From NCBI GenBank assembly GCA_037200005.1, contig JBBCGY010000001.1, positions 1,631,103 to 1,695,102 on the forward strand: DNA of 64,000 nt. The letters are read 5' to 3'. Each line of letters starts with the position of its first letter. Position 1 is the first letter of the stretch. Shown here one piece after another: positions 1 to 64,000 of this stretch. Below the pieces are notes generated by a model. It searched no databases and had not been told where the DNA came from. It saw nothing but the letters and a program-made list of their open reading frames with translations. Made by a program: the position numbers and the translations under genes. The DNA comes from Alphaproteobacteria bacterium (GTDB lineage Bacteria; Pseudomonadota; Alphaproteobacteria; UBA9219; RFNS01).

Positions 1-693
1 ATGGCCCATGGCAAGCTCGCTCTGGTCGGGAATGGTCTGATGCACGAGCAGCCCGAAGGGATGCAAGGTCACGGGCCGTTCGCCGCTGTTGCGAACGCGA
101 TCGGTGATGGTGAACATGAAGTGATCGTCAAGCGTGATGACGCGCTCGAAGCGCAATCCCTCGCCATTGTCCCACGTAAGCGTGACCGGCGACTCCGGCG
201 TCAGCCTGGCGCCCGGCGGCAGGCTCCACTCGGTATCGGAGGACGGCAGCTTGACGTTCTCGCCGAGCCAGCCGAACTCCGCATAACAGGCAGGATGCGG
301 CCGGGCCGAACCGGACGGAGACAATAAAACGACCGGCGGGCTGGCGGGATCGACGGTTTCACGATAGCGGCGCAGGACCAGATCATCGATGCGCCCGCCG
401 GCCAGATTGATCGAGCCGCTCAATTCGCCGGATTCGACGGCCACACGCTTTTGTTCCGCGACCAGAAGGGCGCGGTCTTTAAGTTCCGTTGACGCCGCCG
501 CGGTGGAGACAGAAGGCGCTGGGCGGCGCGACGCGGGCGGTTCTTTCAGCGCCAGCTTGGCGGCTTTCTGCTGGGCAATGGCGGCGCGATAGGCCTCGAG
601 CCTCGGGCGTTCGTAAAAATAGTGAAAGCCAAGCAATATGCTCAGCGAAATCGCCATGGCCAGAAACAGATTGGCATGATTCATCGAACTCAT
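1..693 (-). CDS. yidC: Membrane protein insertase YidC, N-terminal part (runs off left edge)
   Basis: The first 231 codons of YidC, the inner-membrane insertase that works with SecYEG or alone. The N-terminal signal-anchor helix is visible ([16 protein letters not shown]), followed by an Ala/Pro-rich linker and the beginning of the periplasmic beta-domain (e.g. [16 protein letters not shown], then [14 protein letters not shown]). This long periplasmic domain is the Gram-negative type. The catalytic five-helix core lies beyond the window. The start was chosen at 693 because its ATG overlaps the TGA of yidD in an ATGA junction, which indicates translational coupling; a second in-frame ATG lies three codons downstream. 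Order rpmH-rnpA-yidD-yidC is the classical bacterial arrangement and makes the call secure. Confidence 0.95.
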
Positions 694-956
694 CGGCATT
701 CCTTAGAAACAGGGTCATAGCCGGAATCTCCCCAAGGGTGACACCGGCAAATACGGCGCAGCGCCATCCCGCCGCCGCGCGCGGCGCCATGCGTCTGCAG
801 GGCTTCAAGCGCATAAGCCGAACAGCTGGGCTCGAAACGGCAATTGCTCCCCAGCCACGGCGCGAGCATAAAACGATAAAAGATCACCGCGCCGCGAAGA
901 ATCGAGGTTACGGCAAAAGACATGGCGGCGGCGCAAATGCGGAAAATGGCAAACAT
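690..956 (-). CDS. yidD: Membrane protein insertion efficiency factor YidD
   Basis: Small (88 aa) inner-membrane-associated protein that assists YidC-dependent insertion. It carries the family signatures: a hydrophobic/amphipathic N-terminus ending in [11 protein letters not shown], the Cys-containing [15 protein letters not shown] block and the C-terminal [13 protein letters not shown] block. The family is usually 70-110 aa, so it is full length. It sits between rnpA and yidC and its stop codon overlaps the yidC start (ATGA). No strong Shine-Dalgarno is visible at the first ATG; an internal ATG 11 codons in (about 923) is an alternative start. Confidence 0.93.
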
Positions 957-1013
957 GGAGTGTTTATGGCAAAGTTTTGCCCGTGCCTCAATTTGAATAA
1001 ATGAATAATGTCA

Positions 1014-1403
1014 TTATTCCTTGGAAGAAGCTTTGGGGGAGGCGGCTTTTGCGGCGTTAAGGCGGCGCAGCGCGTAAAGCAGATCTCCGCGCAGGGCGGC
1101 AAAATCACGGGATACCGTTTCCGGCCTGGCAATCAGCACGTAATCGCAGCTCTCGCCCGCCATGGCAGGCAAGACTTCCCGCGCCAGCGCCCGAAGCCGC
1201 CGTTTGGCGCGGTTGCGCATGACGGCATTGCCGACGCGCTTGCTGGCGGTCAACCCATAGCGCAGTCCGCCGGACTCTTGGCCGGATTCATGCGCCCGCG
1301 CTTGCAGGACAAGCCCTTTGGTCGCGCATTTGCGACCGCTGGAAGCGGCGGCAAGAAACTCCGCACGCCGCTTGAGAATAGAAAGCATGGCAGGCATGTT
1401 CAT
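1014..1403 (-). CDS. rnpA: Ribonuclease P protein component
   Basis: Protein subunit of RNase P, which binds the catalytic RNA and the 5' leader of pre-tRNA. The 129 aa product has the basic RNR-type motif RNRAKRRLRAL, preceded by YGLTASKRVGNAVMR, both diagnostic for the family, and the LKRRAEFL start typical of RnpA. Two or three in-frame ATGs occur at the beginning; the one at 1388 (MLSILKRR) matches usual family starts equally well. It lies 15 nt downstream of rpmH, and the two are presumably co-transcribed from a promoter upstream of rpmH. The C-terminal tail (KAASPKASSKE) is low complexity. Confidence 0.94.
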   Translation of the reverse strand: MNMPAMLSILKRRAEFLAAASSGRKCATKGLVLQARAHESGQESGGLRYGLTASKRVGNAVMRNRAKRRLRALAREVLPAMAGESCDYVLIARPETVSRDFAALRGDLLYALRRLNAAKAASPKASSKE

Positions 1404-1418
1404 CTTTAAGATGAATCA

Positions 1419-1553
1419 CTAGGCCGACAGGCGCTTGCGGCCCTTGGCGCGACGACGGGCGACGACTTGGGCGCCGTTTTTCGTAGCCATGCGGGCGCGA
1501 AAGCCATGACGCCTTTTGCGCACCAGCTTGCTGGGCTGATAAGTGCGTTTCAC
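1419..1553 (-). CDS. rpmH: 50S ribosomal protein L34
   Basis: Very short basic ribosomal protein of 44 aa. Translation from a GTG at 1553 gives [18 protein letters not shown] and then [24 protein letters not shown], an almost consensus L34. The GTG start was chosen because the conserved MKRTYQPS begins exactly there and no ATG is available. It is the first gene of the rpmH-rnpA-yidD-yidC cluster, which in many bacteria lies near the replication origin. Confidence 0.95.
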
Positions 1554-1634
1554 GATAAACTCCAGAACGCGAATAGTTAAGCGGCGGTTATAGGAAACCT
1601 CGCCGCCGGAGTCAAACGAATCCGCGAATCGGGC

Positions 1635-4406
1635 TTAAGGAGGCGAAATCGTCGAGCCGGTGATGGGAATCGTGGCGGTTCCCCCGCTGCTCAGCGGCGG
1701 GCCGGAGGCGCAGGTGCCGGTCGTCGCTTTCTTGACTTTGAAATTACCACTTACCGACTGCGGGCGCCTATAGCAGCCCGTGCAATAATTCGCAGGAGCT
1801 ACCGTGGGAACTTGGCCTTTGGTGTATATCAGGCCGCTATCGGTATTGGTCATGGTCAATATGTAAGACGCGTTCGAGGGAACGATCTTGCTCGTCTGCT
1901 CCCAGCTGACAGTTCCCTGTACCGGACATTCTCCGGCTCCATAAGAGATGGTTTGGTTCGCGATGGAATCGCTAAGATTGTCAATAACGGTATTGACGGC
2001 TGCACCGGTACAATCATCGCATACACCCGCCGAGCAGGAAACCGTGCCATCGGTGCCGGTGCAACCCCAAGTCCATGGCCCACGGGCAGGCGCCGCAGGG
2101 GTCACAAGCGTATTGACATTACCCACAGCGCATAGATTCGTGTTCGGCGTATTGGGAAGCCTGTTTCCCGGCAAGCCCGCGAGACCGCAACCCGCAAGGC
2201 CCGTCACGTTCGCGACCGATGTCGAGCATTGCCAGCTGGTCGTCCCGCCATTCTGGCCGGTGCAGAACCATGTCCATGGGCCAGTGCCGGCGACCGGCGT
2301 CGCCGTGCCGGTGGCGCACAGGCCGGTGACGGGCGCGCTTACGCTCGATATGGCAGAGGCTGGACCGCAAGTTCCATTGACGGGCGGCGGCGGCGGCGGC
2401 GGAACGTAATCCGCCTGCGCGTCGCGCCAGCAATAATCGATATAAAGGCCGCCCGCTTGATCCGTGCAGTTCCACTCCCAGCCGTTGTCGCCCGGACTCC
2501 AGGTTATGGCTTCGATCGGACTCGCCACGCCCGCCGCACAAAGCTGCTCGGAAGGCGAGGGCGCGATAGGATTGATCTGCTCACTCGCCGAGCCGCATCT
2601 TCCGGGAATCGGATTGCCCCCATAGACAAGGCATTCCTGTTCATATTCCGGATCATTCGGATCATTGCCCTGGCATTTCCACGTATTAAGAAGACCGGTC
2701 TTGACATAATTTGCCGCCGTGCCGGAAGCACATAGCTCATCCATTTTCGGCGGAGCGCTCAGTTTTTCACCCCAATCGAAATTGCACACGCCGCGCGTCA
2801 AGCCGAGATTGACGTTCACAACACATTGGGCGTCGGTGCCGGTATTTTCGCCCTTACAAGTCCATGTCAGCTTATTGCCAACCATCAAGACATTGACCGG
2901 CGTGCCGTTCTGACAGGCGTTATCGGGCAATTGATTGTTGTTGATGACATAATTGGAATCGATGCCGCATTGGCCGTTGATGATAGGCAGATAAGCTTTG
3001 CAGGTGGTATTGGAAACGCCGCCATTCACTCCTAGGCAAGTCCAACTCCAGCTTGGCTCTGTCGGCGTCGCGACATGCGTGATGACAGGATCCGGCATAG
3101 GGCTGTTAAAGGGATGGCGGCAGCCACAATTGTCCATTCCGCCAGGCGGAAGCCAGCCATTATTCCCCCAGATCGTCCAACCGTTGCAATCGCCGCATTG
3201 GCCGGGGAAGGGAGATGTGCTGGCAATAGCGCTGCAGTCCGCGTTCGACTTGCCAGGGCTGCCGGTGCATGACCACCGCCACCGGCCATCGTTGCAGCCA
3301 TAACAGCCATATATGCCTGTGCCGGTCACGGGAGTCGGCGTGCCTCTACTGCATAGATCGGCAGGATCGAATGGCACGGCAGGCAATCTCCCGCCATTCG
3401 CGGGACCGCACTGGCCGTTATAAGCGGGCGGCACCTTCAACGCCGAACAGCTCGCCGTAGTCTTGCCGGGCGTGCCGGGACATTGCCAGGTCCATTTATT
3501 GCCGCCATCGACCGGACCGATGATCGCGCCGCTGCCGGGGCCACACAAATCCTGGATATTGGTCGGAAGCGAGGGAAGTCCCTGAGGCGGATTATTGACC
3601 GCACAAGTGCCGTCAGTCGGCGTACAGGCTCCCACCTGGCGCGTCAGAATCCATTGCCCTCCCTGGCATGTGTAGGTGATTTCATAATTGATCGGCGTAT
3701 GCGGCACGCCGGCGGCGGTCAGCGCCGCATCGGCATTAATCGTAAACGGCTCTCCCTCGGCGCCGACGCGATCGATCAATGCGGAGGCGGGAACCCCATT
3801 AATGAGGGTGGCGGCATGTTCAGGCGCCGCCGGGTCCTTAGTCCACTCTATAATTTTCTGGCGCACGGGCGCGATCCGCCTGCCCATTTCGTCAGGCAGA
3901 CCAAGACTTTGCAGCGTGTTGCCCCCACAGAATACATCGGTGGCTTTTTTCGCGGGACAGCAGGCGTTCGGGGTCACCATGATTTGGGGAGGCGGATTGG
4001 CAAGAAAAGCGCCCCATTCCTTCGGCGTATTCCATGGAATGAAGAACGGCTTGTCTTGCCCCACGCCCGTATCGTAAAGCATCCGGCAGGTCGCCGAAAG
4101 TTCCTTGATGGGGGAAGTCAGTTCATCATAGTCTGGCGATGGAGCTACGGGACAAACCACCGATGTCGCGCCGGGCCGATCGCAATCTGTCGCCCGCACG
4201 AGGGCCGTTTCGCCGGGACCGATGCGGGTGCCGTTTGCTCCCGGCATGCGCTCTCCCTCGCTATCGGTCATCCGCATATCAATGACATCGCCAACGGGGG
4301 GTATCAGCGTGGATGTGTCCGCCGCATGCGCGGGCGCTCCCGCCACCAGAACCGAGGCTGCGATAATGCCTAAAATAATACGACAAAGCGCCAATGGCTT
4401 GCGCAT
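1635..4406 (-). CDS. Large secreted protein with eight Cys-rich repeats
   Basis: About 923 aa with a clear signal peptide (LCRIILGIIAASVLVAGAPAHA, cleavage after AHA), so exported to the periplasm or surface. After an N-terminal domain with paired cysteines (NACCPAKK, DVFCGG) come roughly eight repeats of 55-75 aa. Each has the pattern N-G-x-C-G ... LC-x-x-G-T ... W-x-W-x-C-x-G ... CSA, that is four cysteines per repeat and conserved Trp residues, suggesting small disulfide- or Trp-stabilised modules. A short stretch of consecutive prolines precedes the VNGTCG repeat. The final 130 aa lack the repeat and contain CTGC and GTCASG. I know similar repeats from uncharacterised alphaproteobacterial surface proteins, but cannot assign a function; adhesion or pilus-related display is conceivable. 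Start 4406 is preferred over 4445 because it begins directly at the signal peptide and has a GGGGA-like site upstream. Confidence 0.75.
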   Translation of the reverse strand: MRKPLALCRIILGIIAASVLVAGAPAHAADTSTLIPPVGDVIDMRMTDSEGERMPGANGTRIGPGETALVRATDCDRPGATSVVCPVAPSPDYDELTSPIKELSATCRMLYDTGVGQDKPFFIPWNTPKEWGAFLANPPPQIMVTPNACCPAKKATDVFCGGNTLQSLGLPDEMGRRIAPVRQKIIEWTKDPAAPEHAATLINGVPASALIDRVGAEGEPFTINADAALTAAGVPHTPINYEITYTCQGGQWILTRQVGACTPTDGTCAVNNPPQGLPSLPTNIQDLCGPGSGAIIGPVDGGNKWTWQCPGTPGKTTASCSALKVPPAYNGQCGPANGGRLPAVPFDPADLCSRGTPTPVTGTGIYGCYGCNDGRWRWSCTGSPGKSNADCSAIASTSPFPGQCGDCNGWTIWGNNGWLPPGGMDNCGCRHPFNSPMPDPVITHVATPTEPSWSWTCLGVNGGVSNTTCKAYLPIINGQCGIDSNYVINNNQLPDNACQNGTPVNVLMVGNKLTWTCKGENTGTDAQCVVNVNLGLTRGVCNFDWGEKLSAPPKMDELCASGTAANYVKTGLLNTWKCQGNDPNDPEYEQECLVYGGNPIPGRCGSASEQINPIAPSPSEQLCAAGVASPIEAITWSPGDNGWEWNCTDQAGGLYIDYCWRDAQADYVPPPPPPPVNGTCGPASAISSVSAPVTGLCATGTATPVAGTGPWTWFCTGQNGGTTSWQCSTSVANVTGLAGCGLAGLPGNRLPNTPNTNLCAVGNVNTLVTPAAPARGPWTWGCTGTDGTVSCSAGVCDDCTGAAVNTVIDNLSDSIANQTISYGAGECPVQGTVSWEQTSKIVPSNASYILTMTNTDSGLIYTKGQVPTVAPANYCTGCYRRPQSVSGNFKVKKATTGTCASGPPLSSGGTATIPITGSTISPP

Positions 4407-4708
4407 CCCTGTTCCCCGCTGGAGATGGAGCATTTTAAGGGCCATGCCCCTAACAAAACCTTAAGTTCCCCGGCGGTGATTAAGCCATGATCCGCAATTG
4501 CCGCCCCAACCCCATTGGCAAACCCCGTAGCCATGTTGGTTAATTTTTAATTAACGCTTCTTTCCGCTTCAAATATAAAATTCTTCTCTCCAATATCCCA
4601 CACTCGGCGAATACTTCTCGTTTTTTGATGAATAAAACGATATGCCCGCTTGCGCACGTACGCGCCCCTGTTAAACTCACTCGCTGATCGCGCCGAATTA
4701 TAGAGGAA
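4407..4708. other. Intergenic region between divergent genes
   Basis: About 300 bases between the start of the Cys-rich repeat gene (minus) and the acid phosphatase gene (plus). It includes an A+T-rich stretch (taatttttaattaac near 4540-4555), which stands out from the GC-rich surroundings and could hold the divergent promoters. No convincing ORF, RNA gene or terminator was seen. Confidence 0.5.
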
Positions 4709-5527
4709 ATGACAATGATCATGAAGACGATGCAGCGGCTTATATTGGCTATTCTCGCCCTGACTGTTCCTCTCGCCCCGGCTTATGCGAAACATCACGT
4801 CAAGCCTGAGGCAAAAACGGAAAACTACCATTATCTGATGCCGCGCGACGTCGCGGATGCCGCGCGATCCCTGGCGAAACCGCCCGGCACCGGATCGAAA
4901 GCATGGAAAAAAGACATCCAGGACATTATCGGGCTTCAGGCCGCCCCCTCGCCCGATGAAATCGCGGCGGCCCGGGACGAAAACCGGCTGCAGCCGGAAC
5001 TCGTGACCCATGTCCTGGCGGAAGATTTCACCCGCGATAATTTGCCGGTCACGTTCGCGCTGCTCGACCAGACCGGCGTGGATGCGAAAGACGCGACGGG
5101 GGTCGCCAAGAAATACTGGAAACAGCCCCGCCCCTTCAAGACCAGCAAAAAAGTCAAATTAATGCTCGATGAGCCCAAGGATTACGCCTATCCAAGCGGC
5201 CATACCAGCACCAGCTATGTCTGGGCCATGATCCTGACAGATCTGCAGCCTGACGCCGCCGCGCCGCTGACCCAGAAGGCAGAGAGCATTGCCGGGCATC
5301 GCACCTTGGCCGGAGTCCATTCGTCGCACGACATCGACGCCGGGCGCGAATTCGGCAAGCAGCTGCTCAAGCTTTTCTATAAAGATTCCCGTTTTTTGAA
5401 TCAGCTTGAATCGGCGCGGCGTGAAATCGCCGCCTTGGGCTGCGCCAAAGAGCGCGCGCTCGATATTCCGCCCGTCTGGGCCCGCAGGCCGGCATTCCTG
5501 TTCAGCCCCCTGGTCCGGCCGCATTAG
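4709..5527 (+). CDS. Periplasmic PAP2-type acid phosphatase (class A NSAP-like)
   Basis: 272 aa with a signal peptide (LILAILALTVPLAPAYA). It contains the three-part vanadium-haloperoxidase/PAP2 phosphatase signature: KYWKQPRPF (K-x6-RP), PSGHTSTSY, and HRTLAGVHSSHDID in place of the usual SR-x5-H-x3-D motif. The predicted role is hydrolysis of phosphomonoesters in the periplasm, as in PhoN/PhoC class A non-specific acid phosphatases. The third motif is slightly divergent (HR rather than SR), but the catalytic His in GVHSSHD is kept. A gaggaaa ribosome binding site precedes the start. No operon partner is evident. Confidence 0.85.
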   Translation: MTMIMKTMQRLILAILALTVPLAPAYAKHHVKPEAKTENYHYLMPRDVADAARSLAKPPGTGSKAWKKDIQDIIGLQAAPSPDEIAAARDENRLQPELVTHVLAEDFTRDNLPVTFALLDQTGVDAKDATGVAKKYWKQPRPFKTSKKVKLMLDEPKDYAYPSGHTSTSYVWAMILTDLQPDAAAPLTQKAESIAGHRTLAGVHSSHDIDAGREFGKQLLKLFYKDSRFLNQLESARREIAALGCAKERALDIPPVWARRPAFLFSPLVRPH

Positions 5528-5615
5528 GGTCCCTCAAAACGAACAAATCCTGAAAGATTTCTCTCATTACTTTCATGATTTTGTGGTTTCTTTGAGAAAT
5601 ATAGGGGGAGATCAT

Positions 5616-5831
5616 ATGAGCTTGTCCAGGAAAGATATTTACTTCGCGCCGGCCGTTCTCGCGAACAGCATTTATGGTTTGCGTGAAACCCGGGTGCGCA
5701 AAACCCGGATGAAACGCCTGGCTATCGTCGGGATCGCCGCCGCTGCCTATGGCGCGGCCGCCTGGGCGACACCGGAAAGGCCGCGGCAAAACCCTCAACA
5801 TGCGCAAACCGCCTCCCTCGACGCCCATTAA
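5616..5831 (+). CDS. Small hypothetical protein with one membrane helix
   Basis: 71 aa starting at an ATG with an excellent Shine-Dalgarno (agggggag, 5603-5610). After a charged N-terminus (SLSRKDIYFAPAVLANSIYG) there is a basic stretch (RETRVRKTRMKR) and a predicted membrane helix (LAIVGIAAAAYGAAAWA). It overlaps the start of tlyA by 32 nt, so the two may be translationally linked. I do not recognise a family. The strong RBS, rather than homology, is the reason for calling it real. Confidence 0.5.
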   Translation: MSLSRKDIYFAPAVLANSIYGLRETRVRKTRMKRLAIVGIAAAAYGAAAWATPERPRQNPQHAQTASLDAH

Positions 5832-6579
5832 GAACGCCGCCAAACAACGCGCCGATCTCGCTCTCGTCCGGCAAGGACTGGCCGACGGCGAGGATAAGGC
5901 GCGCGCGCTCATCATGAGCGGCGCGGTCTATGCCGAAAACAGGCGCATCGACAAGCCCTCGGAATCGATTGGCGCGAAAGAAATCTTGCGCGTCAAAGGC
6001 AAAGCCCATGATTACGTATCACGCGGCGCGCTGAAGCTTGTCGCCGCGCTCGACCATTTCAATATCGGCCCCATGGGGAAAATCTGTCTCGATGTCGGCG
6101 CTTCGACCGGCGGCTTTACCGAGGCGCTGCTGCGACGCGGCGCGGCGAAAGTCTATGCCGTCGATTCGGGCACCAACCAGCTGGACTGGAAACTCCGCAG
6201 CGATCCCCGCGTGATCGTCCATGAGCGCTGCAACGCGCGCGCGCTCGACCGCGCGATCATTCCCGAAGCGCCGCAGATCATCGTCGCCGATGTCAGCTTC
6301 ATAAGCCTGACGGTCGCGCTGCCCGCCGCGCTCGGCCTCGCCGCTTCGGACGCACAGTTCGTCGCGCTCATCAAGCCGCAATTCGAGGCGACGCGGGAAG
6401 ACGTGGGCGACGGCGGCATCGTCCGCGACGAGGCTGTGCGCCAGGCCGCCTGCGATAAGATTCAGGCCTGGCTGGAGCGGGACATGAAATGGGCCATCCT
6501 GGGCCTGATCGAAAGTCCGATCACCGGCCATGACGGCAACAAGGAATATCTGATTGCCGCGACGCGCGGCATTTCCTAA
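5800..6579 (+). CDS. tlyA: TlyA family rRNA (cytidine-2'-O)-methyltransferase / S4-domain protein
   Basis: About 259 aa. The N-terminal S4-like RNA-binding domain (RADLALVRQGLADGEDKARALIMSG) is followed by the linker VSRGALKL and an FtsJ/RrmJ-like Rossmann methyltransferase domain with the SAM motif LDVGASTGGFTEALL, the AVDSGTNQLDW block and the motif IKPQFE. TlyA enzymes methylate 16S and 23S rRNA at cytidine 2'-OH; some are annotated as haemolysins. Start 5800 (MRKPPPSTP) fits family length better than an upstream in-frame start at 5749. No strong RBS precedes it, so coupling to the overlapping small upstream gene is plausible. It ends 8 nt before the ABC-transporter substrate-binding gene. 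Confidence 0.9.
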   Translation: MRKPPPSTPIKNAAKQRADLALVRQGLADGEDKARALIMSGAVYAENRRIDKPSESIGAKEILRVKGKAHDYVSRGALKLVAALDHFNIGPMGKICLDVGASTGGFTEALLRRGAAKVYAVDSGTNQLDWKLRSDPRVIVHERCNARALDRAIIPEAPQIIVADVSFISLTVALPAALGLAASDAQFVALIKPQFEATREDVGDGGIVRDEAVRQAACDKIQAWLERDMKWAILGLIESPITGHDGNKEYLIAATRGIS

Positions 6580-6587
6580 AGTCCTGC

Positions 6588-8369
6588 ATGCCTGTCCTGC
6601 TTTTTCTATTGGCGATTTTCCTCGCCTTCCCCGCTCATGCCGATCATGCGATCGCCATGCATGGCGCGCCGAAATACGCGGCGGATTTCCATCATTTCGA
6701 TTACGTCGATCCCGACGCGCCGAAGGGAGGAACGCTGCGGCTCGGCCTGACGGGTTCGTTCGACAGCGTCAATCCCTATGCGTTGCGCGGGCGCAAGGCC
6801 TATGGCGTCAACGGCATGCCGCTTTATCTTTACGACAGCCTGCTGGCACGCGGCTCGGACGAGCCCTTCACCCTGTACGGCCTGATCGCTAAGGGTGTCG
6901 CCTCTCCCCCCGACCGGAGCAGCGTCACCTTCACGCTCGATCCCGCCGCCAAATTCCATGACGGTGCGCCGATCACCAGCGCGGACGTTATTTTTTCATG
7001 GAAGACATTTCGCGATCATGGCCTGCCCAACCAGCGCACCTATTACAAAAAAATAGAACGCGCCGAAGCGCCCGACGCTTATACGGTCACATTCCATTTC
7101 GAGCGCAATGCCGATAGCGGCTTCAACCGCGAAATGCCGCTGATCATGGGTTTGATGCAAGTCATCCCGAAACATTATTGGGAGGGAAAAGACATCACCG
7201 CCCCCACGCTCGCGCCGCCGCTCGGCAACGGCCCCTACAAGATCGCCGCCGTCGATCCGGGGCGCGGCATCGTCTGGGAGCGGGTAAAGGATTACTGGGC
7301 GCAAGACCTGCCGCCGCGCCGGGGCCTGAATAATTTCGATGAAATCCGCGCCGATTATTACCGCGACGAGCAGGTCGCGCTGCAAGCCTTTAAGGCCGGA
7401 CAGTATGACATCCGGGTGGAAATCAATCCGGCGCTGTGGGCGAGAGGCTATGATGGCGCGGCGCGGGACGAGGGAAAATACAGCCTGGCCGAGATTCCGC
7501 ACCACCGCGTCGAGGCAACGCGCGCCTACGCCTTCAATCTGCGCAAGCCGCTGTTCCAGGATCGGGTCTTGCGGCAAGCCGTCAATATGGCGTTCGATTT
7601 CGAATGGATCAACCGCGTGCTGTTTTACGGGCGATACCGGCGCAGCGAAAGTTATTTCCCCAACAGCGAACTCGCCGCGACCGGAACGCCCGGCGCGGAA
7701 GAACTCAAACTTCTCGAACCGTTCCGCGCGCAGCTGCCGCCGGAACTCTTCACGCAGGAATTCTCGCTGCCTCACGGCGATATCGCCGCGCGCCTGAGGC
7801 AGGCCCAGCATCTGCTGCAGGAAGCGGGCTATAGCTTACAGGACGGAAAACTCCACGATCCCCAAGGCACGCGCGTCGCCTTCACCATCATCCTGAACGA
7901 TCCGTCGGAAGAAAAAGTCGCACTGCAACTGAGCCGCAATGTGCGCTCGCTCGGCATCGAAGCCTCCGTGCGCATGCTCGACAGCGCGCAGTATCAGGCG
8001 GCGCTGAATAATTTCGACTATGACATGGCTCTGGTGCGCTGGGTGAACAGCCTGTCTCCCGGCAACGAGCAGGCTTTTTTCTGGGGATCGGCGGCGGCGG
8101 CGCAGCCGGGATCGCGCAATTACGCCGGAATCGCCAGCCCGGCCATCGACCGGCTGATTACCGCCATCACCGGCGCGGATAGCCGCGCCGGATTGGTCAC
8201 CGCCGTTCATGCCCTCGACCGGATTTTGCAATGGGGTTATTACGCCGTGCCGCTTTATTACAGGCCCGCCGATTATCTCGGCATCAAAATCGGCCTCATG
8301 CGCCCCGCCGTCACGCCGCTTACCGGCTATGTGCTGGAAAGCTGGTGGCGGGCGCCTGGGAACAATTAA
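6588..8369 (+). CDS. Extracellular solute-binding protein family 5 (YejA-like)
   Basis: 593 aa periplasmic binding protein with signal peptide (LLFLLAIFLAFPAHA). The features match SBP_bac_5 oligopeptide/microcin C type receptors of the YejA branch: an early HGAPKY...FDYVDPDAPKGGTLR block, VTFTLDPAAKFHDGAPITSADVIFSW, and the mid-domain YAFNLRKPLFQDRVLRQAVNMAFDFEW. Such proteins deliver peptides to a YejBEF-type ABC permease, but no permease or ATPase gene follows here, so the transporter would have to be encoded elsewhere. It lies 8 nt downstream of tlyA. Confidence 0.88.
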   Translation: MPVLLFLLAIFLAFPAHADHAIAMHGAPKYAADFHHFDYVDPDAPKGGTLRLGLTGSFDSVNPYALRGRKAYGVNGMPLYLYDSLLARGSDEPFTLYGLIAKGVASPPDRSSVTFTLDPAAKFHDGAPITSADVIFSWKTFRDHGLPNQRTYYKKIERAEAPDAYTVTFHFERNADSGFNREMPLIMGLMQVIPKHYWEGKDITAPTLAPPLGNGPYKIAAVDPGRGIVWERVKDYWAQDLPPRRGLNNFDEIRADYYRDEQVALQAFKAGQYDIRVEINPALWARGYDGAARDEGKYSLAEIPHHRVEATRAYAFNLRKPLFQDRVLRQAVNMAFDFEWINRVLFYGRYRRSESYFPNSELAATGTPGAEELKLLEPFRAQLPPELFTQEFSLPHGDIAARLRQAQHLLQEAGYSLQDGKLHDPQGTRVAFTIILNDPSEEKVALQLSRNVRSLGIEASVRMLDSAQYQAALNNFDYDMALVRWVNSLSPGNEQAFFWGSAAAAQPGSRNYAGIASPAIDRLITAITGADSRAGLVTAVHALDRILQWGYYAVPLYYRPADYLGIKIGLMRPAVTPLTGYVLESWWRAPGNN

Positions 8370-8439
8370 CCAAAGGTAAACAGGTTTTCCCCAATAATGA
8401 GCGACGCGTCAAACACGGGGTTTGCGCGACGGGGAGCGT

Positions 8440-9144
8440 ATGTACCTTTTCACGCTTATCTTCATATTCGTGACCATCGTCGGACTGTTCACGCAGGTTC
8501 TGGCGATGCAGAATACGCGCTTCATCGGCAGGCAAACCGGCGGCGCGCAGCAGATGCTGGCCTGGCACAGCGCCGTGGTGCAAGCGGCGCGCTGGAGCAT
8601 CGTCAATCCGCCCAATCCACCTGCGCCGGCCTTTCCCGGCTGGGGCGTGACCACACAAAATCCATGCACGATCTATGCGACCGCGCAAGTTGCTTGGCCC
8701 GGTGCGCCCGCGCAATGCATAGACAATAGCGGCGTGCCTCCGGCCCTGGCGTTTGTTGATAATCTCGCCATCGATGCCAATCCACTCAATAATGTCAGAA
8801 GTCTTCTTCCGGCCGGATTCGCGACGCGCTTTCGCAGCGTGATCTTCACCGCCAACAATACGCGCCTCGTCGTGACTTTCGTGCAGCCGGATGCGACCGG
8901 CGACGCCAATGCCATATTGCCGCCCGTCGGCCTGACCGCCAGCCAGCTTTACCGCCAGTTCGGGCGCCTCGAGGTCGATCGCGGCGCATTCGGATATGCC
9001 GTCGGCACGCGACTTCAACCCGCCGCCGCCGCGACCACGACGGATGCGGCGGGCGCGCCGGTCAATATCAACGGCCTTGGCGTATATGACATTCCGGGCG
9101 GCGTTGTTCCCCCCGGCGCTATCGCTCTATTCACGCCCATATGA
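8440..9144 (+). CDS. Pilin-like / minor-pilin-type hypothetical membrane protein
   Basis: 234 aa starting at an ATG with ggggag just upstream (8431-8436). It has a single N-terminal hydrophobic segment (MYLFTLIFIFVTIVGLFTQVLAMQ) and then a Gly/Asn/Ala-rich exported domain, including a Cys pair (NPCTIYAT, AQCIDN). This layout resembles pilin-like proteins such as PilV/TadE-type minor pilins, although no canonical prepilin peptidase site is seen. It lies 19 nt upstream of a true prepilin-like gene, which supports a shared role in a pseudopilus or surface fibre. No family assigned. Confidence 0.55.
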   Translation: MYLFTLIFIFVTIVGLFTQVLAMQNTRFIGRQTGGAQQMLAWHSAVVQAARWSIVNPPNPPAPAFPGWGVTTQNPCTIYATAQVAWPGAPAQCIDNSGVPPALAFVDNLAIDANPLNNVRSLLPAGFATRFRSVIFTANNTRLVVTFVQPDATGDANAILPPVGLTASQLYRQFGRLEVDRGAFGYAVGTRLQPAAAATTTDAAGAPVNINGLGVYDIPGGVVPPGAIALFTPI

Positions 9145-9163
9145 GACTATGAGAGGAAAGATC

Positions 9164-9952
9164 ATGCTTCGCCGCTTTCACCAACGCAAAGGCTTTACCC
9201 TTATCGAGCTTGCGATCGTGGTCGGCGTTGCGGGGCTGCTGTTCTCCGGCCTGTGGCGGCTGATGTCGTCGGGCAGTTCGCAATTGCGCGAACAGGCGGC
9301 GGCGGACCAGATCAACCAAGTCGTCAGCGCGACGCGGAATTTCCTGGCGTCGCAGCAGGGGCAAGGCTTGCTCACACTTATGGGGCCGGGAACCGCTCAG
9401 GAATTGACATTGCCGGATGCGGGCGGCTGCCCAGGCGCATTGCCTGCAAACCAGAATACCTACTGCAACTTTACGCCCGCGGGATTTACCGGCGCCACGG
9501 CCAATTCGTTCAACCAGACTTACAGAGTGTTCGCGAGGAAACTTAGCGGAGCCGTCAACGCAGCGGCGGCGAATTACGATTTTGTCGTCTTCACTACGGG
9601 CGGCGATATCATCCCCGACGCGTCGGGCGGCAGAATCTCGGCCAATATCGGCGCGAGCGGAGGGTTCATTTATGCCGATGCCAGCGTATGCGCCACGCCT
9701 CTTGCCACGCTGGCGGATAATGCTGCTTGCGGCGCTTTCGGCGGCTTCGCCCTGAATCTTTTGGCCGCGCCTCCGACCGGTCTCAGTCTCGTCGCCAGCC
9801 CCCTCAGCGGTCACATCGTCACTCTGAACGGCAGCGGCACCAGCAATACCAATAACTCGCCCTGGCTCGCGCGCACCAATCTTCCCAACGATACGGGTTT
9901 CTTCTTCAATACGATGCAGGAAAACCTGTTCATGGAGCCAACCAACGGCTGA
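9164..9952 (+). CDS. Prepilin-like protein with N-methylation motif (5' part of a frameshifted longer gene)
   Basis: Starts at an ATG with a clear gagaggaaag RBS. The N-terminus carries the type IV prepilin cleavage/methylation motif (KGFTLIELAIVVGVAGLL), so it should be processed by a prepilin peptidase and assembled via its hydrophobic helix. The remainder is a beta-rich, Gly/Asn-rich domain with paired cysteines (GGCPGAL, TYCNF; SVCATP, NAACGAF). It stops at a TGA at 9950, but the -1 frame continues directly with LTGLLTPGTSTIAFAPSG into the S74-domain ORF downstream. Adding one base near 9949 would yield one protein of about 520 aa. I read the break as a sequencing or recent frameshift. 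Confidence 0.75.
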   Translation: MLRRFHQRKGFTLIELAIVVGVAGLLFSGLWRLMSSGSSQLREQAAADQINQVVSATRNFLASQQGQGLLTLMGPGTAQELTLPDAGGCPGALPANQNTYCNFTPAGFTGATANSFNQTYRVFARKLSGAVNAAAANYDFVVFTTGGDIIPDASGGRISANIGASGGFIYADASVCATPLATLADNAACGAFGGFALNLLAAPPTGLSLVASPLSGHIVTLNGSGTSNTNNSPWLARTNLPNDTGFFFNTMQENLFMEPTNG

Positions 9953-10029
9953 CCGGCCTTCTTACGCCCGGAACATCCACCATCGCCTTCGCGCCATCCG
10001 GGCCGGGGGTTACGCCCGGCATCATCACC

Positions 10030-10722
10030 ATGAATCGCGGCATTATCAACCTAAATACCGGGCCGGGAGGCGCTGTGCCGCAAAATCCGGCGAACGGCAC
10101 GATCAATCTGGATGGCGGGGCAATTCAGGGTAATTTCGCGAATGCCGCATCGATATTAGGCGGCACGATCACCATCAATAATACCGAAGGCACCGGCGCT
10201 CTAGTCATTAACAGCAGGGTGTCGACCAACCCCACGGGAGCGGCTGGACCGACGGCGCAAATCACCGGACAGGATTGCGATAATACCAGCGGCGGAGCAT
10301 GCACAGCCGCCCTCAATATCGATGGCAGCGTCAACATCATCAAGAGTCTGGTCGTTCAGGGCAACGGCAATGCCAATGAATTTAAAGCTTTCACCTTCAT
10401 TTATAACTCCGACATGCGCGCCAAAAAGAATATCGAGCCGCTGACCGGGGCGCTGGACAAAGTTTCACGGCTTCAAGGTTATAAATTCAACTGGCGGAAA
10501 GACGGGCGCGAAGATATCGGCGTGATCGCCCAGGAGGTCGAGAAGGTATATCCCGAACTGGTTCATGATACCGGCGGCGGCAAACTGGGCGTCGAATATG
10601 GGAACCTCGTCGCGCCGATGATCGAAGCGATCAAGGAACTGCGGCAGGAAAACCGGGACTTGAAGCTGAAGCTGGAAACGCAGCAGCGTGCCATCGAGAG
10701 GCTGCAAAAGGCCAAGCCTTAA
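10030..10722 (+). CDS. C-terminal S74 / chaperone-of-endosialidase domain protein (3' part of the frameshifted pilin gene)
   Basis: 230 aa. A Gly/Asn-rich repetitive stretch (GGAIQGNFANAASILGGTIT) leads into a C-terminal intramolecular chaperone domain of peptidase S74 type: FIYNSDMRAKKNIEPL, LQGYKFNWR, DIGVIAQEVEKVYPELV, VEYGNLVAPMIEAIKEL, and a closing coiled coil (ENRDLKLKLETQQRAIERLQ). In phage tailspikes and bacterial fibres this domain drives trimerisation and then cleaves itself off at the conserved Ser-Asp (here NSDMRAKKN). The frame is open upstream to at least 9949, directly abutting the prepilin part, so the ATG at 10030 is probably not a natural start. It ends convergently with the next gene (4 nt overlap). 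Confidence 0.8.
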   Translation: MNRGIINLNTGPGGAVPQNPANGTINLDGGAIQGNFANAASILGGTITINNTEGTGALVINSRVSTNPTGAAGPTAQITGQDCDNTSGGACTAALNIDGSVNIIKSLVVQGNGNANEFKAFTFIYNSDMRAKKNIEPLTGALDKVSRLQGYKFNWRKDGREDIGVIAQEVEKVYPELVHDTGGGKLGVEYGNLVAPMIEAIKELRQENRDLKLKLETQQRAIERLQKAKP

Positions 10723-11120
10723 TGCGGGGCCACATAGAGGCGGCATAGCACGCGATAGGCGTCCCGCTCCTTCATGGCGCAGCAAACCGGCCATATGGCA
10801 TTGCCGGAGCCACCCCGAGTTTCGTAACCATCGGGCACGACGCAATCGGCATATTTTTTCTCGCCGAAATCCAGGCCAATATCCTTGCTGATACCGAAAT
10901 AAGTCTGCACGCATTGCTTAACGCCAGTGACGATTTTCCGTTTGTCTGTCACGAATTCTTTTTCGGTATAGGTTCCTGGACATGATGTGCCGCTCAGCAT
11001 CATTGCATTGCTCGCATTAAACGGCGCTTTGTCCTTGACCATCGGTCCCGGAAAATCGTCGGCGAGCGCCGGAGCGGCCATGACGAAAAGAACGGTCGCG
11101 GCAAGGATGAGATGGCGCAT
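10719..11120 (-). CDS. Secreted Cys-containing hypothetical protein
   Basis: 133 aa with signal peptide (LILAATVLFVMAAPALA). The mature part is about 110 aa with seven cysteines (e.g. SCPG, QCVQTYFG, DCVVPDGYE, PVCCAMKERD, VLCRLY), suggesting a small disulfide-bonded periplasmic or surface protein. It is convergent with the pilin/S74 gene and shares its stop region. No family recognised. Confidence 0.6.
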   Translation of the reverse strand: MRHLILAATVLFVMAAPALADDFPGPMVKDKAPFNASNAMMLSGTSCPGTYTEKEFVTDKRKIVTGVKQCVQTYFGISKDIGLDFGEKKYADCVVPDGYETRGGSGNAIWPVCCAMKERDAYRVLCRLYVAPH

Positions 11121-11196
11121 AGCGTGAACCCTGGGAGATCGTTTCGCGGAACCCGATTATCCTGACAGACGGGAACTAACGAAAACTTAACGGGGA

Positions 11197-13782
<2,586 letters not shown>

Positions 13783-13846
13783 GCAACAGCCTCCCTGAAT
13801 GGAATTTAGGCATCATGGAGACAGGTTACAAGGCAGGGAGTTAAAA

Positions 13847-14263
13847 TTACCGAAAAACCAAATGCTTGGACGCGGTATAATTAAAAATCAGACCGACCAG
13901 CGAAGCCGGGATAAGCGCCAGTTCCGGGATCGCGTGGCATAACGGGATGAAGGCCACGCAGGCGGTGTAGGTCGCGAAATTGGCGGCGAATCCGGACAGG
14001 TTGGCCAGGCAAAATTTCGTCCATTGCCGGATCAGGCTGCCCTTCCCCAAACCCCGAAATGTGAAATGACGGTTCAGCGCCCAGGTCACGGTCACCGCCG
14101 CCAGAAAGGAAACGATGCGCCCGCTGAACGGATCAAGCCCGACAGCGCGGGTCATCAGCGACAGAACGCCCGCATCGGCAATCAGCCCCACGACGCCGAC
14201 CAGCGCGAAGCTGAAGAATTGGCGGAGCGAGGGGTAGCGGTTGATAAAGTTAAGAAACGTCAT
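13847..14263 (-). CDS. GtrA-like flippase protein
   Basis: About 138 aa with four predicted membrane helices. The family features are present: RQFFSFALVGVVGLIADAGVLSLM at the first helix, then WALNRHFTFRG between helices 2 and 3, and FNYTASKHLVFR at the C-terminus. GtrA proteins are thought to move undecaprenyl-phosphate-linked sugars across the inner membrane. It is the last gene of a cluster with a polyprenyl-phosphate-type glycosyltransferase and a polytopic membrane protein, which fits a small glycan-modification operon. Start 14263 is preferred over 14311, which would read into the adjacent palindromic element. Confidence 0.88.
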   Translation of the reverse strand: MTFLNFINRYPSLRQFFSFALVGVVGLIADAGVLSLMTRAVGLDPFSGRIVSFLAAVTVTWALNRHFTFRGLGKGSLIRQWTKFCLANLSGFAANFATYTACVAFIPLCHAIPELALIPASLVGLIFNYTASKHLVFR

Positions 14264-14286
14264 TGCAGATAGCGTGGTGGAATCCT

Positions 14287-14472
14287 TCTCCCCTTGGGGG
14301 AGAGGAAGCAAAAACCTGGACTTAGTTCGCCCTCTTCAGGCGAAGTAAGTCCTTGGTTTTTGCAGGTGAGGGGGTTTGGGGGTTGGAGGAAAGCCCCCTC
14401 ACCTGCGAAAACTAAGGGCTTACATAAGAATGTAAGCCCGAGTTTTCGCTTCCTCTCCCCGGAGGGGAGAGG
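14287..14472. repeat. Cloverleaf-shaped palindromic element (four nested perfect stems)
   Basis: A non-coding element of about 185 bp built entirely from inverted repeats. Outer stem 297-309 with 448-460 (offsets from 14000; 13 bp). Arm 1: 308-316 with 355-363, 318-324 with 346-352 and 326-331 with 339-344. Arm 2: 362-374 with 394-406 (13 bp perfect). Arm 3: 405-413 with 441-449 and 416-425 with 430-439. Small hairpins flank both ends (tctcccc/ggggaga at 14287-14303; cctctcccc/ggggagagg at 14452-14472). The whole folds as a three-armed cloverleaf in either strand. It lies between the GtrA gene and the glycosyltransferase. It looks like a non-autonomous mobile palindromic repeat (REP/MITE type). 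Confidence 0.8.
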
Positions 14473-14501
14473 GGCACACCGGTCTATCTTCAAGTACGCG
14501 C

Positions 14502-15455
14502 TCACCGCCCCGCCGCCTCCGCGCCGGGCGCGGGAATGCTGAGATAGGCAATGCGCTTGGCCTCGCGGCGTCCGCGCGTGACGGTATCGAGGATCATGCC
14601 GCAGGCCAGGCTGAGGAAGCTCAGGATCATCAGGCCCATCGACAGGATCGCCGTCGGAAAGCGCGGCACGAGGCCGGTCGCCAGATATTCGGTCACCACC
14701 GGCTCGATCAGGACGCCCGAAACCAGCGCGAGGAACAGCGCAATCAGCGAGAAGAATTGCAGCGGCCTTTCCTCCTTGATCAGCACGACGATCATCCACA
14801 GGATGCGAAACCCGTCCTTGAAGGTGCTGAGCTTGCTGACCGATCCGACCGGGCGGTCCTTATAAGGCGTCCTGACTTCCGCCGTCGGCATCCTGACTTC
14901 GAGAGCGTGAACGGTGAATTCGGTTTCGATCTCGAAGCCCGCCGCCAGCGCGGGGAAAGATTTCACATAGCGGCGCGAGAAGATGCGATAGCCCGACAGC
15001 ATGTCCTTGAACCGGTCGCCGAAAATCCAGGCCACCATGGTCGAGAGCAGCACATTGCCGAAACGGTGGCCCGCGCGGTAGGCAGCCTTGATCTCCGTCA
15101 CCCGCGCGCCATTCACCATATCGAGCGGCCCGGCATACAGCGCCTCGATCATCGCCGGAGCCGAGGCCGCGTCATAGGTCGCGTCGCCGTCCACCAGCAC
15201 ATAGATATCGGCCTCGATGTCGGCGAACATGCGCCGCACCACATTGCCTTTGCCCTGCAGCGGCTCGCCGCGAACGATGGCGCCAGCAGCGCGCGCGGCG
15301 GCAACGGTGCCGTCGCGCGAGTTGTTGTCATAGACATAGATGCTGGCAGACGGCAGCGCCTTGCGGAAATCGCTCACCACCTGCGCAATGGCCTTTTCCT
15401 CGTTGTAGCAGGGGATCAAAACCGCTATGCGCGCGTCACTCGGAATCATCGTCAT
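14502..15455 (-). CDS. Glycosyltransferase family 2, polyprenyl-phosphate sugar transferase type
   Basis: About 317 aa. The GT-A fold N-terminus has IAVLIPCYNEEKAIAQVV and the metal-binding DXD-type YVLVDGDATYD, typical of dolichyl/undecaprenyl-phosphate mannosyl- or glucosyltransferases. The C-terminal part contains two hydrophobic helices (FFSLIALFLALVSGVLI and GLMILSFLSLACGMIL). The start at 15455 (MTMIPSDAR) overlaps the end of the upstream membrane protein gene by 20 nt. Together with that gene and gtrA it would make and flip a lipid-linked sugar for a GT-C-type acceptor step. Confidence 0.85.
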   Translation of the reverse strand: MTMIPSDARIAVLIPCYNEEKAIAQVVSDFRKALPSASIYVYDNNSRDGTVAAARAAGAIVRGEPLQGKGNVVRRMFADIEADIYVLVDGDATYDAASAPAMIEALYAGPLDMVNGARVTEIKAAYRAGHRFGNVLLSTMVAWIFGDRFKDMLSGYRIFSRRYVKSFPALAAGFEIETEFTVHALEVRMPTAEVRTPYKDRPVGSVSKLSTFKDGFRILWMIVVLIKEERPLQFFSLIALFLALVSGVLIEPVVTEYLATGLVPRFPTAILSMGLMILSFLSLACGMILDTVTRGRREAKRIAYLSIPAPGAEAAGR

Positions 15456-17097
15456 CTGACATCTGTCCTTTGTCGTCCGTTTTCTGAACCGGGCACAGCG
15501 CGTAGCTGTAACCCATATTATCGGGAAACTCGCGGCACTTCTTGTCGAATTTAAGGCCGAGAATGCGCAGATCGTTCTGAATGACATCGCCATAGGCGAC
15601 CTGCCAGGCCGGAATCGCCAGCAAAAACCCGCCCTTATGCGCGGCGACCCGCTCTTTGATAAGACGGTTGATGCCCTTGTTCTCGGTCATGCTGGCGAAG
15701 TTACTTTGAATTCTGGTCACCGGCATGGCGGCGGGAAAGAACGGAATGATATGCGAATAGGGCTCATAGCCGCCCATCAGCAGCATGGTGCTTTCCGGAC
15801 GGGCGACGGACGGCGCGAGCACCTGGACGATATTGTCCGTCCATGCCGGGCCGCGGCCCCAGTCGCCGGGTTTCACCGAACCGGCGGCAACCAGCAGAAT
15901 CGCGCCCGCGACGATGAACCTGATTTCGCGCTTCAATGGCAGCATGCCGATGCACAATACGATCAGCAGCGGGGCCAGCATCTCCAGGATGACGAGATAA
16001 CGGTAGATGCAGAACATCAGCAGCCAGACGAGATAGGCCCAGAACGCCGTCCATAAAACGAACCGCGCCGGCAGCGCCGGGGCCATTTCCTGAATCCTGT
16101 CATGCTTGCGCCCGACGAGCAGCGTGATCCATACGCAGGGCAGCAGCAGCGCGTAGAGCATGGGAATGCGCCAATCGCGCCAGACGATCTCGCCGACCTT
16201 CTTCGGATCGGCGGCGAAGGTGAACGGAAAACTCAGCATCTCGCGCCAGCCATGCGGAATATATTGCGTGTCGCGGGCGCTGGTCGGCGGCGCGAGCGGC
16301 GCGCCGAAAATCTGGTTGAAATAGGGGAACATGGGGCTTTGGTAATGCGTCCACAGATGCCACATCCAATAACCCTGGGTGATAAGCATTCCCGCCGTCA
16401 TGCCGCAGCCCACGGCGAAGGCGATAATCAGCCGTCGCCGGAAATCGCCGCCGGTGCAAAGAATCGCGAGCGGCAAGGCGGCGCAGAAATCGATCATTGT
16501 CAATTTCAGCCCCAGCGCCATGCCCGCGGGCACGCCATACAAGAAAGCCGACAATAAAATACTGCGCAGCGGCAGCGTCAGCAGATAGGGAATCGTGGTG
16601 GCGATATGCAGCAGCGACAGCAGAAAGCCTATGCTGACCAGATTGTCATGGAACACCGTGCCGATCATGGCGATGCCGCCGCCGCCCAGCATCCCCATCG
16701 CCGCCAGCGCGGCAGCCGTCGCCACCCGCCGCGCGGATTTCGGAATATTCAACAGCGCATGGGACAGCATGAACAGCAGGCAGAAATTCAGCCCCTGCAA
16801 CGCGCCGAGAATAAACGCGTAAACCTTGGCGGGGAGATAGGTGCCCAAAAGATAGACCGGCGCGTCGAGGATCGGGCTGTAGAAAAACGGCGTCTGCGAG
16901 GGCAGAAGGTCGAAGCCGTGCCGCCCGTTCAGGAACGCGTAGGCGTTGTACCAATGATAATTCCTCAAATCCCAGTTGGCGTCCGGCCCCAGCAGGATCG
17001 CCAGGCCGCCGAACGCCAGCGGCCCAAGCCATATCAAGGCGCGCGCAAGGCCCCTTGCCTTGTCGCCGGGAGGTGGAAGAAGCGCGAGATGGAGCAT
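15436..17097 (-). CDS. Polytopic membrane protein, probable GT-C-type glycosyltransferase
   Basis: 553 aa with roughly 11-12 predicted membrane helices and a soluble C-terminal tail ending in acidic residues (DDDDSE). Between the first helices lies WDLRNYHWYNAYAFLNGRHGFDLLPSQ, an extracytoplasmic loop with acidic residues as expected for GT-C enzymes that use lipid-linked sugars. No specific family motif allows a substrate call. Its stop overlaps the GT2 gene, and gtrA follows, so the three form one operon for glycan or lipid decoration. It could alternatively be only an uncharacterised membrane subunit. Confidence 0.6.
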   Translation of the reverse strand: MLHLALLPPPGDKARGLARALIWLGPLAFGGLAILLGPDANWDLRNYHWYNAYAFLNGRHGFDLLPSQTPFFYSPILDAPVYLLGTYLPAKVYAFILGALQGLNFCLLFMLSHALLNIPKSARRVATAAALAAMGMLGGGGIAMIGTVFHDNLVSIGFLLSLLHIATTIPYLLTLPLRSILLSAFLYGVPAGMALGLKLTMIDFCAALPLAILCTGGDFRRRLIIAFAVGCGMTAGMLITQGYWMWHLWTHYQSPMFPYFNQIFGAPLAPPTSARDTQYIPHGWREMLSFPFTFAADPKKVGEIVWRDWRIPMLYALLLPCVWITLLVGRKHDRIQEMAPALPARFVLWTAFWAYLVWLLMFCIYRYLVILEMLAPLLIVLCIGMLPLKREIRFIVAGAILLVAAGSVKPGDWGRGPAWTDNIVQVLAPSVARPESTMLLMGGYEPYSHIIPFFPAAMPVTRIQSNFASMTENKGINRLIKERVAAHKGGFLLAIPAWQVAYGDVIQNDLRILGLKFDKKCREFPDNMGYSYALCPVQKTDDKGQMSDDDDSE

Positions 17098-17285
17098 CAG
17101 ATGGGAGCCAGATATCAGGTGTCAGACTGTTCTATCCGATAGAGCGCACCCCATCAACAAAGAACCTTCCGCCGTCCGGCGCGCGTTATTATTCCGCTGT
17201 TTGTTTTTTCTGAATTACTTTCGCGATTTTTGAAGTATGGTAGCCGCACAGTGGTCATAGGTTGGTTGTTATTAGGCTGGTTATT

Positions 17286-18047
17286 ATGTTGCCTTCTTTC
17301 AAGCGTTTACGCGGCTCTTGGAATATCAAGGATCAGGAACCCGGCGCGCCCCCGACGCATCGCAACAGCGATGGAAGCAAGGGCAGGCTACGCGCCGCAC
17401 AGAAAATCACCGTCGTCGCGCCCCCCGAATCGCCATGGGAAACGCCGCGGGAATTGATGGAATCCTACCCTCCTCAATCGGGATTCCGGCGGATCGTGCC
17501 TTCCAGCCCGGCGCTGTCCTTTATCGACGGCCAGCTGGTTTTCGTCGACGCGCCGTCGGACCAGCTCGTCTGCCTCCTCGCGCGCGCGAAAATAATGCTG
17601 ACCCGGCGGAAGCCCCGCGACGTCGAACCGTTGCGTCAAGAGTTCGCGACAGAAATCGCGCCATCTTTCGCCAGCAAAGCCAAGCCCGCGCTGCTCAAGA
17701 TCATCGGCGAAAATCTTGACAAAACGACCGAATGGCCGACCCAAGACCCGCATGGCGATATACAGGAAATTTTATCCGGCTATAGAATCCATCACAAGAT
17801 TCCGCTCGAATTCGGCGGCGACAATCGGCCCGGCAACCTCGTCATAGTGCATGACGGCATTCACCGCATATTCAAGGAAGCAACGGATGCGATCACCCGC
17901 GATATGAAAGTGGGGCAATCCCGCCCGGCGCTCATCGTCTATCCGGAAGGCCCGCTGCTGATGCCCAGGATCAGCCAGGACGCTGCCAAACAATACAACG
18001 CGTCCATGCATATCTTCATGCACAGATACTACGACCTTTCGCTTTAG
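17286..18047 (+). CDS. HNH-like nuclease-domain hypothetical protein
   Basis: About 253 aa. The C-terminal third has an HNH-type pattern, YRIHHKIPLEFGGDNRPGNLVIVHDGIHR: His-His, the GGxN turn and a later His, as in colicin-like HNH/AHH nucleases. The N-terminal 130 aa are low in recognisable features (Pro/Arg-rich linker, then SFIDGQLVFVDAPSDQLVCLLARAK). No signal peptide. Translation could alternatively start at a TTG at 17262. No immunity or secretion gene is adjacent, so a toxin role is only a guess. Confidence 0.6.
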   Translation: MLPSFKRLRGSWNIKDQEPGAPPTHRNSDGSKGRLRAAQKITVVAPPESPWETPRELMESYPPQSGFRRIVPSSPALSFIDGQLVFVDAPSDQLVCLLARAKIMLTRRKPRDVEPLRQEFATEIAPSFASKAKPALLKIIGENLDKTTEWPTQDPHGDIQEILSGYRIHHKIPLEFGGDNRPGNLVIVHDGIHRIFKEATDAITRDMKVGQSRPALIVYPEGPLLMPRISQDAAKQYNASMHIFMHRYYDLSL

Positions 18048-18057
18048 GGTCCAGACC

Positions 18058-18648
18058 CTAAGGCATCGTCAGCACGGCGGGATTCAAATGCTCGCGGATG
18101 CTGCGCTCAAGCTCGGCGTTCAAATCGTCCATCAGCCCGGTGATCATTTTGCGGTAGGCGCCTTGCTTCTCGGCTTCGGTCGCGTCTTCCAGCAACGTCG
18201 TGAAACGCGAAGCCTTGGCGGTGGCGCTGCCGTTGAAATTGCCCGCCGCGCCCTCGACCCGGATATCCGCCGCGACCTGCGCCGACCACTTCTCGCTCTG
18301 CTCGCGCGTGAACCAGGAATTGACGCCGGTGCTGCGATGCATTTTCTCGCGGGTGATGTTCGCGTCGTGGATCACCAGGATGGCACGGCCCTTGCCGCCT
18401 CCGGCCTGAAGCCGGTCGACGCCCCAGCGGTAAACCACGTCGGTGAATTGCGGCTTGAAATTCTCGAAATAGGCGGCATCGACCGACGGCGTGACCCGGT
18501 TCATGAATTCCATCTTCTCGACCGCGAAAGTGATCTTGCCGAGCTTGCTGTAATCGAGCGTGAACGGCCCTATCGGCCTCGTCGGCGCCTCGCTGGTGCA
18601 GGCGGCGACAGCGATGAGCAGCATAAAGCAAGCAAGAAATTTCTTCAT
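18058..18648 (-). CDS. Putative lipoprotein
   Basis: 196 aa with a lipoprotein signal peptide ending in the lipobox VAAC (MKKFLACFMLLIAVAAC). The mature domain (e.g. LDYSKLGKITFAVEKMEFMN, RAILVIHDANITREKM) is predicted as mixed alpha/beta. I do not recognise a characterised family; similar short lipoproteins occur in Rhodospirillales-type genomes. The start at 18648 gives the proper signal sequence, while 18708 would add an irrelevant Arg-rich extension. Confidence 0.7.
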   Translation of the reverse strand: MKKFLACFMLLIAVAACTSEAPTRPIGPFTLDYSKLGKITFAVEKMEFMNRVTPSVDAAYFENFKPQFTDVVYRWGVDRLQAGGGKGRAILVIHDANITREKMHRSTGVNSWFTREQSEKWSAQVAADIRVEGAAGNFNGSATAKASRFTTLLEDATEAEKQGAYRKMITGLMDDLNAELERSIREHLNPAVLTMP

Positions 18649-18708
18649 CGTGGCCTCTCCAGATTCAATAGGGGAACGCACCCTAGCAAAACATGCGATA
18701 GCGCGCAA

Positions 18709-19604
18709 TTATGCGGAAAATATCTCTTCGACCGCCGCCTCGTCATAACGATAGACGGTGTTGCAAAACTGGCAGGTCATGGTGACAATGCCGTCCTCGG
18801 CCATCTTATCCACCTCTTCGCGCCCGAACAGCCGCAGCGTATCGTGAATCCGCGTGGAGCAGGCGCATTCATGGCGCAGCGGGCGGGTCTCCGATATCAG
18901 CACGCCGTCCTCGTGGAACAACCGCAACAGCAGTTGTTCCGACGGCAGCGCGGGATCGACCAGTTCCTCCGGCGTGCAAGTGCCGAGCAGGATCATCGCC
19001 CGGCTGCGGCCGTCATCGTCGTTATCATTGGCAGCCGCCGCGCGCGGCACATGCTGCAGGAGAACGCCGCCGCCGCGCCATGCGCCGTCTTCCCCGCGCC
19101 GCGCCGCGATGACGAGGCCGGTCGGGATTTGCTCGGATTCGCGAAAATAATGATGCGCCGCCTCGGCATGCTGCCGCCGCGCAGTTCGACGATGCCCTGA
19201 TAGCTCTCGCGGCCCGGCTCGTCGGGCTGCTCCACGGTGAAAGCGAGATGCCCGCGCCCCAAAAGCCCGATTCCCTCGTCGCCCATGCGCGCCACGGCCT
19301 CGGCGTCATATTGGGCATAGCCGCGCAGCGCGCCGTCCGCTGCGCTGTCCGCGACGACCAGCCCGACGGGGCCGTCGCCGCGCGCCTGCAGCGTGAACTT
19401 GCCCTGATATTTCAGCATCGCGGCTAGCGCCGCGCCGATCACAACGGTTTCCGCGAGCAATTGCGCCACCGGATCGGGATAGCCGTGTTTCTGCAAAATG
19501 GCGTCGAGCGCGGGACCGAGCCGCACCACGCGCCCGCGCAGATCGCTGGCCTCGATCTGGAACGGCAGCACCATGTCGTCCTGTATATTTACCGCATCGT
19601 CCAC
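18709..19604 (-). CDS. hslO: Redox-regulated chaperone Hsp33 (frameshift in this sequence)
   Basis: Two adjacent open frames together make a complete Hsp33. The 5' part covers the N-terminal domain (DDMVLPFQIEASDLRGRVVRLG, GDGPVGLVVADS, LAFTVEQPDEPGRESYQGIV). The 3' part has the C-terminal redox switch with its four zinc-binding cysteines (ECACS and MTCQFCNTVYRY). Between them, around 19165-19172, one base is missing; restoring it gives EAAHHYFRESEQIPTGLVIAARRG, the expected Hsp33 linkage. Hsp33 is activated by oxidation to hold unfolding proteins under oxidative heat stress. The break is likely a sequencing error because both halves are fully conserved. Confidence 0.9.
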
Positions 19605-19681
19605 AGGGCATGCACCTTGACATTTTCGCCTGACTGATTGATCCCTAACGTAGCAGGCGCGGCTGCAAAAAGGGAAATATT

Positions 19682-20080
19682 ATGATCGGCCTTGTTCTGA
19701 TTACCCACGGACGGCTGGGCGCGGAGATGCTGGCCGCGCTCGAGCATGTGGTCGGCCCGCAGCAGCAGGCCATGGCCATCGGCATCGGCCCCGACGACGA
19801 TATCGACAAGCGCCGGATCGATCTTCTGGCCGCCATCGCCGCCTGCGACCGGGGCCAGGGCGTCGTCGTGCTGACCGATATGTTCGGCGGCACGCCGAGC
19901 AACCTCGCCATCGCCGCGCTGGGACAAGCCAAGGTAGAAGTCATCGCCGGCGTCAACCTGCCGATGCTGATCAAGCTCGCCTCGGTGCGCGGCGAGAAAA
20001 ATCTTGCCGCCGCCGTGGCCGAAGCCCAGGAGGCCGGCCGCAAATATATCAATGTCGCTTCCGTGCTGCTGAACGGATGA
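19682..20080 (+). CDS. ptsM: PTS EIIA component, mannose family
   Basis: 132 aa single-domain EIIA(Man). The phosphorylated His is in the N-terminal LVLITHGRLGAEML (His9), and the VLTDMFGGTPSNLA loop is the family signature. In alphaproteobacteria lacking sugar PTS permeases, this protein with HPr and EI acts in regulation rather than uptake. It overlaps HPr by four nucleotides (ATGA), then EI follows, and ahcY lies 2 kb downstream: the same neighbourhood as the hprK-manX-ptsH-ahcY region of rhizobia, though hprK itself is not in the window. Confidence 0.92.
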   Translation: MIGLVLITHGRLGAEMLAALEHVVGPQQQAMAIGIGPDDDIDKRRIDLLAAIAACDRGQGVVVLTDMFGGTPSNLAIAALGQAKVEVIAGVNLPMLIKLASVRGEKNLAAAVAEAQEAGRKYINVASVLLNG

Positions 20081-20379
20081 CATCGGGCCCCGCTCTCCCC
20101 ACGCCGGACGGCGAACTCTGCGAGACAGTGACGGTGTGCAATCAGCGCGGCCTTCACGCCCGCGCCGCCGCGAAATTCGTCAAGGCCGCCAATGGATTCA
20201 CCGCCGATATTCAGGTCGTCAAAGGCGACGTGCGGGTATCGGGGCGCTCGATCATGGGATTGATGATGCTGGCCGCCGCGCGCGGCACCGCGCTTAAGGT
20301 CTGTACGCAGGGAGAGGACTCCGTCGCGGCCCTCGCCGCCCTCGCCGATCTGGTCAAACGGGGCTTCGATGAAAAATGA
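20077..20379 (+). CDS. ptsH: HPr phosphocarrier protein
   Basis: 100 aa. The EI phosphorylation site His is in NQRGLHARAA. The regulatory Ser site is intact in SGRSIMGLMMLAA, the form recognised by HPr kinase/phosphorylase. It accepts phosphate from EI and passes it to EIIA(Man). It starts inside the EIIA stop (ATGA), and its own end overlaps the EI start by 11 nt, so the three genes are translationally coupled. Confidence 0.94.
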   Translation: MTSGPALPTPDGELCETVTVCNQRGLHARAAAKFVKAANGFTADIQVVKGDVRVSGRSIMGLMMLAAARGTALKVCTQGEDSVAALAALADLVKRGFDEK

Positions 20380-22128
20380 GCCAAGGGTCCTGAGCGGAAT
20401 CGGCGTCGCGCCGGGTATCGCCATCGGCCCCGCTTTCGTGATCGGCAGCCACGCCTGAACGTGCCGGAGTATCACGTGGGCGCGGCGCAGACCGCCGAAG
20501 AAATCGCCCGTTTCAAGCGCGCCGTCGAGCAGGCGCAGAAGCAATTGAGGCAATTGCAGGCGCGCGCCGAATCCCTGCCCGCGGGCGCGGCCAGCGAGAT
20601 CGCGATTCTGCTGGAGGCGCATCACGCCATGCTGGCGGGATCGCGGCTGGTGCGCGGCGTCGAGGAAATCATCAAAATCGCGCGCGTCAACGCCGAAGCG
20701 GCGATCGAGCGCCAGATCGTCGAGATCGGCGCCAATTTCGCCCGCATGGACGACAGCTATCTCGCCGCCCGCGTCGCCGACGTGCGCGAGGTGGGGCAGC
20801 GCCTGCTGCGCAATCTCATGCAGCAGCAATATCATCCCTTCGCCGCCGCCAAGCCGGGCAGCATCCTGATCGCCGAGGAAATCACCCCCGCCGATACCGC
20901 GTTGATGGACCCCAAGCAGATCGCGGGCTTCGCCACCGTATTGGGCGGCGCGGAAGGCCATGCGGCGATCATGGCGCGCGCGCTCGGCATGCCCGCCGTG
21001 CTGGGCGTCGCCGCGCTGATGCAGGGCGTGGGGCAGAACGACCTTATCATCATCGACGGCCATCGGGGCGAGATCACCGTCCGTCCCGACGCCGCGCAGC
21101 GCCGCGCGGCGCGGCAGATGCTGCAAAAACAGACGGCGGAGCGCGGCAAGCTGCGCGCGCTCAAGCGGCTTGCCTCGGTGACCCGCGACGGCGTGGCGAT
21201 CAATCTGCACGCCAATCTGGAATTGCCGCGCGAGCTCGACGCCGCGCTCGATGCCGGGGCGCAGGGCATCGGCCTGCTGCGCACAGAATTCATGTTCATG
21301 AACCGGGCCGATCTGCCGGACGAGGAAGAGCAATATCAATCGCTGCGCGAACTCGCCGAAGGGCTGAAGGGCAAGCCGCTGACCGTGCGGACGCTCGATA
21401 TCGGCGGCGAAAAGCTCGCGGGCGCGCTGGGGCAAAGCTCGAGCAGCGCCAATCCCGCCTTGGGGCTGCGCGCCATACGCCTCGGCCTCAAGGTGCCGAA
21501 GCTTCTGGAAACCCAGCTCGCGGCGATTTTGCGCGCGGCGGCGCACGGCAATATCCGCATCCTGATCCCGATGATTTCATCCGTCAGCCAGATGCAGCAA
21601 GTGCGCCAGCATGTCATGCAGACGGCCAAGCGATTGCAGCGGCGCGGCGTGAAACTGCCCGACCCGCTGCCGCCGCTCGGCGCGATGATCGAGATTCCCG
21701 GCGCGGCGCTGGCAGCAGATGCGCTCGCCCAGGTCAGCGATTTCTTCGCCATCGGCTCGAACGATCTGACGCAATACACGCTCGCCATCGATCGCGGCGA
21801 CGAGCAGGTAGCGGAACTATACAATCCGCTGCATCCCGCCGTGCTGCGGCTGATTCAATTCACCGCCGCCGCCGCATTACGCGCGCGGGTTCCCGTAAGC
21901 CTGTGCGGCGAAATGGCGGGCGATCCGGATTATACGGCGCTGCTGACGGGATTGGGGCTGCGCGAGCTTTCGATGTCGCCCGCCCGCCTGCCCCGCGTGA
22001 AGCAGCGCGTGCGCAGCCTCGACTTTTCGGCGGCGAACTGCCTTGCCGAACAAATCATGTCGCAAAGCGACGAAGCGCATATCGCGCGGCTGATTAAAGA
22101 ATCCGCCGCGCCCGCGGGACGGCGCTGA
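20369..22128 (+). CDS. ptsI: Phosphoenolpyruvate-protein phosphotransferase, enzyme I (one frameshift)
   Basis: About 585 aa without an N-terminal GAF domain, so the short EI form (some schemes call it ptsP). The start (MKNEPRVLSGIGVAPGIAIGPAF) is separated from the rest by a single-base deletion near 20452-20456; the next frame continues LNVPEYHVGAAQT. The active-site His region is AEGHAAIMARALGMPAVLG, and the C-terminal PEP-binding barrel has GAQGIGLLRTEFMFMNR, GSNDLTQYTLAIDR and LCGEMAGDP. It transfers phosphate from PEP to HPr. The frameshift most likely reflects the sequence quality seen elsewhere in the window. Confidence 0.92.
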
Positions 22129-22146
22129 AACGCGGCAGCGCCCGCC

Positions 22147-23433
22147 TTATCCGCTTGTCTCCGGCGACGGTTTTTCGTATACGCGCGTGCCCGACAATTT
22201 GTCATGCAGGCCCGTCCTCTCCTTCGAGATGAGCATCGGCAAGAAATAAAGGACGGCCCAGGCAAGCAGCGCGCTCGGCACGACAAAAAAAGCGAGGCCC
22301 ATGGCGGTAGCGTCAAACTCGCCGCCATGCGATATTTTACAGAGCGACCATTTGAGGGAAATAAAATACAAGGCCGGAAGCGCCCATACGCCATACCGGC
22401 AAGCCAGCGCACGGCAAGACGCCTTGCTCTTGCCGCGAGCCGTGACATATAGGCCCGTACATAGCTTGCCCAACGACGCCCGCAAGGGCGAGAATTCGAA
22501 CAGCACAAAATAGGCACCAGCCGCCAGCCACATCGCACAGTCTTTCAAGACAAGGAAATCAGCCATTCCCTTTGCCGAGCAATATCCCGCCGAAGGCCGG
22601 AAGGGCGAAAAAGCGAAATTCACAAGATAAAGGATACCGGCCACGACGGCGCCATCCACGAGGAAGGCGAATATCCTGACGATGCTGCCGGCACGTTTCT
22701 CGGACAGAGCCGCAAACGCCGCGACAGGAGCGGCATCGACGGCAGCCGCATATCCACGCCTATACATGCGCGCCCCCGACAGGAGGTCATGCAGGCCGGC
22801 CCGCTCTTTGGTGAAAAGCGCGCTCAAAATGCAAAACCCCATCCATGCCAAGGCAATCGCGCCGGAAAACAGTATGGCTTCGCGCGCTCCGGAACAGTCG
22901 GGCCAATGGTGCTGGCAGAATTCGCTCCAATGTTCGTCGCGCCAATTGCTACCCGTCAGGGAGGGCCTGATTTCCTGAAATCCCCATATGTAAAAGGCCG
23001 CATACAGGAAAGAGGGCATGGCGAACAGGACATATCGCAAAAGAACCGCGCCCGGAGAAAGCTTCCCTCCGTCCGCCGCCGCAAGATATATGTTCGCGCG
23101 CCTTTTGCCGATGCTGCCCCTTTTCGAGAAGCCGTCATAGCCGACGAAATAGAAGAAGGCGAAAAAACAGGCGACAATACTTATCGTCTCGGACTCCTCC
23201 AAAAAGAGCCATGTCTGGGCGTCAGGCCAGACCATAGGAGCGATAAAAGGCATAAAGAGCAAAGAAACGACGCCGGATGCGAGAATTATAAAGAGAATAT
23301 CGAGCAGGAAAGCGACCGCCCTTGCTCCAAGTCCGGCATAGATGGTTTTGTCCGTCATCACTGATTTCATCGCCGAGGCTGTAGCACGCTTGCGGAAAAT
23401 CTTCCAGCGCGCCAGCGCGGCGATAGCGGCCAT
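22147..23433 (-). CDS. RDD family membrane protein with two RDD domains
   Basis: About 428 aa made of two related halves. Each begins with an RDD-type start helix (GARAVAFLLDILFIILASG; and SIVRIFAFLVDGAVVAGILYLV) and ends with the KERxGLHDxLSGxxxY signature (KERAGLHDLLSGARMY; KERTGLHDKLSGTRVY). The internal duplication is evident. RDD proteins are small membrane proteins of uncertain function; some act in ion transport. The start at 23433 overlaps the previous gene stop as TGATG with an AGGA site just before; 23358 (MTDKTIYAG) is a possible alternative closer to the first helix. Confidence 0.8.
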   Translation of the reverse strand: MAAIAALARWKIFRKRATASAMKSVMTDKTIYAGLGARAVAFLLDILFIILASGVVSLLFMPFIAPMVWPDAQTWLFLEESETISIVACFFAFFYFVGYDGFSKRGSIGKRRANIYLAAADGGKLSPGAVLLRYVLFAMPSFLYAAFYIWGFQEIRPSLTGSNWRDEHWSEFCQHHWPDCSGAREAILFSGAIALAWMGFCILSALFTKERAGLHDLLSGARMYRRGYAAAVDAAPVAAFAALSEKRAGSIVRIFAFLVDGAVVAGILYLVNFAFSPFRPSAGYCSAKGMADFLVLKDCAMWLAAGAYFVLFEFSPLRASLGKLCTGLYVTARGKSKASCRALACRYGVWALPALYFISLKWSLCKISHGGEFDATAMGLAFFVVPSALLAWAVLYFLPMLISKERTGLHDKLSGTRVYEKPSPETSG

Positions 23434-24001
23434 CAATCCTGATTATAAACCAGCAGCGTCGCCTTAAGCCGTTCAGCCGCGCCTCGGACAATTTCGGCTC
23501 CGGGATTTTCTCGAACCGCTCCAGCGCCTGAAAGGCCGTCTTGCTGACCTCCTCCGGCTGAGGAACGAGCGCGATCATGCCCAGGACGTCGGCGGTGCCG
23601 CGCGTCCGCGCCTTGGCGCTTCCCTCCACGATAGCGTCGAGCACCTTCACCGCGGCAATGCGGAAAGCAAGCCTCGGGTCCGTGCAGGCCTCCTTGGCCA
23701 GCCGTTCGAGCGCCATGTCGCGCACCTGGTCCGGCATGGCATCGGTCACGCGAAGCACCGCCGTCATAAGCGCGTTCACGCCGCGCTGACGGCCCTTCGC
23801 CATGGCGTCCTTTGCGGTGCCGACCAGCCAGCCATAGAAACGCGTTTCGGCGCTGGCGGTTTTTTCTCCCGTGATGGAAGCATGAAGAAGCTGCGCGATG
23901 GGAGAAGCCAGGGTGGAGCTGCGTACGGCGCTCGAAAGCAGGGAGCTGATGTCCGTCAGAACCGAACTTTCGGCGGGAACGCTTGCGCTGTTTTCGGCCA
24001 T
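23433..24001 (-). CDS. Hypothetical protein, alpha-helical (frameshift near 3' end)
   Basis: About 189 aa when the frame change near 23476-23482 is bridged: the first frame runs [22 protein letters not shown] to [10 protein letters not shown], and the next frame continues [14 protein letters not shown] to a TGA that overlaps the RDD start (TGATG). It is predicted as mostly helical and contains [19 protein letters not shown], which resembles a HEAT-like helical pair. No family recognised. Coupling with the RDD gene suggests co-expression. Confidence 0.5.
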
Positions 24002-24187
24002 GATGCCCCCCCAATAATTTATATGATTTATGCGGCGAACCGCCCGTTATCGCCTCACTTTAAGGGCAAAACTGCAAAAGTAAAAAGAAAATTGTGCTTT
24101 GCAGCAAAAATTGCCGGATTAAGCCCTGCCAAAGCCTTGTGTCCCCAATATAAACCGCTAAACTCCGGCCAGTTTATAACACTCATT

Positions 24188-25519
24188 ATGGAAACGCCAA
24201 TCATGACCTCCGCCGCCGCAACCAAGCCCCAATTCTCCGATTTCAAGGTCAAGGACATGTCCCTGGCCGCCTGGGGGCGCAAGGAAATCAGCCTCGCCGA
24301 GACCGAGATGCCCGGCCTGATGGCGGTGCGCGAAGAATACAAAGGCAAGAGCCCGCTCAAGGGCGCGCGGATCGTCGGCTGCCTGCATATGACGATCCAG
24401 ACCGCGGTGTTGATCGAAACGCTGACCGAGCTCGGGGCGGAAGTGCGCTGGTCGTCCTGCAACATCTTCTCGACGCAGGATCACGCGGCCGCGGCCATCG
24501 CGGCGGAAAATATTCCGGTCTTCGCCTGGAAGGGCATGAACGAGGAAGAATATTGGGACTGCATCGAGCAGACGATCCAAGGCCCCGGCGGCTGGAAGCC
24601 GAACATGCTGCTCGACGACGGCGGCGACCTTACCCGCCTGATGCATGAAAAATATCCGCAGCTGCTCAAGGACGTGCGCGGCGTATCGGAGGAAACCACC
24701 ACCGGCGTGCATCGCCTGCATGTGATGGCGAAGGAAGGCAAGCTGCTGATCCCCGCCTTCAACGTCAATGACAGCGTGACGAAATCGAAATTCGACAATC
24801 TGTATGGCTGCCGCGAAAGCCTGGTGGACGGCATCCGCCGCGCCACCGACGTGATGATGGCGGGCAAGATCGCCATCGTCTGCGGCTATGGCGATGTCGG
24901 CAAGGGTTCGGCGGCGAGCCTGCGCTCGGCCGGCGCGCGCGTGATGGTCACCGAAGTCGATCCGATCAACGCGCTGCAAGCCGCGATGGAAGGCTATCAG
25001 GTCGTGACGATGGAAGACGCCGCGCCGCTCGCGGATATCGTCGTCACCGCCACGGGCAATGCCGACGTCGTCACGCTCGACCATATGCGCGCGATGAAGG
25101 ACCGCGCGATCATCTGCAATATTGGCCATTTCGACAACGAGATTCAGATCGACGCGCTGAGCAACATGAAGTGGGACGAGATCAAGCCGCAGGTGGACGA
25201 AGTCACCTTCCCCGACGGCAAGCGCCTGATCGTTCTCGCGAAAGGCCGTCTGGTCAATCTCGGCTGCGCGATGGGCCATCCGAGCTTCGTCATGAGCGCC
25301 TCCTTCACCAATCAGGTGATGGCGCAGATCGAATTGTGGGGCAATCCCGGCAAGTATCAGAAGCAGGTCTATGTGCTGCCCAAGCAGCTCGACGAAAAAG
25401 TCGCCCGCCTGCATCTCGCCAAATTGGGCGCGAAGCTGACGGTGCTATCGAAGGCGCAGGCCGACTATATCGGCGTCTCGCCGCAGGGGCCGTACAAGGC
25501 GGATACGTACCGGTATTAA
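24188..25519 (+). CDS. ahcY: Adenosylhomocysteinase
   Basis: About 443 aa, full length. It hydrolyses S-adenosylhomocysteine to adenosine and homocysteine in the activated methyl cycle. Motifs: [15 protein letters not shown] and [18 protein letters not shown] in the substrate domain, the NAD-binding [14 protein letters not shown] with [17 protein letters not shown], and the C-terminal [18 protein letters not shown] and KADTYRY end typical of the family. The start at 24188 or 24203 is likely; the longer in-frame extension upstream is not family-like. The upstream region (24050-24187) showed no riboswitch I could recognise. It is intact, unlike most neighbours. Confidence 0.97.
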
Positions 25520-25640
25520 TCGTTCTTCGGCGTATGCAGCGGCGCGCATATTTGCATCGCCCGATATAAGGGCACGGCGGGATCGACTGGCGCGGTTGGC
25601 TTGGCCAACTGCGGAAAAGATGCCGTTTGGACAAAAGCCG

Positions 25641-25984
25641 TCACCGTGTTTTTCTCAGATTGTAAGACTGGACAATGATATCGCCGCCCTGTTCCGTGCT
25701 TTGCCGCACGATCCAGCGGTTTGCGAAAGGATCGGCGAGGCGCAGACCGAAGAGCTTGTGGCCAGATCGGGGATGGGCGCCCCATGGCTGAAAAGGCATT
25801 TCGTAAAATTCTCGTCGCGCTGATCTTCCTGAGCCTTCGCGGCAAGGGCTGCTGTTTTCCGGGCGGCGGCAGCTTGCGCCTGCTCAGCCGTTTGGCGCTG
25901 TTTAACCGTTTCCTGAGATGAATTCTCGCATCCAGCCAACGCCGCTAAGGACAGGCCCAAGGCAACTCTTCTTTTCCAGTCCAT
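25641..25984 (-). CDS. Putative lipoprotein (one frameshift)
   Basis: Starts MDWKRRVALGLSLAALAGC with a lipobox (LAGC). A helical Gln/Ala-rich segment (KQRQTAEQAQAAAARKTAALAAKAQ) is followed, after a frame change around 25815-25822, by a compact C-terminal part: MPFQPWGAHPRSGHKLFGLR, then LADPFANRWIVRQSTEQGGD and IIVQSYNLRKTR. The C-terminal frame was chosen because it reads as a well-formed domain through a stretch where the other two frames do not. The final TGA overlaps a GTG that would start a 43 aa ORF (to 25519) of doubtful reality. Unknown family. Confidence 0.5.
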
Positions 25985-26183
25985 AATACGTCCTTGAAAA
26001 TAAGGTTGTTCCAACGTCACCTGCGCAGAATAGAGTTCTTTCCGCATCCTCCCAATAACTTTTTACTTTCATGCCGCTGCCGCCGGATTCCATTTCCACC
26101 TTATTTACTTTCAAGGTAGAAATAAATGTTAAGAAATGACGGTTAAGTTGTCATTCCGGCTCTACGCATTTTAGGCAAGAAGC

Positions 26184-28858
26184 ATGTATCTCGGCATTGA
26201 TCTCGGCACGTCGAATTCGGTGATTGCCGGCATTGTGGATGGCGAAGTCCGGGTGTTCAAGCCGTGGACGGCGGCGACGTGCTGCCTTCCGTAATCTTCC
26301 CGTAATCTTCTTCGACAAGCGCGGCCACCGGCTTTACGGACGCCGCGCCTACGACCAGGCAATGCTGTCGCCCGATCAGGTGGCGATGGGCTTCAAGCGC
26401 CTGCTCGGCACCTCGACGCCGATCCAGATTACCGGCGCGGGCCTATCTCTCGGCGCGGAAGAATGCAGCGCCGAAATCCTGCGCCAGCTTCTCGGCCAGG
26501 CGGCGACCGAAAACCGGCAACCAGCCGATCCACGGCGCGGTGGTCACCGTTCCCGCCGCCTTCAACCAGATGCAATGCGAGGCGACGATGCGCGCCGCCA
26601 AGACGGCGGGGCTGAGCAACGTGACGCTGCTGCAGGAGCCCATCGCGGCGGCGCTGTCGGCGCTCGGCACGCAGCGGCGGTCGGGACAGTATCTGATCTA
26701 TGATCTGGGAGGCGGCACGTTCGACCTCGCGCTGGTCGAAGCCATCGAAGGGCAGACCAATGTGGTGGCGCACCAAGGCATCAACATGCTCGGCGGGCGC
26801 GATTTCGACCGCATGCTGGTCAACGAAATCATCCGCCCCTGGCTCGTCACCAATTTCGACATGCCGGAGAATTTCCAGCGCGACAAGAATTTCCAGCGCC
26901 TGATCCGCGTCGCCCATATCGCGGCGGAAAAAGCCAAGATCGATCTTTCGACGCTCGAACAGACCACGGTTTTCGCCAGCGACGACGAAGTTCGCCTGAC
27001 CGACCTGAGCGGCACGGACATCTTCCTCGAAGCGCCGGTGACGCGGGCGCAGTACGAGGCGCTGATCCGCGAGCCGATCATGCAGACCATCGATCTCGTC
27101 CGGCAGGTGCTCGAGGAAAACAATTATAAGCATGAAGACATCGACAAGCTGGTCTTCATCGGCGGCCCGAGCCGCACGCCGCTGATCCGCGAGATGGTGG
27201 CGCGGGAACTCGGCATTCCGACCGATATCAAGGTCGATCCGCTGACCTCGGTCGCCATCGGCGCGGCGCATTACGCCACGATCTATCACTGGGACGGCCA
27301 AGCGCCCCAACCCGCCATTACGGCGGGCACCGACAAATCCCCCGCCGTCACGACGGGCGCGGCGAACGGCGAACGTCCGCCCACGCCGCGCGACGTCATG
27401 CCCGAAGAAGACGCCGCGGAGGGCCAGACGAAAGCGCCGCACGCCGCCAAGAAACAATCGCCGAAGCGGCGGCGCAGGAAAAACCCCGCGCCCGAAGCGC
27501 CGGTGCGGCTCGACTATCAGACGCCGACATCCGACACCGAAACGCCGGTCTATCTGCATATCGTCGATATATTGGGCGACGTGGCGCAAATCCAGATCGA
27601 AAGCGCCGACGGCTGGGCTTCCGAAATCGTCGAGATCACGCCCGATGTCGAAATCCGGGTGCCGGTCAAGAAGCTGGGCGTCAATGATTTCACCGCCCGC
27701 TATTTCGACAAGCGCGACCGGATGCTCGACCAGTTCGAGCAGAAATTCTCCATCACCCGCAGCGACGCGGTCATGATCCCGGCGGCGCAGACCATCGCGG
27801 TCAAGGCGCTCGACCATCTGCAAGGCCAGAACAACATCCTGGTGACGATCATCGAAAAAGGCGCGCTGCTTCCGGCGCGCGGCAAGGCGCAGTTCAAGAG
27901 CGCCCGCGAGCTGGCGGCGGGCGCGCGCGGCAATCTGAGCTTCGAATTGTTCCAGGTCGAATATCCCGAGCGGATCGAGCTCAATCTGTGCGTCGGCGTC
28001 TTTCGCGTCTCGGGCAGCGATCTGCCCGCGCGCTATGTGCTGCGGGCGGGCGATCCCATCGTCTTCAACTGGAAAATGTCGGACAGCGGCATTCTCCAGG
28101 CCACCGTGAGCCTGCCGCAGCAGAGCGGACGCGCGCCGATCGAACTGCACGCGCCGCGCTTCTACTCGCCGCAGGCCGGAGAAATGAATTTCGACGCCGA
28201 GCATGGCGGGCAATTCGCGGCGGCGCTGCTGCGCCAGGCGGAGGAAGAGCGCGGCGACCTGGTCGCCGCCGCCGGTCCGGAAGCGGGCAAGGAGCTCAGC
28301 ATCCTGCATATGCGCATCGGCGATCAGCAGGAAATGCTCGCCGAAGATTCTTCGGACCCCGAAGCGATCCGCAAGGTCGCCGAGGAAGCGCGCCTGATCC
28401 GCCAGGACATCGCGCGCCTGAGCAAGAAGCATCGCGGCGCGGTGATGCAAAGGCAGCTCGGCAAGCTGACCGCGATCTTCAACCGCCTCGCGCGCGGCCA
28501 TGCGGAGAAAGTCGACATCGAGCGGTTCGAGAGCTATGTCGATAAAGTGCAGAAGATCATCGACGACGGCGAAGAGCTGGCCCTCCCCGACGCCGAACGG
28601 CATTTCGCCGACATGCGCGATATCTTTTTCGCCGCCGCCTGGCGCGACGATCAGTATGTCCGCATGTGGTTCGACCGGCTACAAAAAGAAGCTTATCTTT
28701 TCCCCGACCAGGCGGAATTCGCGAAACTGTCCACCGAAGGCAAGGAAGCCAAGGACATCAAGGCGCTGCGCAAGCTCGTCAGTCAAATGCTGGAGGCCCG
28801 CATCGCGCTCGCCGCCAGCGACACGACGACCGAACTGGCGACCATCGTGCGGGCGTAA
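26184..28858 (+). CDS. Hsp70 (DnaK)-family protein with long unassigned C-terminus (three disruptions)
   Basis: N-terminus MYLGIDLGTSNSVIAGIVDG is the Hsp70 phosphate-1 motif; DLGGGTFDLALVEA (phosphate-2), LLQEPIAAALSALG and FIGGPSRTPLIREMVARELG (adenosine motif) follow. After the ATPase domain comes a Pro/Lys-rich linker (KKQSPKRRRRKNPAPEAPV), then about 430 aa that do not look like the usual substrate-binding domain: two beta-rich segments and a helical C-terminus (about the last 200 aa). The 5' end is broken three times: a missing base near 26262, a tandem copy of gtaatcttccc near 26295-26316, and an extra A near 26510. Bridging these gives about 890 aa. It is probably a specialised chaperone rather than DnaK; the client is unknown. 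Confidence 0.8.
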
Positions 28859-28867
28859 CGGCAACCG

Positions 28868-30139
28868 TCACAACATCCTTATTCCCGGATTCGCATTCGG
28901 CACGCGCATCAGCGCATCGAGCGCCCAGACCAGCGCATCGACGCGGTCGGGTGAAGACCGCGCGATCTCCGCGAAGCTGAATGACGCCATCTGCGCCGCG
29001 AGCTCCGGCATCAGACCGGCATGGCGGACGCGGCGCTGCTCGTAGAGCAAGGCGATGGGCACCGCGCGATCCCATTTGCTCCGCCCCGCCCGCACCGCGC
29101 GGCATATCATGGACGGCGCGTGCTGCTGCAGAAGCCGCGTCAGCAGTTCGCCGCCAGCATTGACCTCAACAACGATGGAGGTGGCCTTGCAAGTTTCGGC
29201 GAGATGCGCCGCCCGCGCCGCCCATATGTCGGACGGAAAACGCCCCGACGCGTCGCCCAGCACGTAGAGAAAGCCGTCCTCGCCCAAACCGGCGGCGATG
29301 ATGCCGGTCTCGTCATTCTTCTCGCCATGACCGAGGGCGGGATCGACCGCCACCACGACGCGCCGCATCGCCGGAATCCTGTCGCGGCTGACGGTGCAAG
29401 AGGCGATCTCCGCCGCCTTCCATAGCGCCCCCGCGTCGTCTTCCAGAATCTCCGCTTCCATCTCCTGGCGTCCGAGGCGGGTTCCATCGTAACGCTCTTT
29501 CAGTTCGGCCAGCAAGGCCGCCGGCAGATTCGCCGCATTGTCGCCGGTGCGCCCGCGCGTGAGATGCAGGTCGCTTCCGGCGCGCGCGACAAGGCTGCGC
29601 ACCAGGAGCGTCGGGCGCGGCGTCGTGGTGATGACGGCGCGCGGATCGCCGCCGAGCCGCAGCCCGAGCATCATCTGATCGAACGCTTCCGGCCGCGCCC
29701 AGGCGGCAAGCTCGTCGCACCAGACCCGGTGATGCTGCGGGCCGCGCAAACGGTCGGGCTCGTCGGCGGAAAACAGTTTGACGATGCTGCCGTTGCGCAA
29801 GATAAGCTCGCCCAGGCTGCGGTTCCATTTCTTGACGCAGGCGCGCGGAATCGCGTGCAGCAACCCGCTCTCGCCTTCCACGCAGGTGTCGCGCGCGTCG
29901 GCGAAAGTCGGCGCGACCACGCCGAGGCGCGCGCCGTCGTTCCATAGCGCGTAGCGCGCCAGATCCTCGGCGCCCGTCCGCGTCTTGCCCCAGCCACGCC
30001 CGGCCAGCACCAGCCACAGCCGCCAGTCATGCGACGGCGTCAGCTGGCTCGGGCGGGCGTCCTTGATCCAGCGCAGTCTCGCCTCGATCGCCAAGAGATT
30101 TGGCAGCGGCAAGGTCTTCCAGGAGTTTGGCAATTGCAT
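28868..30139 (-). CDS. Terminase large subunit, gene-transfer-agent type
   Basis: About 423 aa DNA-packaging ATPase/nuclease. The Walker A is the terminase variant AGRGWGKTRTGAEDLA, with LGVVAPTFADARDTCVEGESGLL, RLRGPQHHRVWCDELAAW (Walker B region) and TTTPRPTLLVRSL following. The nuclease part has VVVAVDPALGHGEKNDETGI, with the first catalytic Asp, and WDRAVPIALLYEQRRVRH. This is the GTA_ORF2/DNA-packaging family of alphaproteobacteria. The start at 30139 (MQLPNSWKTLPLPNLLAIE) is chosen over 30205; it overlaps the small terminase gene by about 110 nt. No portal or capsid gene follows: the downstream neighbour is the convergent Hsp70 gene. Confidence 0.88.
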   Translation of the reverse strand: MQLPNSWKTLPLPNLLAIEARLRWIKDARPSQLTPSHDWRLWLVLAGRGWGKTRTGAEDLARYALWNDGARLGVVAPTFADARDTCVEGESGLLHAIPRACVKKWNRSLGELILRNGSIVKLFSADEPDRLRGPQHHRVWCDELAAWARPEAFDQMMLGLRLGGDPRAVITTTPRPTLLVRSLVARAGSDLHLTRGRTGDNAANLPAALLAELKERYDGTRLGRQEMEAEILEDDAGALWKAAEIASCTVSRDRIPAMRRVVVAVDPALGHGEKNDETGIIAAGLGEDGFLYVLGDASGRFPSDIWAARAAHLAETCKATSIVVEVNAGGELLTRLLQQHAPSMICRAVRAGRSKWDRAVPIALLYEQRRVRHAGLMPELAAQMASFSFAEIARSSPDRVDALVWALDALMRVPNANPGIRML

Positions 30140-30442
30140 GGAGCGTGGCCTGCCTTTGTTTGCGTTCATCGTCGGTTTCTGTCTTGTCCATGGTCGATTC
30201 CTCATGTTTCAGGATGCGGTCGAGAAGCGCTTTGGCGGCGGTCACCCGCACCTGATCGCTGCCGCTGCCGGTCATCAATTCCATCAATGTCTGGAGCGCC
30301 GCGCCGGCGGAAACTTCCCCAGCCGCCGTGCCCGCCGTTGTTTTCCTGGGCGTTTTTGTCGCGGCTTTTCCCGCGCCAGCTTTCCCCGCGCCCTGGCCGC
30401 GATTTTTTTCGCGGGGGCCGATTTATCTTTTGGTGTTTTCAT
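30027..30442 (-). CDS. Probable small terminase subunit (GTA gene 1-like), one frameshift
   Basis: The C-terminal frame reads LMELMTGSGSDQVRVTAAKALLDRILKHEES followed by a helical region (DERKQRQATLHAIAKLLEDLAAA). Such helix-rich N-terminal DNA-binding segments (DQVRVTAAKALLDR) precede GTA-type large terminases. The upstream end begins at an ATG at 30442 (MKTPKDKSAPAKK) and needs one extra A in the A7 run at 30411-30417 to join the C-terminal frame, giving a Lys/Ala/Gly-rich N-terminus. It lies three nt downstream of the second immunity-like gene and overlaps terL, so all are in one transcription unit. Confidence 0.6.
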
Positions 30443-30445
30443 GGA

Positions 30446-30697
30446 CTATGTTAAATCCGGCTCTTCCACTTGACGCCAAATATCTTTGGGCACGCCAAAT
30501 TGTTCAAACGCCTGATCAACGGTTATTTCAAAAGTGTCCTGCAGATAATCATATATGTCCTTGCCATCTTCATAGACATACAAATAGTACCCGTACTGAT
30601 CCGGCACTGACGGCATTAAGCTGGTCAGTTTCTGACGTTCGATTACAAATCGGCGTGGCTTCGGGCTCTCAATCTGCGCTTCCCATTTCATGGTCAC
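30446..30697 (-). CDS. Immunity-like small protein, paralogue 2
   Basis: 83 aa, clearly homologous to the adjacent gene at 30694: shared pattern xxPRRxxIExQxLxSxMPxVPxQxGxYLYVxExxK and the ending YGxPKDIWRQVE. The start ATG overlaps the stop of paralogue 1 (ATGA). Acidic, soluble, no signal. Tandem paralogues directly behind a putative toxin gene are the usual layout of polymorphic-toxin immunity genes; the immunity role is inferred from position only. Confidence 0.7.
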   Translation of the reverse strand: MTMKWEAQIESPKPRRFVIERQKLTSLMPSVPDQYGYYLYVYEDGKDIYDYLQDTFEITVDQAFEQFGVPKDIWRQVEEPDLT

Positions 30698-30924
30698 TCA
30701 ACCTGCCGCCAAATATCTTTGGGGATACCGTACCTCTCATAAGCTACGTTAACTGCGGCCTCAAGGTCATCCTGTAAATCATCGTCAATACCTTTGTCAT
30801 TTTCCCAAACATATAGATAAAATCCGTCTTGATTCGGCACTCCCGGCATTACGCTTCTAAGCGTTTGTTTTTCGATGACAGCATGAATACGCCTGGGGTG
30901 AATTGTATCAGCAACCCATTGCAT
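30694..30924 (-). CDS. Immunity-like small protein, paralogue 1
   Basis: 76 aa (MQWVADTIHPRRIHAVIEKQ at the start). About half of its residues match paralogue 2 at 30446-30697, including MPGVPNQDGFYLYVWENDKG and the C-terminal GIPKDIWRQVE. It begins five nt after the putative toxin gene ends and overlaps paralogue 2 by four nt. The duplication suggests either broadened specificity or dosage. Family not recognised. Confidence 0.7.
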   Translation of the reverse strand: MQWVADTIHPRRIHAVIEKQTLRSVMPGVPNQDGFYLYVWENDKGIDDDLQDDLEAAVNVAYERYGIPKDIWRQVE

Positions 30925-30929
30925 GATTT

Positions 30930-31583
30930 CTACTCCTTCCTAAAAGGATACCAATGTTTATCCCCAGCGGGATCCCAGTCAATTTTATTCCCATTTTGTA
31001 CCCCTTTTTGAACATGAAAATGCGGTTCATCATGTGGAGAATAATTATTGATATCAAACCGTATTTTCTTGTCACCACGCATAATAACGAGATCGTCGGC
31101 AGGATTTTGGAATACTCTGTCAGGCTTTCCACCAAGATAATCCTCGATGGCCTTGGCCGCCCGGCGGATTCTTAAGCTAGAGCCGACTGATCTGCCAATG
31201 CCGAGCAGCAGCTCGACCGCCGCTCTGGCGCCTGCCGCTCCCGCGCTTGCTAATCCCACTGCCAGATATTCAATGGGATAAACCGATTCGAGCGGCGGAT
31301 CGTCAATATCGTCAGGTATATGGCCGACGCCTCCACTCCCACCGCCGCCACCCGTCCATTGTCCGCCATCGGGGCCGCCTTGTGGCGCACGCGGCTGCGA
31401 CGGCCAGTTCGGATTATGCCTGCGATGATAGTCGCATAGCGCCTCCAGCGAGGACAGTGCCTGTGTCAGTTCCTGAATGTCGGACGGAATGCGGCCGGCT
31501 CGCAAATAATGGCGGAAGGCTAGAGTCTCCGCCGCGCCGTGCAGAACTTTTCTCTGCTCGTCGAACCATTCACGGCTTAACAT
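30930..31583 (-). CDS. Putative polymorphic toxin with C-terminal toxin-like domain
   Basis: About 217 aa. The N-terminal half is helical (LHGAAETLAFRHYLRAGRIP) and leads to the linker PNWPSQPRAPQGGPDGGQWT and a Gly run, a motif that recurs in alphaproteobacterial phage-linked and secreted proteins. A hydrophobic Ala-rich segment follows (GLASAGAAGARAAVELLLGIG), then a compact polar C-terminal domain: RAAKAIEDYLGGKPDRVF, KIRFDINNYSPHDEPHFHVQ, and the end NKIDWDPAGDKHWYPFRKE. Its His-rich motif HDEPHFHVQ could be catalytic. Two paralogous small genes follow immediately. No signal peptide. Start ATG 31583 has an agagg site; a TTG at 31610 is less likely. Confidence 0.65.
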   Translation of the reverse strand: MLSREWFDEQRKVLHGAAETLAFRHYLRAGRIPSDIQELTQALSSLEALCDYHRRHNPNWPSQPRAPQGGPDGGQWTGGGGGSGGVGHIPDDIDDPPLESVYPIEYLAVGLASAGAAGARAAVELLLGIGRSVGSSLRIRRAAKAIEDYLGGKPDRVFQNPADDLVIMRGDKKIRFDINNYSPHDEPHFHVQKGVQNGNKIDWDPAGDKHWYPFRKE

Positions 31584-31607
31584 CGCCAAACCTCTGCCTT
31601 GAGGCAA

Positions 31608-31637
31608 CAAAAAACCCGCCCGAAATATCGGGCGGGT
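31608..31637 (-). terminator. Terminator-like hairpin just upstream of the toxin gene
   Basis: Perfect 9 bp GC-rich stem (cccgcccga / tcgggcggg, loop aata) at 31615-31636, followed on the minus strand by six T residues (31614-31609). In minus orientation it would end a transcript arriving from the typA side, or act as an attenuator in the leader of the toxin-immunity operon, whose first ATG is only about 25 nt further on. Confidence 0.7.
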
Positions 31638-31893
31638 TGTTCAATCTTTCCAAATTCCGGGCGCAAGCCCTCTGGGGATTGTCAATAACCGAGGATGGGG
31701 AATAAAGTCAAGGGAAATTTCCCACACACGGGAAAATCCCTGCGAAATCAGGCCGGATTCCCTGCATTTGTCTCTCATTTTAGATGCATGCGCGGATTGA
31801 TTCAGGACTCTTTAGGCATTCGGGATCAAACTCAAAACATAAGAAGGAAGAATTTTGACAAAAATAAATTAACCCTGTTTGCGGGAGAATGTT

Positions 31894-32052
31894 ATGAGCG
31901 ATTCAGTAGGTTCCGTCGTTTCCAGCCAGGTGCAGAACGCCACCGTTCCAGTCGCCGCCGCGCAAAAAGTCGAGCGCGAGCGGGCGCCCGCGCCGGAAGC
32001 GCCGCCTCCGCCGCCGCCGTCCGACAGCGGTCATGTGGATATCAAAGTTTAG
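31894..32052 (+). CDS. Small Ala/Pro-rich protein
   Basis: 52 aa with a good RBS (gcgggaga, 5 nt spacing): MSDSVGSVVSSQVQNATVPV, then a charged segment (KVERERAPAPEAPP), six consecutive prolines and the end SDSGHVDIKV. The Pro/Ala composition and the short, isolated gene do not match a family I can name with confidence; it faintly resembles small YjfB-type proteins associated with motility operons. The region 31640-31893 before it holds no gene and presumably its promoter. Confidence 0.55.
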   Translation: MSDSVGSVVSSQVQNATVPVAAAQKVERERAPAPEAPPPPPPSDSGHVDIKV

Positions 32053-32101
32053 CGTAATCGATCAGACAGAATCTTAATTCCCGTTTTCTTTTGTTCCTGA
32101 C

Positions 32102-32164
32102 AAAAAACAAACGGGATTCCCGCTCGCCCTGTCACCCGCAAGCGTGTGACAGGGCGTCGGGAAT
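32102..32164 (-). terminator. Long palindrome acting as probable typA terminator
   Basis: Inverted repeat with an outer stem attcccg/cgggaat (32116-32122 with 32158-32164) and an inner perfect 10 bp stem gccctgtcac/gtgacagggc (32126-32135 with 32146-32155). On the minus strand it is followed by a T-rich tract (tttgttttttg), consistent with intrinsic termination of typA. The 'gggattcccg...cgggaatgac' style is also seen in dispersed REP-like palindromes, so it may be a captured repeat. Confidence 0.65.
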
Positions 32165-32189
32165 GACGGCTTTATTACCGGATAAAACC

Positions 32190-34011
32190 TTACCCCTCCG
32201 CAGCCGCCGCCTTGCTGGCGCGCTTGCGTTCGTTGGGATCGAGATAACGCTTGCGCAGGCGGATATTCTGCGGCGTGACTTCGACCAGCTCGTCGTCCTG
32301 GATATAGGCGATGGCTTTTTCCAAAGTCATGTTGATCGGCGGCGTCAGGCGCACGGCTTCGTCCTTGCCCGAGGCGCGGACGTTGGTCAGCTTCTTGCCT
32401 TCCAGCACGTTCACGTCGAGATCGTTGCCCTTGTTATGCTCGCCGATGATCATGCCCTGATAGACCTTGGCGCCGGGCTGAATCAGCATCGGGCCGCGAT
32501 CTTCGAGTTTCCACAGCGCATAGGCCACGGCCTCGCCGACCGCCGTGCTGATGAGCACGCCCTCGCGGCGTCCCGCCACCGCGCCCTTGTAAGGCGCATA
32601 ATCGTAGAATATCCGGTTCATGACGCCGGTGCCGCGCGTGTCGGACAGGAATTCGCTGTAATAGCCGATCAGGCCGCGCGACGGCGCGTGGAACACCAGA
32701 CGGACTTTGCCCGCGCCGGAGGGTTTCATCTCCGTCATCTCGGCCTTGCGCTCCGCCATCTTGTTGACGACGGTGCCGGAATATTGCTCATCGACGTCGA
32801 TGACGACTTCCTCGACCGGCTCCAGGCGCTGGCCGTTCTCGGTCTTGAACAAAACGCGCGGACGGCTGATGGAAAGCTCATAGCCTTCGCGGCGCATGGT
32901 TTCGATCAGAATGCCCAATTGCAATTCGCCGCGCCCGGCGACTTCGAAATGGTCCTTGTCGGCGGATTCGGTGATGGAAATGGCGACATTGCCTTCCGCC
33001 TCGCGCATCAGGCGTTCGCGGATCACGCGGCTGGTGACTTTGCCGCCTTCCTGGCCTGCGAGCGGGCTGTCATTGATCGAAAAAGTCATCGCGATGGTCG
33101 GCGGATCGATCGGCTGCGCGGGCAGCGCCTCGACCACGACGGGATCGCAGATCGTGTCGGCGACGGTGGTCTTGGAAAGACCCGCCAGCGCGACGATGTC
33201 TCCCGCGGTCGCCTCTTCGACGGCGACGCGCTCGATGCCGCGGAACGCCAGAACCTTGGTGATGCGGCCCGTCTCGATCAATTGCCCGTCGCGGGTCAGC
33301 GATTTGATCGCCATATTGGCGCGAACCGTGCCGTTCTCGATGCGCCCGGTAAGAATGCGTCCCAGGAACGGATTGGCCTCGAGAATCGTCGCGCGCAGGC
33401 GGAAAGGCGAGTCCGGATCGACCTTGGGCGCGGGCACATGGCGGATGATGAGATCGAACAGCGGCTTGAGGTCGGTTCCCTTCTCGCCCAGCTTCTCGAC
33501 GGCCCAGCCTTCGCGGCCGACGGCAAACAAGGTCGGGAAGTCCAGCTGTTCCTCGCTGGCGTCCAGCGCCGCGAACAGGTCGAAAATCTCGTCGTGAACC
33601 TGGTGCGGACGGGCGTCGTTGCGGTCGATCTTGTTGATGACGACCATCGGCTTGAGGCCGAGCCGCAGCGCCTTCCCCACGACGAATTTCGTCTGCGGCA
33701 GCGGGCCTTCGGCGGCGTCGCACAGCACGACCACGCCATCGACCATCGACAGGATGCGTTCGACTTCGCCGCCGAAATCGGCGTGGCCGGGCGTATCGAC
33801 GATATTGATGCGGGTGCCGTGCCAGTCGACCGACGTGCATTTGGCGAGAATGGTGATGCCGCGCTCGCGCTCGAGGTCGTTGCTGTCCATGACGCGCTCG
33901 GCGACCTGCTGGTTGTCGCGGAAGGTGCCGGACTGGCGCAGCATGGCATCGACGAGGGTGGTTTTTCCCATGATCGACGTGGGCGATGATGGCGACGTTA
34001 CGAAGTTCCAT
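32190..34011 (-). CDS. typA: Ribosome-associated GTPase TypA/BipA (one frameshift near 5' end)
   Basis: About 607 aa. [16 protein letters not shown] is the G1 start; one extra base in the gggaaaaacc tract near 33966-33972 shifts frame, and [18 protein letters not shown] continues immediately after it. G2 is in [12 protein letters not shown]3 in [15 protein letters not shown]4 in [18 protein letters not shown]-like domains and the BipA-specific C-terminus ([18 protein letters not shown]) are present. BipA binds ribosomes and helps assembly and stress adaptation. The rest is uninterrupted, so the frameshift is very likely an artefact. Confidence 0.95.
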
Positions 34012-34115
34012 TGTCTATCTCACAAAATCAGAACGGCGCACAAAATGCGCGCCGTTTATGGGTTCTTATGGCGTTTTTGCGGGCGATAAGCAAGCCTTGC
34101 ATTACTTTCAGGCGG

Positions 34116-34796
34116 TTAACGTCCCGCGATCAGATCCTGCGTCCCGGTCACCAGCGCGAAAATGGCAATGCCGAACAGCAGGACGCCGGTGCCGTGATTG
34201 ATATAGACGATGGTCTTTTCGCTGAACATTTTGCGAAAGACCGCCACGCCGCCACAGAGAGCAAGCCACCAGCCCGACGCGCCGACGAACACGCCCGCCG
34301 TCAGGATGCTCGCCTCGGAATGGGTCATCTTGCCGCCCAGGGTCGCCACCACCGCCAATGTCGCGATGATCGTCACCGGATTGCTGCAGGTCAGCGCGAA
34401 GCCGGTGACATAGGCCTTCAACAGATTGCCCATGCTGCTGGCGGCAGCGTCGGCTTCGAGGCGCGTCTGCTTGTGCCACGCGGCCCACGCCATGCCGAGC
34501 AGGATCAATCCGCCGACAATCGTGATCTCGGTCTGCCATCCCGTCACCCAGTCGAGAATGGCGGCGATGCCGAACGCCGCGACGCCGCCGAAAATCGCGT
34601 CGGCCGTCGCCGCGCCGAGGCCGGTGGCAAGGCCGGTCAACAAACCGCGCTGCGCCGTGCGCCGCAGGCAGAGCAAACCGATAGGGCCGACCGGCACCGA
34701 GATCATCAGCCCCAGGATCATGCCCCGATAGAAAACGCCGAATGCTTCAAACAATGTACGCCCCACGCTTAACGAAGAAGAAGAACCATCAACCAA
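34116..34796 (-). CDS. LysE/RhtB family amino-acid exporter
   Basis: 226 aa with six predicted membrane helices. The family signature is at the first helix (GMILGLMISVPVGPIGLLCLRRTAQRG), with the helix 2-3 block GLGAATADAIFGGVAAFG and the CSNPVTI motif of helix 4. These carriers export basic or neutral amino acids or their derivatives. It is a single gene between typA and DUF2333; substrate unknown. The N-terminal 20 residues upstream of the first helix may not all be translated. Confidence 0.88.
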   Translation of the reverse strand: MVDGSSSSLSVGRTLFEAFGVFYRGMILGLMISVPVGPIGLLCLRRTAQRGLLTGLATGLGAATADAIFGGVAAFGIAAILDWVTGWQTEITIVGGLILLGMAWAAWHKQTRLEADAAASSMGNLLKAYVTGFALTCSNPVTIIATLAVVATLGGKMTHSEASILTAGVFVGASGWWLALCGGVAVFRKMFSEKTIVYINHGTGVLLFGIAIFALVTGTQDLIAGR

Positions 34797-34824
34797 AGTC
34801 GCCGCTGGAAATCAAGCCGCAAGC

Positions 34825-35803
34825 TTATTTCGCCAGAATGCTGGCGATTTCCCGCAAATTGGTGCGGGCGCGCAGCACGAAGAATCCCTGCGATGCCAGA
34901 TGGCTGGGCAGAAACTGGCTGTCGGGCGCGGCGCTGACGATCACCAAAGGCTGCAGCGCGATCGCGTCGTGAAAGCTCGTCAGCATATTATTCCACACGC
35001 TTGTCAGATCGCGCTGCTTGATGACTTCGGCATAGTCCTTGCCGAGCTCGCGCAGCACGAGATAATAGGCGTAAAGCCTGCCCTTGGTGGCATAGAAAAT
35101 GTCATCCGAATGGGGTTTCGGTCAGCCAGAAGCGGCGTTCGTGCAAATTGTCCTCGATGACCGCGGATTGCGAACCAAGATCCGCCGCAATGCTGTCGAG
35201 CGCCGTCATCAGATTGTCGGCGCGGGGATCGAAGACCGCCCTCCCCTCGGCGAGACGCTGATTATAGCTCAAAAGCGCCTCGCGGGCGCGGCGGTACTGC
35301 GCTTCGGACGGCGCGGTCGGCACCAGCGAAGTCTTCGGATCGAATACCCAGATATTGCCCGGATATTTCAAAAGCCCCGACGCGCGATCGAGATCGGGAT
35401 CGACCTGGCTCGAGCCGCGCGCGCGCCCTAATTGATCGCTCAGTTGAAAGGTAAAGCGGCTCAAGCCGTAAATAATGCCCTGCTGGTAGTTCGGCATATT
35501 GTCGAGCCAGTGGCCGGGCATGAAAAACGGGTCATTGCCCGCCCAATGATGAATATTGACCTCGCGATCGATCAACGCGGCGGCCACGGCGACGGCATGG
35601 CTGCCGCCCTTGATCGTGTCGGAGGCCGCGAAATCCGGATCGGCATCGATATTATCCGTCGCCAGCATCGCCAGCCCGCCGCCACCGATCACGATCAGCA
35701 CCAAAAGCAGCAAAATCCTCATTTTGCCGCCCAGGCTGACCCGGGACGAAAGACCGTCTATTTTCTGGCCGAGATACTCGAACAAGGGCCGTAGCGATGC
35801 CAT
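34825..35803 (-). CDS. DUF2333 family membrane-anchored protein (one frameshift)
   Basis: About 326 aa when the break near 35098 is bridged. There is an N-terminal membrane anchor (MRILLLLVLIVIGGGGLAML), then a periplasmic domain with VNIHHWAGNDPFFMPGHWLDNMPNYQQGI and the C-terminal frame DDIFYATKGRLYAYYLVLRE ending near NLREIASILAK. This matches the DUF2333 family found in many proteobacteria, function unknown. Restoring one base between TETPFG and DDIFY repairs it. Confidence 0.8.
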
Positions 35804-35892
35804 GATGGGTTCCTAATGAAGCGACAATCGCATTTTATGCGGTTGTGCGCGGCGGTGCAAATCGGGTAATCAAGCATAGGAATGGGGGAAAA

Positions 35893-36717
35893 ATGCAAGA
35901 CGTTATCGAATCCGCCTGGGAAAACCGCGCCGCGATCAATAAAGACACGCAAGGCGGCATACGCGATGCCGTCAATGCCGCGCTGGCCGCGCTCGACGCG
36001 GGCGAATTGCGCGTGGCGCGGAAGGAAAACGGCGTCTGGAGCGTCAATCAATGGCTTAAACAGGCCATTCTTCTGTCCTTCCGCCTCAACGACAACACAG
36101 TCATTGCCCCGGACGCGCCGGTCAGATGGTTCGATAAGATTCCGGGCAAGTTCGAGAATTGGGACGAAGCCCGCTTCCGCGCGTCAGGCATACGCGCCGT
36201 GCCGGGCGGTTTCGCGCGCTATGGAGCCTATATCGGCCCGAATGTCGTGCTGATGCCGAGCTTCGTCAATATCGGGGCATATGTCGATACCGGCACGATG
36301 GTCGATGGCTGGGCGACGGTCGGCTCCTGCGCGCAGATCGGCAAGAACGTGCATATCTCCGGCGGCGCGGGAATCGGCGGCGTGCTGGAGCCTCTGCAGG
36401 CCAACCCGGTCATCATCGAAGACAATTGCTTCATCGGCGCGCGCGCCGAAGTCGCCGAAGGCGCGATCGTCGAGGAAGGCGCGGTGCTGTCGATGGGCGT
36501 CTATCTCGGCGCGTCGACCAAGATCGTCGACCGCGCCACCGGCGAGATTTTCATGGGACGCGTGCCTGCCTATAGCGTCGTCGTGCCCGGCAGCCTGCCC
36601 GGCAAGAATTTGCCGGACGGCTCGCCCGGCCCGTCGCTTTATTGCGCCGTGATCGTCAAGCGCGTCGATGCCGCGACCCGCGCCAAGACCGGCATCAATG
36701 AATTGCTGCGGGATTAG
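35893..36717 (+). CDS. dapD: 2,3,4,5-tetrahydropyridine-2,6-dicarboxylate N-succinyltransferase
   Basis: 274 aa, full length. It succinylates tetrahydrodipicolinate in the lysine/DAP pathway for peptidoglycan. It contains the N-terminal helical domain and a left-handed parallel beta-helix of hexapeptide repeats: [78 protein letters not shown]. The start at 35893 ([12 protein letters not shown]) has gggggaaaa upstream. Its TAG is directly followed by the ATG of an EamA transporter, suggesting an operon. Confidence 0.96.
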
Positions 36718-37645
36718 ATGGCTCACGACCGCCCGCATCATCTGCACGGCATGGCGATGGGGGCCGCGGGCTACGGCATCTTTACCCTCTATGACACGCT
36801 GCTGAAACAGACCAGCCACGCCTACCCGCAATGGCAGATCATGGCGACGACCAGCGCCACGAGCGCGGTCTTGGTCATGGCGTTCGCCCTCATGACCGGC
36901 GGCATCAAGCGGCTGAAAACCTCTCGCCCCGCGCTGCATTTCGCGCGGGCCACTTTTAGCGTCATATCGTTCGGCTGCGCTTTCTACGCCATCCGCCATA
37001 TTCCGCTGACCGATTTCTACGGCATCATCTTCGCGGCCCCGATCATCAGCACGGCATTGTCGATCCTGTGGCTGCGCGAGCATGTCAACTGGCAGCGGTG
37101 GCTGGCGGTGATCGGCGGCTTCGCGGGCATCATCGTGATGCTGAAGACAGGCATCGCGCAGGCTCCGACGGACACCGCGCGCCTCGGTTATTTCGCGTCC
37201 ATGGCGGCGGCGGTGCTGAATTCCGCGGTCATGATCATGGTAAGGCGCTACGGCCAGGGCGAAACCAACGTGGCTTTCTCGTTTTATTCCGCGCTTTACT
37301 GTTTCCTGCTGACCTCGGCTCTGCTGCTGGCCTGGGGCGGCGTTGCCTATGCCACAGCCGATCTGGCCCTCGTCATCCTCGCCGGAGCGCTTGGCGGCGG
37401 CGCCAGCGTCCTGATGATGAGCGCCTTCCTGCGCGCGCCCCGCCGCCGCCGTGGCGCCGTTCCAGTATACCCAGATGATCTGGGGCACGATCCTGGGCTA
37501 TCTGGTTTTCCACGACATACCGCAAACCAATATGCTCATGGGCGCGATGATCGTCATCGCCAGCGGCATCGCCATGCTGTGGCGCGAAGCGCGGATCGCC
37601 TATGCGATGAAACGCGCCGGCGCTCTTGCCGGAAAAACGCCATGA
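36718..37645 (+). CDS. EamA/DMT family transporter 1 (one frameshift)
   Basis: Ten-helix drug/metabolite transporter of about 308 aa. The first EamA repeat shows YGIFTLYDTLLKQTSHAYP and IPLTDFYGIIFAAPIISTALSILWLREHVNWQRW; the second repeat ends, after an extra C in gcgccccgcc near 37441, with APFQYTQMIWGTILGYLVFHD and a final helix. Without the repair the frame would run on into the next gene as an artefactual fusion. It directly follows dapD and overlaps transporter 2 by four nt (ATGA). Substrate unknown; the two are paralogues. Confidence 0.85.
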
Positions 37646-38568
37646 AAAATTTGCGCGATCATCACCCCACGGTGCGCGGCATGGTCTATGCCGCGCTCGG
37701 CTATTTCGGCTACACGGTTTACGACACCTGCATCCGCACGACGCGGGAAGGGCATTATCCGCCGTGGCAGGCGCTGTGCGTCATCGCCGCGAGCGGCCTC
37801 GTGACGCTGGCCGCGATCAGCCTCGCGCGCGGCGGCATGCAGCACGTCGTCACGAAGCGGCCGGGATTTCATCTGGGACGCGGCCTGGTCAATATCGTCA
37901 GCGTATGCTGCTCGCTCTATTCCGTGACGCATATTCAGCTCGCGGAATTCTATACCATTATCTTTCTCATGCCGCCCTTCGTCGCCTTGCTGACCGCCTT
38001 CTGGCTGCGCGAGCCGGTAAAACCCTCGGTATGGTTTGCCATCGCCGCAGGTCTGTGCGGCGCGCTGCTGGTGGTCGCGCCGTGGGAGAAAGGCGGATTC
38101 GCGCATGTGAATTTCGATTATCTTGTGCCGTTCGGCTCGGTGGTTTTCAGCGGCACGGCGATGGTGATGGTTCGCCGCTATGGCCAAGGCGAGAGACCGC
38201 TCAGCATTCCCTTCTGGTTCTCGGCGCTGAACACAGTTCTGAGCGGAACGCTATGGCTGCTGCTCGGCGGCAAGCCGTTCCTGCCTGGCCATATCGAGAT
38301 GCTGCTGTTGGTCGGTGTCGTCTCCGCCCTCAGCCTGCTTGCGGTGATAACCGCCTTTCAGATCGCGAGTCCGGCTCACGTCACGCCGTTTCAATATACG
38401 CAATTCCTGTGGGGGGCGCTGCTCGGCTATTGGATATTCGGCGATGTTCCGCCGCCGCGCATCTGGGTTGGCGCGGCGCTGGTCATCGGCGCGGGAGCTT
38501 TTCTTTTGCACCGGCAGGCACGCAAGGAGCGGCTCAAGCGTAACGCTTTACCGCCAGAACCGCATTAA
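37642..38568 (+). CDS. EamA/DMT family transporter 2
   Basis: 308 aa with ten predicted membrane helices, paralogous to the preceding gene: GMVYAALGYFGYTVYDTCIRTTREGHYPPWQ corresponds to the same region of transporter 1, and VTPFQYTQFLWGALLGYWIFGD to its APFQYTQMIW block. The start ATG at 37642 overlaps the stop of transporter 1. Export of a small metabolite is likely but unspecified. It converges on fabF with a 35 nt overlap at its 3' end. Confidence 0.87.
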   Translation: MKNLRDHHPTVRGMVYAALGYFGYTVYDTCIRTTREGHYPPWQALCVIAASGLVTLAAISLARGGMQHVVTKRPGFHLGRGLVNIVSVCCSLYSVTHIQLAEFYTIIFLMPPFVALLTAFWLREPVKPSVWFAIAAGLCGALLVVAPWEKGGFAHVNFDYLVPFGSVVFSGTAMVMVRRYGQGERPLSIPFWFSALNTVLSGTLWLLLGGKPFLPGHIEMLLLVGVVSALSLLAVITAFQIASPAHVTPFQYTQFLWGALLGYWIFGDVPPPRIWVGAALVIGAGAFLLHRQARKERLKRNALPPEPH

Positions 38569-39743
38569 GGCCGCCAAAGGCAAAGGAATTCTTGAGCGCG
38601 ACATCGATCTTCATCGCGCGCGCCTCGTTGGGCACGACATCGAGCCGGCATTCCGGATCGTCGCCGAGCCAGCCCATGGTCGGCGGCGCTTTCTGCTCGG
38701 CGATGGACAGCACGGTGGCGACCATCTCCAGTGCCCCCCGCCGCGCCCAGCGCATGGCCGAACATGGATTTGTTCGACGAGGCGGGAATCATCGCGGCGC
38801 GTTCGCCGAAAACCTGATAGAGCGCCCTGGTTTCGGTGACGTCGTTGGCGCGGGTTCCGGTGCCGTGGGCGTTGATGTAATCGACGTCTTCCTTGCGGAT
38901 TCCGCCATCAACCAGCGCGCCTTCGATCGCGCGCGCCATGCCGTCCACGTCGGGCGTGGTCAAATCCTTGGCATCGGCGCTCATGCCGAATCCGGCGAGT
39001 TCGGCATGAATTTTGGCGCCGCGCGCCTGCGCGGATTCCAGCGTTTCGAGAACGAAGGCGGCCCCGCCCTCGCCCAGCATCATGCCTTGCCGGTCTTTCG
39101 AGAACGGGCGGCAGAAATCCGGCGCCATGACGCGCAGCGCCTCCCACCCCTTGAGCGTGCCGAAGGTCAGGCAGGCTTCCGAGCCGCCGGTAATCGCCAT
39201 GTCCGCCATGCCGCTGCGCACCATATGCATGGCGGTGCCGATGGCGTGCGTCGACGAGGCGCAGGCGGAAGCGATGGTATAGGCCGGCCCCTGCGCGCCG
39301 AGCTCCATGCTCACCTGGCTCGCGCCCGCATTGGCCATCAGGCGGGGAATGGTGAAAGGATGCACCCGGCCGCCCAAGGCGGCGAGCTTGTCGAAACTGT
39401 CTTCGACCGTATTCTGCCCGCCCGCGCCGGTGCCGAGAATGACGGCGGTGCGCAACGCAAGCGCCGGATTCATCGAGAGGCCGGAATCTTTCCAGGCTTC
39501 GCGCGCGGCCACGACGGCGAATTGCGCGAAACGGTCATAAAAATTGAGCCTCTTCGGCTCGAAATGCTGTTCCGGGACGTAATCGGGCAGCGGGCATGCG
39601 CGAAACTGCACCGGGCCGGACGGACGGTTGAACGTCACCGGCTTAACCGCGACTTCGCCTTTGAAAAGATTGGCCTTGAAACTTGCCAATTCGAGGCCGA
39701 TCGGCGCGATCACGCCGAGGCCAGTAATAACGACGCGGCGCAT
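38534..39743 (-). CDS. fabF: Beta-ketoacyl-ACP synthase, FabF-like (one frameshift)
   Basis: About 403 aa. The catalytic triad is intact: Cys in TIASACASSTHAIG, His in NAHGTGTRANDVTE, His in NKSMFGHALGAAG. The last 65 residues need one base fewer in a G6 run (38734-38739), after which ALEMVATVLSIAEQKAPPT to NSFAFGGLNAVLAVKRYA closes the protein. It condenses malonyl-ACP with acyl-ACP. Its place beside a dedicated ACP and LpxD suggests a specialised system for lipid A acyl chains, as in the acpXL-fabF clusters of rhizobia. Confidence 0.9.
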
Positions 39744-39753
39744 GGTCAGAGAC

Positions 39754-40032
39754 CTACCCCGCCACTGCCGCTTTGCCTTGCTTCAATTCGATCTGGCGTT
39801 CGACCAGCGCGACGACCTGTCCCAGCTTCTCGAATTCCTGATTCTGGGCGTTGGCGTTAAAAGGCAGCTCGATCCCGTATTTGTCTTCGAGCGCGAAGAC
39901 GATCTCCACGACATCGAGCGAGCTGATGCTCAGATCGGTCAGTTTGGCGTCAAGCGCCAGTTTGTCGCGTTCGACCATCGCCTTGGTGGCAATGACGTCG
40001 AGGATGTCGTTGGTCAGCGTCGCATCGGTCAT
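39754..40032 (-). CDS. Acyl carrier protein (AcpXL-like)
   Basis: 92 aa. The phosphopantetheine attachment region is KLTDLSISSLDVVEIVFALEDKYGIELPF, with Ser in ISSLD where housekeeping ACPs have DSLD; this divergence and the clustering with LpxD and KAS point to an AcpXL-type carrier for lipid A acyl chains. It lies 10 nt upstream of fabF in the same operon. The C-terminal helix (VVALVERQIELKQGKAAVAG) is longer and more basic than in AcpP. Confidence 0.85.
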   Translation of the reverse strand: MTDATLTNDILDVIATKAMVERDKLALDAKLTDLSISSLDVVEIVFALEDKYGIELPFNANAQNQEFEKLGQVVALVERQIELKQGKAAVAG

Positions 40033-40072
40033 GAGGTAATCCTAAGGGTCTTGAGTATGTTAAGAAAGAGAG

Positions 40073-41185
40073 TTAGCCGGTTTTGTCCGCCGGCTCAAGC
40101 GCCTTCATCTTCTCGGTGAGAGTTTCGACCTGTTTGAACAGGAATTTCAAGCGATTGGTTAACATCATATTGTCGATGAGCCTCTGTCTTGGCAAGGCCG
40201 GAATGCCCCCCAGAACCTGACGCGGCGGAGCATTGCCCGCGACGCCGCTCAGGGCCATGACGACGACATCGTCTCCCACGATGACGTGATCGGCGACGCC
40301 GCTCGCCCCGCCGATGACGACGCGGTTGCCGAGGGTCGCGCTGCCCGCGATGCTCACGCAGCCGCAGAGCATGCAATCCTCGCCGATTCGCACATTATGG
40401 CCGATCTGCACCTGGTTATCGATCTTGGTGCCGCGTCCGATCCGCGTGGCCGCGACGGTGCCGCGGTCGATGGAGGTATTGGCGCCGATTTCCACATCGT
40501 CGCCGATCACGACATTGCCTATCGAGGCGATGCGGCGCAGGCCCTGATTGTTGGTCGCGGTGATGGCGCCGTCGGACTTCGCGGCTTCCACGCTGCCGCG
40601 TTCCGGCGTGACGAAGCTGAATCCGTCGCTGCCGATGGTGGTGTTGAAATGGATGAGGCAGTTCGCGCCGATCACGCAGTCCGCGCCGATGCGCACACCC
40701 GCGCGCAAGACGGTCTTGGCGCCGACAACGGCTCCGGCCTCGATGGTGACATTGCTTTGCAGCGTCGCGCCTTCGCCGATGACCGCGCGCGGGCCGACCG
40801 TGCAGAACGGCCCGACGATCGCGTCCTTGCCGATGCGGGCCGTCGGGTCCACGGCGGCGCTGGGATGGACGCCGCTGCCGAATTCCGGCTCGGCCGCGAA
40901 CAGATTGGTCAGGACGGCCATCGCGAGGCGCGGGCGGCGCACGCGCAGATAGGCGGCGGCGAGGCCGTCTTCGATATCCCCGTCGGTATTGAACACGGCG
41001 GCGGCGACAGGCTTTTCGCGCAGCAGCGGCAGCAGCTTCTTGTCCATGGCGAGCGCCAGATCCTGGCCGCCCGCATAATCGCTGGGATGCACGACGCGGG
41101 CGACCGGAATTTCACCGTCGCCGACCAGCGTAGCGCCTAAAATATCTGCAAGCTCTTTGAGCTTATAGGAACGGGGGGGCATCAT
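40073..41185 (-). CDS. lpxD: UDP-3-O-acylglucosamine N-acyltransferase
   Basis: About 370 aa, the normal size. The N-terminal uridine-binding domain (RSYKLKELADILGATLVGDG) is followed by a left-handed beta-helix with many hexapeptide repeats (GEGATLQSNVTIEAGAVVGAK, RIGRGTKIDNQVQIGHNVRIG) and the catalytic-His region LIHFNTTIGSDGF. It adds the N-linked hydroxyacyl chain in lipid A synthesis. The ACP and KAS genes downstream probably supply its acyl donor. The first 42 codons of the longer frame are excluded because MMPPRSYK is the family-like start. Confidence 0.95.
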   Translation of the reverse strand: MMPPRSYKLKELADILGATLVGDGEIPVARVVHPSDYAGGQDLALAMDKKLLPLLREKPVAAAVFNTDGDIEDGLAAAYLRVRRPRLAMAVLTNLFAAEPEFGSGVHPSAAVDPTARIGKDAIVGPFCTVGPRAVIGEGATLQSNVTIEAGAVVGAKTVLRAGVRIGADCVIGANCLIHFNTTIGSDGFSFVTPERGSVEAAKSDGAITATNNQGLRRIASIGNVVIGDDVEIGANTSIDRGTVAATRIGRGTKIDNQVQIGHNVRIGEDCMLCGCVSIAGSATLGNRVVIGGASGVADHVIVGDDVVVMALSGVAGNAPPRQVLGGIPALPRQRLIDNMMLTNRLKFLFKQVETLTEKMKALEPADKTG

Positions 41186-41262
41186 GTCATCCAACGTCAA
41201 TGGGGAAACGAGATTTCTCGTCGCTCTTGCTCGGAGTGGAATATAGGGACTATTTTGGCGCG

Positions 41263-41727
41263 ATGGAAAAGCTTTTTTTATGGACGCTTGCGATTTCGCT
41301 GCTGGCGGCACCGGCCGCGGCTGCGCCCGTGCCGGCCGGCAAGTGGGAAATGCGCGAAATCCGCGACAGCAACGGCGCCATCAGCCATTGCGTGGCCGAT
41401 CACGCCTATGACAACGCGATGCATATCAACTTCGCGCTCGATCATTCCGGCCGCATGAATATAGGCATTATCGTGCCGAACGCCGAATTCGGCGCCGGGG
41501 AAAAATACTCCTTGCGCCTGCTGCTGCCCGATGGCACATCCAGGATATCCAGCGCCGAAGCGAGAATGGACCAGATGCTGCTCGTCGAGGACGGCATCGA
41601 TGCCGAATTCCGCAGCCGTTTGAAGACAAGCGCTTATATGATCGTCCTTGGAGTCAGGGACAAAATCATCTTTCCTTTACCCGACTCTGGCAACATGCTT
41701 CGGGAACTTGCCGCGTGCGCCAGGTAA
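41263..41727 (+). CDS. Secreted hypothetical protein
   Basis: 154 aa with signal peptide (LFLWTLAISLLAAPAAAAPV). The mature domain begins AGKWEMREIRDSNGAISHCVAD and is predicted as a small beta-rich fold with two cysteines (HCVAD, LAACAR). It is divergent from lpxD. I do not recognise a family. The region 41728-41936 that follows holds no gene that I can see. Confidence 0.6.
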   Translation: MEKLFLWTLAISLLAAPAAAAPVPAGKWEMREIRDSNGAISHCVADHAYDNAMHINFALDHSGRMNIGIIVPNAEFGAGEKYSLRLLLPDGTSRISSAEARMDQMLLVEDGIDAEFRSRLKTSAYMIVLGVRDKIIFPLPDSGNMLRELAACAR

Positions 41728-41936
41728 AAGGATTGGGCAAAAAGATGTGATCGAAATCGAGGATAAGAAGTCCGTTATGGTTAAAACCCGCTAACCACAT
41801 TATCGCCTCAATTTTGTCTCAGATTTTAGCAAATAGTCAATCAAACGCATGTAAGCTGATTCCATAATAAGAATGCAGATGAAACACGATATTCGTCGGA
41901 TCAGCCGGCCCAGACCGGTCAGAAGGGTATAGAGCA

Positions 41937-43254
41937 ATGTATATTGAACTGCCTCAACGTCAGTTGGCCATCGCGGTTCCTACCGATCAGCTTCATATCG
42001 ACCCGGTTCTTAATCTGCCCGACCGCTTCGGCCTCGGCGCGATTATCGAGCAAGTGCTTCAGCATGCGGCGCAGCATCAGGTGATGGCCAGCTACTTCGT
42101 CATCGGCATCGACCGCATGAAAATGCTGAGTCAGGCATTCGGCGCGCGCGTGGCCCACGACATTTTGTCGGCGACGGCGCAAACCCTGGTCAAATACGCC
42201 GCCGACCGCGCCCATGTCTGCTGGCTTGGAGGCGATATGTTCGCCGTCCTGATGCTGAATGTCGACGAAAACGACATCAACAAGCGCGCCGCCGACATGC
42301 TTGCGCTGTTCCGCGACCCCCCTCCATCCCTGGCCGCAAGACCTGCATGTCACGGTTTCGGTCGGCGGCGCGGTGATCCCGAGCGCGGCGATCACGGTGC
42401 ACGACGTCATGACGGCGGGCGAAACGGCGCTCCAGCAGGCGAAACTGGCCGGCCGCAATTGCTTCTCGATCTACAATGCCAATCCCGCCGCCGAGGACGA
42501 ATTGCGCGAATCGATCATGATCGCGACGCGGGTGCAGCAGGCATTGAACGACAACGCCCTTCATCTCGCCTATCAGCCCGTGGTCTGCTCCACGTCGGGC
42601 CGGATCCTGTTTTACGAAGCCCTGGCGCGCCTGTTCAGCGAAAGCGGCGAACCGATCCCGGCGGCCCATTTCATTCCGGCGGTCGAAAAGCTCGGCCTCG
42701 CCTATCAACTGGACTGCCGCGTGATGATGATCGCGGTCGCGGAACTGAAAGCCCATAATGATTTGCAGCTCGCGGTCAATATTTCTGCGGGAACGGCGGA
42801 ACATCCGGAATGGCCGGACTATCTCGAGCGCGCCCTGGAAGGCCGCCGCGATCTGGCTTCTCGCCTGATCGTCGAGATTACCGAAACCGTGCAGATCCGC
42901 GACATGGCCGTGGCCCGCCGCTTCGTCGATTTCACGCAGGGACTGGGCAGCCGGGTGGCGCTCGACGATTTCGGCGCGGGCTACACCACGGTTCAGCAGC
43001 TGACCGGCCTGAGCGTGCGGTTGATGAAAATCGACCGGGCGATGGTCGTGGGCATCGACACCAACACGCAGCAGCAGGAAGTCATGCGCGCCATGATCGC
43101 GCTGGCCCGCTCGCTCAACCTTAAGATCGTCGCCGAAGGCGTCGAAGACCCCAAGGTCGCGGCCTGGCTGACGGCGGAGAAAGTCGAAATGCAGCAGGGC
43201 TATCATCACGGCCATCCCGCTTTCGACCGGCCCTGGAACAGCACGGCGGCCTGA
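41937..43254 (+). CDS. Degenerate-GGDEF / EAL c-di-GMP phosphodiesterase (one frameshift)
   Basis: About 438 aa. The N-terminal GGDEF-like domain is degenerate: WLGGDMFAVLML stands where GGDEF should be, and there is no RxxD, so no cyclase activity is expected. The EAL domain keeps catalytic residues: FYEALARLF, LAVNIS, LIVEITETVQIRD, ALDDFGAGYTTVQQL, LMKIDRAMV. Hydrolysis of c-di-GMP is therefore plausible. An extra C in c6 near 42316-42322 shifts frame between GGDEF and EAL (repaired reading: RDPLHPWPQDLHVTVSVGG). Cytoplasmic, no sensor domain seen. Confidence 0.85.
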
Positions 43255-43293
43255 ACTCACAATAAATTAAGCCCGGCTATATAGAATGGCCTG

Positions 43294-44031
43294 ATGGAAA
43301 CTTATACTTTCTATCACGGCACCCGCGCCGATCCTGCCGTCGCCCAACAGAGTTTCGCGCAAGGCGCGCAGCCGCAAGGCAAGGGCTATGGCGGCCAGAA
43401 GACAGGATTTTATATTCTTACATCCCAGGACGCCGCGCGCCGCCACGCCAGAGATTTCCTGGAGCAGGAGATTTTTGCCGATCAGGAAAAACGGGCAGGT
43501 CCGCCCTTGGTGGTGCAGATAAAAACTGATTTTAAGTCCTCCGAATGGGATATCGATTACGAACAGCACGCTTCGGAAGTTCTGGCGCTCCTGGGGGCGC
43601 ATCGATCACTTTTCGGAGAAATCATCGGGCAGCCTTTCTCATATCTCAACACGCAAAATCAAACCGAGACTTTTTGCGTCAAGGGATTGCATGATTTCGG
43701 ACCAGGCGGTGGCTTTAAGATCGCCGACGGCGCTCGCAGACGCGGCTTTGGATTTACCAGAGCGCCAGACGATGAAGGCACGGTGGGTGATGCGCCGATA
43801 TTGCAAGCCATTGCCGACCATTTTTCGGCTATCGACCCTGATTTTGCATCCGCACGGCAGCAATTAATGCTGGATCTGGCCACGAAGCCGGGTTCCGCGC
43901 TAAAATATGTGGGAACCTCACCGCTTGCCGTGAAAGGCATGGAGGTTTTCGAATCCGGCACCTGGAATAATCTGCCATTGCCGCCGCGTCACCCTTCCTT
44001 GCCGCAAAATCGGCAAGATTTGCGGCTTTAG
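43294..44031 (+). CDS. Hypothetical protein with ADP-ribosyltransferase-like N-terminus
   Basis: 245 aa. The beginning, YTFYHGTRADPAVAQQSFAQG and then GGQKTGFYILTSQDAARRHARDF, has the order FYHGT ... G-FY-T, as in ART/PARP-fold proteins (H in YHGT as the NAD-binding His). A catalytic Glu is not assignable with certainty. The C-terminal half is Gly/Pro-rich. No partner gene identifies a role. It could equally be an RNA 2'-phosphotransferase-like fold or unrelated. Confidence 0.5.
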   Translation: METYTFYHGTRADPAVAQQSFAQGAQPQGKGYGGQKTGFYILTSQDAARRHARDFLEQEIFADQEKRAGPPLVVQIKTDFKSSEWDIDYEQHASEVLALLGAHRSLFGEIIGQPFSYLNTQNQTETFCVKGLHDFGPGGGFKIADGARRRGFGFTRAPDDEGTVGDAPILQAIADHFSAIDPDFASARQQLMLDLATKPGSALKYVGTSPLAVKGMEVFESGTWNNLPLPPRHPSLPQNRQDLRL

Positions 44032-44109
44032 TTTTCCATTCGGCTTTACAGGATTTCCAAGAACGGCGTATATCTTCCGGATTGCCGCGCTTCGGCATGA
44101 GGAAACGCA

Positions 44110-44637
44110 ATGTCAGACGACCCATTCGATCATCGAAGCTTTTTCATGCCCGGCCTCCAGCTGTCGGGCCTGGACGAGCATGCGACCCGCATGCCGGGCG
44201 TCGCCTTGATGGACAATGGGCGGGGCGGCTATCTTTTCGAAGACATTTCAATTCGCGCGGCCGCGCCGGTCAAGCTGGCCGCCATCGAAATATTGTCCCG
44301 ATCGCTTGACGCCGTCGCGGGCGAGCGCGATCAGCGCGCCCGCAATAATCTTTTATGGGAGCACTGCCTGGCCGCGCGCATGCGGTTTCACCACTTCGCG
44401 GTGGAAGACGAGCAGCGGGTGGCGGCGGGAATGCAAAATTTCCTGGTCAGGCTTTTCAAGATTCCTACTCTGGACCAAGCCGCCAAAGACCAGAAGACCG
44501 CGATCGTCCGTTCGCTGGAGAGCAAGAGCGTCCATGATTACGAACGGGATCATCCCGGCGCGGGCGAACTGCCCAAGAGGCGCGCGCGCGTTCTTCTTGC
44601 CAGGCTCCACCACGCCGATCCTTCATTGTTCCCATAA
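44110..44637 (+). CDS. Hypothetical protein
   Basis: 175 aa, predicted mainly helical and soluble (MSDDPFDHRSFFMPGLQLSG; later RMRFHHFAVEDEQRVAAGMQ). It has no signal peptide or recognised domain. Its stop overlaps the start of the next gene (TAATG), so it is probably co-translated with the HAD phosphatase. The product is Arg/Ala-rich, in line with the GC content of the core chromosome. Confidence 0.6.
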   Translation: MSDDPFDHRSFFMPGLQLSGLDEHATRMPGVALMDNGRGGYLFEDISIRAAAPVKLAAIEILSRSLDAVAGERDQRARNNLLWEHCLAARMRFHHFAVEDEQRVAAGMQNFLVRLFKIPTLDQAAKDQKTAIVRSLESKSVHDYERDHPGAGELPKRRARVLLARLHHADPSLFP

Positions 44638-45504
44638 TGTCCCCTCCCCGCCTCATCACCGGCCTTTCCGAACTCACCGGCAAATATGACGCTTTCATAT
44701 TCGATTTATGGGGCGTGATTCATGACGGCAAGACCTGTTATCCCGGCGTCGCGCCCTCCTTTCATGCATTGCGCGAGGCCGGGAAGAAAATCGGCATTAT
44801 CAGCAATTCGCCGCGCCCGGCGGCATCCGCCGCCGACAATATCCGCAAATTCGGCCTGACGCCCGATATGTATGACGTCATCATGACGTCGGGGCAGCTG
44901 ACCTATGAAGCCTTGCGCGACCGGCCCGATCCGTGGCTGCAAGCGCTTGGCCGGCGATGCGTCCATTTCGGCCCCCCTCACGAATTCGCGCTCTACGCGC
45001 CGCTCGGGCTTCGGGAAGCGGCCACGCCGCAGGATGCCGATTTCATCCTGGCGACCGGCGTCGAGGATGTCCATAAGACGCTCGCGGACTACGATTCCAT
45101 CCTGAAAGCGGCGCTGGAGAAAAAACTGCCGCTGCTTTGCGCCAACCCCGATCTCGGCGTGTCGCAGGAGGGTCGTCACAAGCTCGCCGCCGGTTCCATC
45201 GCGCATCATTATGCCGACATGGGCGGCGATGCCCGCGTCCCCTACGGCAAGCCGCACCCGGCGATTTTCCCATCGGACTCTGGAGCAGCTGGGCGTCGCG
45301 CCGGACCGCGCCGTGATGATCGGCGACAATCTGCTGACCGATATCGCGGGAGCGCATGGCGTCGGCATGGCGACTCTATGGATTCACGACGGCGTGCACA
45401 GGCCGGAACTCGGCGAGGCCACCGACATCGCGAGCCTGCGCGGCTTTCTTGCCAAACATGATGCGCAAGCCGACTATATCCTGCCTTCCGTAACCTGGTC
45501 GTAA
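44637..45504 (+). CDS. HAD superfamily class IIA hydrolase (one frameshift)
   Basis: About 289 aa. Motif I FIFDLWGVIHDG, motif II IGIISNSPRP, and motif III/IV VMIGDNLLTDIAGAHGVGM are all present and match the alphaproteobacterial TIGR01459-type family of NagD-like sugar-phosphate or nucleotide phosphatases. The frame breaks near 45270 (one surplus base between KPHPAIF and RTLEQLGVAPDRA). Both parts are conserved, so the gene is expected to be functional if the break is an artefact. Confidence 0.85.
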
Positions 45505-45528
45505 AAAGCCGCGCTGAACTTTAATCTC

Positions 45529-46793
45529 ATGTCTATTTCCCCGCCGGAATTCCACCGCAACGTCTTTCGTTACCGCCCTTTCGCGATTCTGTGGACGGGA
45601 CGGATGCTGTCGACTCTGGCTATCATGATTCAAAGTGTTACGTTGGGCTGGCAGGTCTATATGACCGCGCGCCTCGATCACGGCGTGGAGGAAAGCTCGT
45701 TCCTGGTCGGCATGATCGGGCTGGCGCAGTTCCTGCCGATGTTCGCGCTGGCCCTGCCCGCGGGAGAAGCGGCCGACCGCTACGACCGCCGAAAAATCAT
45801 GATCTTCTGCGGCATTCTGCACACATTCATCGGCGTGGCGATGACGTTGCTGGCCTTGGATGAGAAGCCTCATCTGACCGCCTTGTTCCTGGTGGCCGGG
45901 CTGTTCGGCGTGGTGCGCGCCTATATGATGCCGCCACCGGCGCGCTGATGCCGATGCTGGTGCCGCGCGCCGCCATGCCTCAAGCCATAGGGTGGAGTTC
46001 GCTCAGCCGTCAGGTGGGCATGATTTTCGGCCCCTGGATCGGCGGCGCGCTGTGCGCCGCGTCCGCCTCGCTGTCCTATGGCGCAGCGTGCCTGCTCAGC
46101 CTGATCGCCACCTTCGCCTATGTGGCGATCAAGGGAGAGACGCGCCCGCAACATAAGCCCAGCGCGCGCCTGGCCATGATCCGCGAGGGCCTCCAGTATG
46201 TCTGGAACACAAAAATCATCTTCGGCGCCATCTCGCTCGATCTGTTCGCGGTGCTGCTGGGCGGCGCCACGGCGCTGCTACCGGTCTTCGCGCGCGATAT
46301 CCTGCATGTCGGCGCCGACGGATTCGGCATCCTGCGCGCCGGAATCGCCATCGGCGGCGCGGCGGCGGCGACATGGCTGGGCCTGTGGCCGATCAGCCGC
46401 CACGCCGGAATATGGATGCTATCCTCCGTCGCCGTTTTCGGCGCGTCGACCATCGCTTTCGCCTATTCGGAATCGCTTTGGCTTTCCGTGGCGCTGATGG
46501 CCCTCGCGGGCGCGGCGGACGGCGTTTCGGTCTATGTGCGGCAAAGCATCCTGCAGATCGTGACGCCGGACGCGATGCGCGGACGGGTCTCTTCGGTCTC
46601 GGGATTGTTCGTCAGCGCCTCGAACGAACTGGGCGAATTCGAAAGCGGCGTCGCGGCGCGCCTGCTTGGCCCCATCGGCGCGACGGTCTTCGGCGGCGTC
46701 GGCTCGCTGCTCATCACGCTTATATGGGCGCGGCTGTTTCCCGCCCTGCGCAAGGTCGATAATGTGGTCCCGGCGGAAATGCCGCCGGCCTGA
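45529..46793 (+). CDS. MFS transporter, EntS/MFS_3-like (one frameshift)
   Basis: About 421 aa, 12 predicted membrane helices. N-terminal FAILWTGRMLSTLAIMIQSVTLGWQVY and the helix 2-3 loop DRYDRRKIM are typical of MFS_3 exporters such as EntS. One base is missing near 45935 (repaired reading: MMPATGALMPMLVPRAAMPQ). The C-terminal half has LQIVTPDAMRGRVSSVSGLFVSASNELGEFESG, a signature of this branch. Substrate unknown. It is the last core gene before the tRNA-Ser boundary. Confidence 0.87.
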
Positions 46794-46846
46794 GGGCTAA
46801 ATTCGCCCTTTTTCTGCCACCCGACATCTGGTATCTGTCTTCCAGG

Positions 46847-46866
46847 CGCGGAGAGGCGGCCGAGTG
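46847..46866 (+). repeat. Partial copy of the tRNA-Ser 5' end
   Basis: gcggagaggcggccgagtg matches the start of the tRNA-Ser gene 88 nt downstream (gcggagaggtggccgagtg) at 18 of 19 positions; the remainder of a tRNA is absent. It is probably a relic of tandem duplication or of recombination at this site. Confidence 0.65.
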
Positions 46867-46936
46867 CCCGCGCGCAAGGGCGCGCATCAATAAACTTAAC
46901 CACGAGGCTTTTTTCAGATATAGGCAATATAAGTGC

Positions 46937-47026
46937 GGAGAGGTGGCCGAGTGGTTTAAGGCGCTCGCCTGGAAAGCGGGTGTACTGTAACAGGTACCGT
47001 GAGTTCGAATCTCATCCTCTCCGCCA
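46937..47026 (+). tRNA. tRNA-Ser, anticodon GGA, with encoded CCA
   Basis: The acceptor stem ggagagg (46937-46943) pairs with cctctcc (47016-47022), followed by the discriminator G and an encoded CCA. D-loop ggccgagtggtttaag, anticodon stem-loop cgcctGGAaagcg, an enlarged class II variable arm (tgtactgtaacaggtaccgt) and T-loop gttcgaatc identify it as tRNA-Ser. It marks the left boundary of the accessory region; tRNA-Ser genes are common integrase targets. Confidence 0.96.
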
Positions 47027-47169
47027 AACATTTGCGTTTTTATCAACAAATTCAATATGTTAGATAAAATGAAATCGTTAATTCATACAATTTGACATAC
47101 AAATAATTTGTGGATATTGGTATACGGGAGTGAACGGGGACGGACAAAATCCCCTCCTGGGACGAGTTC

Positions 47170-47541
47170 TCAGGACGGATCGCGAGTGGTGAGTTCCAAC
47201 GCCTGTTCGATGATTTTCGTGACGGTCGGAAGACGGTTCGCAGGACATGAAACAAGCAGGCGAGTCAGCCGGTCGATCTCCTTGCGATGAGCTTTGCCCT
47301 TCTCCTGTCCCTTCTCTTGCGCGGACGGAAAGTCGAACATCTCCGGCAGCGTCACGCTCAAGACTTTCGCAAGCTGCGCGACCGTATCCAAGCGCGTCGA
47401 GCTGAATCCTCTTTCGATATTACTGACGGTATCGACGCTGCGGTTGATCGCATCGGCGAGTTCTTCCTGCGTCAATCCTTTCAGACGCCGCAACTGCTTC
47501 ACCCTCTGGCCTAACTGACGATTGAGCTTCTTCTCGCGCAT
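47170..47541 (-). CDS. XRE-family transcriptional regulator
   Basis: 123 aa. The N-terminal helix-turn-helix, LGQRVKQLRRLKGLTQEELADAINRSVDTVSNIERG, is a standard HTH_3. A Lys/Glu-rich segment (QEKGQEKGKAHRKEIDRLTRLL) leads to a short helical C-terminus. It is divergent from the 470 aa membrane protein gene, with about 100 nt between them, so it may control that gene or island excision. Confidence 0.88.
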   Translation of the reverse strand: MREKKLNRQLGQRVKQLRRLKGLTQEELADAINRSVDTVSNIERGFSSTRLDTVAQLAKVLSVTLPEMFDFPSAQEKGQEKGKAHRKEIDRLTRLLVSCPANRLPTVTKIIEQALELTTRDPS

Positions 47542-47645
47542 GGCCGGAGTTTCCTTCGGTTAACCAAAGGAGACCACCGAATGAGATTCCGGTTTTTAGC
47601 TTGATTTTCGCCTATAGGTCGTAATATCAATCGGAGTAACACCCA

Positions 47646-49058
47646 ATGAAGGCTATAAACATCGAGCGAAAATACGTCCCCATGCATCCAGCACAATCCT
47701 TCCCACCTACGGAGAGAATGGCACGGGTCGCGTGGCGCGGCGGCTGCATCATGGGTCTGTCTGCCTTCTTTATCATGGTCGAAGTGCCCGTCGCGCAGGC
47801 CCAGATCGTCGAACAGGAAATAGCGGTAGGGGAATGCGTCAAAACCGAACATATGGGACAGCCGGTCAGGCTATGTCGTGACAACGCCGGAACTTTGAGA
47901 TTCCTCCCCCTTGAGGAAGAACCCGCCGAGCCGGAAGATGAGGCTCCTTTTCCCGCTTCCCAACTTCGCCTGGACGAAGAGCAGCTTACAAAATTTGAGA
48001 CCGCACTTTCCACTTTCAACGTCGCCGACAAAGATGCTGCATCGAAAATGCAAACGCTGCTCGATCAGGTGACTCAATTTAAGTACCTCCTATCCAGCAG
48101 GTCACATGAGCCATCGTCATTTGTTGAAAGGGTCGAAGGACTAAGAGAGAGGATCGCCGCAAGACAAAATCAGTTGGCGAAGCAGCCCATTATACGGAAA
48201 TTGTCGTCCTCTCCGCCTTTGTCACCTGAACAAGAAGAAGAGAATGCTCGCATAGGCTGGACATTTATGCGCGCCATTTTCTTGCTAGTCACATTTGTGA
48301 TTGTTTGGGCCAGAACACAACGGCTTCCGTCGGGGTGGCGAGCCTTAATGGTGATCGGCATAGGGATTCTTATTATTCATCCCTCAACCGTCATAGGGGG
48401 AATGATAAGCGCATTGGCCTATTGGCTCTATTTCCGCAATCGGGCGCATGACGATCGCTTTGATGCCAAGAATGAAAATGTTCTCGATGAGGAAAATTTC
48501 AGCAATGAGGCGCTTAATCGTGACGCTTATAAGAAGTTTGCTAAGGCCGCTATTCAATTGCATGAGAGTTCATCCAGATTAAAATCTTTCAAAATTCATT
48601 TCGGCAATGAATTTCGAGCCTGGGAAGCATCCAGGCCTTTTCTCGCCATATATAATAGTTCTCGTACGCTTATCATAACACCATATCGCTATTGGCATTA
48701 TATTAGAGGAAAGCTGATCGACAGTGGCGTGACGAAAGAAATTAGATATGAGGTTTCTTTTCAAGATACTGAGACTCGAAGAACATCTCATGAGGATGAT
48801 GCTGTAAACGTAACATGGAGATACGCACAAAGGGTTGACCCCTCTAAACCTGACTTGCGCCATAACAATAATTACAAAATATACATCGTGCGCCGCTATG
48901 GGATCACGCTTGCTCTGCCAAATTCTCATCCGATTGAATTGCCTTTTAGCAAGAATGTGACTTCTTTGTTCGATGAAATTATAGAATCCGGGAGAACCCG
49001 ACTGCATAGACCCTTCTCCGAAAAGGCAACGCGAATACCTCACGAGAAGACTCCATAA
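47646..49058 (+). CDS. Hypothetical membrane protein with large cytoplasmic C-terminus
   Basis: 470 aa. There is an N-terminal hydrophobic segment with signal-like end (GGCIMGLSAFFIMVEVPVAQAQ), a helical region (LRLDEEQLTKFETALSTFNV ... RVEGLRERIAARQNQL), two membrane helices around residues 220-260 (FMRAIFLLVTFVIVWAR; IGIGILIIHPSTVIGGMISALAYWLY), then about 200 soluble residues including SLFDEIIESGRTRLHRPF. No family recognised. Its lower GC than the core genome supports acquisition. Confidence 0.65.
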   Translation: MKAINIERKYVPMHPAQSFPPTERMARVAWRGGCIMGLSAFFIMVEVPVAQAQIVEQEIAVGECVKTEHMGQPVRLCRDNAGTLRFLPLEEEPAEPEDEAPFPASQLRLDEEQLTKFETALSTFNVADKDAASKMQTLLDQVTQFKYLLSSRSHEPSSFVERVEGLRERIAARQNQLAKQPIIRKLSSSPPLSPEQEEENARIGWTFMRAIFLLVTFVIVWARTQRLPSGWRALMVIGIGILIIHPSTVIGGMISALAYWLYFRNRAHDDRFDAKNENVLDEENFSNEALNRDAYKKFAKAAIQLHESSSRLKSFKIHFGNEFRAWEASRPFLAIYNSSRTLIITPYRYWHYIRGKLIDSGVTKEIRYEVSFQDTETRRTSHEDDAVNVTWRYAQRVDPSKPDLRHNNNYKIYIVRRYGITLALPNSHPIELPFSKNVTSLFDEIIESGRTRLHRPFSEKATRIPHEKTP

Positions 49059-49083
49059 AAGACGCACACAGAACAACGCAACA

Positions 49084-49717
49084 TGAGAAACACGAGGCCA
49101 TCTGGTGCCAAGATTTGCAAGGCAGATGGTCAGGTCAGTCCGGAAGAAATTAGGCCTTTAAGAAATATTTTGGAATTGATGAAAACAACACTCCTGATGC
49201 CCTAAAGATTTTCTCACATGCCGCTTCATCACCACATGGGTTACAGGAACCTGCGCGTAAGATTTATACTCTTTTCAAAGGTGAGCGGGAACCTTTAGAG
49301 CATATTATTATTGGCCTTATCGAAGTCGCTGCCGCCAATAGAGTTATCACAAAAGCAGAAAAATTAGTCATCGAAGCGATATGTGCTGAATTTCAGTTTC
49401 CAGAAGACGAAATCGAACGTTTATTTTTGATATATGAAGACCTTCATCAAGAAGAGCATGATTTTTCTCAGCGAATTCTGCACAAGGCACTCATATAAAA
49501 TATCCTGAAAATCCTCGGATTGAAAGAAGGCGCGGCCCTCGAACACATCAAAGCCGCATATAGGGAACTGGCAAGAAAGCATCATCCTGACATGCTTCAT
49601 GCACAAGGTGTTCCGGAGGAACGCATTAAGGACTCAGAAGAAATTATGAAAACTATAAACACGGCTTATGGCTGGTTATCCGAGAACTACAGTGAAAAGG
49701 AGCAAGCGCGAGCCTGA
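49084..49717 (+). CDS. TerB-DnaJ (DjlA-like) co-chaperone, disrupted
   Basis: A TerB-like helical domain: AKICKADGQVSPEEI, then in another frame FKKYFGIDENNTPDALKIFS, LQEPARKIYTLFKGEREPLE, and IGLIEVAAANRVITKAEKLVIE. It is followed by a J-domain with the HPD motif, LKEGAALEHIKAAYRELARKHHPDMLH, and a helical end. This is the DjlA architecture of a membrane-free DnaK co-chaperone. One frame change near 49163 and an in-frame TAA (49496-49498) just before the J-domain interrupt it, possibly due to a short local duplication near 49498-49510. Sequence error or decay cannot be separated here. Confidence 0.6.
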
Positions 49718-49862
49718 CAGGAATGGGAGCTCTATCTGGTCGATGTTAACCCCTCCGGCAACTGGCTTTGGCAGGAATTAAAACTCGGCCTGCCTATCTC
49801 GACGGTCATGGCCGATAAATTGATGGCTTAATCACAGACTCCATGAAGGAAAGGAGGTTAGA

Positions 49863-50312
49863 ATGGCGGCACAATATACGCCTAAACAACGCGACGATAT
49901 GTCATCATAGATTGGACGGGATTTTCTATCCTCTTCTGAAATGCCTTTCTTTTTGTGCCGCAGTCCCTCCCGATCACTTATACCTTTCCTCAGTATGCCA
50001 TTGCGACCCTGATTGTCCCCGCTCTCGCCATGGCTTCTTCCTCCCCCGCACGATCATATCGCTTAGCGGAGATTACATCGAATTTCCCTGTTATCTCTGG
50101 CGCAGGAAGATCAAGTTAAGCGAGATCGACGACATCAATATGGAATTCAGGACTACCGGTGGAAGATCGAACCCTTCGCGAGAGTCTATTGCGCCAATCT
50201 CTCCAGTCCGTCCGGCCGGATGCAAATCCGATTTTATAGCAAGGGCGCGCGCGACCAGTTTCTCAGCATTATGAAAAACCATTCACGCGCACGTATCACG
50301 CGCTGGACATAA
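49863..50312 (+). pseudogene. Frameshifted small membrane protein with PH-like C-terminus
   Basis: An excellent aaggagg RBS precedes the ATG at 49863 (MAAQYTPKQRDDMSS), but the frame stops at once. Other frames then give a hydrophobic segment (ITYTFPQYAIATLIVPALAMA), a segment like bacterial PH domains (ISLSGDYIEFPCYLWRRKIKLSEIDD), and the end QIRFYSKGARDQFLSIMKNH to TAA at 50310. At least three frame changes are needed. Function unknown. Confidence 0.4.
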
Positions 50313-50435
50313 TGCCCAAGTAACGGCCTAGAAACCCAATCCATCATTGTTCCATTCCTCGCGGCTTATCTGCCCCTGGCAAGCCGCGAGGAAAAAACTC
50401 GTCCCCACGCCAGAGGCTGATGAAAGGAAACCCAT

Positions 50436-50696
50436 ATGAAGGTTGACGATCTCATGAAACATCTTGAAGCCGTTCCCTATAACGCCGAGGCCTATCTTGC
50501 GCTGCGTATGCCATTAGGCGGGAATTCCGTCGAGATTCCCGTCGATTTTCTGGCCTACCGTCCTCATGAGGAGCAGGAGGTTTTTAGGCGATCCGGCAAG
50601 GTTTGGATCGCTGGCTGCCGCCTCGCCGTGCGCGACCTCCCTTATGACCTATGGCCGACCAGAATTCAAGGTTACTCCCTAATATCGTCCATCTAG
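50436..50696 (+). CDS. Small hypothetical protein
   Basis: 86 aa: MKVDDLMKHLEAVPYNAEAY at the start and VWIAGCRLAVRDLPYDLWPT near the end. Soluble, slightly acidic, no recognised domain. It is preceded by gatgaaaggaaaccc, a plausible RBS. It lies just before the C15 homopolymer and the DUF3768 gene. Confidence 0.5.
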   Translation: MKVDDLMKHLEAVPYNAEAYLALRMPLGGNSVEIPVDFLAYRPHEEQEVFRRSGKVWIAGCRLAVRDLPYDLWPTRIQGYSLISSI

Positions 50697-50738
50697 CCAT
50701 ACCGTAACCATCAAGGCCCGGTTCGCCGGTCTCACCTG

Positions 50739-50753
50739 CCCCCCCCCCCCCCC
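50739..50753 (+). repeat. Homopolymer of 15 C
   Basis: An uninterrupted run of fifteen C residues between two small genes, about 80 nt upstream of the DUF3768 start. Such runs are hypermutable and, in a promoter or leader, can vary expression; equally, its length here may be inexact, given the indels seen in shorter runs elsewhere in the window. Confidence 0.85.
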
Positions 50754-50834
50754 ACCACAATTTGAACTACTGCCACGGCGCTTATGGGCTGCACCGGCGG
50801 CGGAGCCATGTCCCCAGCCCAGAGGAGAAGCACA

Positions 50835-51172
50835 ATGCAGGAAGAACAAGACAGAAAATCGCGCATACGGTCTCTCAACGATACGCTACGCGAGACCATG
50901 CTGATCGGAAGGGTTGTCTTGACCCAAGGTGTCATGAGTCTGGACGCCTTCCGGCGCGCCGAGATCATGCAGAAGGTACGGACGTTCAGCGATTTCACCT
51001 ATGACAACGACCCGCACCAGGAACATGATTTCGGGGCCTTCATGGCAGACGGCATCCGCATCTCTGGAAGATCGACTATTACGACAAGGAGGGCCGATTT
51101 CTGTCGCCCGATCCCGCCGATCCCAAGGTGACGCTACGGATTCTCACCATCCTCTTGGCCTCGGAATGGTAG
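50835..51172 (+). CDS. DUF3768 family protein (one frameshift)
   Basis: About 112 aa. The start ATG at 50835 has agaggagaag upstream. MQEEQDRKSRIRSLNDTLRETM and TFSDFTYDNDPHQEHDFGAF match DUF3768; after a one-base change near 51065 the typical ending YYDKEGRFLSPDPADPKVTL, LRILTILLASEW follows. DUF3768 genes are frequent on alphaproteobacterial plasmids and islands, with no known function. The stop TAG overlaps the start of the next gene (ATGGTAG). Confidence 0.75.
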
Positions 51173-51741
51173 GAGGCGAGCATGACCCCATTGCAGCCCC
51201 TCCGCAGGGCGAGTTGGACTCGACATGCGGACTCTATTCCGTCATCAACGCCATCCGGCTGGCGGCCTCTCCTTATCAGCACATCACGAAAGAGGACTAT
51301 GAAGCTCTGTATATCACGCTCATCAAGGAGATCGACCGCAGATGGGGCGCGCGCCATGTCATTCTCGACGGCATGACGGCCCACCAATTAGCCGTTCTCC
51401 TGCACACATCCGCCGATTGGATGGCGCGGCGCAGAAAACCCGTGCTGCGTTGGAGCAAGCCTTACATAAGAAAGAAACGGATCGACGCCACGCCAGCCCT
51501 CGCCGCCATGAAGCGGCATCTCAAGACCGGGGGATCGATCATCACCGGCGTGAAGCTTGACGACAAAGACCACTGGACGATCATCCAGAAGATCACGCGC
51601 TCCTCGCTGTTGCTGCACGATAGCTGCGCCCGCAAGCAAGTCCGCCTCGCCTCATGCCATATCGGCATCGCGCCTCGGAAATGGGAGAAACCGGATTTCC
51701 CTCGATGCGCGACAGACTTTTTTCGTGTGGTGCGAAAATAG
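51166..51741 (+). CDS. Papain-like (C39-type) putative cysteine peptidase
   Basis: 191 aa. The region STCGLYSVINAIRLAASPYQ carries a Cys followed by an alpha-helix, as in C39/papain-fold peptidases, and KDDKDHWTIIQKI-like text (DDKDHWTIIQKITRSSLLLHDSC) supplies the His and a later Asp. The order Cys...His...Asp fits a catalytic triad. It could be a processing peptidase or an inactive papain-fold protein. The start ATG at 51166 overlaps the DUF3768 stop, implying coupled translation. No transporter or leader-peptide substrate is adjacent. Confidence 0.6.
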   Translation: MVGGEHDPIAAPPQGELDSTCGLYSVINAIRLAASPYQHITKEDYEALYITLIKEIDRRWGARHVILDGMTAHQLAVLLHTSADWMARRRKPVLRWSKPYIRKKRIDATPALAAMKRHLKTGGSIITGVKLDDKDHWTIIQKITRSSLLLHDSCARKQVRLASCHIGIAPRKWEKPDFPRCATDFFRVVRK

Positions 51742-51886
51742 AGATGGGAGTGACAAACTTTCATGCAGACTGAAATATATATTTACGCGGAGCAATATAG
51801 CACTGAAATGACCCCATATATGTCATGGTTCTTGGGGTGTGAGCCGCCTTTTGAGAACAGGGTTGTTATCTAAACCCGGTTCGCAT

Positions 51887-52469
51887 CTAAGAGACTCTAG
51901 AACGGTTCCGCCCTACTTTAACAATCATCCATGGAAATACAATTTCACGAGGCATACGCCCGCTGAATCGATATCCAGTATTCTTGATATGCCAAGCATT
52001 AGCCCCATTCTTTCCCATTCCAGGGAGTGTAAATTGTTTTCTTTCATTTCTAAGATTGAATTCAAATCCAAGCGCCCATATCAGCAAATGCTCTATCTCT
52101 TCCATAGCCTTGTCAATCCGTTTGAGTTTATCACGATGTGTAATGAAATCGATTGGAGCATAGCTAAACTCCGTTCTTCCTCTCTTTTTAGCTATGGACC
52201 GCGCCTTTTCATGATTTCCAAAACGAGTTTCAGGAGAATTTGTAAGGCCTACATAGACAATATTATTTTTGGTCCTATATCGACCATGATTGCGGATAAG
52301 GGCATATATGAACGGCTCTTTGGTATTAAACTGAGGAGTATTTTTACCTCTTTCCCATACAGTAGGCCTTAGACCACTCAAGCTCCGCTATCTTATATAA
52401 GGGGTTTCCTACAGCATTCTGAATTTCGGAAGGCTTTTCACACCAATCGGCAATCCTATATCCTCTCAT
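51887..52469 (-). CDS. GIY-YIG-like nuclease-domain protein (one frameshift)
   Basis: About 194 aa. A perfect SD (ggaggt) precedes the ATG at 52469 (MRGYRIADWCEKPSEIQNAV). One base change near 52380 joins it to the main frame, which reads PFIYALIRNHGRYRTKNNIVYVGLTNSPETRFGNH: the order IYAL ... VYVGLT ... R-F-x-N-H is that of a GIY-YIG fold, and AMEEIEHLLIWAL may provide the metal-binding Glu. The family member is divergent. It lies 85 nt downstream of the reverse transcriptase gene on the same strand, so the two are likely co-transcribed. Confidence 0.6.
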
Positions 52470-52554
52470 GGTTACCTCCGTTTATTCCCAAATCCTTAAA
52501 GGATCACAGCAGATTGCCTCAGAACACACTATGGCATCCGATGCACCCACATCA

Positions 52555-53803
52555 CTATATATCCATTGCCGCAAGTTCACGCTCAAAGGCCTTTTCTATC
52601 CGCCGAATTTGGCGAACAATATTTGTGTTGCCTCCAAAAGCCTGATCACTACGCCGAGCATAAGAAGAGAAATTACGAAACTGAAGAGAGGAAAATCGGC
52701 GACGCAATTTCTTCGTATAAACCTTCCCAGATTTTCCCCATTGTTGCTGACGCTTGAGCTGCCTTTTTGGCTTTTTTGATGCCCCGTTTCATCTTGCGCC
52801 ACTGGTTGGACAATGAAGACGGCCTCAAGCCTGCACCTCCTGGATAATAGCAAAACCCAAGATATTGAGCAGACCTCTCCGAATTACCAACTACGGCGTG
52901 GCCATTGAATAAGGTGCGTTTCTGTTTTAGCTTCGCTAAGAACGAGCCTTTCAGCAGCAATATATTGGGAAATCTTCTCTTCCATTTAACGGAAATCTCC
53001 GAAGGACATATTATCAGGATGTCGTCGGAATAGCGCCGATAGAAAGCACCCATCGAATTACATATATCACGCACCTTACAATCAAAATCAGTCATATATA
53101 GATTAGAAAAAGTGGCACTTATCGGAGTCCCCTGCGGGATACCGGCCCCTTGTTTCAATATTGGGATGGAACACTACGCCAGCTTCCTTTAGTTCAGCAA
53201 CGGTGGCTATAGGTAAGTTCCAGGCCTTGCCATAGCTTCCTTAAACAAAGGATGCACTCTTAGGTCTTCCCGGTTGACATAATGATAGGCTGTAACAGAC
53301 CGGAAAACACGCAGCCAATCTTCGGAAAGGCTTGTGACCCCCAAGACGTTTTTCAGCCGGTATTTTAGAAGCTTGTGATCGAGATTATCAAAAAATCCGG
53401 AAACATCGAACGCGAGTATCATGCAAGGCGCATGCTGTAACGCATATTTGTATGCTTCAGCGGAGAAATGATAATTCGCTTTTCCTAAAGTCCTGTAGGC
53501 TACGATCGCTTCCTGAAGCCCTTGTTGAGCATAGAAATCATCAAGCAGAATATTAACGTGGTGCGCATAATAGGAAAGAATACAAGCGTCACGATGCGAG
53601 GCATACATAATGGGCCTGGGCTTCTTGAGGGTCTTATGCTCTTGGGGCTTATACCTTTTGACGCCCTGCATATAGTGGATTAGGGGGCTAAAGGAATGCC
53701 GAGCAACAAAGTCCGGCTTTGTGACCCGGAGAAGGAAATCCTCCGCGACCGGGCGGTCAAAATGCTTGTAATGCCTGGGGCGGTACCAAATCGGATCGTT
53801 CAA
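52555..53803 (-). CDS. Reverse transcriptase of the bacterial defence (DRT/unknown group) type, several frameshifts
   Basis: About 416 aa when frames are bridged. RT motifs in order: KPRPIMYASHRDACILSYYA; ILAFDVSGFFDNLDHKLLKYRL (motif A, catalytic Asp); GAGIPQGTPISATFSNLYM (motif B); GAFYRRYSDDILIIC (motif C, YSDD in place of YADD); ERLVLSEAKTET (motif D region); YLGFCYYPGG; and a basic thumb ending RQIRRIEKAFERELAAMDI. Frame changes lie near 53215, 53150, 52960, 52900 and 52710. No group II intron maturase domain or retron VTG motif was recognised, so a DRT/abortive-infection type RT is the best reading. The start is a TTG at 53803 after a gggggggg-agatta tract. A folded RNA-like segment lies directly upstream and a GIY-YIG gene downstream. 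Confidence 0.8.
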
Positions 53804-54098
53804 TAATCTCCCCCCCCGGAGTTCGCAGAGTTCGGAGAATTAGCCCTGACCCTGGGCCCTCCTCCCTGAGAAGGGAGAAGACATCCTCCGAACGCACGCC
53901 ACCTTCCGCCAGTCTATATCCAGGCTTGTCATCCCGAACCTTCACTAACGCGGGTCTAAAAACGCGAGGTGGTATTATGTAACCAATGGAGGTCCGAGTG
54001 CTACTCGTCATCTTGTCTTCAAGGCTCACGGTCTTCGCGGTGCGATTCTGCGCCACGGCGTCCGCGATTAACTTTCGACTTGACGTTCTCAACGGTCA
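53804..54098 (-). ncRNA. Candidate structured RNA upstream of the reverse transcriptase
   Basis: On the RT-coding strand the 295 nt before the RT start contain a long hairpin: outer perfect 8 bp stem gttcggag/ctccgaac (53886-53893 with 53830-53837) enclosing a second perfect stem ctccct/agggag with a 4 nt loop (53872-53877 with 53862-53867) and G/C-rich flanks (gggcccagggtcagggc). No well-formed protein gene fits here; one frame is open (about 53757-54098) but reads as low-quality protein. Retron and several DRT families place their template RNA exactly here. Transcription is not shown by the sequence. Confidence 0.45.
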
Positions 54099-54424
54099 GA
54101 CCGCTTGGCCATTTCCAAGCGGCATTTCTCATGTGGTGTTGACGCCCCAAAGCTTCAAGAGGAAGTGTTATTTTTTCTTAGATTATTCCTTTCGCTCCAC
54201 GCATTTTGTTTCGGTTCAGAAATGATACATGTATTCTATGGAATCTATGAACCAAATACGAACCCCGCCGCCGCTTCGCATTGGCAATGGATAGGATTGA
54301 TGAGCGGCTTGGGGGCGTTGGTTTCGTTGATGGCGGCCAGGATGAAGGCAACCTCTGGCTCATTAGTTGAAAAAGGCCCACTTGTTCGGCATGGTGGAGG
54401 ATGGACAACCCAGTACGGATTATC
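53804..54424. other. Segment without confident protein-coding gene
   Basis: Between the RT gene (minus) and the XRE gene (plus). The left half holds the candidate structured RNA. The right half (54105-54506, plus) has an open frame of 133 codons with one hydrophobic stretch (WIGLMSGLGALVSLMAARM) that overlaps the XRE start. I could not decide whether it is real; divergent promoters must also lie here. Confidence 0.4.
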
Positions 54425-54739
54425 ATGGCACAAAAAAAGCAACCAATTCATGCCGTTCAAGTGCTGCCCGATCCAACTGATGATGCATTGCGCTCGGCCT
54501 CAATGATACGTGGTGTGCCCTATAAGGCTAAACTGACACAGAAGGAGCTGTCCATAAAACTTGGTATCAAACAATATCATCTTTCCGAAATGGAAAATGG
54601 CAAAGCCTCTGTAGGCAACAAAATAGCAAAAAACTTTGCCAAGTTCTGGAATGTGACTATCGGATCTTTATATAATTATGGGAAAGCACTTACACAGCTT
54701 AAAAGATTTCTTTTCCTACGTTCGAGTAGAACGCAATAG
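54425..54739 (+). CDS. XRE-family transcriptional regulator
   Basis: About 104 aa. The helix-turn-helix lies in KLTQKELSIKLGIKQYHLSEMENGKASVGNKIAKNFAKF, preceded by a short N-terminal extension (AVQVLPDPTDDALRSASMIR). The methyltransferase frame begins within its 3' end (54678), a typical regulator-methylase arrangement in which the small HTH protein acts as controller of the defence operon. The last residues may be altered by a frameshift, since the frame runs on past the methyltransferase start. Confidence 0.8.
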   Translation: MAQKKQPIHAVQVLPDPTDDALRSASMIRGVPYKAKLTQKELSIKLGIKQYHLSEMENGKASVGNKIAKNFAKFWNVTIGSLYNYGKALTQLKRFLFLRSSRTQ

Positions 54740-56475
54740 CATTCTGCGCCGACATCAAAATGAACTCACCTTTTGTAGAGCACTCATCGACAAAGAGCTT
54801 CCACTATACCTACCAAGTGAGATTAGAACACTACTTACCCAGCTCGACGCTGACCATCGAGGACTATGCTATCGGTAGCGCATATGCGCTTCTGATTGGG
54901 GATAAGAAGCGCAAAGAGTTGTCAGCTTATTCACACCACCAGCGTTGGCCCAAGCTGTTTTGAATGCAGCATATCCTTATTTAAACCGCATTGCACCGCG
55001 AGTGCTTGATCCTTCATGTGGTGGGGGCTCGTTTATAACGCCGGTGGCTCGCCATCTAATTGAAAAGCAACAACGCACCGGCACGAATATGTCATTTGCG
55101 GTTTCTCGCACGCTGGCCACTTTAAATGGCATAGAGGTAGATGCAGGCCTTGCCGCCCTGTCTCAATCGCTCTTGCTGTCGATGTTAAAGCGTGAGTTCG
55201 ACTATGCTCACAAGGGTCGGCTTAACGTCGTGCGATGCGCGAATGCGCTTACTATATCGTTAGATGCCTCTTTTGATCTGATCATTGGAAATCCGCCATA
55301 CGGCAAAGTTTTTCCGATTTCTCTTCATCAATTCTCAAGCACGCGGGGCGCGCAAATATCGGAGGTCATACCAACCTCTATTCTCTGTTCCTGCTTCGCA
55401 GTTTGAATTGGCTGAAGCCGAGCGGCGGCCTTGTCTTTGGTGATCCCCACAAGCTTTGTGGCAGGTCCATACTTTTCGGGACTTCGAGAAGAGATACTTG
55501 CACGCGCAAATGTCGTGAGCATCGATCTACATGAGCAACGAGATAACTTATTCTTGGGTGCCGTTCAGGATATCTGTTGCTCACCCTGCAACGTCACAAG
55601 AGCGAGCAGAAAAAAGCAACATCGCATACCTACGAACTTGGCTATATTGATGCCAAACGGCGTGAGGCGTACTGTTGGACGTTCGGAAACTCGATCTGGC
55701 GGTGAACCTTGGATGCTTCCCGCCGCAAGCGAGGTCAAGGTGTTCGTCAGCAAGCGTGATGACGCGCCGGAGCGTGCAGCACGCACCTTTACGCTTCAGG
55801 ATTACGGGTATGATGTGCGGGTAGGAAAAGTCGTGCCTACGCGCGAACGCGAAGATTTGCACGAGACCAAAGAGAATAGAGATATAGCGCTGGTCTGGGC
55901 GTCTGCGATCCGACCAGATGCATCCTTCGATCACCGCGCCGCAAAGCGCTTAGGGAACGCAATCTGGTATGGCGGATCACCTGGAACCCCAACCAAACGT
56001 CCAGCAGTTCTGGTTCAGCGAACCAGCAACAGAGATCAGAGGCGTAGGCTCAATGCCGCCGCTGTCCCAAAAGAGTTTTTGACACAGCAGCGCAATGGCT
56101 TTGTAGCGGAAAACCACGTCATTGTGTTGGAATCCCGCAGCAACAAACCGAAGATCGCCTCACGGATGTTGGCAGAGCTTCTGAACTCTGGGCCGGTTAA
56201 TGAGCGCTTTGCCACTGGTATCAGGGAGCTTCACGGTATCGGCGAAACTATTGCAGCGTCTCGCGCTCCCCGATCCGAAACTGATTAAACAACTACCTCA
56301 GATCAACAAGGAGCATGAACTCAGAAAACTCTTTGCGACATTCCCAGACATTCTTTCGGCGTCGCAGTCAGATGGCCTTCGCGACGCGAAGAACGCCGTC
56401 AACAAGACGAGCAACTTGAATAGCGGCGCGGCCATCGACGATAAACCCCGCCTCAAGAGACGTTCCATCTCCTGA
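54678..56475 (+). CDS. Eco57I/TaqI-type N6-adenine DNA methyltransferase (several frameshifts)
   Basis: About 540-590 aa. An N-terminal helical segment (KDFFSYVRVERNSILRRHQN) leads to IGSAYALLIGDKKRKELSAYF and then, in the next frame, motif I VLDPSCGGGSFITPVARHL, NGIEVDAGL (motif II), and motif IV IIGNPPYGKV. Later come VIPTSFVAGPYFSGLREEIL, QRHKSEQKKATSHTYELGY, and the target-recognition region. GSFTVSAKLLQRLALPDPKLIKQL near 56230-56290 is the normal C-terminal block of these enzymes, so the protein continues past the TGA at 56286; the exact end is uncertain and overlaps antisense drmC. At least five frame changes (near 54865, 54925, 55310, 55440, 55570) are needed. It modifies adenine in DNA and is convergent with the DISARM core. 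Confidence 0.75.
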
Positions 56476-57214
56476 ACCTTGAATATTCGCGGAACCGACG
56501 TAGGCCAAGCCATCATCTGCTAGCACGATTTTTGCGTGGAATGTCTCGATCGGTAGTGCGCGACCCGCTGCAGGAGGGTGCGACATGTGATAGTCGTGAA
56601 TGGATATCTGCAGTGCCTGTAACCAGTGCGAGTGCTCGATTCCAATTTCGACGGAGTACTTGCTCACGTCTCGAAGCACCAATATGCGGCTAACGCTCGC
56701 AGCAGACGAAGCGAAAATCATTTGGAGCCATTCGAATCCACGGTCCAAAAATGGAGTCATAACTACAAGCCTGGAACGCGCAGACATCGCCACCCGTTCT
56801 AAGGCGGTACGAGTTGCAAGGTAACCACCAGGTCTACCGAGTGCCCCAGGAAGCTCGCCTTGAAGGAAACTTGGTGACATCGGCATCGTGACCGCAAATT
56901 TCCAGATTCGGCACTTCCACGCGCAACCGTCTGAAGTGCTCTGCACCCCGCAGTACACTCGAAAGGCGTAATAGTTCATCCCTGTTGAGCGATGTGGACC
57001 AGACTGTTTCATCGGCGCTTGCGGTGCAAATGCCCGCTAACGCGAGTCCCTCCAACACTTGGGCCCCTTCACCTGCGTTCAGACCAGACACTGAGGCACA
57101 AAGTCGCTCAATTGCCCAAGTGCCTCCGCCAAGCCCTACCCATGCTTCCAACAGTTGCGCGGCAAGGCCGGGCCACGGAGAAGCACAACGCACAACGTCG
57201 GCATCGTTCGGCAT
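56368..57214 (-). CDS. drmC: DISARM protein DrmC, phospholipase D-like nuclease (one frameshift)
   Basis: About 281 aa. The N-terminal half is helical (LAAQLLEAWVGLGGGTWAIE, LNAGEGAQVLEGLALAG); the C-terminal half is a PLD fold with SRLVVMTPFLDRGFEWLQ and the HKD motif FHAKIVLADDGLAYVGSANI, followed by SLEAGFIVDG. Frame changes near 56890 between VEVPNLEICG and MPMSPSFLQGELPG. DrmC is the non-essential PLD-family member of DISARM. Its ATG overlaps the drmB stop as TAATG, indicating one operon. Confidence 0.8.
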
Positions 57215-59413
57215 TATCGGTCTCCGACCGCACCATCAATTGCGCGAAGTTCACGGACGATCTCAAAATAACCCTTTATTGGCGTTTCGTTGATATCCCA
57301 AAGAGGCGCCCTTCCACCGATTAGTGCTGCGCGCGAAAGAAGTTGGTTGCCTGCGATGCATGACGTTTCGGGAATCATAACGCACGCAGGACATGCGCCG
57401 CCACGGTGATCGCATAGGCTGCCTGAGCCGCATCTAAGCTCACGACGATCAACAAGGTAGTGCAAAAACGCACTGTTATGATCTCGCCACATCGAAGAGA
57501 TGTTGCCGAGATCTTCGGTCATGCCTCGACGATGAACGACGAAGGCTAAATCCGCTGGGAAAATGGCTTCGCTCATGGAGCCCCAAATCGAGTCCAGAAA
57601 ACCGTGCAATGCCCTGCATAACGTGGTGCGACATCGTGTGAAGCAGTAGATAGATCATAGAGGACACATCCCGTGACCGTTCACGCGATGCCGGATCTCG
57701 AATGCCAAAGTCCTGTAAAAAGGGGGTAAAGTCCTGATACGTTTCGATGAGTTCCGCACCAATGGATCGAGAGCCAGAGGGTGGTGCTGCAAGCGCGCCA
57801 TTTTGGATCAGGAATTGAAGCGCGGCATCCCGCTCAAGGCGAACATAGATGGCCTCGTTCTGCTGCTCGATAACATAGATGGGGCGCCTGTGACTCGGCA
57901 GCGGCGGAATCCCATCAAACGGACCGGCATAGGGCGATCCTTTTGTATCGTTGTCGGTCCCGCTGAAACTCGACTGAATCCAAAGGAGAACTCGACCATG
58001 TCCAGATTTCTGATTAGCAGCGCGTCTTGTATCCCCGCGCGTCGCAGAGCACGTGCTACGCGCGTCTCGTACACTGCTTGAAGGTCTTGGTTTCCGTACT
58101 CGGCGCAAAGGTCGGGGTGCGCAGTGCGCAGGTCGCTCGCCTGCGAGGGAACCTCTACTTTCCTTCTCCGAAGAGCATCATGCTCAACCGTACTACGCAT
58201 TGGATCATATCGCTTGGCAAAGTCTCGGCGTGCGGCGACCTGTGAGATCAGTGCGGGAGATGCGTTGACTTCGCGCAAGACATCGCCAGAGCTATACCAG
58301 CTTTCAAGTGTCATGCCTGCCGCTTGGCCAAAGGCATCCGCTTGCGCAACATTCCCATTTTGCCGGGCGGCTAGTTCCTGTTGGCGCAACATTTCGTAAG
58401 GCGGCCAAAGTGCGGCACGTCCCTTTGCCGTTAGTTGCTCCTTGATCCTTTTGTCGCTGGGATCGGCTCCTCCATAGCCATGGAGTGAAGCGACCTTTGA
58501 GGCTAAGTCCGCACGGCGGTTTTCATGCATAAGAGCAACCACTTCGGGGTCTGCGTCATAGACAATGAAACGAGCCGATTGCACGTAGAAAACCGGCGAG
58601 GCGCGATAGGAGACCGGAACCATATTGATCTCACTCCACTGATGGGGCGATCCTTGGTCCATACGCGTCTTGAGCAGGTTCAGACTAAACGGATCGGTCT
58701 GGAAAACCTCGCGCTCTGCTTTGCAGCCAGAGCATCGGAAGCGCCACAACGAAAACCGGTTGCCACGCTTCGTTAGGCGGAAGTCATCGACGCCGCATTG
58801 GCATCTAGGAATCTTCCGAATCTCTCCATCCCCACCAACCGTGTACCTGTAGGGAGACAAGCCTTCGAGCCCGCCTGACCAATGCACGTAAATGACATCA
58901 AGCTGTTTCCACGACACTCAGAATGCCCCTCCGCAGGGCATCGGGTCGGAAGCGGCTCCGCGATCTGGTGCGCACAGGACACGTATTCTTGAAGCCGCTC
59001 GCAGTGGTCACAGCGATACACTAACGGGCCCGGCAAATAGCCCATCCGATCGGGCCGCATGAGCTGGAAGGTATCCAATCCAATCTCAATCCCTGCCACC
59101 CCGGCGCGCATTGGATTGAAGAAGCATGTGTCAAGCAGCTGAAGCTCATAGACCGGGGCATCCCGCTGAATGGAAAGCCACGCGCCAACCAGCTTTGGCA
59201 GAATTCTTCCAAATTTTCGATGATCTGGTCCCGGCGAGTAGGTCTCGCGCTGAAATCTATCTCGCCACTTTCTACGGGGACGGCAATGCAAGCGCCTTTT
59301 CCACCCTCCCATGTAAACATCGCGCCGGGCGCGTAAGACGTCGCGAGTTGGGGCTGCGAACGGCTCATGCGTGGAGGATACAGACGGGCTGAAGGTGCGT
59401 TGTCGTCTGCCAT
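57214..59413 (-). CDS. drmB: DISARM protein DrmB, DUF1998 domain (several frameshifts)
   Basis: About 730 aa bridged. The start ATG at 59413 has ggagg 9 nt upstream. The N-terminal DUF1998 entry RMSRSQPQLATSYAPGAMFTW is characteristic; a Cys-rich zinc-binding part follows (YRCDHCERLQEYVSCAHQ; PRCQCGVDDF, FRCSGCKAERE). The C-terminal DUF1998 block is MIYLLLHTMSHHVMQGIARF, SMSEAIFPADLAFVVHRRG, and GSGSLCDHRGGACPACVMIPETSCIAGNQLLSRAALIGG. DrmB pairs with the DrmA helicase and is essential for DISARM. Frame changes lie near 59090, 58900, 57990 and 57600. Confidence 0.85.
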
Positions 59414-59414
59414 T

Positions 59415-59658
59415 TTATCTATCCTCCACGTCGATTGGCGCGGGGTCTGCATCGACTTCAGATCGAGATGCTGATCGCTGTCCGCGAATTATTTTCATGA
59501 CTTGCCGCACCGCTTCCAAATGGACGTTACGGACGCCGCAGGGGGTCGTGCACCGAGCCGAGAATAACTCCTCCGGCATCGACGTCTCTGAGCGACGTCA
59601 TTGGTTTGCGCAAAGTGGGCGTTTCGATGCTCGCCAGAATTTTGAAAGCTGACTGGAG
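59415..59658 (-). other. Possible C-terminal continuation of DrmA behind an in-frame TGA
   Basis: After the DrmA stop (TGA, 59661-59659) the same frame continues open: LQSAFKILASIETPTLRKPM, TSLRDVDAGGVILGSVHDPL. After one frame change near 59530 it reads RNVHLEAVRQVMKIIRGQRS to a TAA at 59417-59415 that ends two bases before drmB begins. Either a substitution created the TGA, or a separate small ORF of about 60 aa lies here (ATG at 59598). Confidence 0.4.
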
Positions 59659-62600
59659 TCAGAGCGATAAGTGAAACGCTGCACCAACGCCCAACACGCG
59701 ATCTTCCACGAAGCGCCTGTAGTGATCGACATGTGTCGTGGCTCCGATGCCGTTTACACCGCGCCCATCCACCCCGATTGCTTCAAGAGCGAACTCGGTG
59801 ATTGCCGCGACTGCCTTAGTGTAGCCGCTCCCGGAATAGTTTTCCGCCAGGCCTTGATTGCGCTTGCGGTGGTGAATGTGCGCGCCCGGTCTTTCGCATT
59901 GTCTGTGGCAGCCGCGAATAGATCTTGCTCGACGACTCCGCAAAGAAATGCCTGGAATACGCTAGGCAGAACGCGCTGAATGGCTCGGTCGGCCCACCGC
60001 TGCACGGCAGGTGGAGGGATCATACGCTCCAGAAAGCGATGGAACTGATCGTGCGTCTCGACAACGTACCGATCTCGACGGCTATGCGGCGTCGGCACAA
60101 AGATGCTGAAGCCGACATGCGTTCGCCCAACTCGACTGGATGCTTGAATGTATTCAGCGATATCTGAAGGCATGCCAGCGAAGAACATCGCGTTGAATTT
60201 ATCTACATCGACGCCGTGGCTAATGGCCGAGGTCGCTACGATATTGCGCAGCACATCTCCAAGTCCAGGAAAGTCTTGGCCGGAAACCGTATCGCTTTCC
60301 GCACGGGCCATAACGTCCTGAATTTCTGCCGTAGTGACGCCCCCAGAAATCAAGTCTGTTGTGAACGCAAGTTCAGCAATGCCGTCGCTGCACTGATCAC
60401 GTTCTACCTGCGCCGCGAGTGTCTCAATGATTTGGTCGCCGCCTTTTTTGTTCGTGACGTATGTCAGCGAAATTCGCAGCAGATCAATAAGTGTCGCCAA
60501 TTCATTTAGCCCGTCCGGGCGAGCCAATAGTTGAGCTAGCGCCGCCTGCCTCAATGGCGTTACGGGCGGTCGTCGGCGCGCAGGACGGAGCTAAGTCTTT
60601 TAACGGCTTCGTTGGCTTGTCCGTTTTGTAGAAGCCTCCACAACCGCGTTACAGACAAATGGTAAGCTGAAACGACGGCCGAAGTCGTCATCGTGTGTGA
60701 ACGACCATTAGTCATGATCGACACATAAGTGCGCATGCGCGGCGCAGTCTTTTCTGGCTTTAGACGGGCCGGAGTTGTCTGCGCTAGCTCAGCTCGCGCG
60801 GTGTTTCGAGGCACTCTTGGTGAGGCGTAGAAAGACTCATATAGGTTGGGGCCTGGATACGGAAAGCGAAGCGGTTCACGCTGGTAGAGTACGCGGAGCT
60901 GCCGATCGGGATCAGAAATCGTCGCAGTCGCGGCAATCACTTTAGCAAGGCGCGGTCTGCCTGGTGAGGATGAGTCCGCTGGCCACTTAGCGACCTGCTT
61001 GGAAAGCACGCCTTGGCCCAACGCAAGAAGTATACGCTCCAGCGTGGTTTCAAACAATCCTGAGAATGTGCCTAAGCTCTCGTCCAGCAAGTGCCCTTCG
61101 TCTTGAATGATGAGGCTGGGGAACGGGTCATGGAACACCATGCTCCCCTGAACAAAGGCTGGCTGAAGTCGTGTCCATCCGTCGTCTTCGGCCTTTGCAA
61201 GTGCCTGCCTACCTCTCGGCGAGAAAAGATGCTTGCTTTGCGGATCCATGTACCGCGCAACGCCAAGCATCCCGGCAATTTGATTGATCGTGCGATCATG
61301 CTGGCCCAACAGCGCCAGTTTATCGATCGTGCCTAAAACGACGGAAGGCGCTCGCTGATAAATGGTGTCATCAGTCAAGATGAACGGAAGCGGCTCACGG
61401 TGCGGTGACGGTGGGTTTAATTTGTTCCAATCACAGCCCTGATCGTTGAAACAAACGATCCCAATACGGCCATGTTGCGCCGGGTATTTTCGCATACCGG
61501 TCACATGGCCACAGCACGGACACTTGCGAAGTTTGTCGTAGGACTCCAGCGCTTCAATATACTTTGCTGACCGACGTCGTGCTTTCTCTGCAACCTCAGT
61601 GTCGTCTGAAGGCGGATTAAGGAGAGAATGATCAGTCGCATGCGCGGCGACGGTTATAAGCGGTACGCCGCCGAAACCTTGCGCGGCGCGATTGGGCGTA
61701 TTTCCCGATCCGACCCAAAAGCCCAATTCGAATGGCCAACCGGCGAGTTTGTGTCGAAGCCGTACAAGCTCGGCGTTGACGAGAATCCGCATTAAGCGAC
61801 GTGCTTGTTGCAGCGTTAGAAGACGTAGCGGGTAACGGACAAGCGCCGTGACGCCTCGCGCTTTTCCACGGTAACGGTCGAAAAACAGATTGTATATTAA
61901 CAAGCCAAAGAAGGCCTCTGATTTTCCGCCGCCAGTCGCAAAATACAAAAGGCTCGCGGATAATTCGTCCCGCTGTTCGTCAAACTCTTGCGGTATCTCT
62001 CTCGACACGAGTGTCGGGATATGCGCCAAAATGAACGCCAACTGGAAGAGGCGCCAGTCCGTGAACTTCGAACCGCCATACGCTGCGAAAGCCTCGTTTG
62101 TCCGAAGCCATGCTTCGTAGGGTACAGCTAGCTTTTGCAACCGCGCGCTCTCTTGGGTGTCCTTGGCAGTCTGGAGCTCTCTAGAGCTAACTTGGGCACG
62201 CCTCAGAAGTTCAATTCCCGATCGAATATGTCCAGCTTCTTTTCGATATGCCGCGATATCTTTTGCATGAGCCGTACGCTCGGTGTCAGCAAGGTCTTCC
62301 GGAAGAGCGGCGCCTACGTCCACGTCTGCCTGCGCCTTGATCCACGCCTCGTACGCAGTGGGCAACGCCAGCAAATCTTCCAGCGGCGTAGCTTCGGAAG
62401 ACAACGCTGTATAGGACGTTGGCATGCCCGCAATACTTGTTGGATCGATACGCGGCTGATGGTATTTCGGCGTCCACGTGGTCGCCAAATGCACTACGGT
62501 CTCAACAGACTCGCATTGGCGTACCCCGCAGTTCAACCCCATCGCCGGATAAGTCAGCCAATCTGCAAATCTGTATGAAGGCCGCACCCGATCCAAGTTA

Positions 62601-64000
62601 AGTGACTTATGCAATGCCGTCGGCACTAAAGCGTCGAGTTGTACTTGAAAGATTGCATGCTCGAATGCATTGGCGTCCCGCCCAGAAGGAAGCGCTGCAT
62701 CGTTCTGAATAGCCAGCCGTACGTTTGCACGACTTTCATCAACATAGTCTTCGGCAATGTCTATTATTAACTTGAGGCCGGTGAGCGTTGGCTTAACATC
62801 ATCAACGACCGCCACTCGACGCGTCCTTAAGGCAGTTAGGTACCGATTCCACGATTCTTCGGTCGCGAAGTTGCTGGGCAGGACGCGCTCGTTAGGGCGA
62901 TACGCGTTGTTTTGGCCGGCTTCGGATGCAAGCCATGCCACTATTTTATCTTGAACATCCGCAGCCAGTTTCTGCTCAAACTCATCCATTGCGGACTGCT
63001 GAGAATCAGGATCGCCGACATCGAATTCGATAGCTCCGAGAGAAAGCGGAATTTTACGCCACTTCTGCGGAATTTGTTGAGGCGCAGCAAAGTTGTCAGC
63101 GATGCTTCCGGCATCTTGTCTGAGTGGCATCAATGCCCCGGAAGCAGGCGGCGGTCCTTCTTCTTGTTCTGCTTGTTCCGATGGCGACGGAGTTTCGGCG
63201 GTCGCGCCAGCCTCAGCCGAGTCCTCGACGCCCAGTTCGGTCACATCGCTGTTCGGAAGGTCAACAATATCGTTCGATTCAATTGGCCTAGCAACTGCAC
63301 CCGTGCGCGCATCCACCAAATTTATTCCGAGTTCACGGAACGCCTGATCGAACGCGGCTTTGCGGATCGCGGAGATTGCTTCCACGCGGCGCTCACGCGC
63401 TTCACTGCGATCTGCTCCTTGTCGTTGATAGGCGCGAGCCGAACGATCTGCTCTCTCTAAAGCCTCAGCCGCAGCTCTGGCAATGCCCTTGCTGTCCGGC
63501 GTCTCTGCATCACCGACCTGACGGGATTCTTCGGACATATCTGCCGCTTCATGACTGACTTCGGCACGAACTATTGCCTCTCCAGCTTTTTCCAGGTCCT
63601 CATCTGCCGGAAGTGGCGGGCAGCTCGCCAATTTGCTCTTGAATGAGGTCGCGAGCACGTTGCTCCACGCGCTGTCGCGTCTCCCGCGAGAGCTGCACGG
63701 GCGGCATCATGTCGTTGTCTGGGCTTGATATCTCCTCCCATGAAGGCAACTCGCGAACGTAAATCGCGAGCTGTGGTCGCAGCTCAATCGATCCAGATTG
63801 ATTGGAGTGGACCTGCAGATCCATGCCCATTGTCGCGATATGGATATCACTGGTGTCGTCCTCACCAGCTTGATCGTATCGCGGCAGGAGGAAGCCGCTC
63901 ACCAACTTCGACGACGGGCGAGCGCCGAGCATAACATCACCTTCAGGGCTGCTTCCGACGCACTTCTGCTCGGTCAGGCCAAGGAGGCCTTCAACGATTG
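59659..64000 (-). CDS. drmA: DISARM helicase DrmA (several frameshifts; 5' end beyond right edge)
   Basis: At least 1440 aa. N-terminus beyond the window; first visible residues IVEGLLGLTEQKCVGSSPEG, then ARPSSKLVSGFLLPRYD as in DrmA starts. A charged helical linker precedes the helicase core: Walker A FATGGGKSEAFFGLLIYN (61900-61945), ALVRYPLRLLTLQQARRLMR, a zinc ribbon (KCPCCGHVTGMRK, VCFNDQGCDW), VVLGTIDKLALLGQHDR, DEAD-like SLIIQDEGHLLDESLGTFSG, ATATISDPDRQLRVLYQREP, and in the next frame NIVATSAISHGVDVDKFNAM and motif VI EYIQASSRVGRTHVGF. Frame changes lie near 63640, 60570 and 59830. Together with DrmB it forms the core complex that acts on invading DNA. Confidence 0.85.

What the first reader, a model, noticed from the sequence alone, without database searches (positions are those of the whole stretch)
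52555..54098. Reverse transcriptase with a strongly folded RNA-like leader
A DRT-like RT (motif C YSDD, no intron or retron hallmark that I can see) is preceded on the same strand by about 295 nt without a convincing gene. This segment folds into a double-stem hairpin (8 bp outer, 6 bp inner perfect stems, 53830-53893). Known from retrons and DRT families such as DRT2: a template ncRNA lies directly upstream of the RT. Inference: this is an RNA-templated anti-phage module.
Basis: partly seen in the sequence, partly recalled or inferred. Interest (0 to 1): 0.8.

Follow-up and report, generated by a model that had tools for sequence, protein, structure and literature searches.

The report
Anti-phage reverse transcriptase with hidden gene
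This is a divergent copy of a known bacterial anti-phage system (DRT2), in which a reverse transcriptase is thought to copy a neighbouring RNA over and over into a toxic gene; relatives of this copy appear to use a different three-letter signal for the repeat jump than the studied example, which helps explain how that step works.

Summary
The minus strand at 52555-53803 encodes a DRT2 reverse transcriptase and 53825-54123 its ncRNA (~299 nt). A covariance model built from ten alphaproteobacterial relatives, without the window, finds it at E=1.1e-26; 19 of 23 pairs show compensatory change; the 3' part matches Rfam RT-13 (E=1.2e-13, slightly under cut-off). The RT and its relatives form one clade (100/100) apart from K. 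pneumoniae DRT2. In all ten relatives the predicted repeat is a multiple of 3 (66-132 nt) and stop-free across junctions in one frame; seven of ten have a TTGAC-type -35 exactly 17 nt before the -10 position: the neo logic of KpnDRT2. Difference: the duplicated jump trinucleotide is GUU, not ACA; a Bacillota clade seems to use AUU. Scaffolds of the three clades match Rfam RT-13, RT-12 and RT-6. So the duplication, not its letters, appears conserved. Caveat: the window copy has at least five frame changes in the RT and a 130-nt repeat (3n+1), so it is broken as assembled; assembly error is likely in part, recent decay not excluded. Mechanism is inferred from sequence. New variant of a known kind.

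The parts
52555..53803 (-). DRT2 reverse transcriptase gene (TTG start 53803, TAG 52557-52555), readable only across at least five frame changes
   Evidence: PADLOC/NCBIfam Drt2 hits to the pieces, read-through 371.6 bits to NF041746, alignment with 10 relatives
53207..53803 (-). RT piece 1 (fingers/palm, motif A region FDVSGFFDNLDH)
   Evidence: Drt2 E 6.9e-66
52673..53158 (-). RT piece 2 (GIPQGTPIS, YSDD, QYLGF)
   Evidence: Drt2 E 1.5e-40
53811..53821 (-). Shine-Dalgarno-like G run before the RT start
   Evidence: sequence
53825..54123 (-). predicted DRT2 ncRNA, ~299 nt
   Evidence: alignment with 10 relatives; covariance model hit to its 3' part
54131..54159 (-). putative ncRNA promoter (CTTGAA, 17 nt, CCACAT) ending just before the 5' hairpin; aligned TTG in relatives
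   Evidence: sequence and alignment; weak, by eye
54101..54123 (-). 5' hairpin ('5' handle'), 9 bp stem, preserved with changed letters in relatives
53964..54093 (-). predicted template repeat, 130 nt here (3n+1; relatives 66-132, all 3n)
54091..54093 (-). jump motif 1, GUU (5' end of template; cDNA end AAC)
53961..53963 (-). jump motif 2, GUU (directly 3' of template)
54080..54085 (+). -35-like TTGACG for neo, at the far end of the template; comes 17 nt before the -10 only after a repeat junction
53973..53978 (+). -10-like TATTAT for neo
53988..54000 (+). neo ribosome-binding site GGAGG and GTG start (relatives have ATG one codon later)
53825..53979 (-). 3' scaffold found by model R1
   Evidence: 106.6 bits, E 1.1e-26, model built without the window; covariation
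53825..53899 (-). match to Rfam RT-13 RNA
   Evidence: 66.5 bits, cut-off 69.1, E 1.2e-13

Best explanation
A divergent, probably horizontally acquired DRT2 anti-phage locus. The RT binds the 3' scaffold and 5' hairpin of the RNA encoded just upstream (inferred from KpnDRT2). It copies the template from next to GUU-2 to GUU-1; the new cDNA end AAC then re-pairs with GUU-2, so copying restarts and tandem repeats form. At each repeat junction a -35 and a -10 element, out of order in the genome, come 17 bp apart and drive, on the strand antisense to the ncRNA, a stop-free repetitive gene (neo) whose product halts the infected cell. Shown here by sequence: RT family, conserved covarying RNA, duplicated motif; and in intact relatives 3n stop-free repeats with, in most, a junction promoter. 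Inferred: all biochemistry, phage triggering and toxicity. The window copy shows the same RNA, motif and promoter parts, but as assembled its repeat is 3n+1 and its RT is frameshifted.
For: Drt2 profiles; the best PDB relatives are DRT2 structures; RT clade 100/100 with ten relatives, separate from Kpn; covariance model without the window hits it at 1.1e-26, the only hit in the genome; 96.8% of pair cells kept, 19 of 23 pairs with two-sided change, slid controls 33-55% paired; Rfam RT-13; all ten relatives have 3n repeats open in the same frame (rough chance figure 1e-7 without correction for relatedness); TTGAC[AGC] in seven of the ten with 17-nt spacing to the -10 position across the junction, as published for KpnDRT2 (PMC12039810); the same scan recovers ACA in Kpn-like L029 and L030.
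Against: The window's own repeat is 130 nt and no frame stays open; the RT has at least five frame changes. The three Sphingomonas loci have weak -35 matches, L022 and L082 weak -10 matches. L023 and L002 share only GU between the two motifs. Codon-position pattern between close pairs shows no clear protein-level constraint on neo. The read-through RT is just under the NCBIfam cut-off (371.6 vs 390).
Confidence: 0.85

Rival explanations
1. The locus is a decaying, non-functional DRT2 remnant: the frame changes and the 3n+1 repeat are real mutations. (Compatible with the family assignment; concerns this copy only.)
For: Six indels in 1.55 kb, in a stretch where the neighbouring methyltransferase and DISARM-like genes are also split, while rpoB and rpoC are intact.
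Against: No stop arises except by frame change; 90 of 94 residues invariant in relatives are kept, within the range of intact relatives; catalytic motifs and RNA pairs intact; dnaE, essential, is also split by a frameshift in this assembly, so indel errors exist.
Confidence: 0.35
2. An ordinary DRT2 with a structured leader RNA, but without a neo gene: the RT does something else with the RNA (as in DRT9 or DRT10).
For: Tang et al. found Neo annotation hard in divergent DRT2 clades and left room for other mechanisms (PMC11100668); no clear codon constraint.
Against: 3n length and one open frame across the junction in 10 of 10 relatives, ribosome-binding site and ATG in most, 17-bp promoter spacing at the junction.
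Confidence: 0.1
3. Group II intron maturase or retron RT.
For: General RT homology (NCBIfam group II maturase 68.7 bits, retron St85 54.5 bits).
Against: Drt2 371.6 bits; tree; no intron RNA in Rfam searches.
Confidence: 0.01

Closest known systems
KpnDRT2 (Klebsiella pneumoniae DRT2; PMC12039810, PMC11100668; PDB 9c0i and others)
   Same: RT family; RNA directly upstream with 5' hairpin, template, folded 3' scaffold; duplicated trinucleotide at template ends; junction promoter with 17-bp spacing; 3n stop-free antisense ORF in relatives
   Different: RT only 32% identical; separate RT clade; jump motif GUU, not ACA; -35/-10 sit 8+9 nt from the junction, against 6+11 in Kpn-like loci; scaffold matches Rfam RT-13, Kpn-like loci match RT-12
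Rhizobium beringeri pRlX2 and Neorhizobium pNCHU2750c DRT2 loci (L078, L079)
   Same: 52% and 51% RT identity; same RNA; 129-nt repeats with GUU
   Different: intact frames; on conjugative plasmids
Rfam RF03017 'RT-13 RNA'
   Same: matches 53825-53899 over the full length of the model
   Different: Rfam holds only the 67-position 3' part as an sRNA; window scores 66.5, cut-off 69.1; template and 5' hairpin lie outside the model

Membership tests
DRT2 | RT of the Drt2/UG2 family by profile and tree | tested here: met
   PADLOC Drt2 best for both pieces; NF041746 best by ~300 bits; clade with Drt2-annotated L078
DRT2 | NCBIfam NF041746 curated cut-off of 390 bits | tested here: inconclusive
   371.6 bits for an approximate read-through of the broken gene; sister loci L078 and L079 score 403.7 and 404.2
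DRT2 | structured ncRNA directly upstream on the same strand | tested here: met
DRT2 | short repeat at both ends of the template that allows the jump | tested here: met
   GUU/GUU in the window and 8 of 10 relatives
DRT2 | that repeat is ACA, as in KpnDRT2 and close homologues | tested here: not met
   GUU in this clade; ACA recovered in Kpn-like L029, L030 by the same scan. Taken as a clade trait of Kpn-like systems, not as the definition of the family
DRT2 | -35 and -10 brought to 17-bp spacing at the repeat junction | tested here: met
   TTGACG-17-TATTAT in the window
DRT2 | repeat length 3n and stop-free frame across junctions (neo) | tested here: not met
   window 130 nt, no open frame as assembled; met in 10 of 10 intact relatives. 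Hence: member of the DRT2 family by RT and RNA, but not shown to be an intact system
DRT2 | concatemeric cDNA, toxic Neo, phage defence | not testable with these tools
   needs experiment
Group II intron / retron RT | intron RNA domains or msr-msd next to the RT | tested here: not met
   no Rfam intron or retron match; far lower RT scores

The most novel reading that the evidence does not exclude
DRT2 systems have split into clades, each with its own RNA scaffold (Rfam RT-12, RT-13, RT-6, for which I found no assigned role) and its own jump trinucleotide (ACA, GUU, AUU). The two copies change together, so template jumping needs their identity rather than a given sequence, and neo genes exist in divergent clades where they were hard to annotate.
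Probability: 0.6. Interest if true: 0.6.

Novelty: new variant of a known kind. Interest (0 to 1): 0.5.

Why it matters
Tang et al. reported that Neo could not easily be annotated in divergent DRT2 clades and suggested other mechanisms. Here the same logic reads out cleanly once the jump motif is allowed to differ. The clade-by-clade exchange of ACA/ACA for GUU/GUU is natural evidence for the homology-based jump model, and the link to RT-6, RT-12 and RT-13 gives orphan RNA motifs a likely role as DRT2 scaffolds. Both are directly testable with intact plasmid-borne relatives.

Tried and rejected
N-terminal extension of the RT (ORF 53757-54092): rejected, no homology, other frame. DNA-level relatives in plasmids: none. 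Relatives in viral contigs: none. Model R1 in other DRT2 clades: no significant hit, so the scaffold is clade-specific. A first structure string for pair counting was misaligned by a column and its counts are void; one search replaces it. Codon-position test for protein-level selection on neo: not supportive. Fully automatic neo scan in Bacteroidota DRT2s gave no consistent answer. More relatives in the orders of G162 and G086: none.

Full report
Observation. The minus strand 53803-52555 encodes a reverse transcriptase in several frames. Two pieces match PADLOC Drt2 at 6.9e-66 and 1.5e-40 and NCBIfam NF041746. Read across the frame changes, the 410-residue protein scores 371.6 bits to Drt2 over positions 1-416 of 416, against 68.7 for group II maturases. 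The YSDD, GIPQGTPIS and QYLGF motifs are intact. The genome holds one RVT_1 RT. Of about 95 related genomes searched, 32 of them from its family or order, only one (G086, same class) has a comparable Drt2 RT, and the surrounding stretch has 0.48-0.53 GC against about 0.61 for the left part of the window, so the locus was probably acquired.

The RNA. Upstream regions of ten alphaproteobacterial relatives (42-52% RT identity) align with 54123-53825: 5' hairpin, a variable middle, and a conserved 3' part. A covariance model of the 3' part, built from the ten relatives without the window, finds window 53979-53825 at 106.6 bits, E=1.1e-26; the next window match has E=0.67, and the whole genome has this one hit. 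On 23 pairs in four helices, 96.8% of cells pair and 19 pairs show two-sided changes; slid controls give 33-55% paired and at most 9 such pairs. Rfam RT-13 matches 53825-53899 over its full length, 66.5 bits against a cut-off of 69.1, E=1.2e-13; six of the ten relatives pass the cut-off (L082, L079, L022, L078, L025, L027).

The hidden gene. In KpnDRT2 the RT jumps between two ACA copies, giving tandem cDNA whose junctions build a promoter (17-bp spacing) and a stop-free antisense ORF, neo (PMC12039810, PMC11100668). In the present clade the corresponding places, taken from alignment columns, hold GUU. Cutting there gives repeats of 66, 114, 120, 129 (three times) and 132 (four times) nt in the ten relatives: all multiples of three, all stop-free across the junction in the same frame. 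Seven of the ten (L078, L079, L022, L023, L024, L002, L082) have TTGAC[A/C/G] at the -35 place, exactly 17 nt before the -10 place, which reads TATTGT, TATTAT, TATATG, TATATT, TATAGT, TATAAT and CATATA; the three Sphingomonas loci have weaker -35s. A rough chance figure is 1e-7, not corrected for relatedness, most of it from the multiple-of-three condition. Neo-frame substitutions between close pairs show no clear codon constraint, so the case for the frame rests on length and openness. GenBank already lists small antisense hypothetical proteins in the two plasmid loci at this place.

The window copy. It has GUU/GUU, TTGACG and TATTAT at 17-nt spacing, a GGAGG site and a GTG start, but its repeat is 130 nt, one more than a multiple of three, so no frame stays open. 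With at least five frame changes in the RT this copy would not be functional as assembled. Against old decay: 90 of 94 residues invariant in relatives are kept, inside the range of intact relatives (0.94-1.00), and no stop arises except by frame change. dnaE is split by a frameshift in the same assembly, while rpoB and rpoC are whole. Neighbouring defence genes are also split. Assembly error probably explains this at least in part; recent decay is not excluded.

Place among DRT2. The window RT and its ten relatives form one clade (100/100) apart from KpnDRT2, which groups with L029-L032. The same scan recovers ACA in L029 and L030 (6+11 nt around the junction) and AUU in the Bacillota loci L034, L037, L040 (5+12), whereas this clade has GUU (8+9). 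The scaffolds follow the clades: RT-13 here, RT-12 in L029-L032, RT-6 in L033 and L034. The main texts of the two DRT2 papers do not mention Rfam or these motifs, and I found no paper linking them; supplements and subscription papers were not searched. L032 seems to use UAGC instead of ACA, so the rule is not strict even within the RT-12 clade.

Conclusion. What is new is the clade: its RNA, its GUU jump motif, and readable neo genes in relatives. The mechanism is inferred from KpnDRT2 and from anatomy; nothing was tested in the laboratory.

Noticed in passing
window 54945-63658: Split defence genes next to the DRT2: type II-like adenine methyltransferase (54945-56288 +), DrmC-like (56368-57012 -), DrmB piece (57476-58108 -), DrmA (60560-63658 and 59754-60554 -): a DISARM-like cluster.
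   Followed up: partly
window 51887-52381: GIY-YIG domain protein directly downstream of the RT on the same strand; not found next to the two plasmid relatives.
   Followed up: no
window 46937-47023: tRNA gene at the point where GC falls from 0.60 to 0.49: likely edge of a genomic island.
   Followed up: no
G000:C1:426931-430054: dnaE split by a frameshift in the same assembly, a sign of indel errors.
   Followed up: no
L002 2825-3042: Relative with a very short predicted repeat, 66 nt (22 residues), still 3n and stop-free.
   Followed up: partly
L078 2677-2805 and L079 2686-2820: GenBank 'hypothetical proteins' antisense to the ncRNA template sit where the predicted neo frame lies.
   Followed up: partly
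L033, L034, L037, L040: Bacillota DRT2 loci with AUU/AUU at the template ends and near-perfect junction promoters; L033 and L034 match Rfam RT-6.
   Followed up: partly
L032 upstream of RT: RT-12-type locus where the best junction uses UAGC instead of ACA.
   Followed up: no
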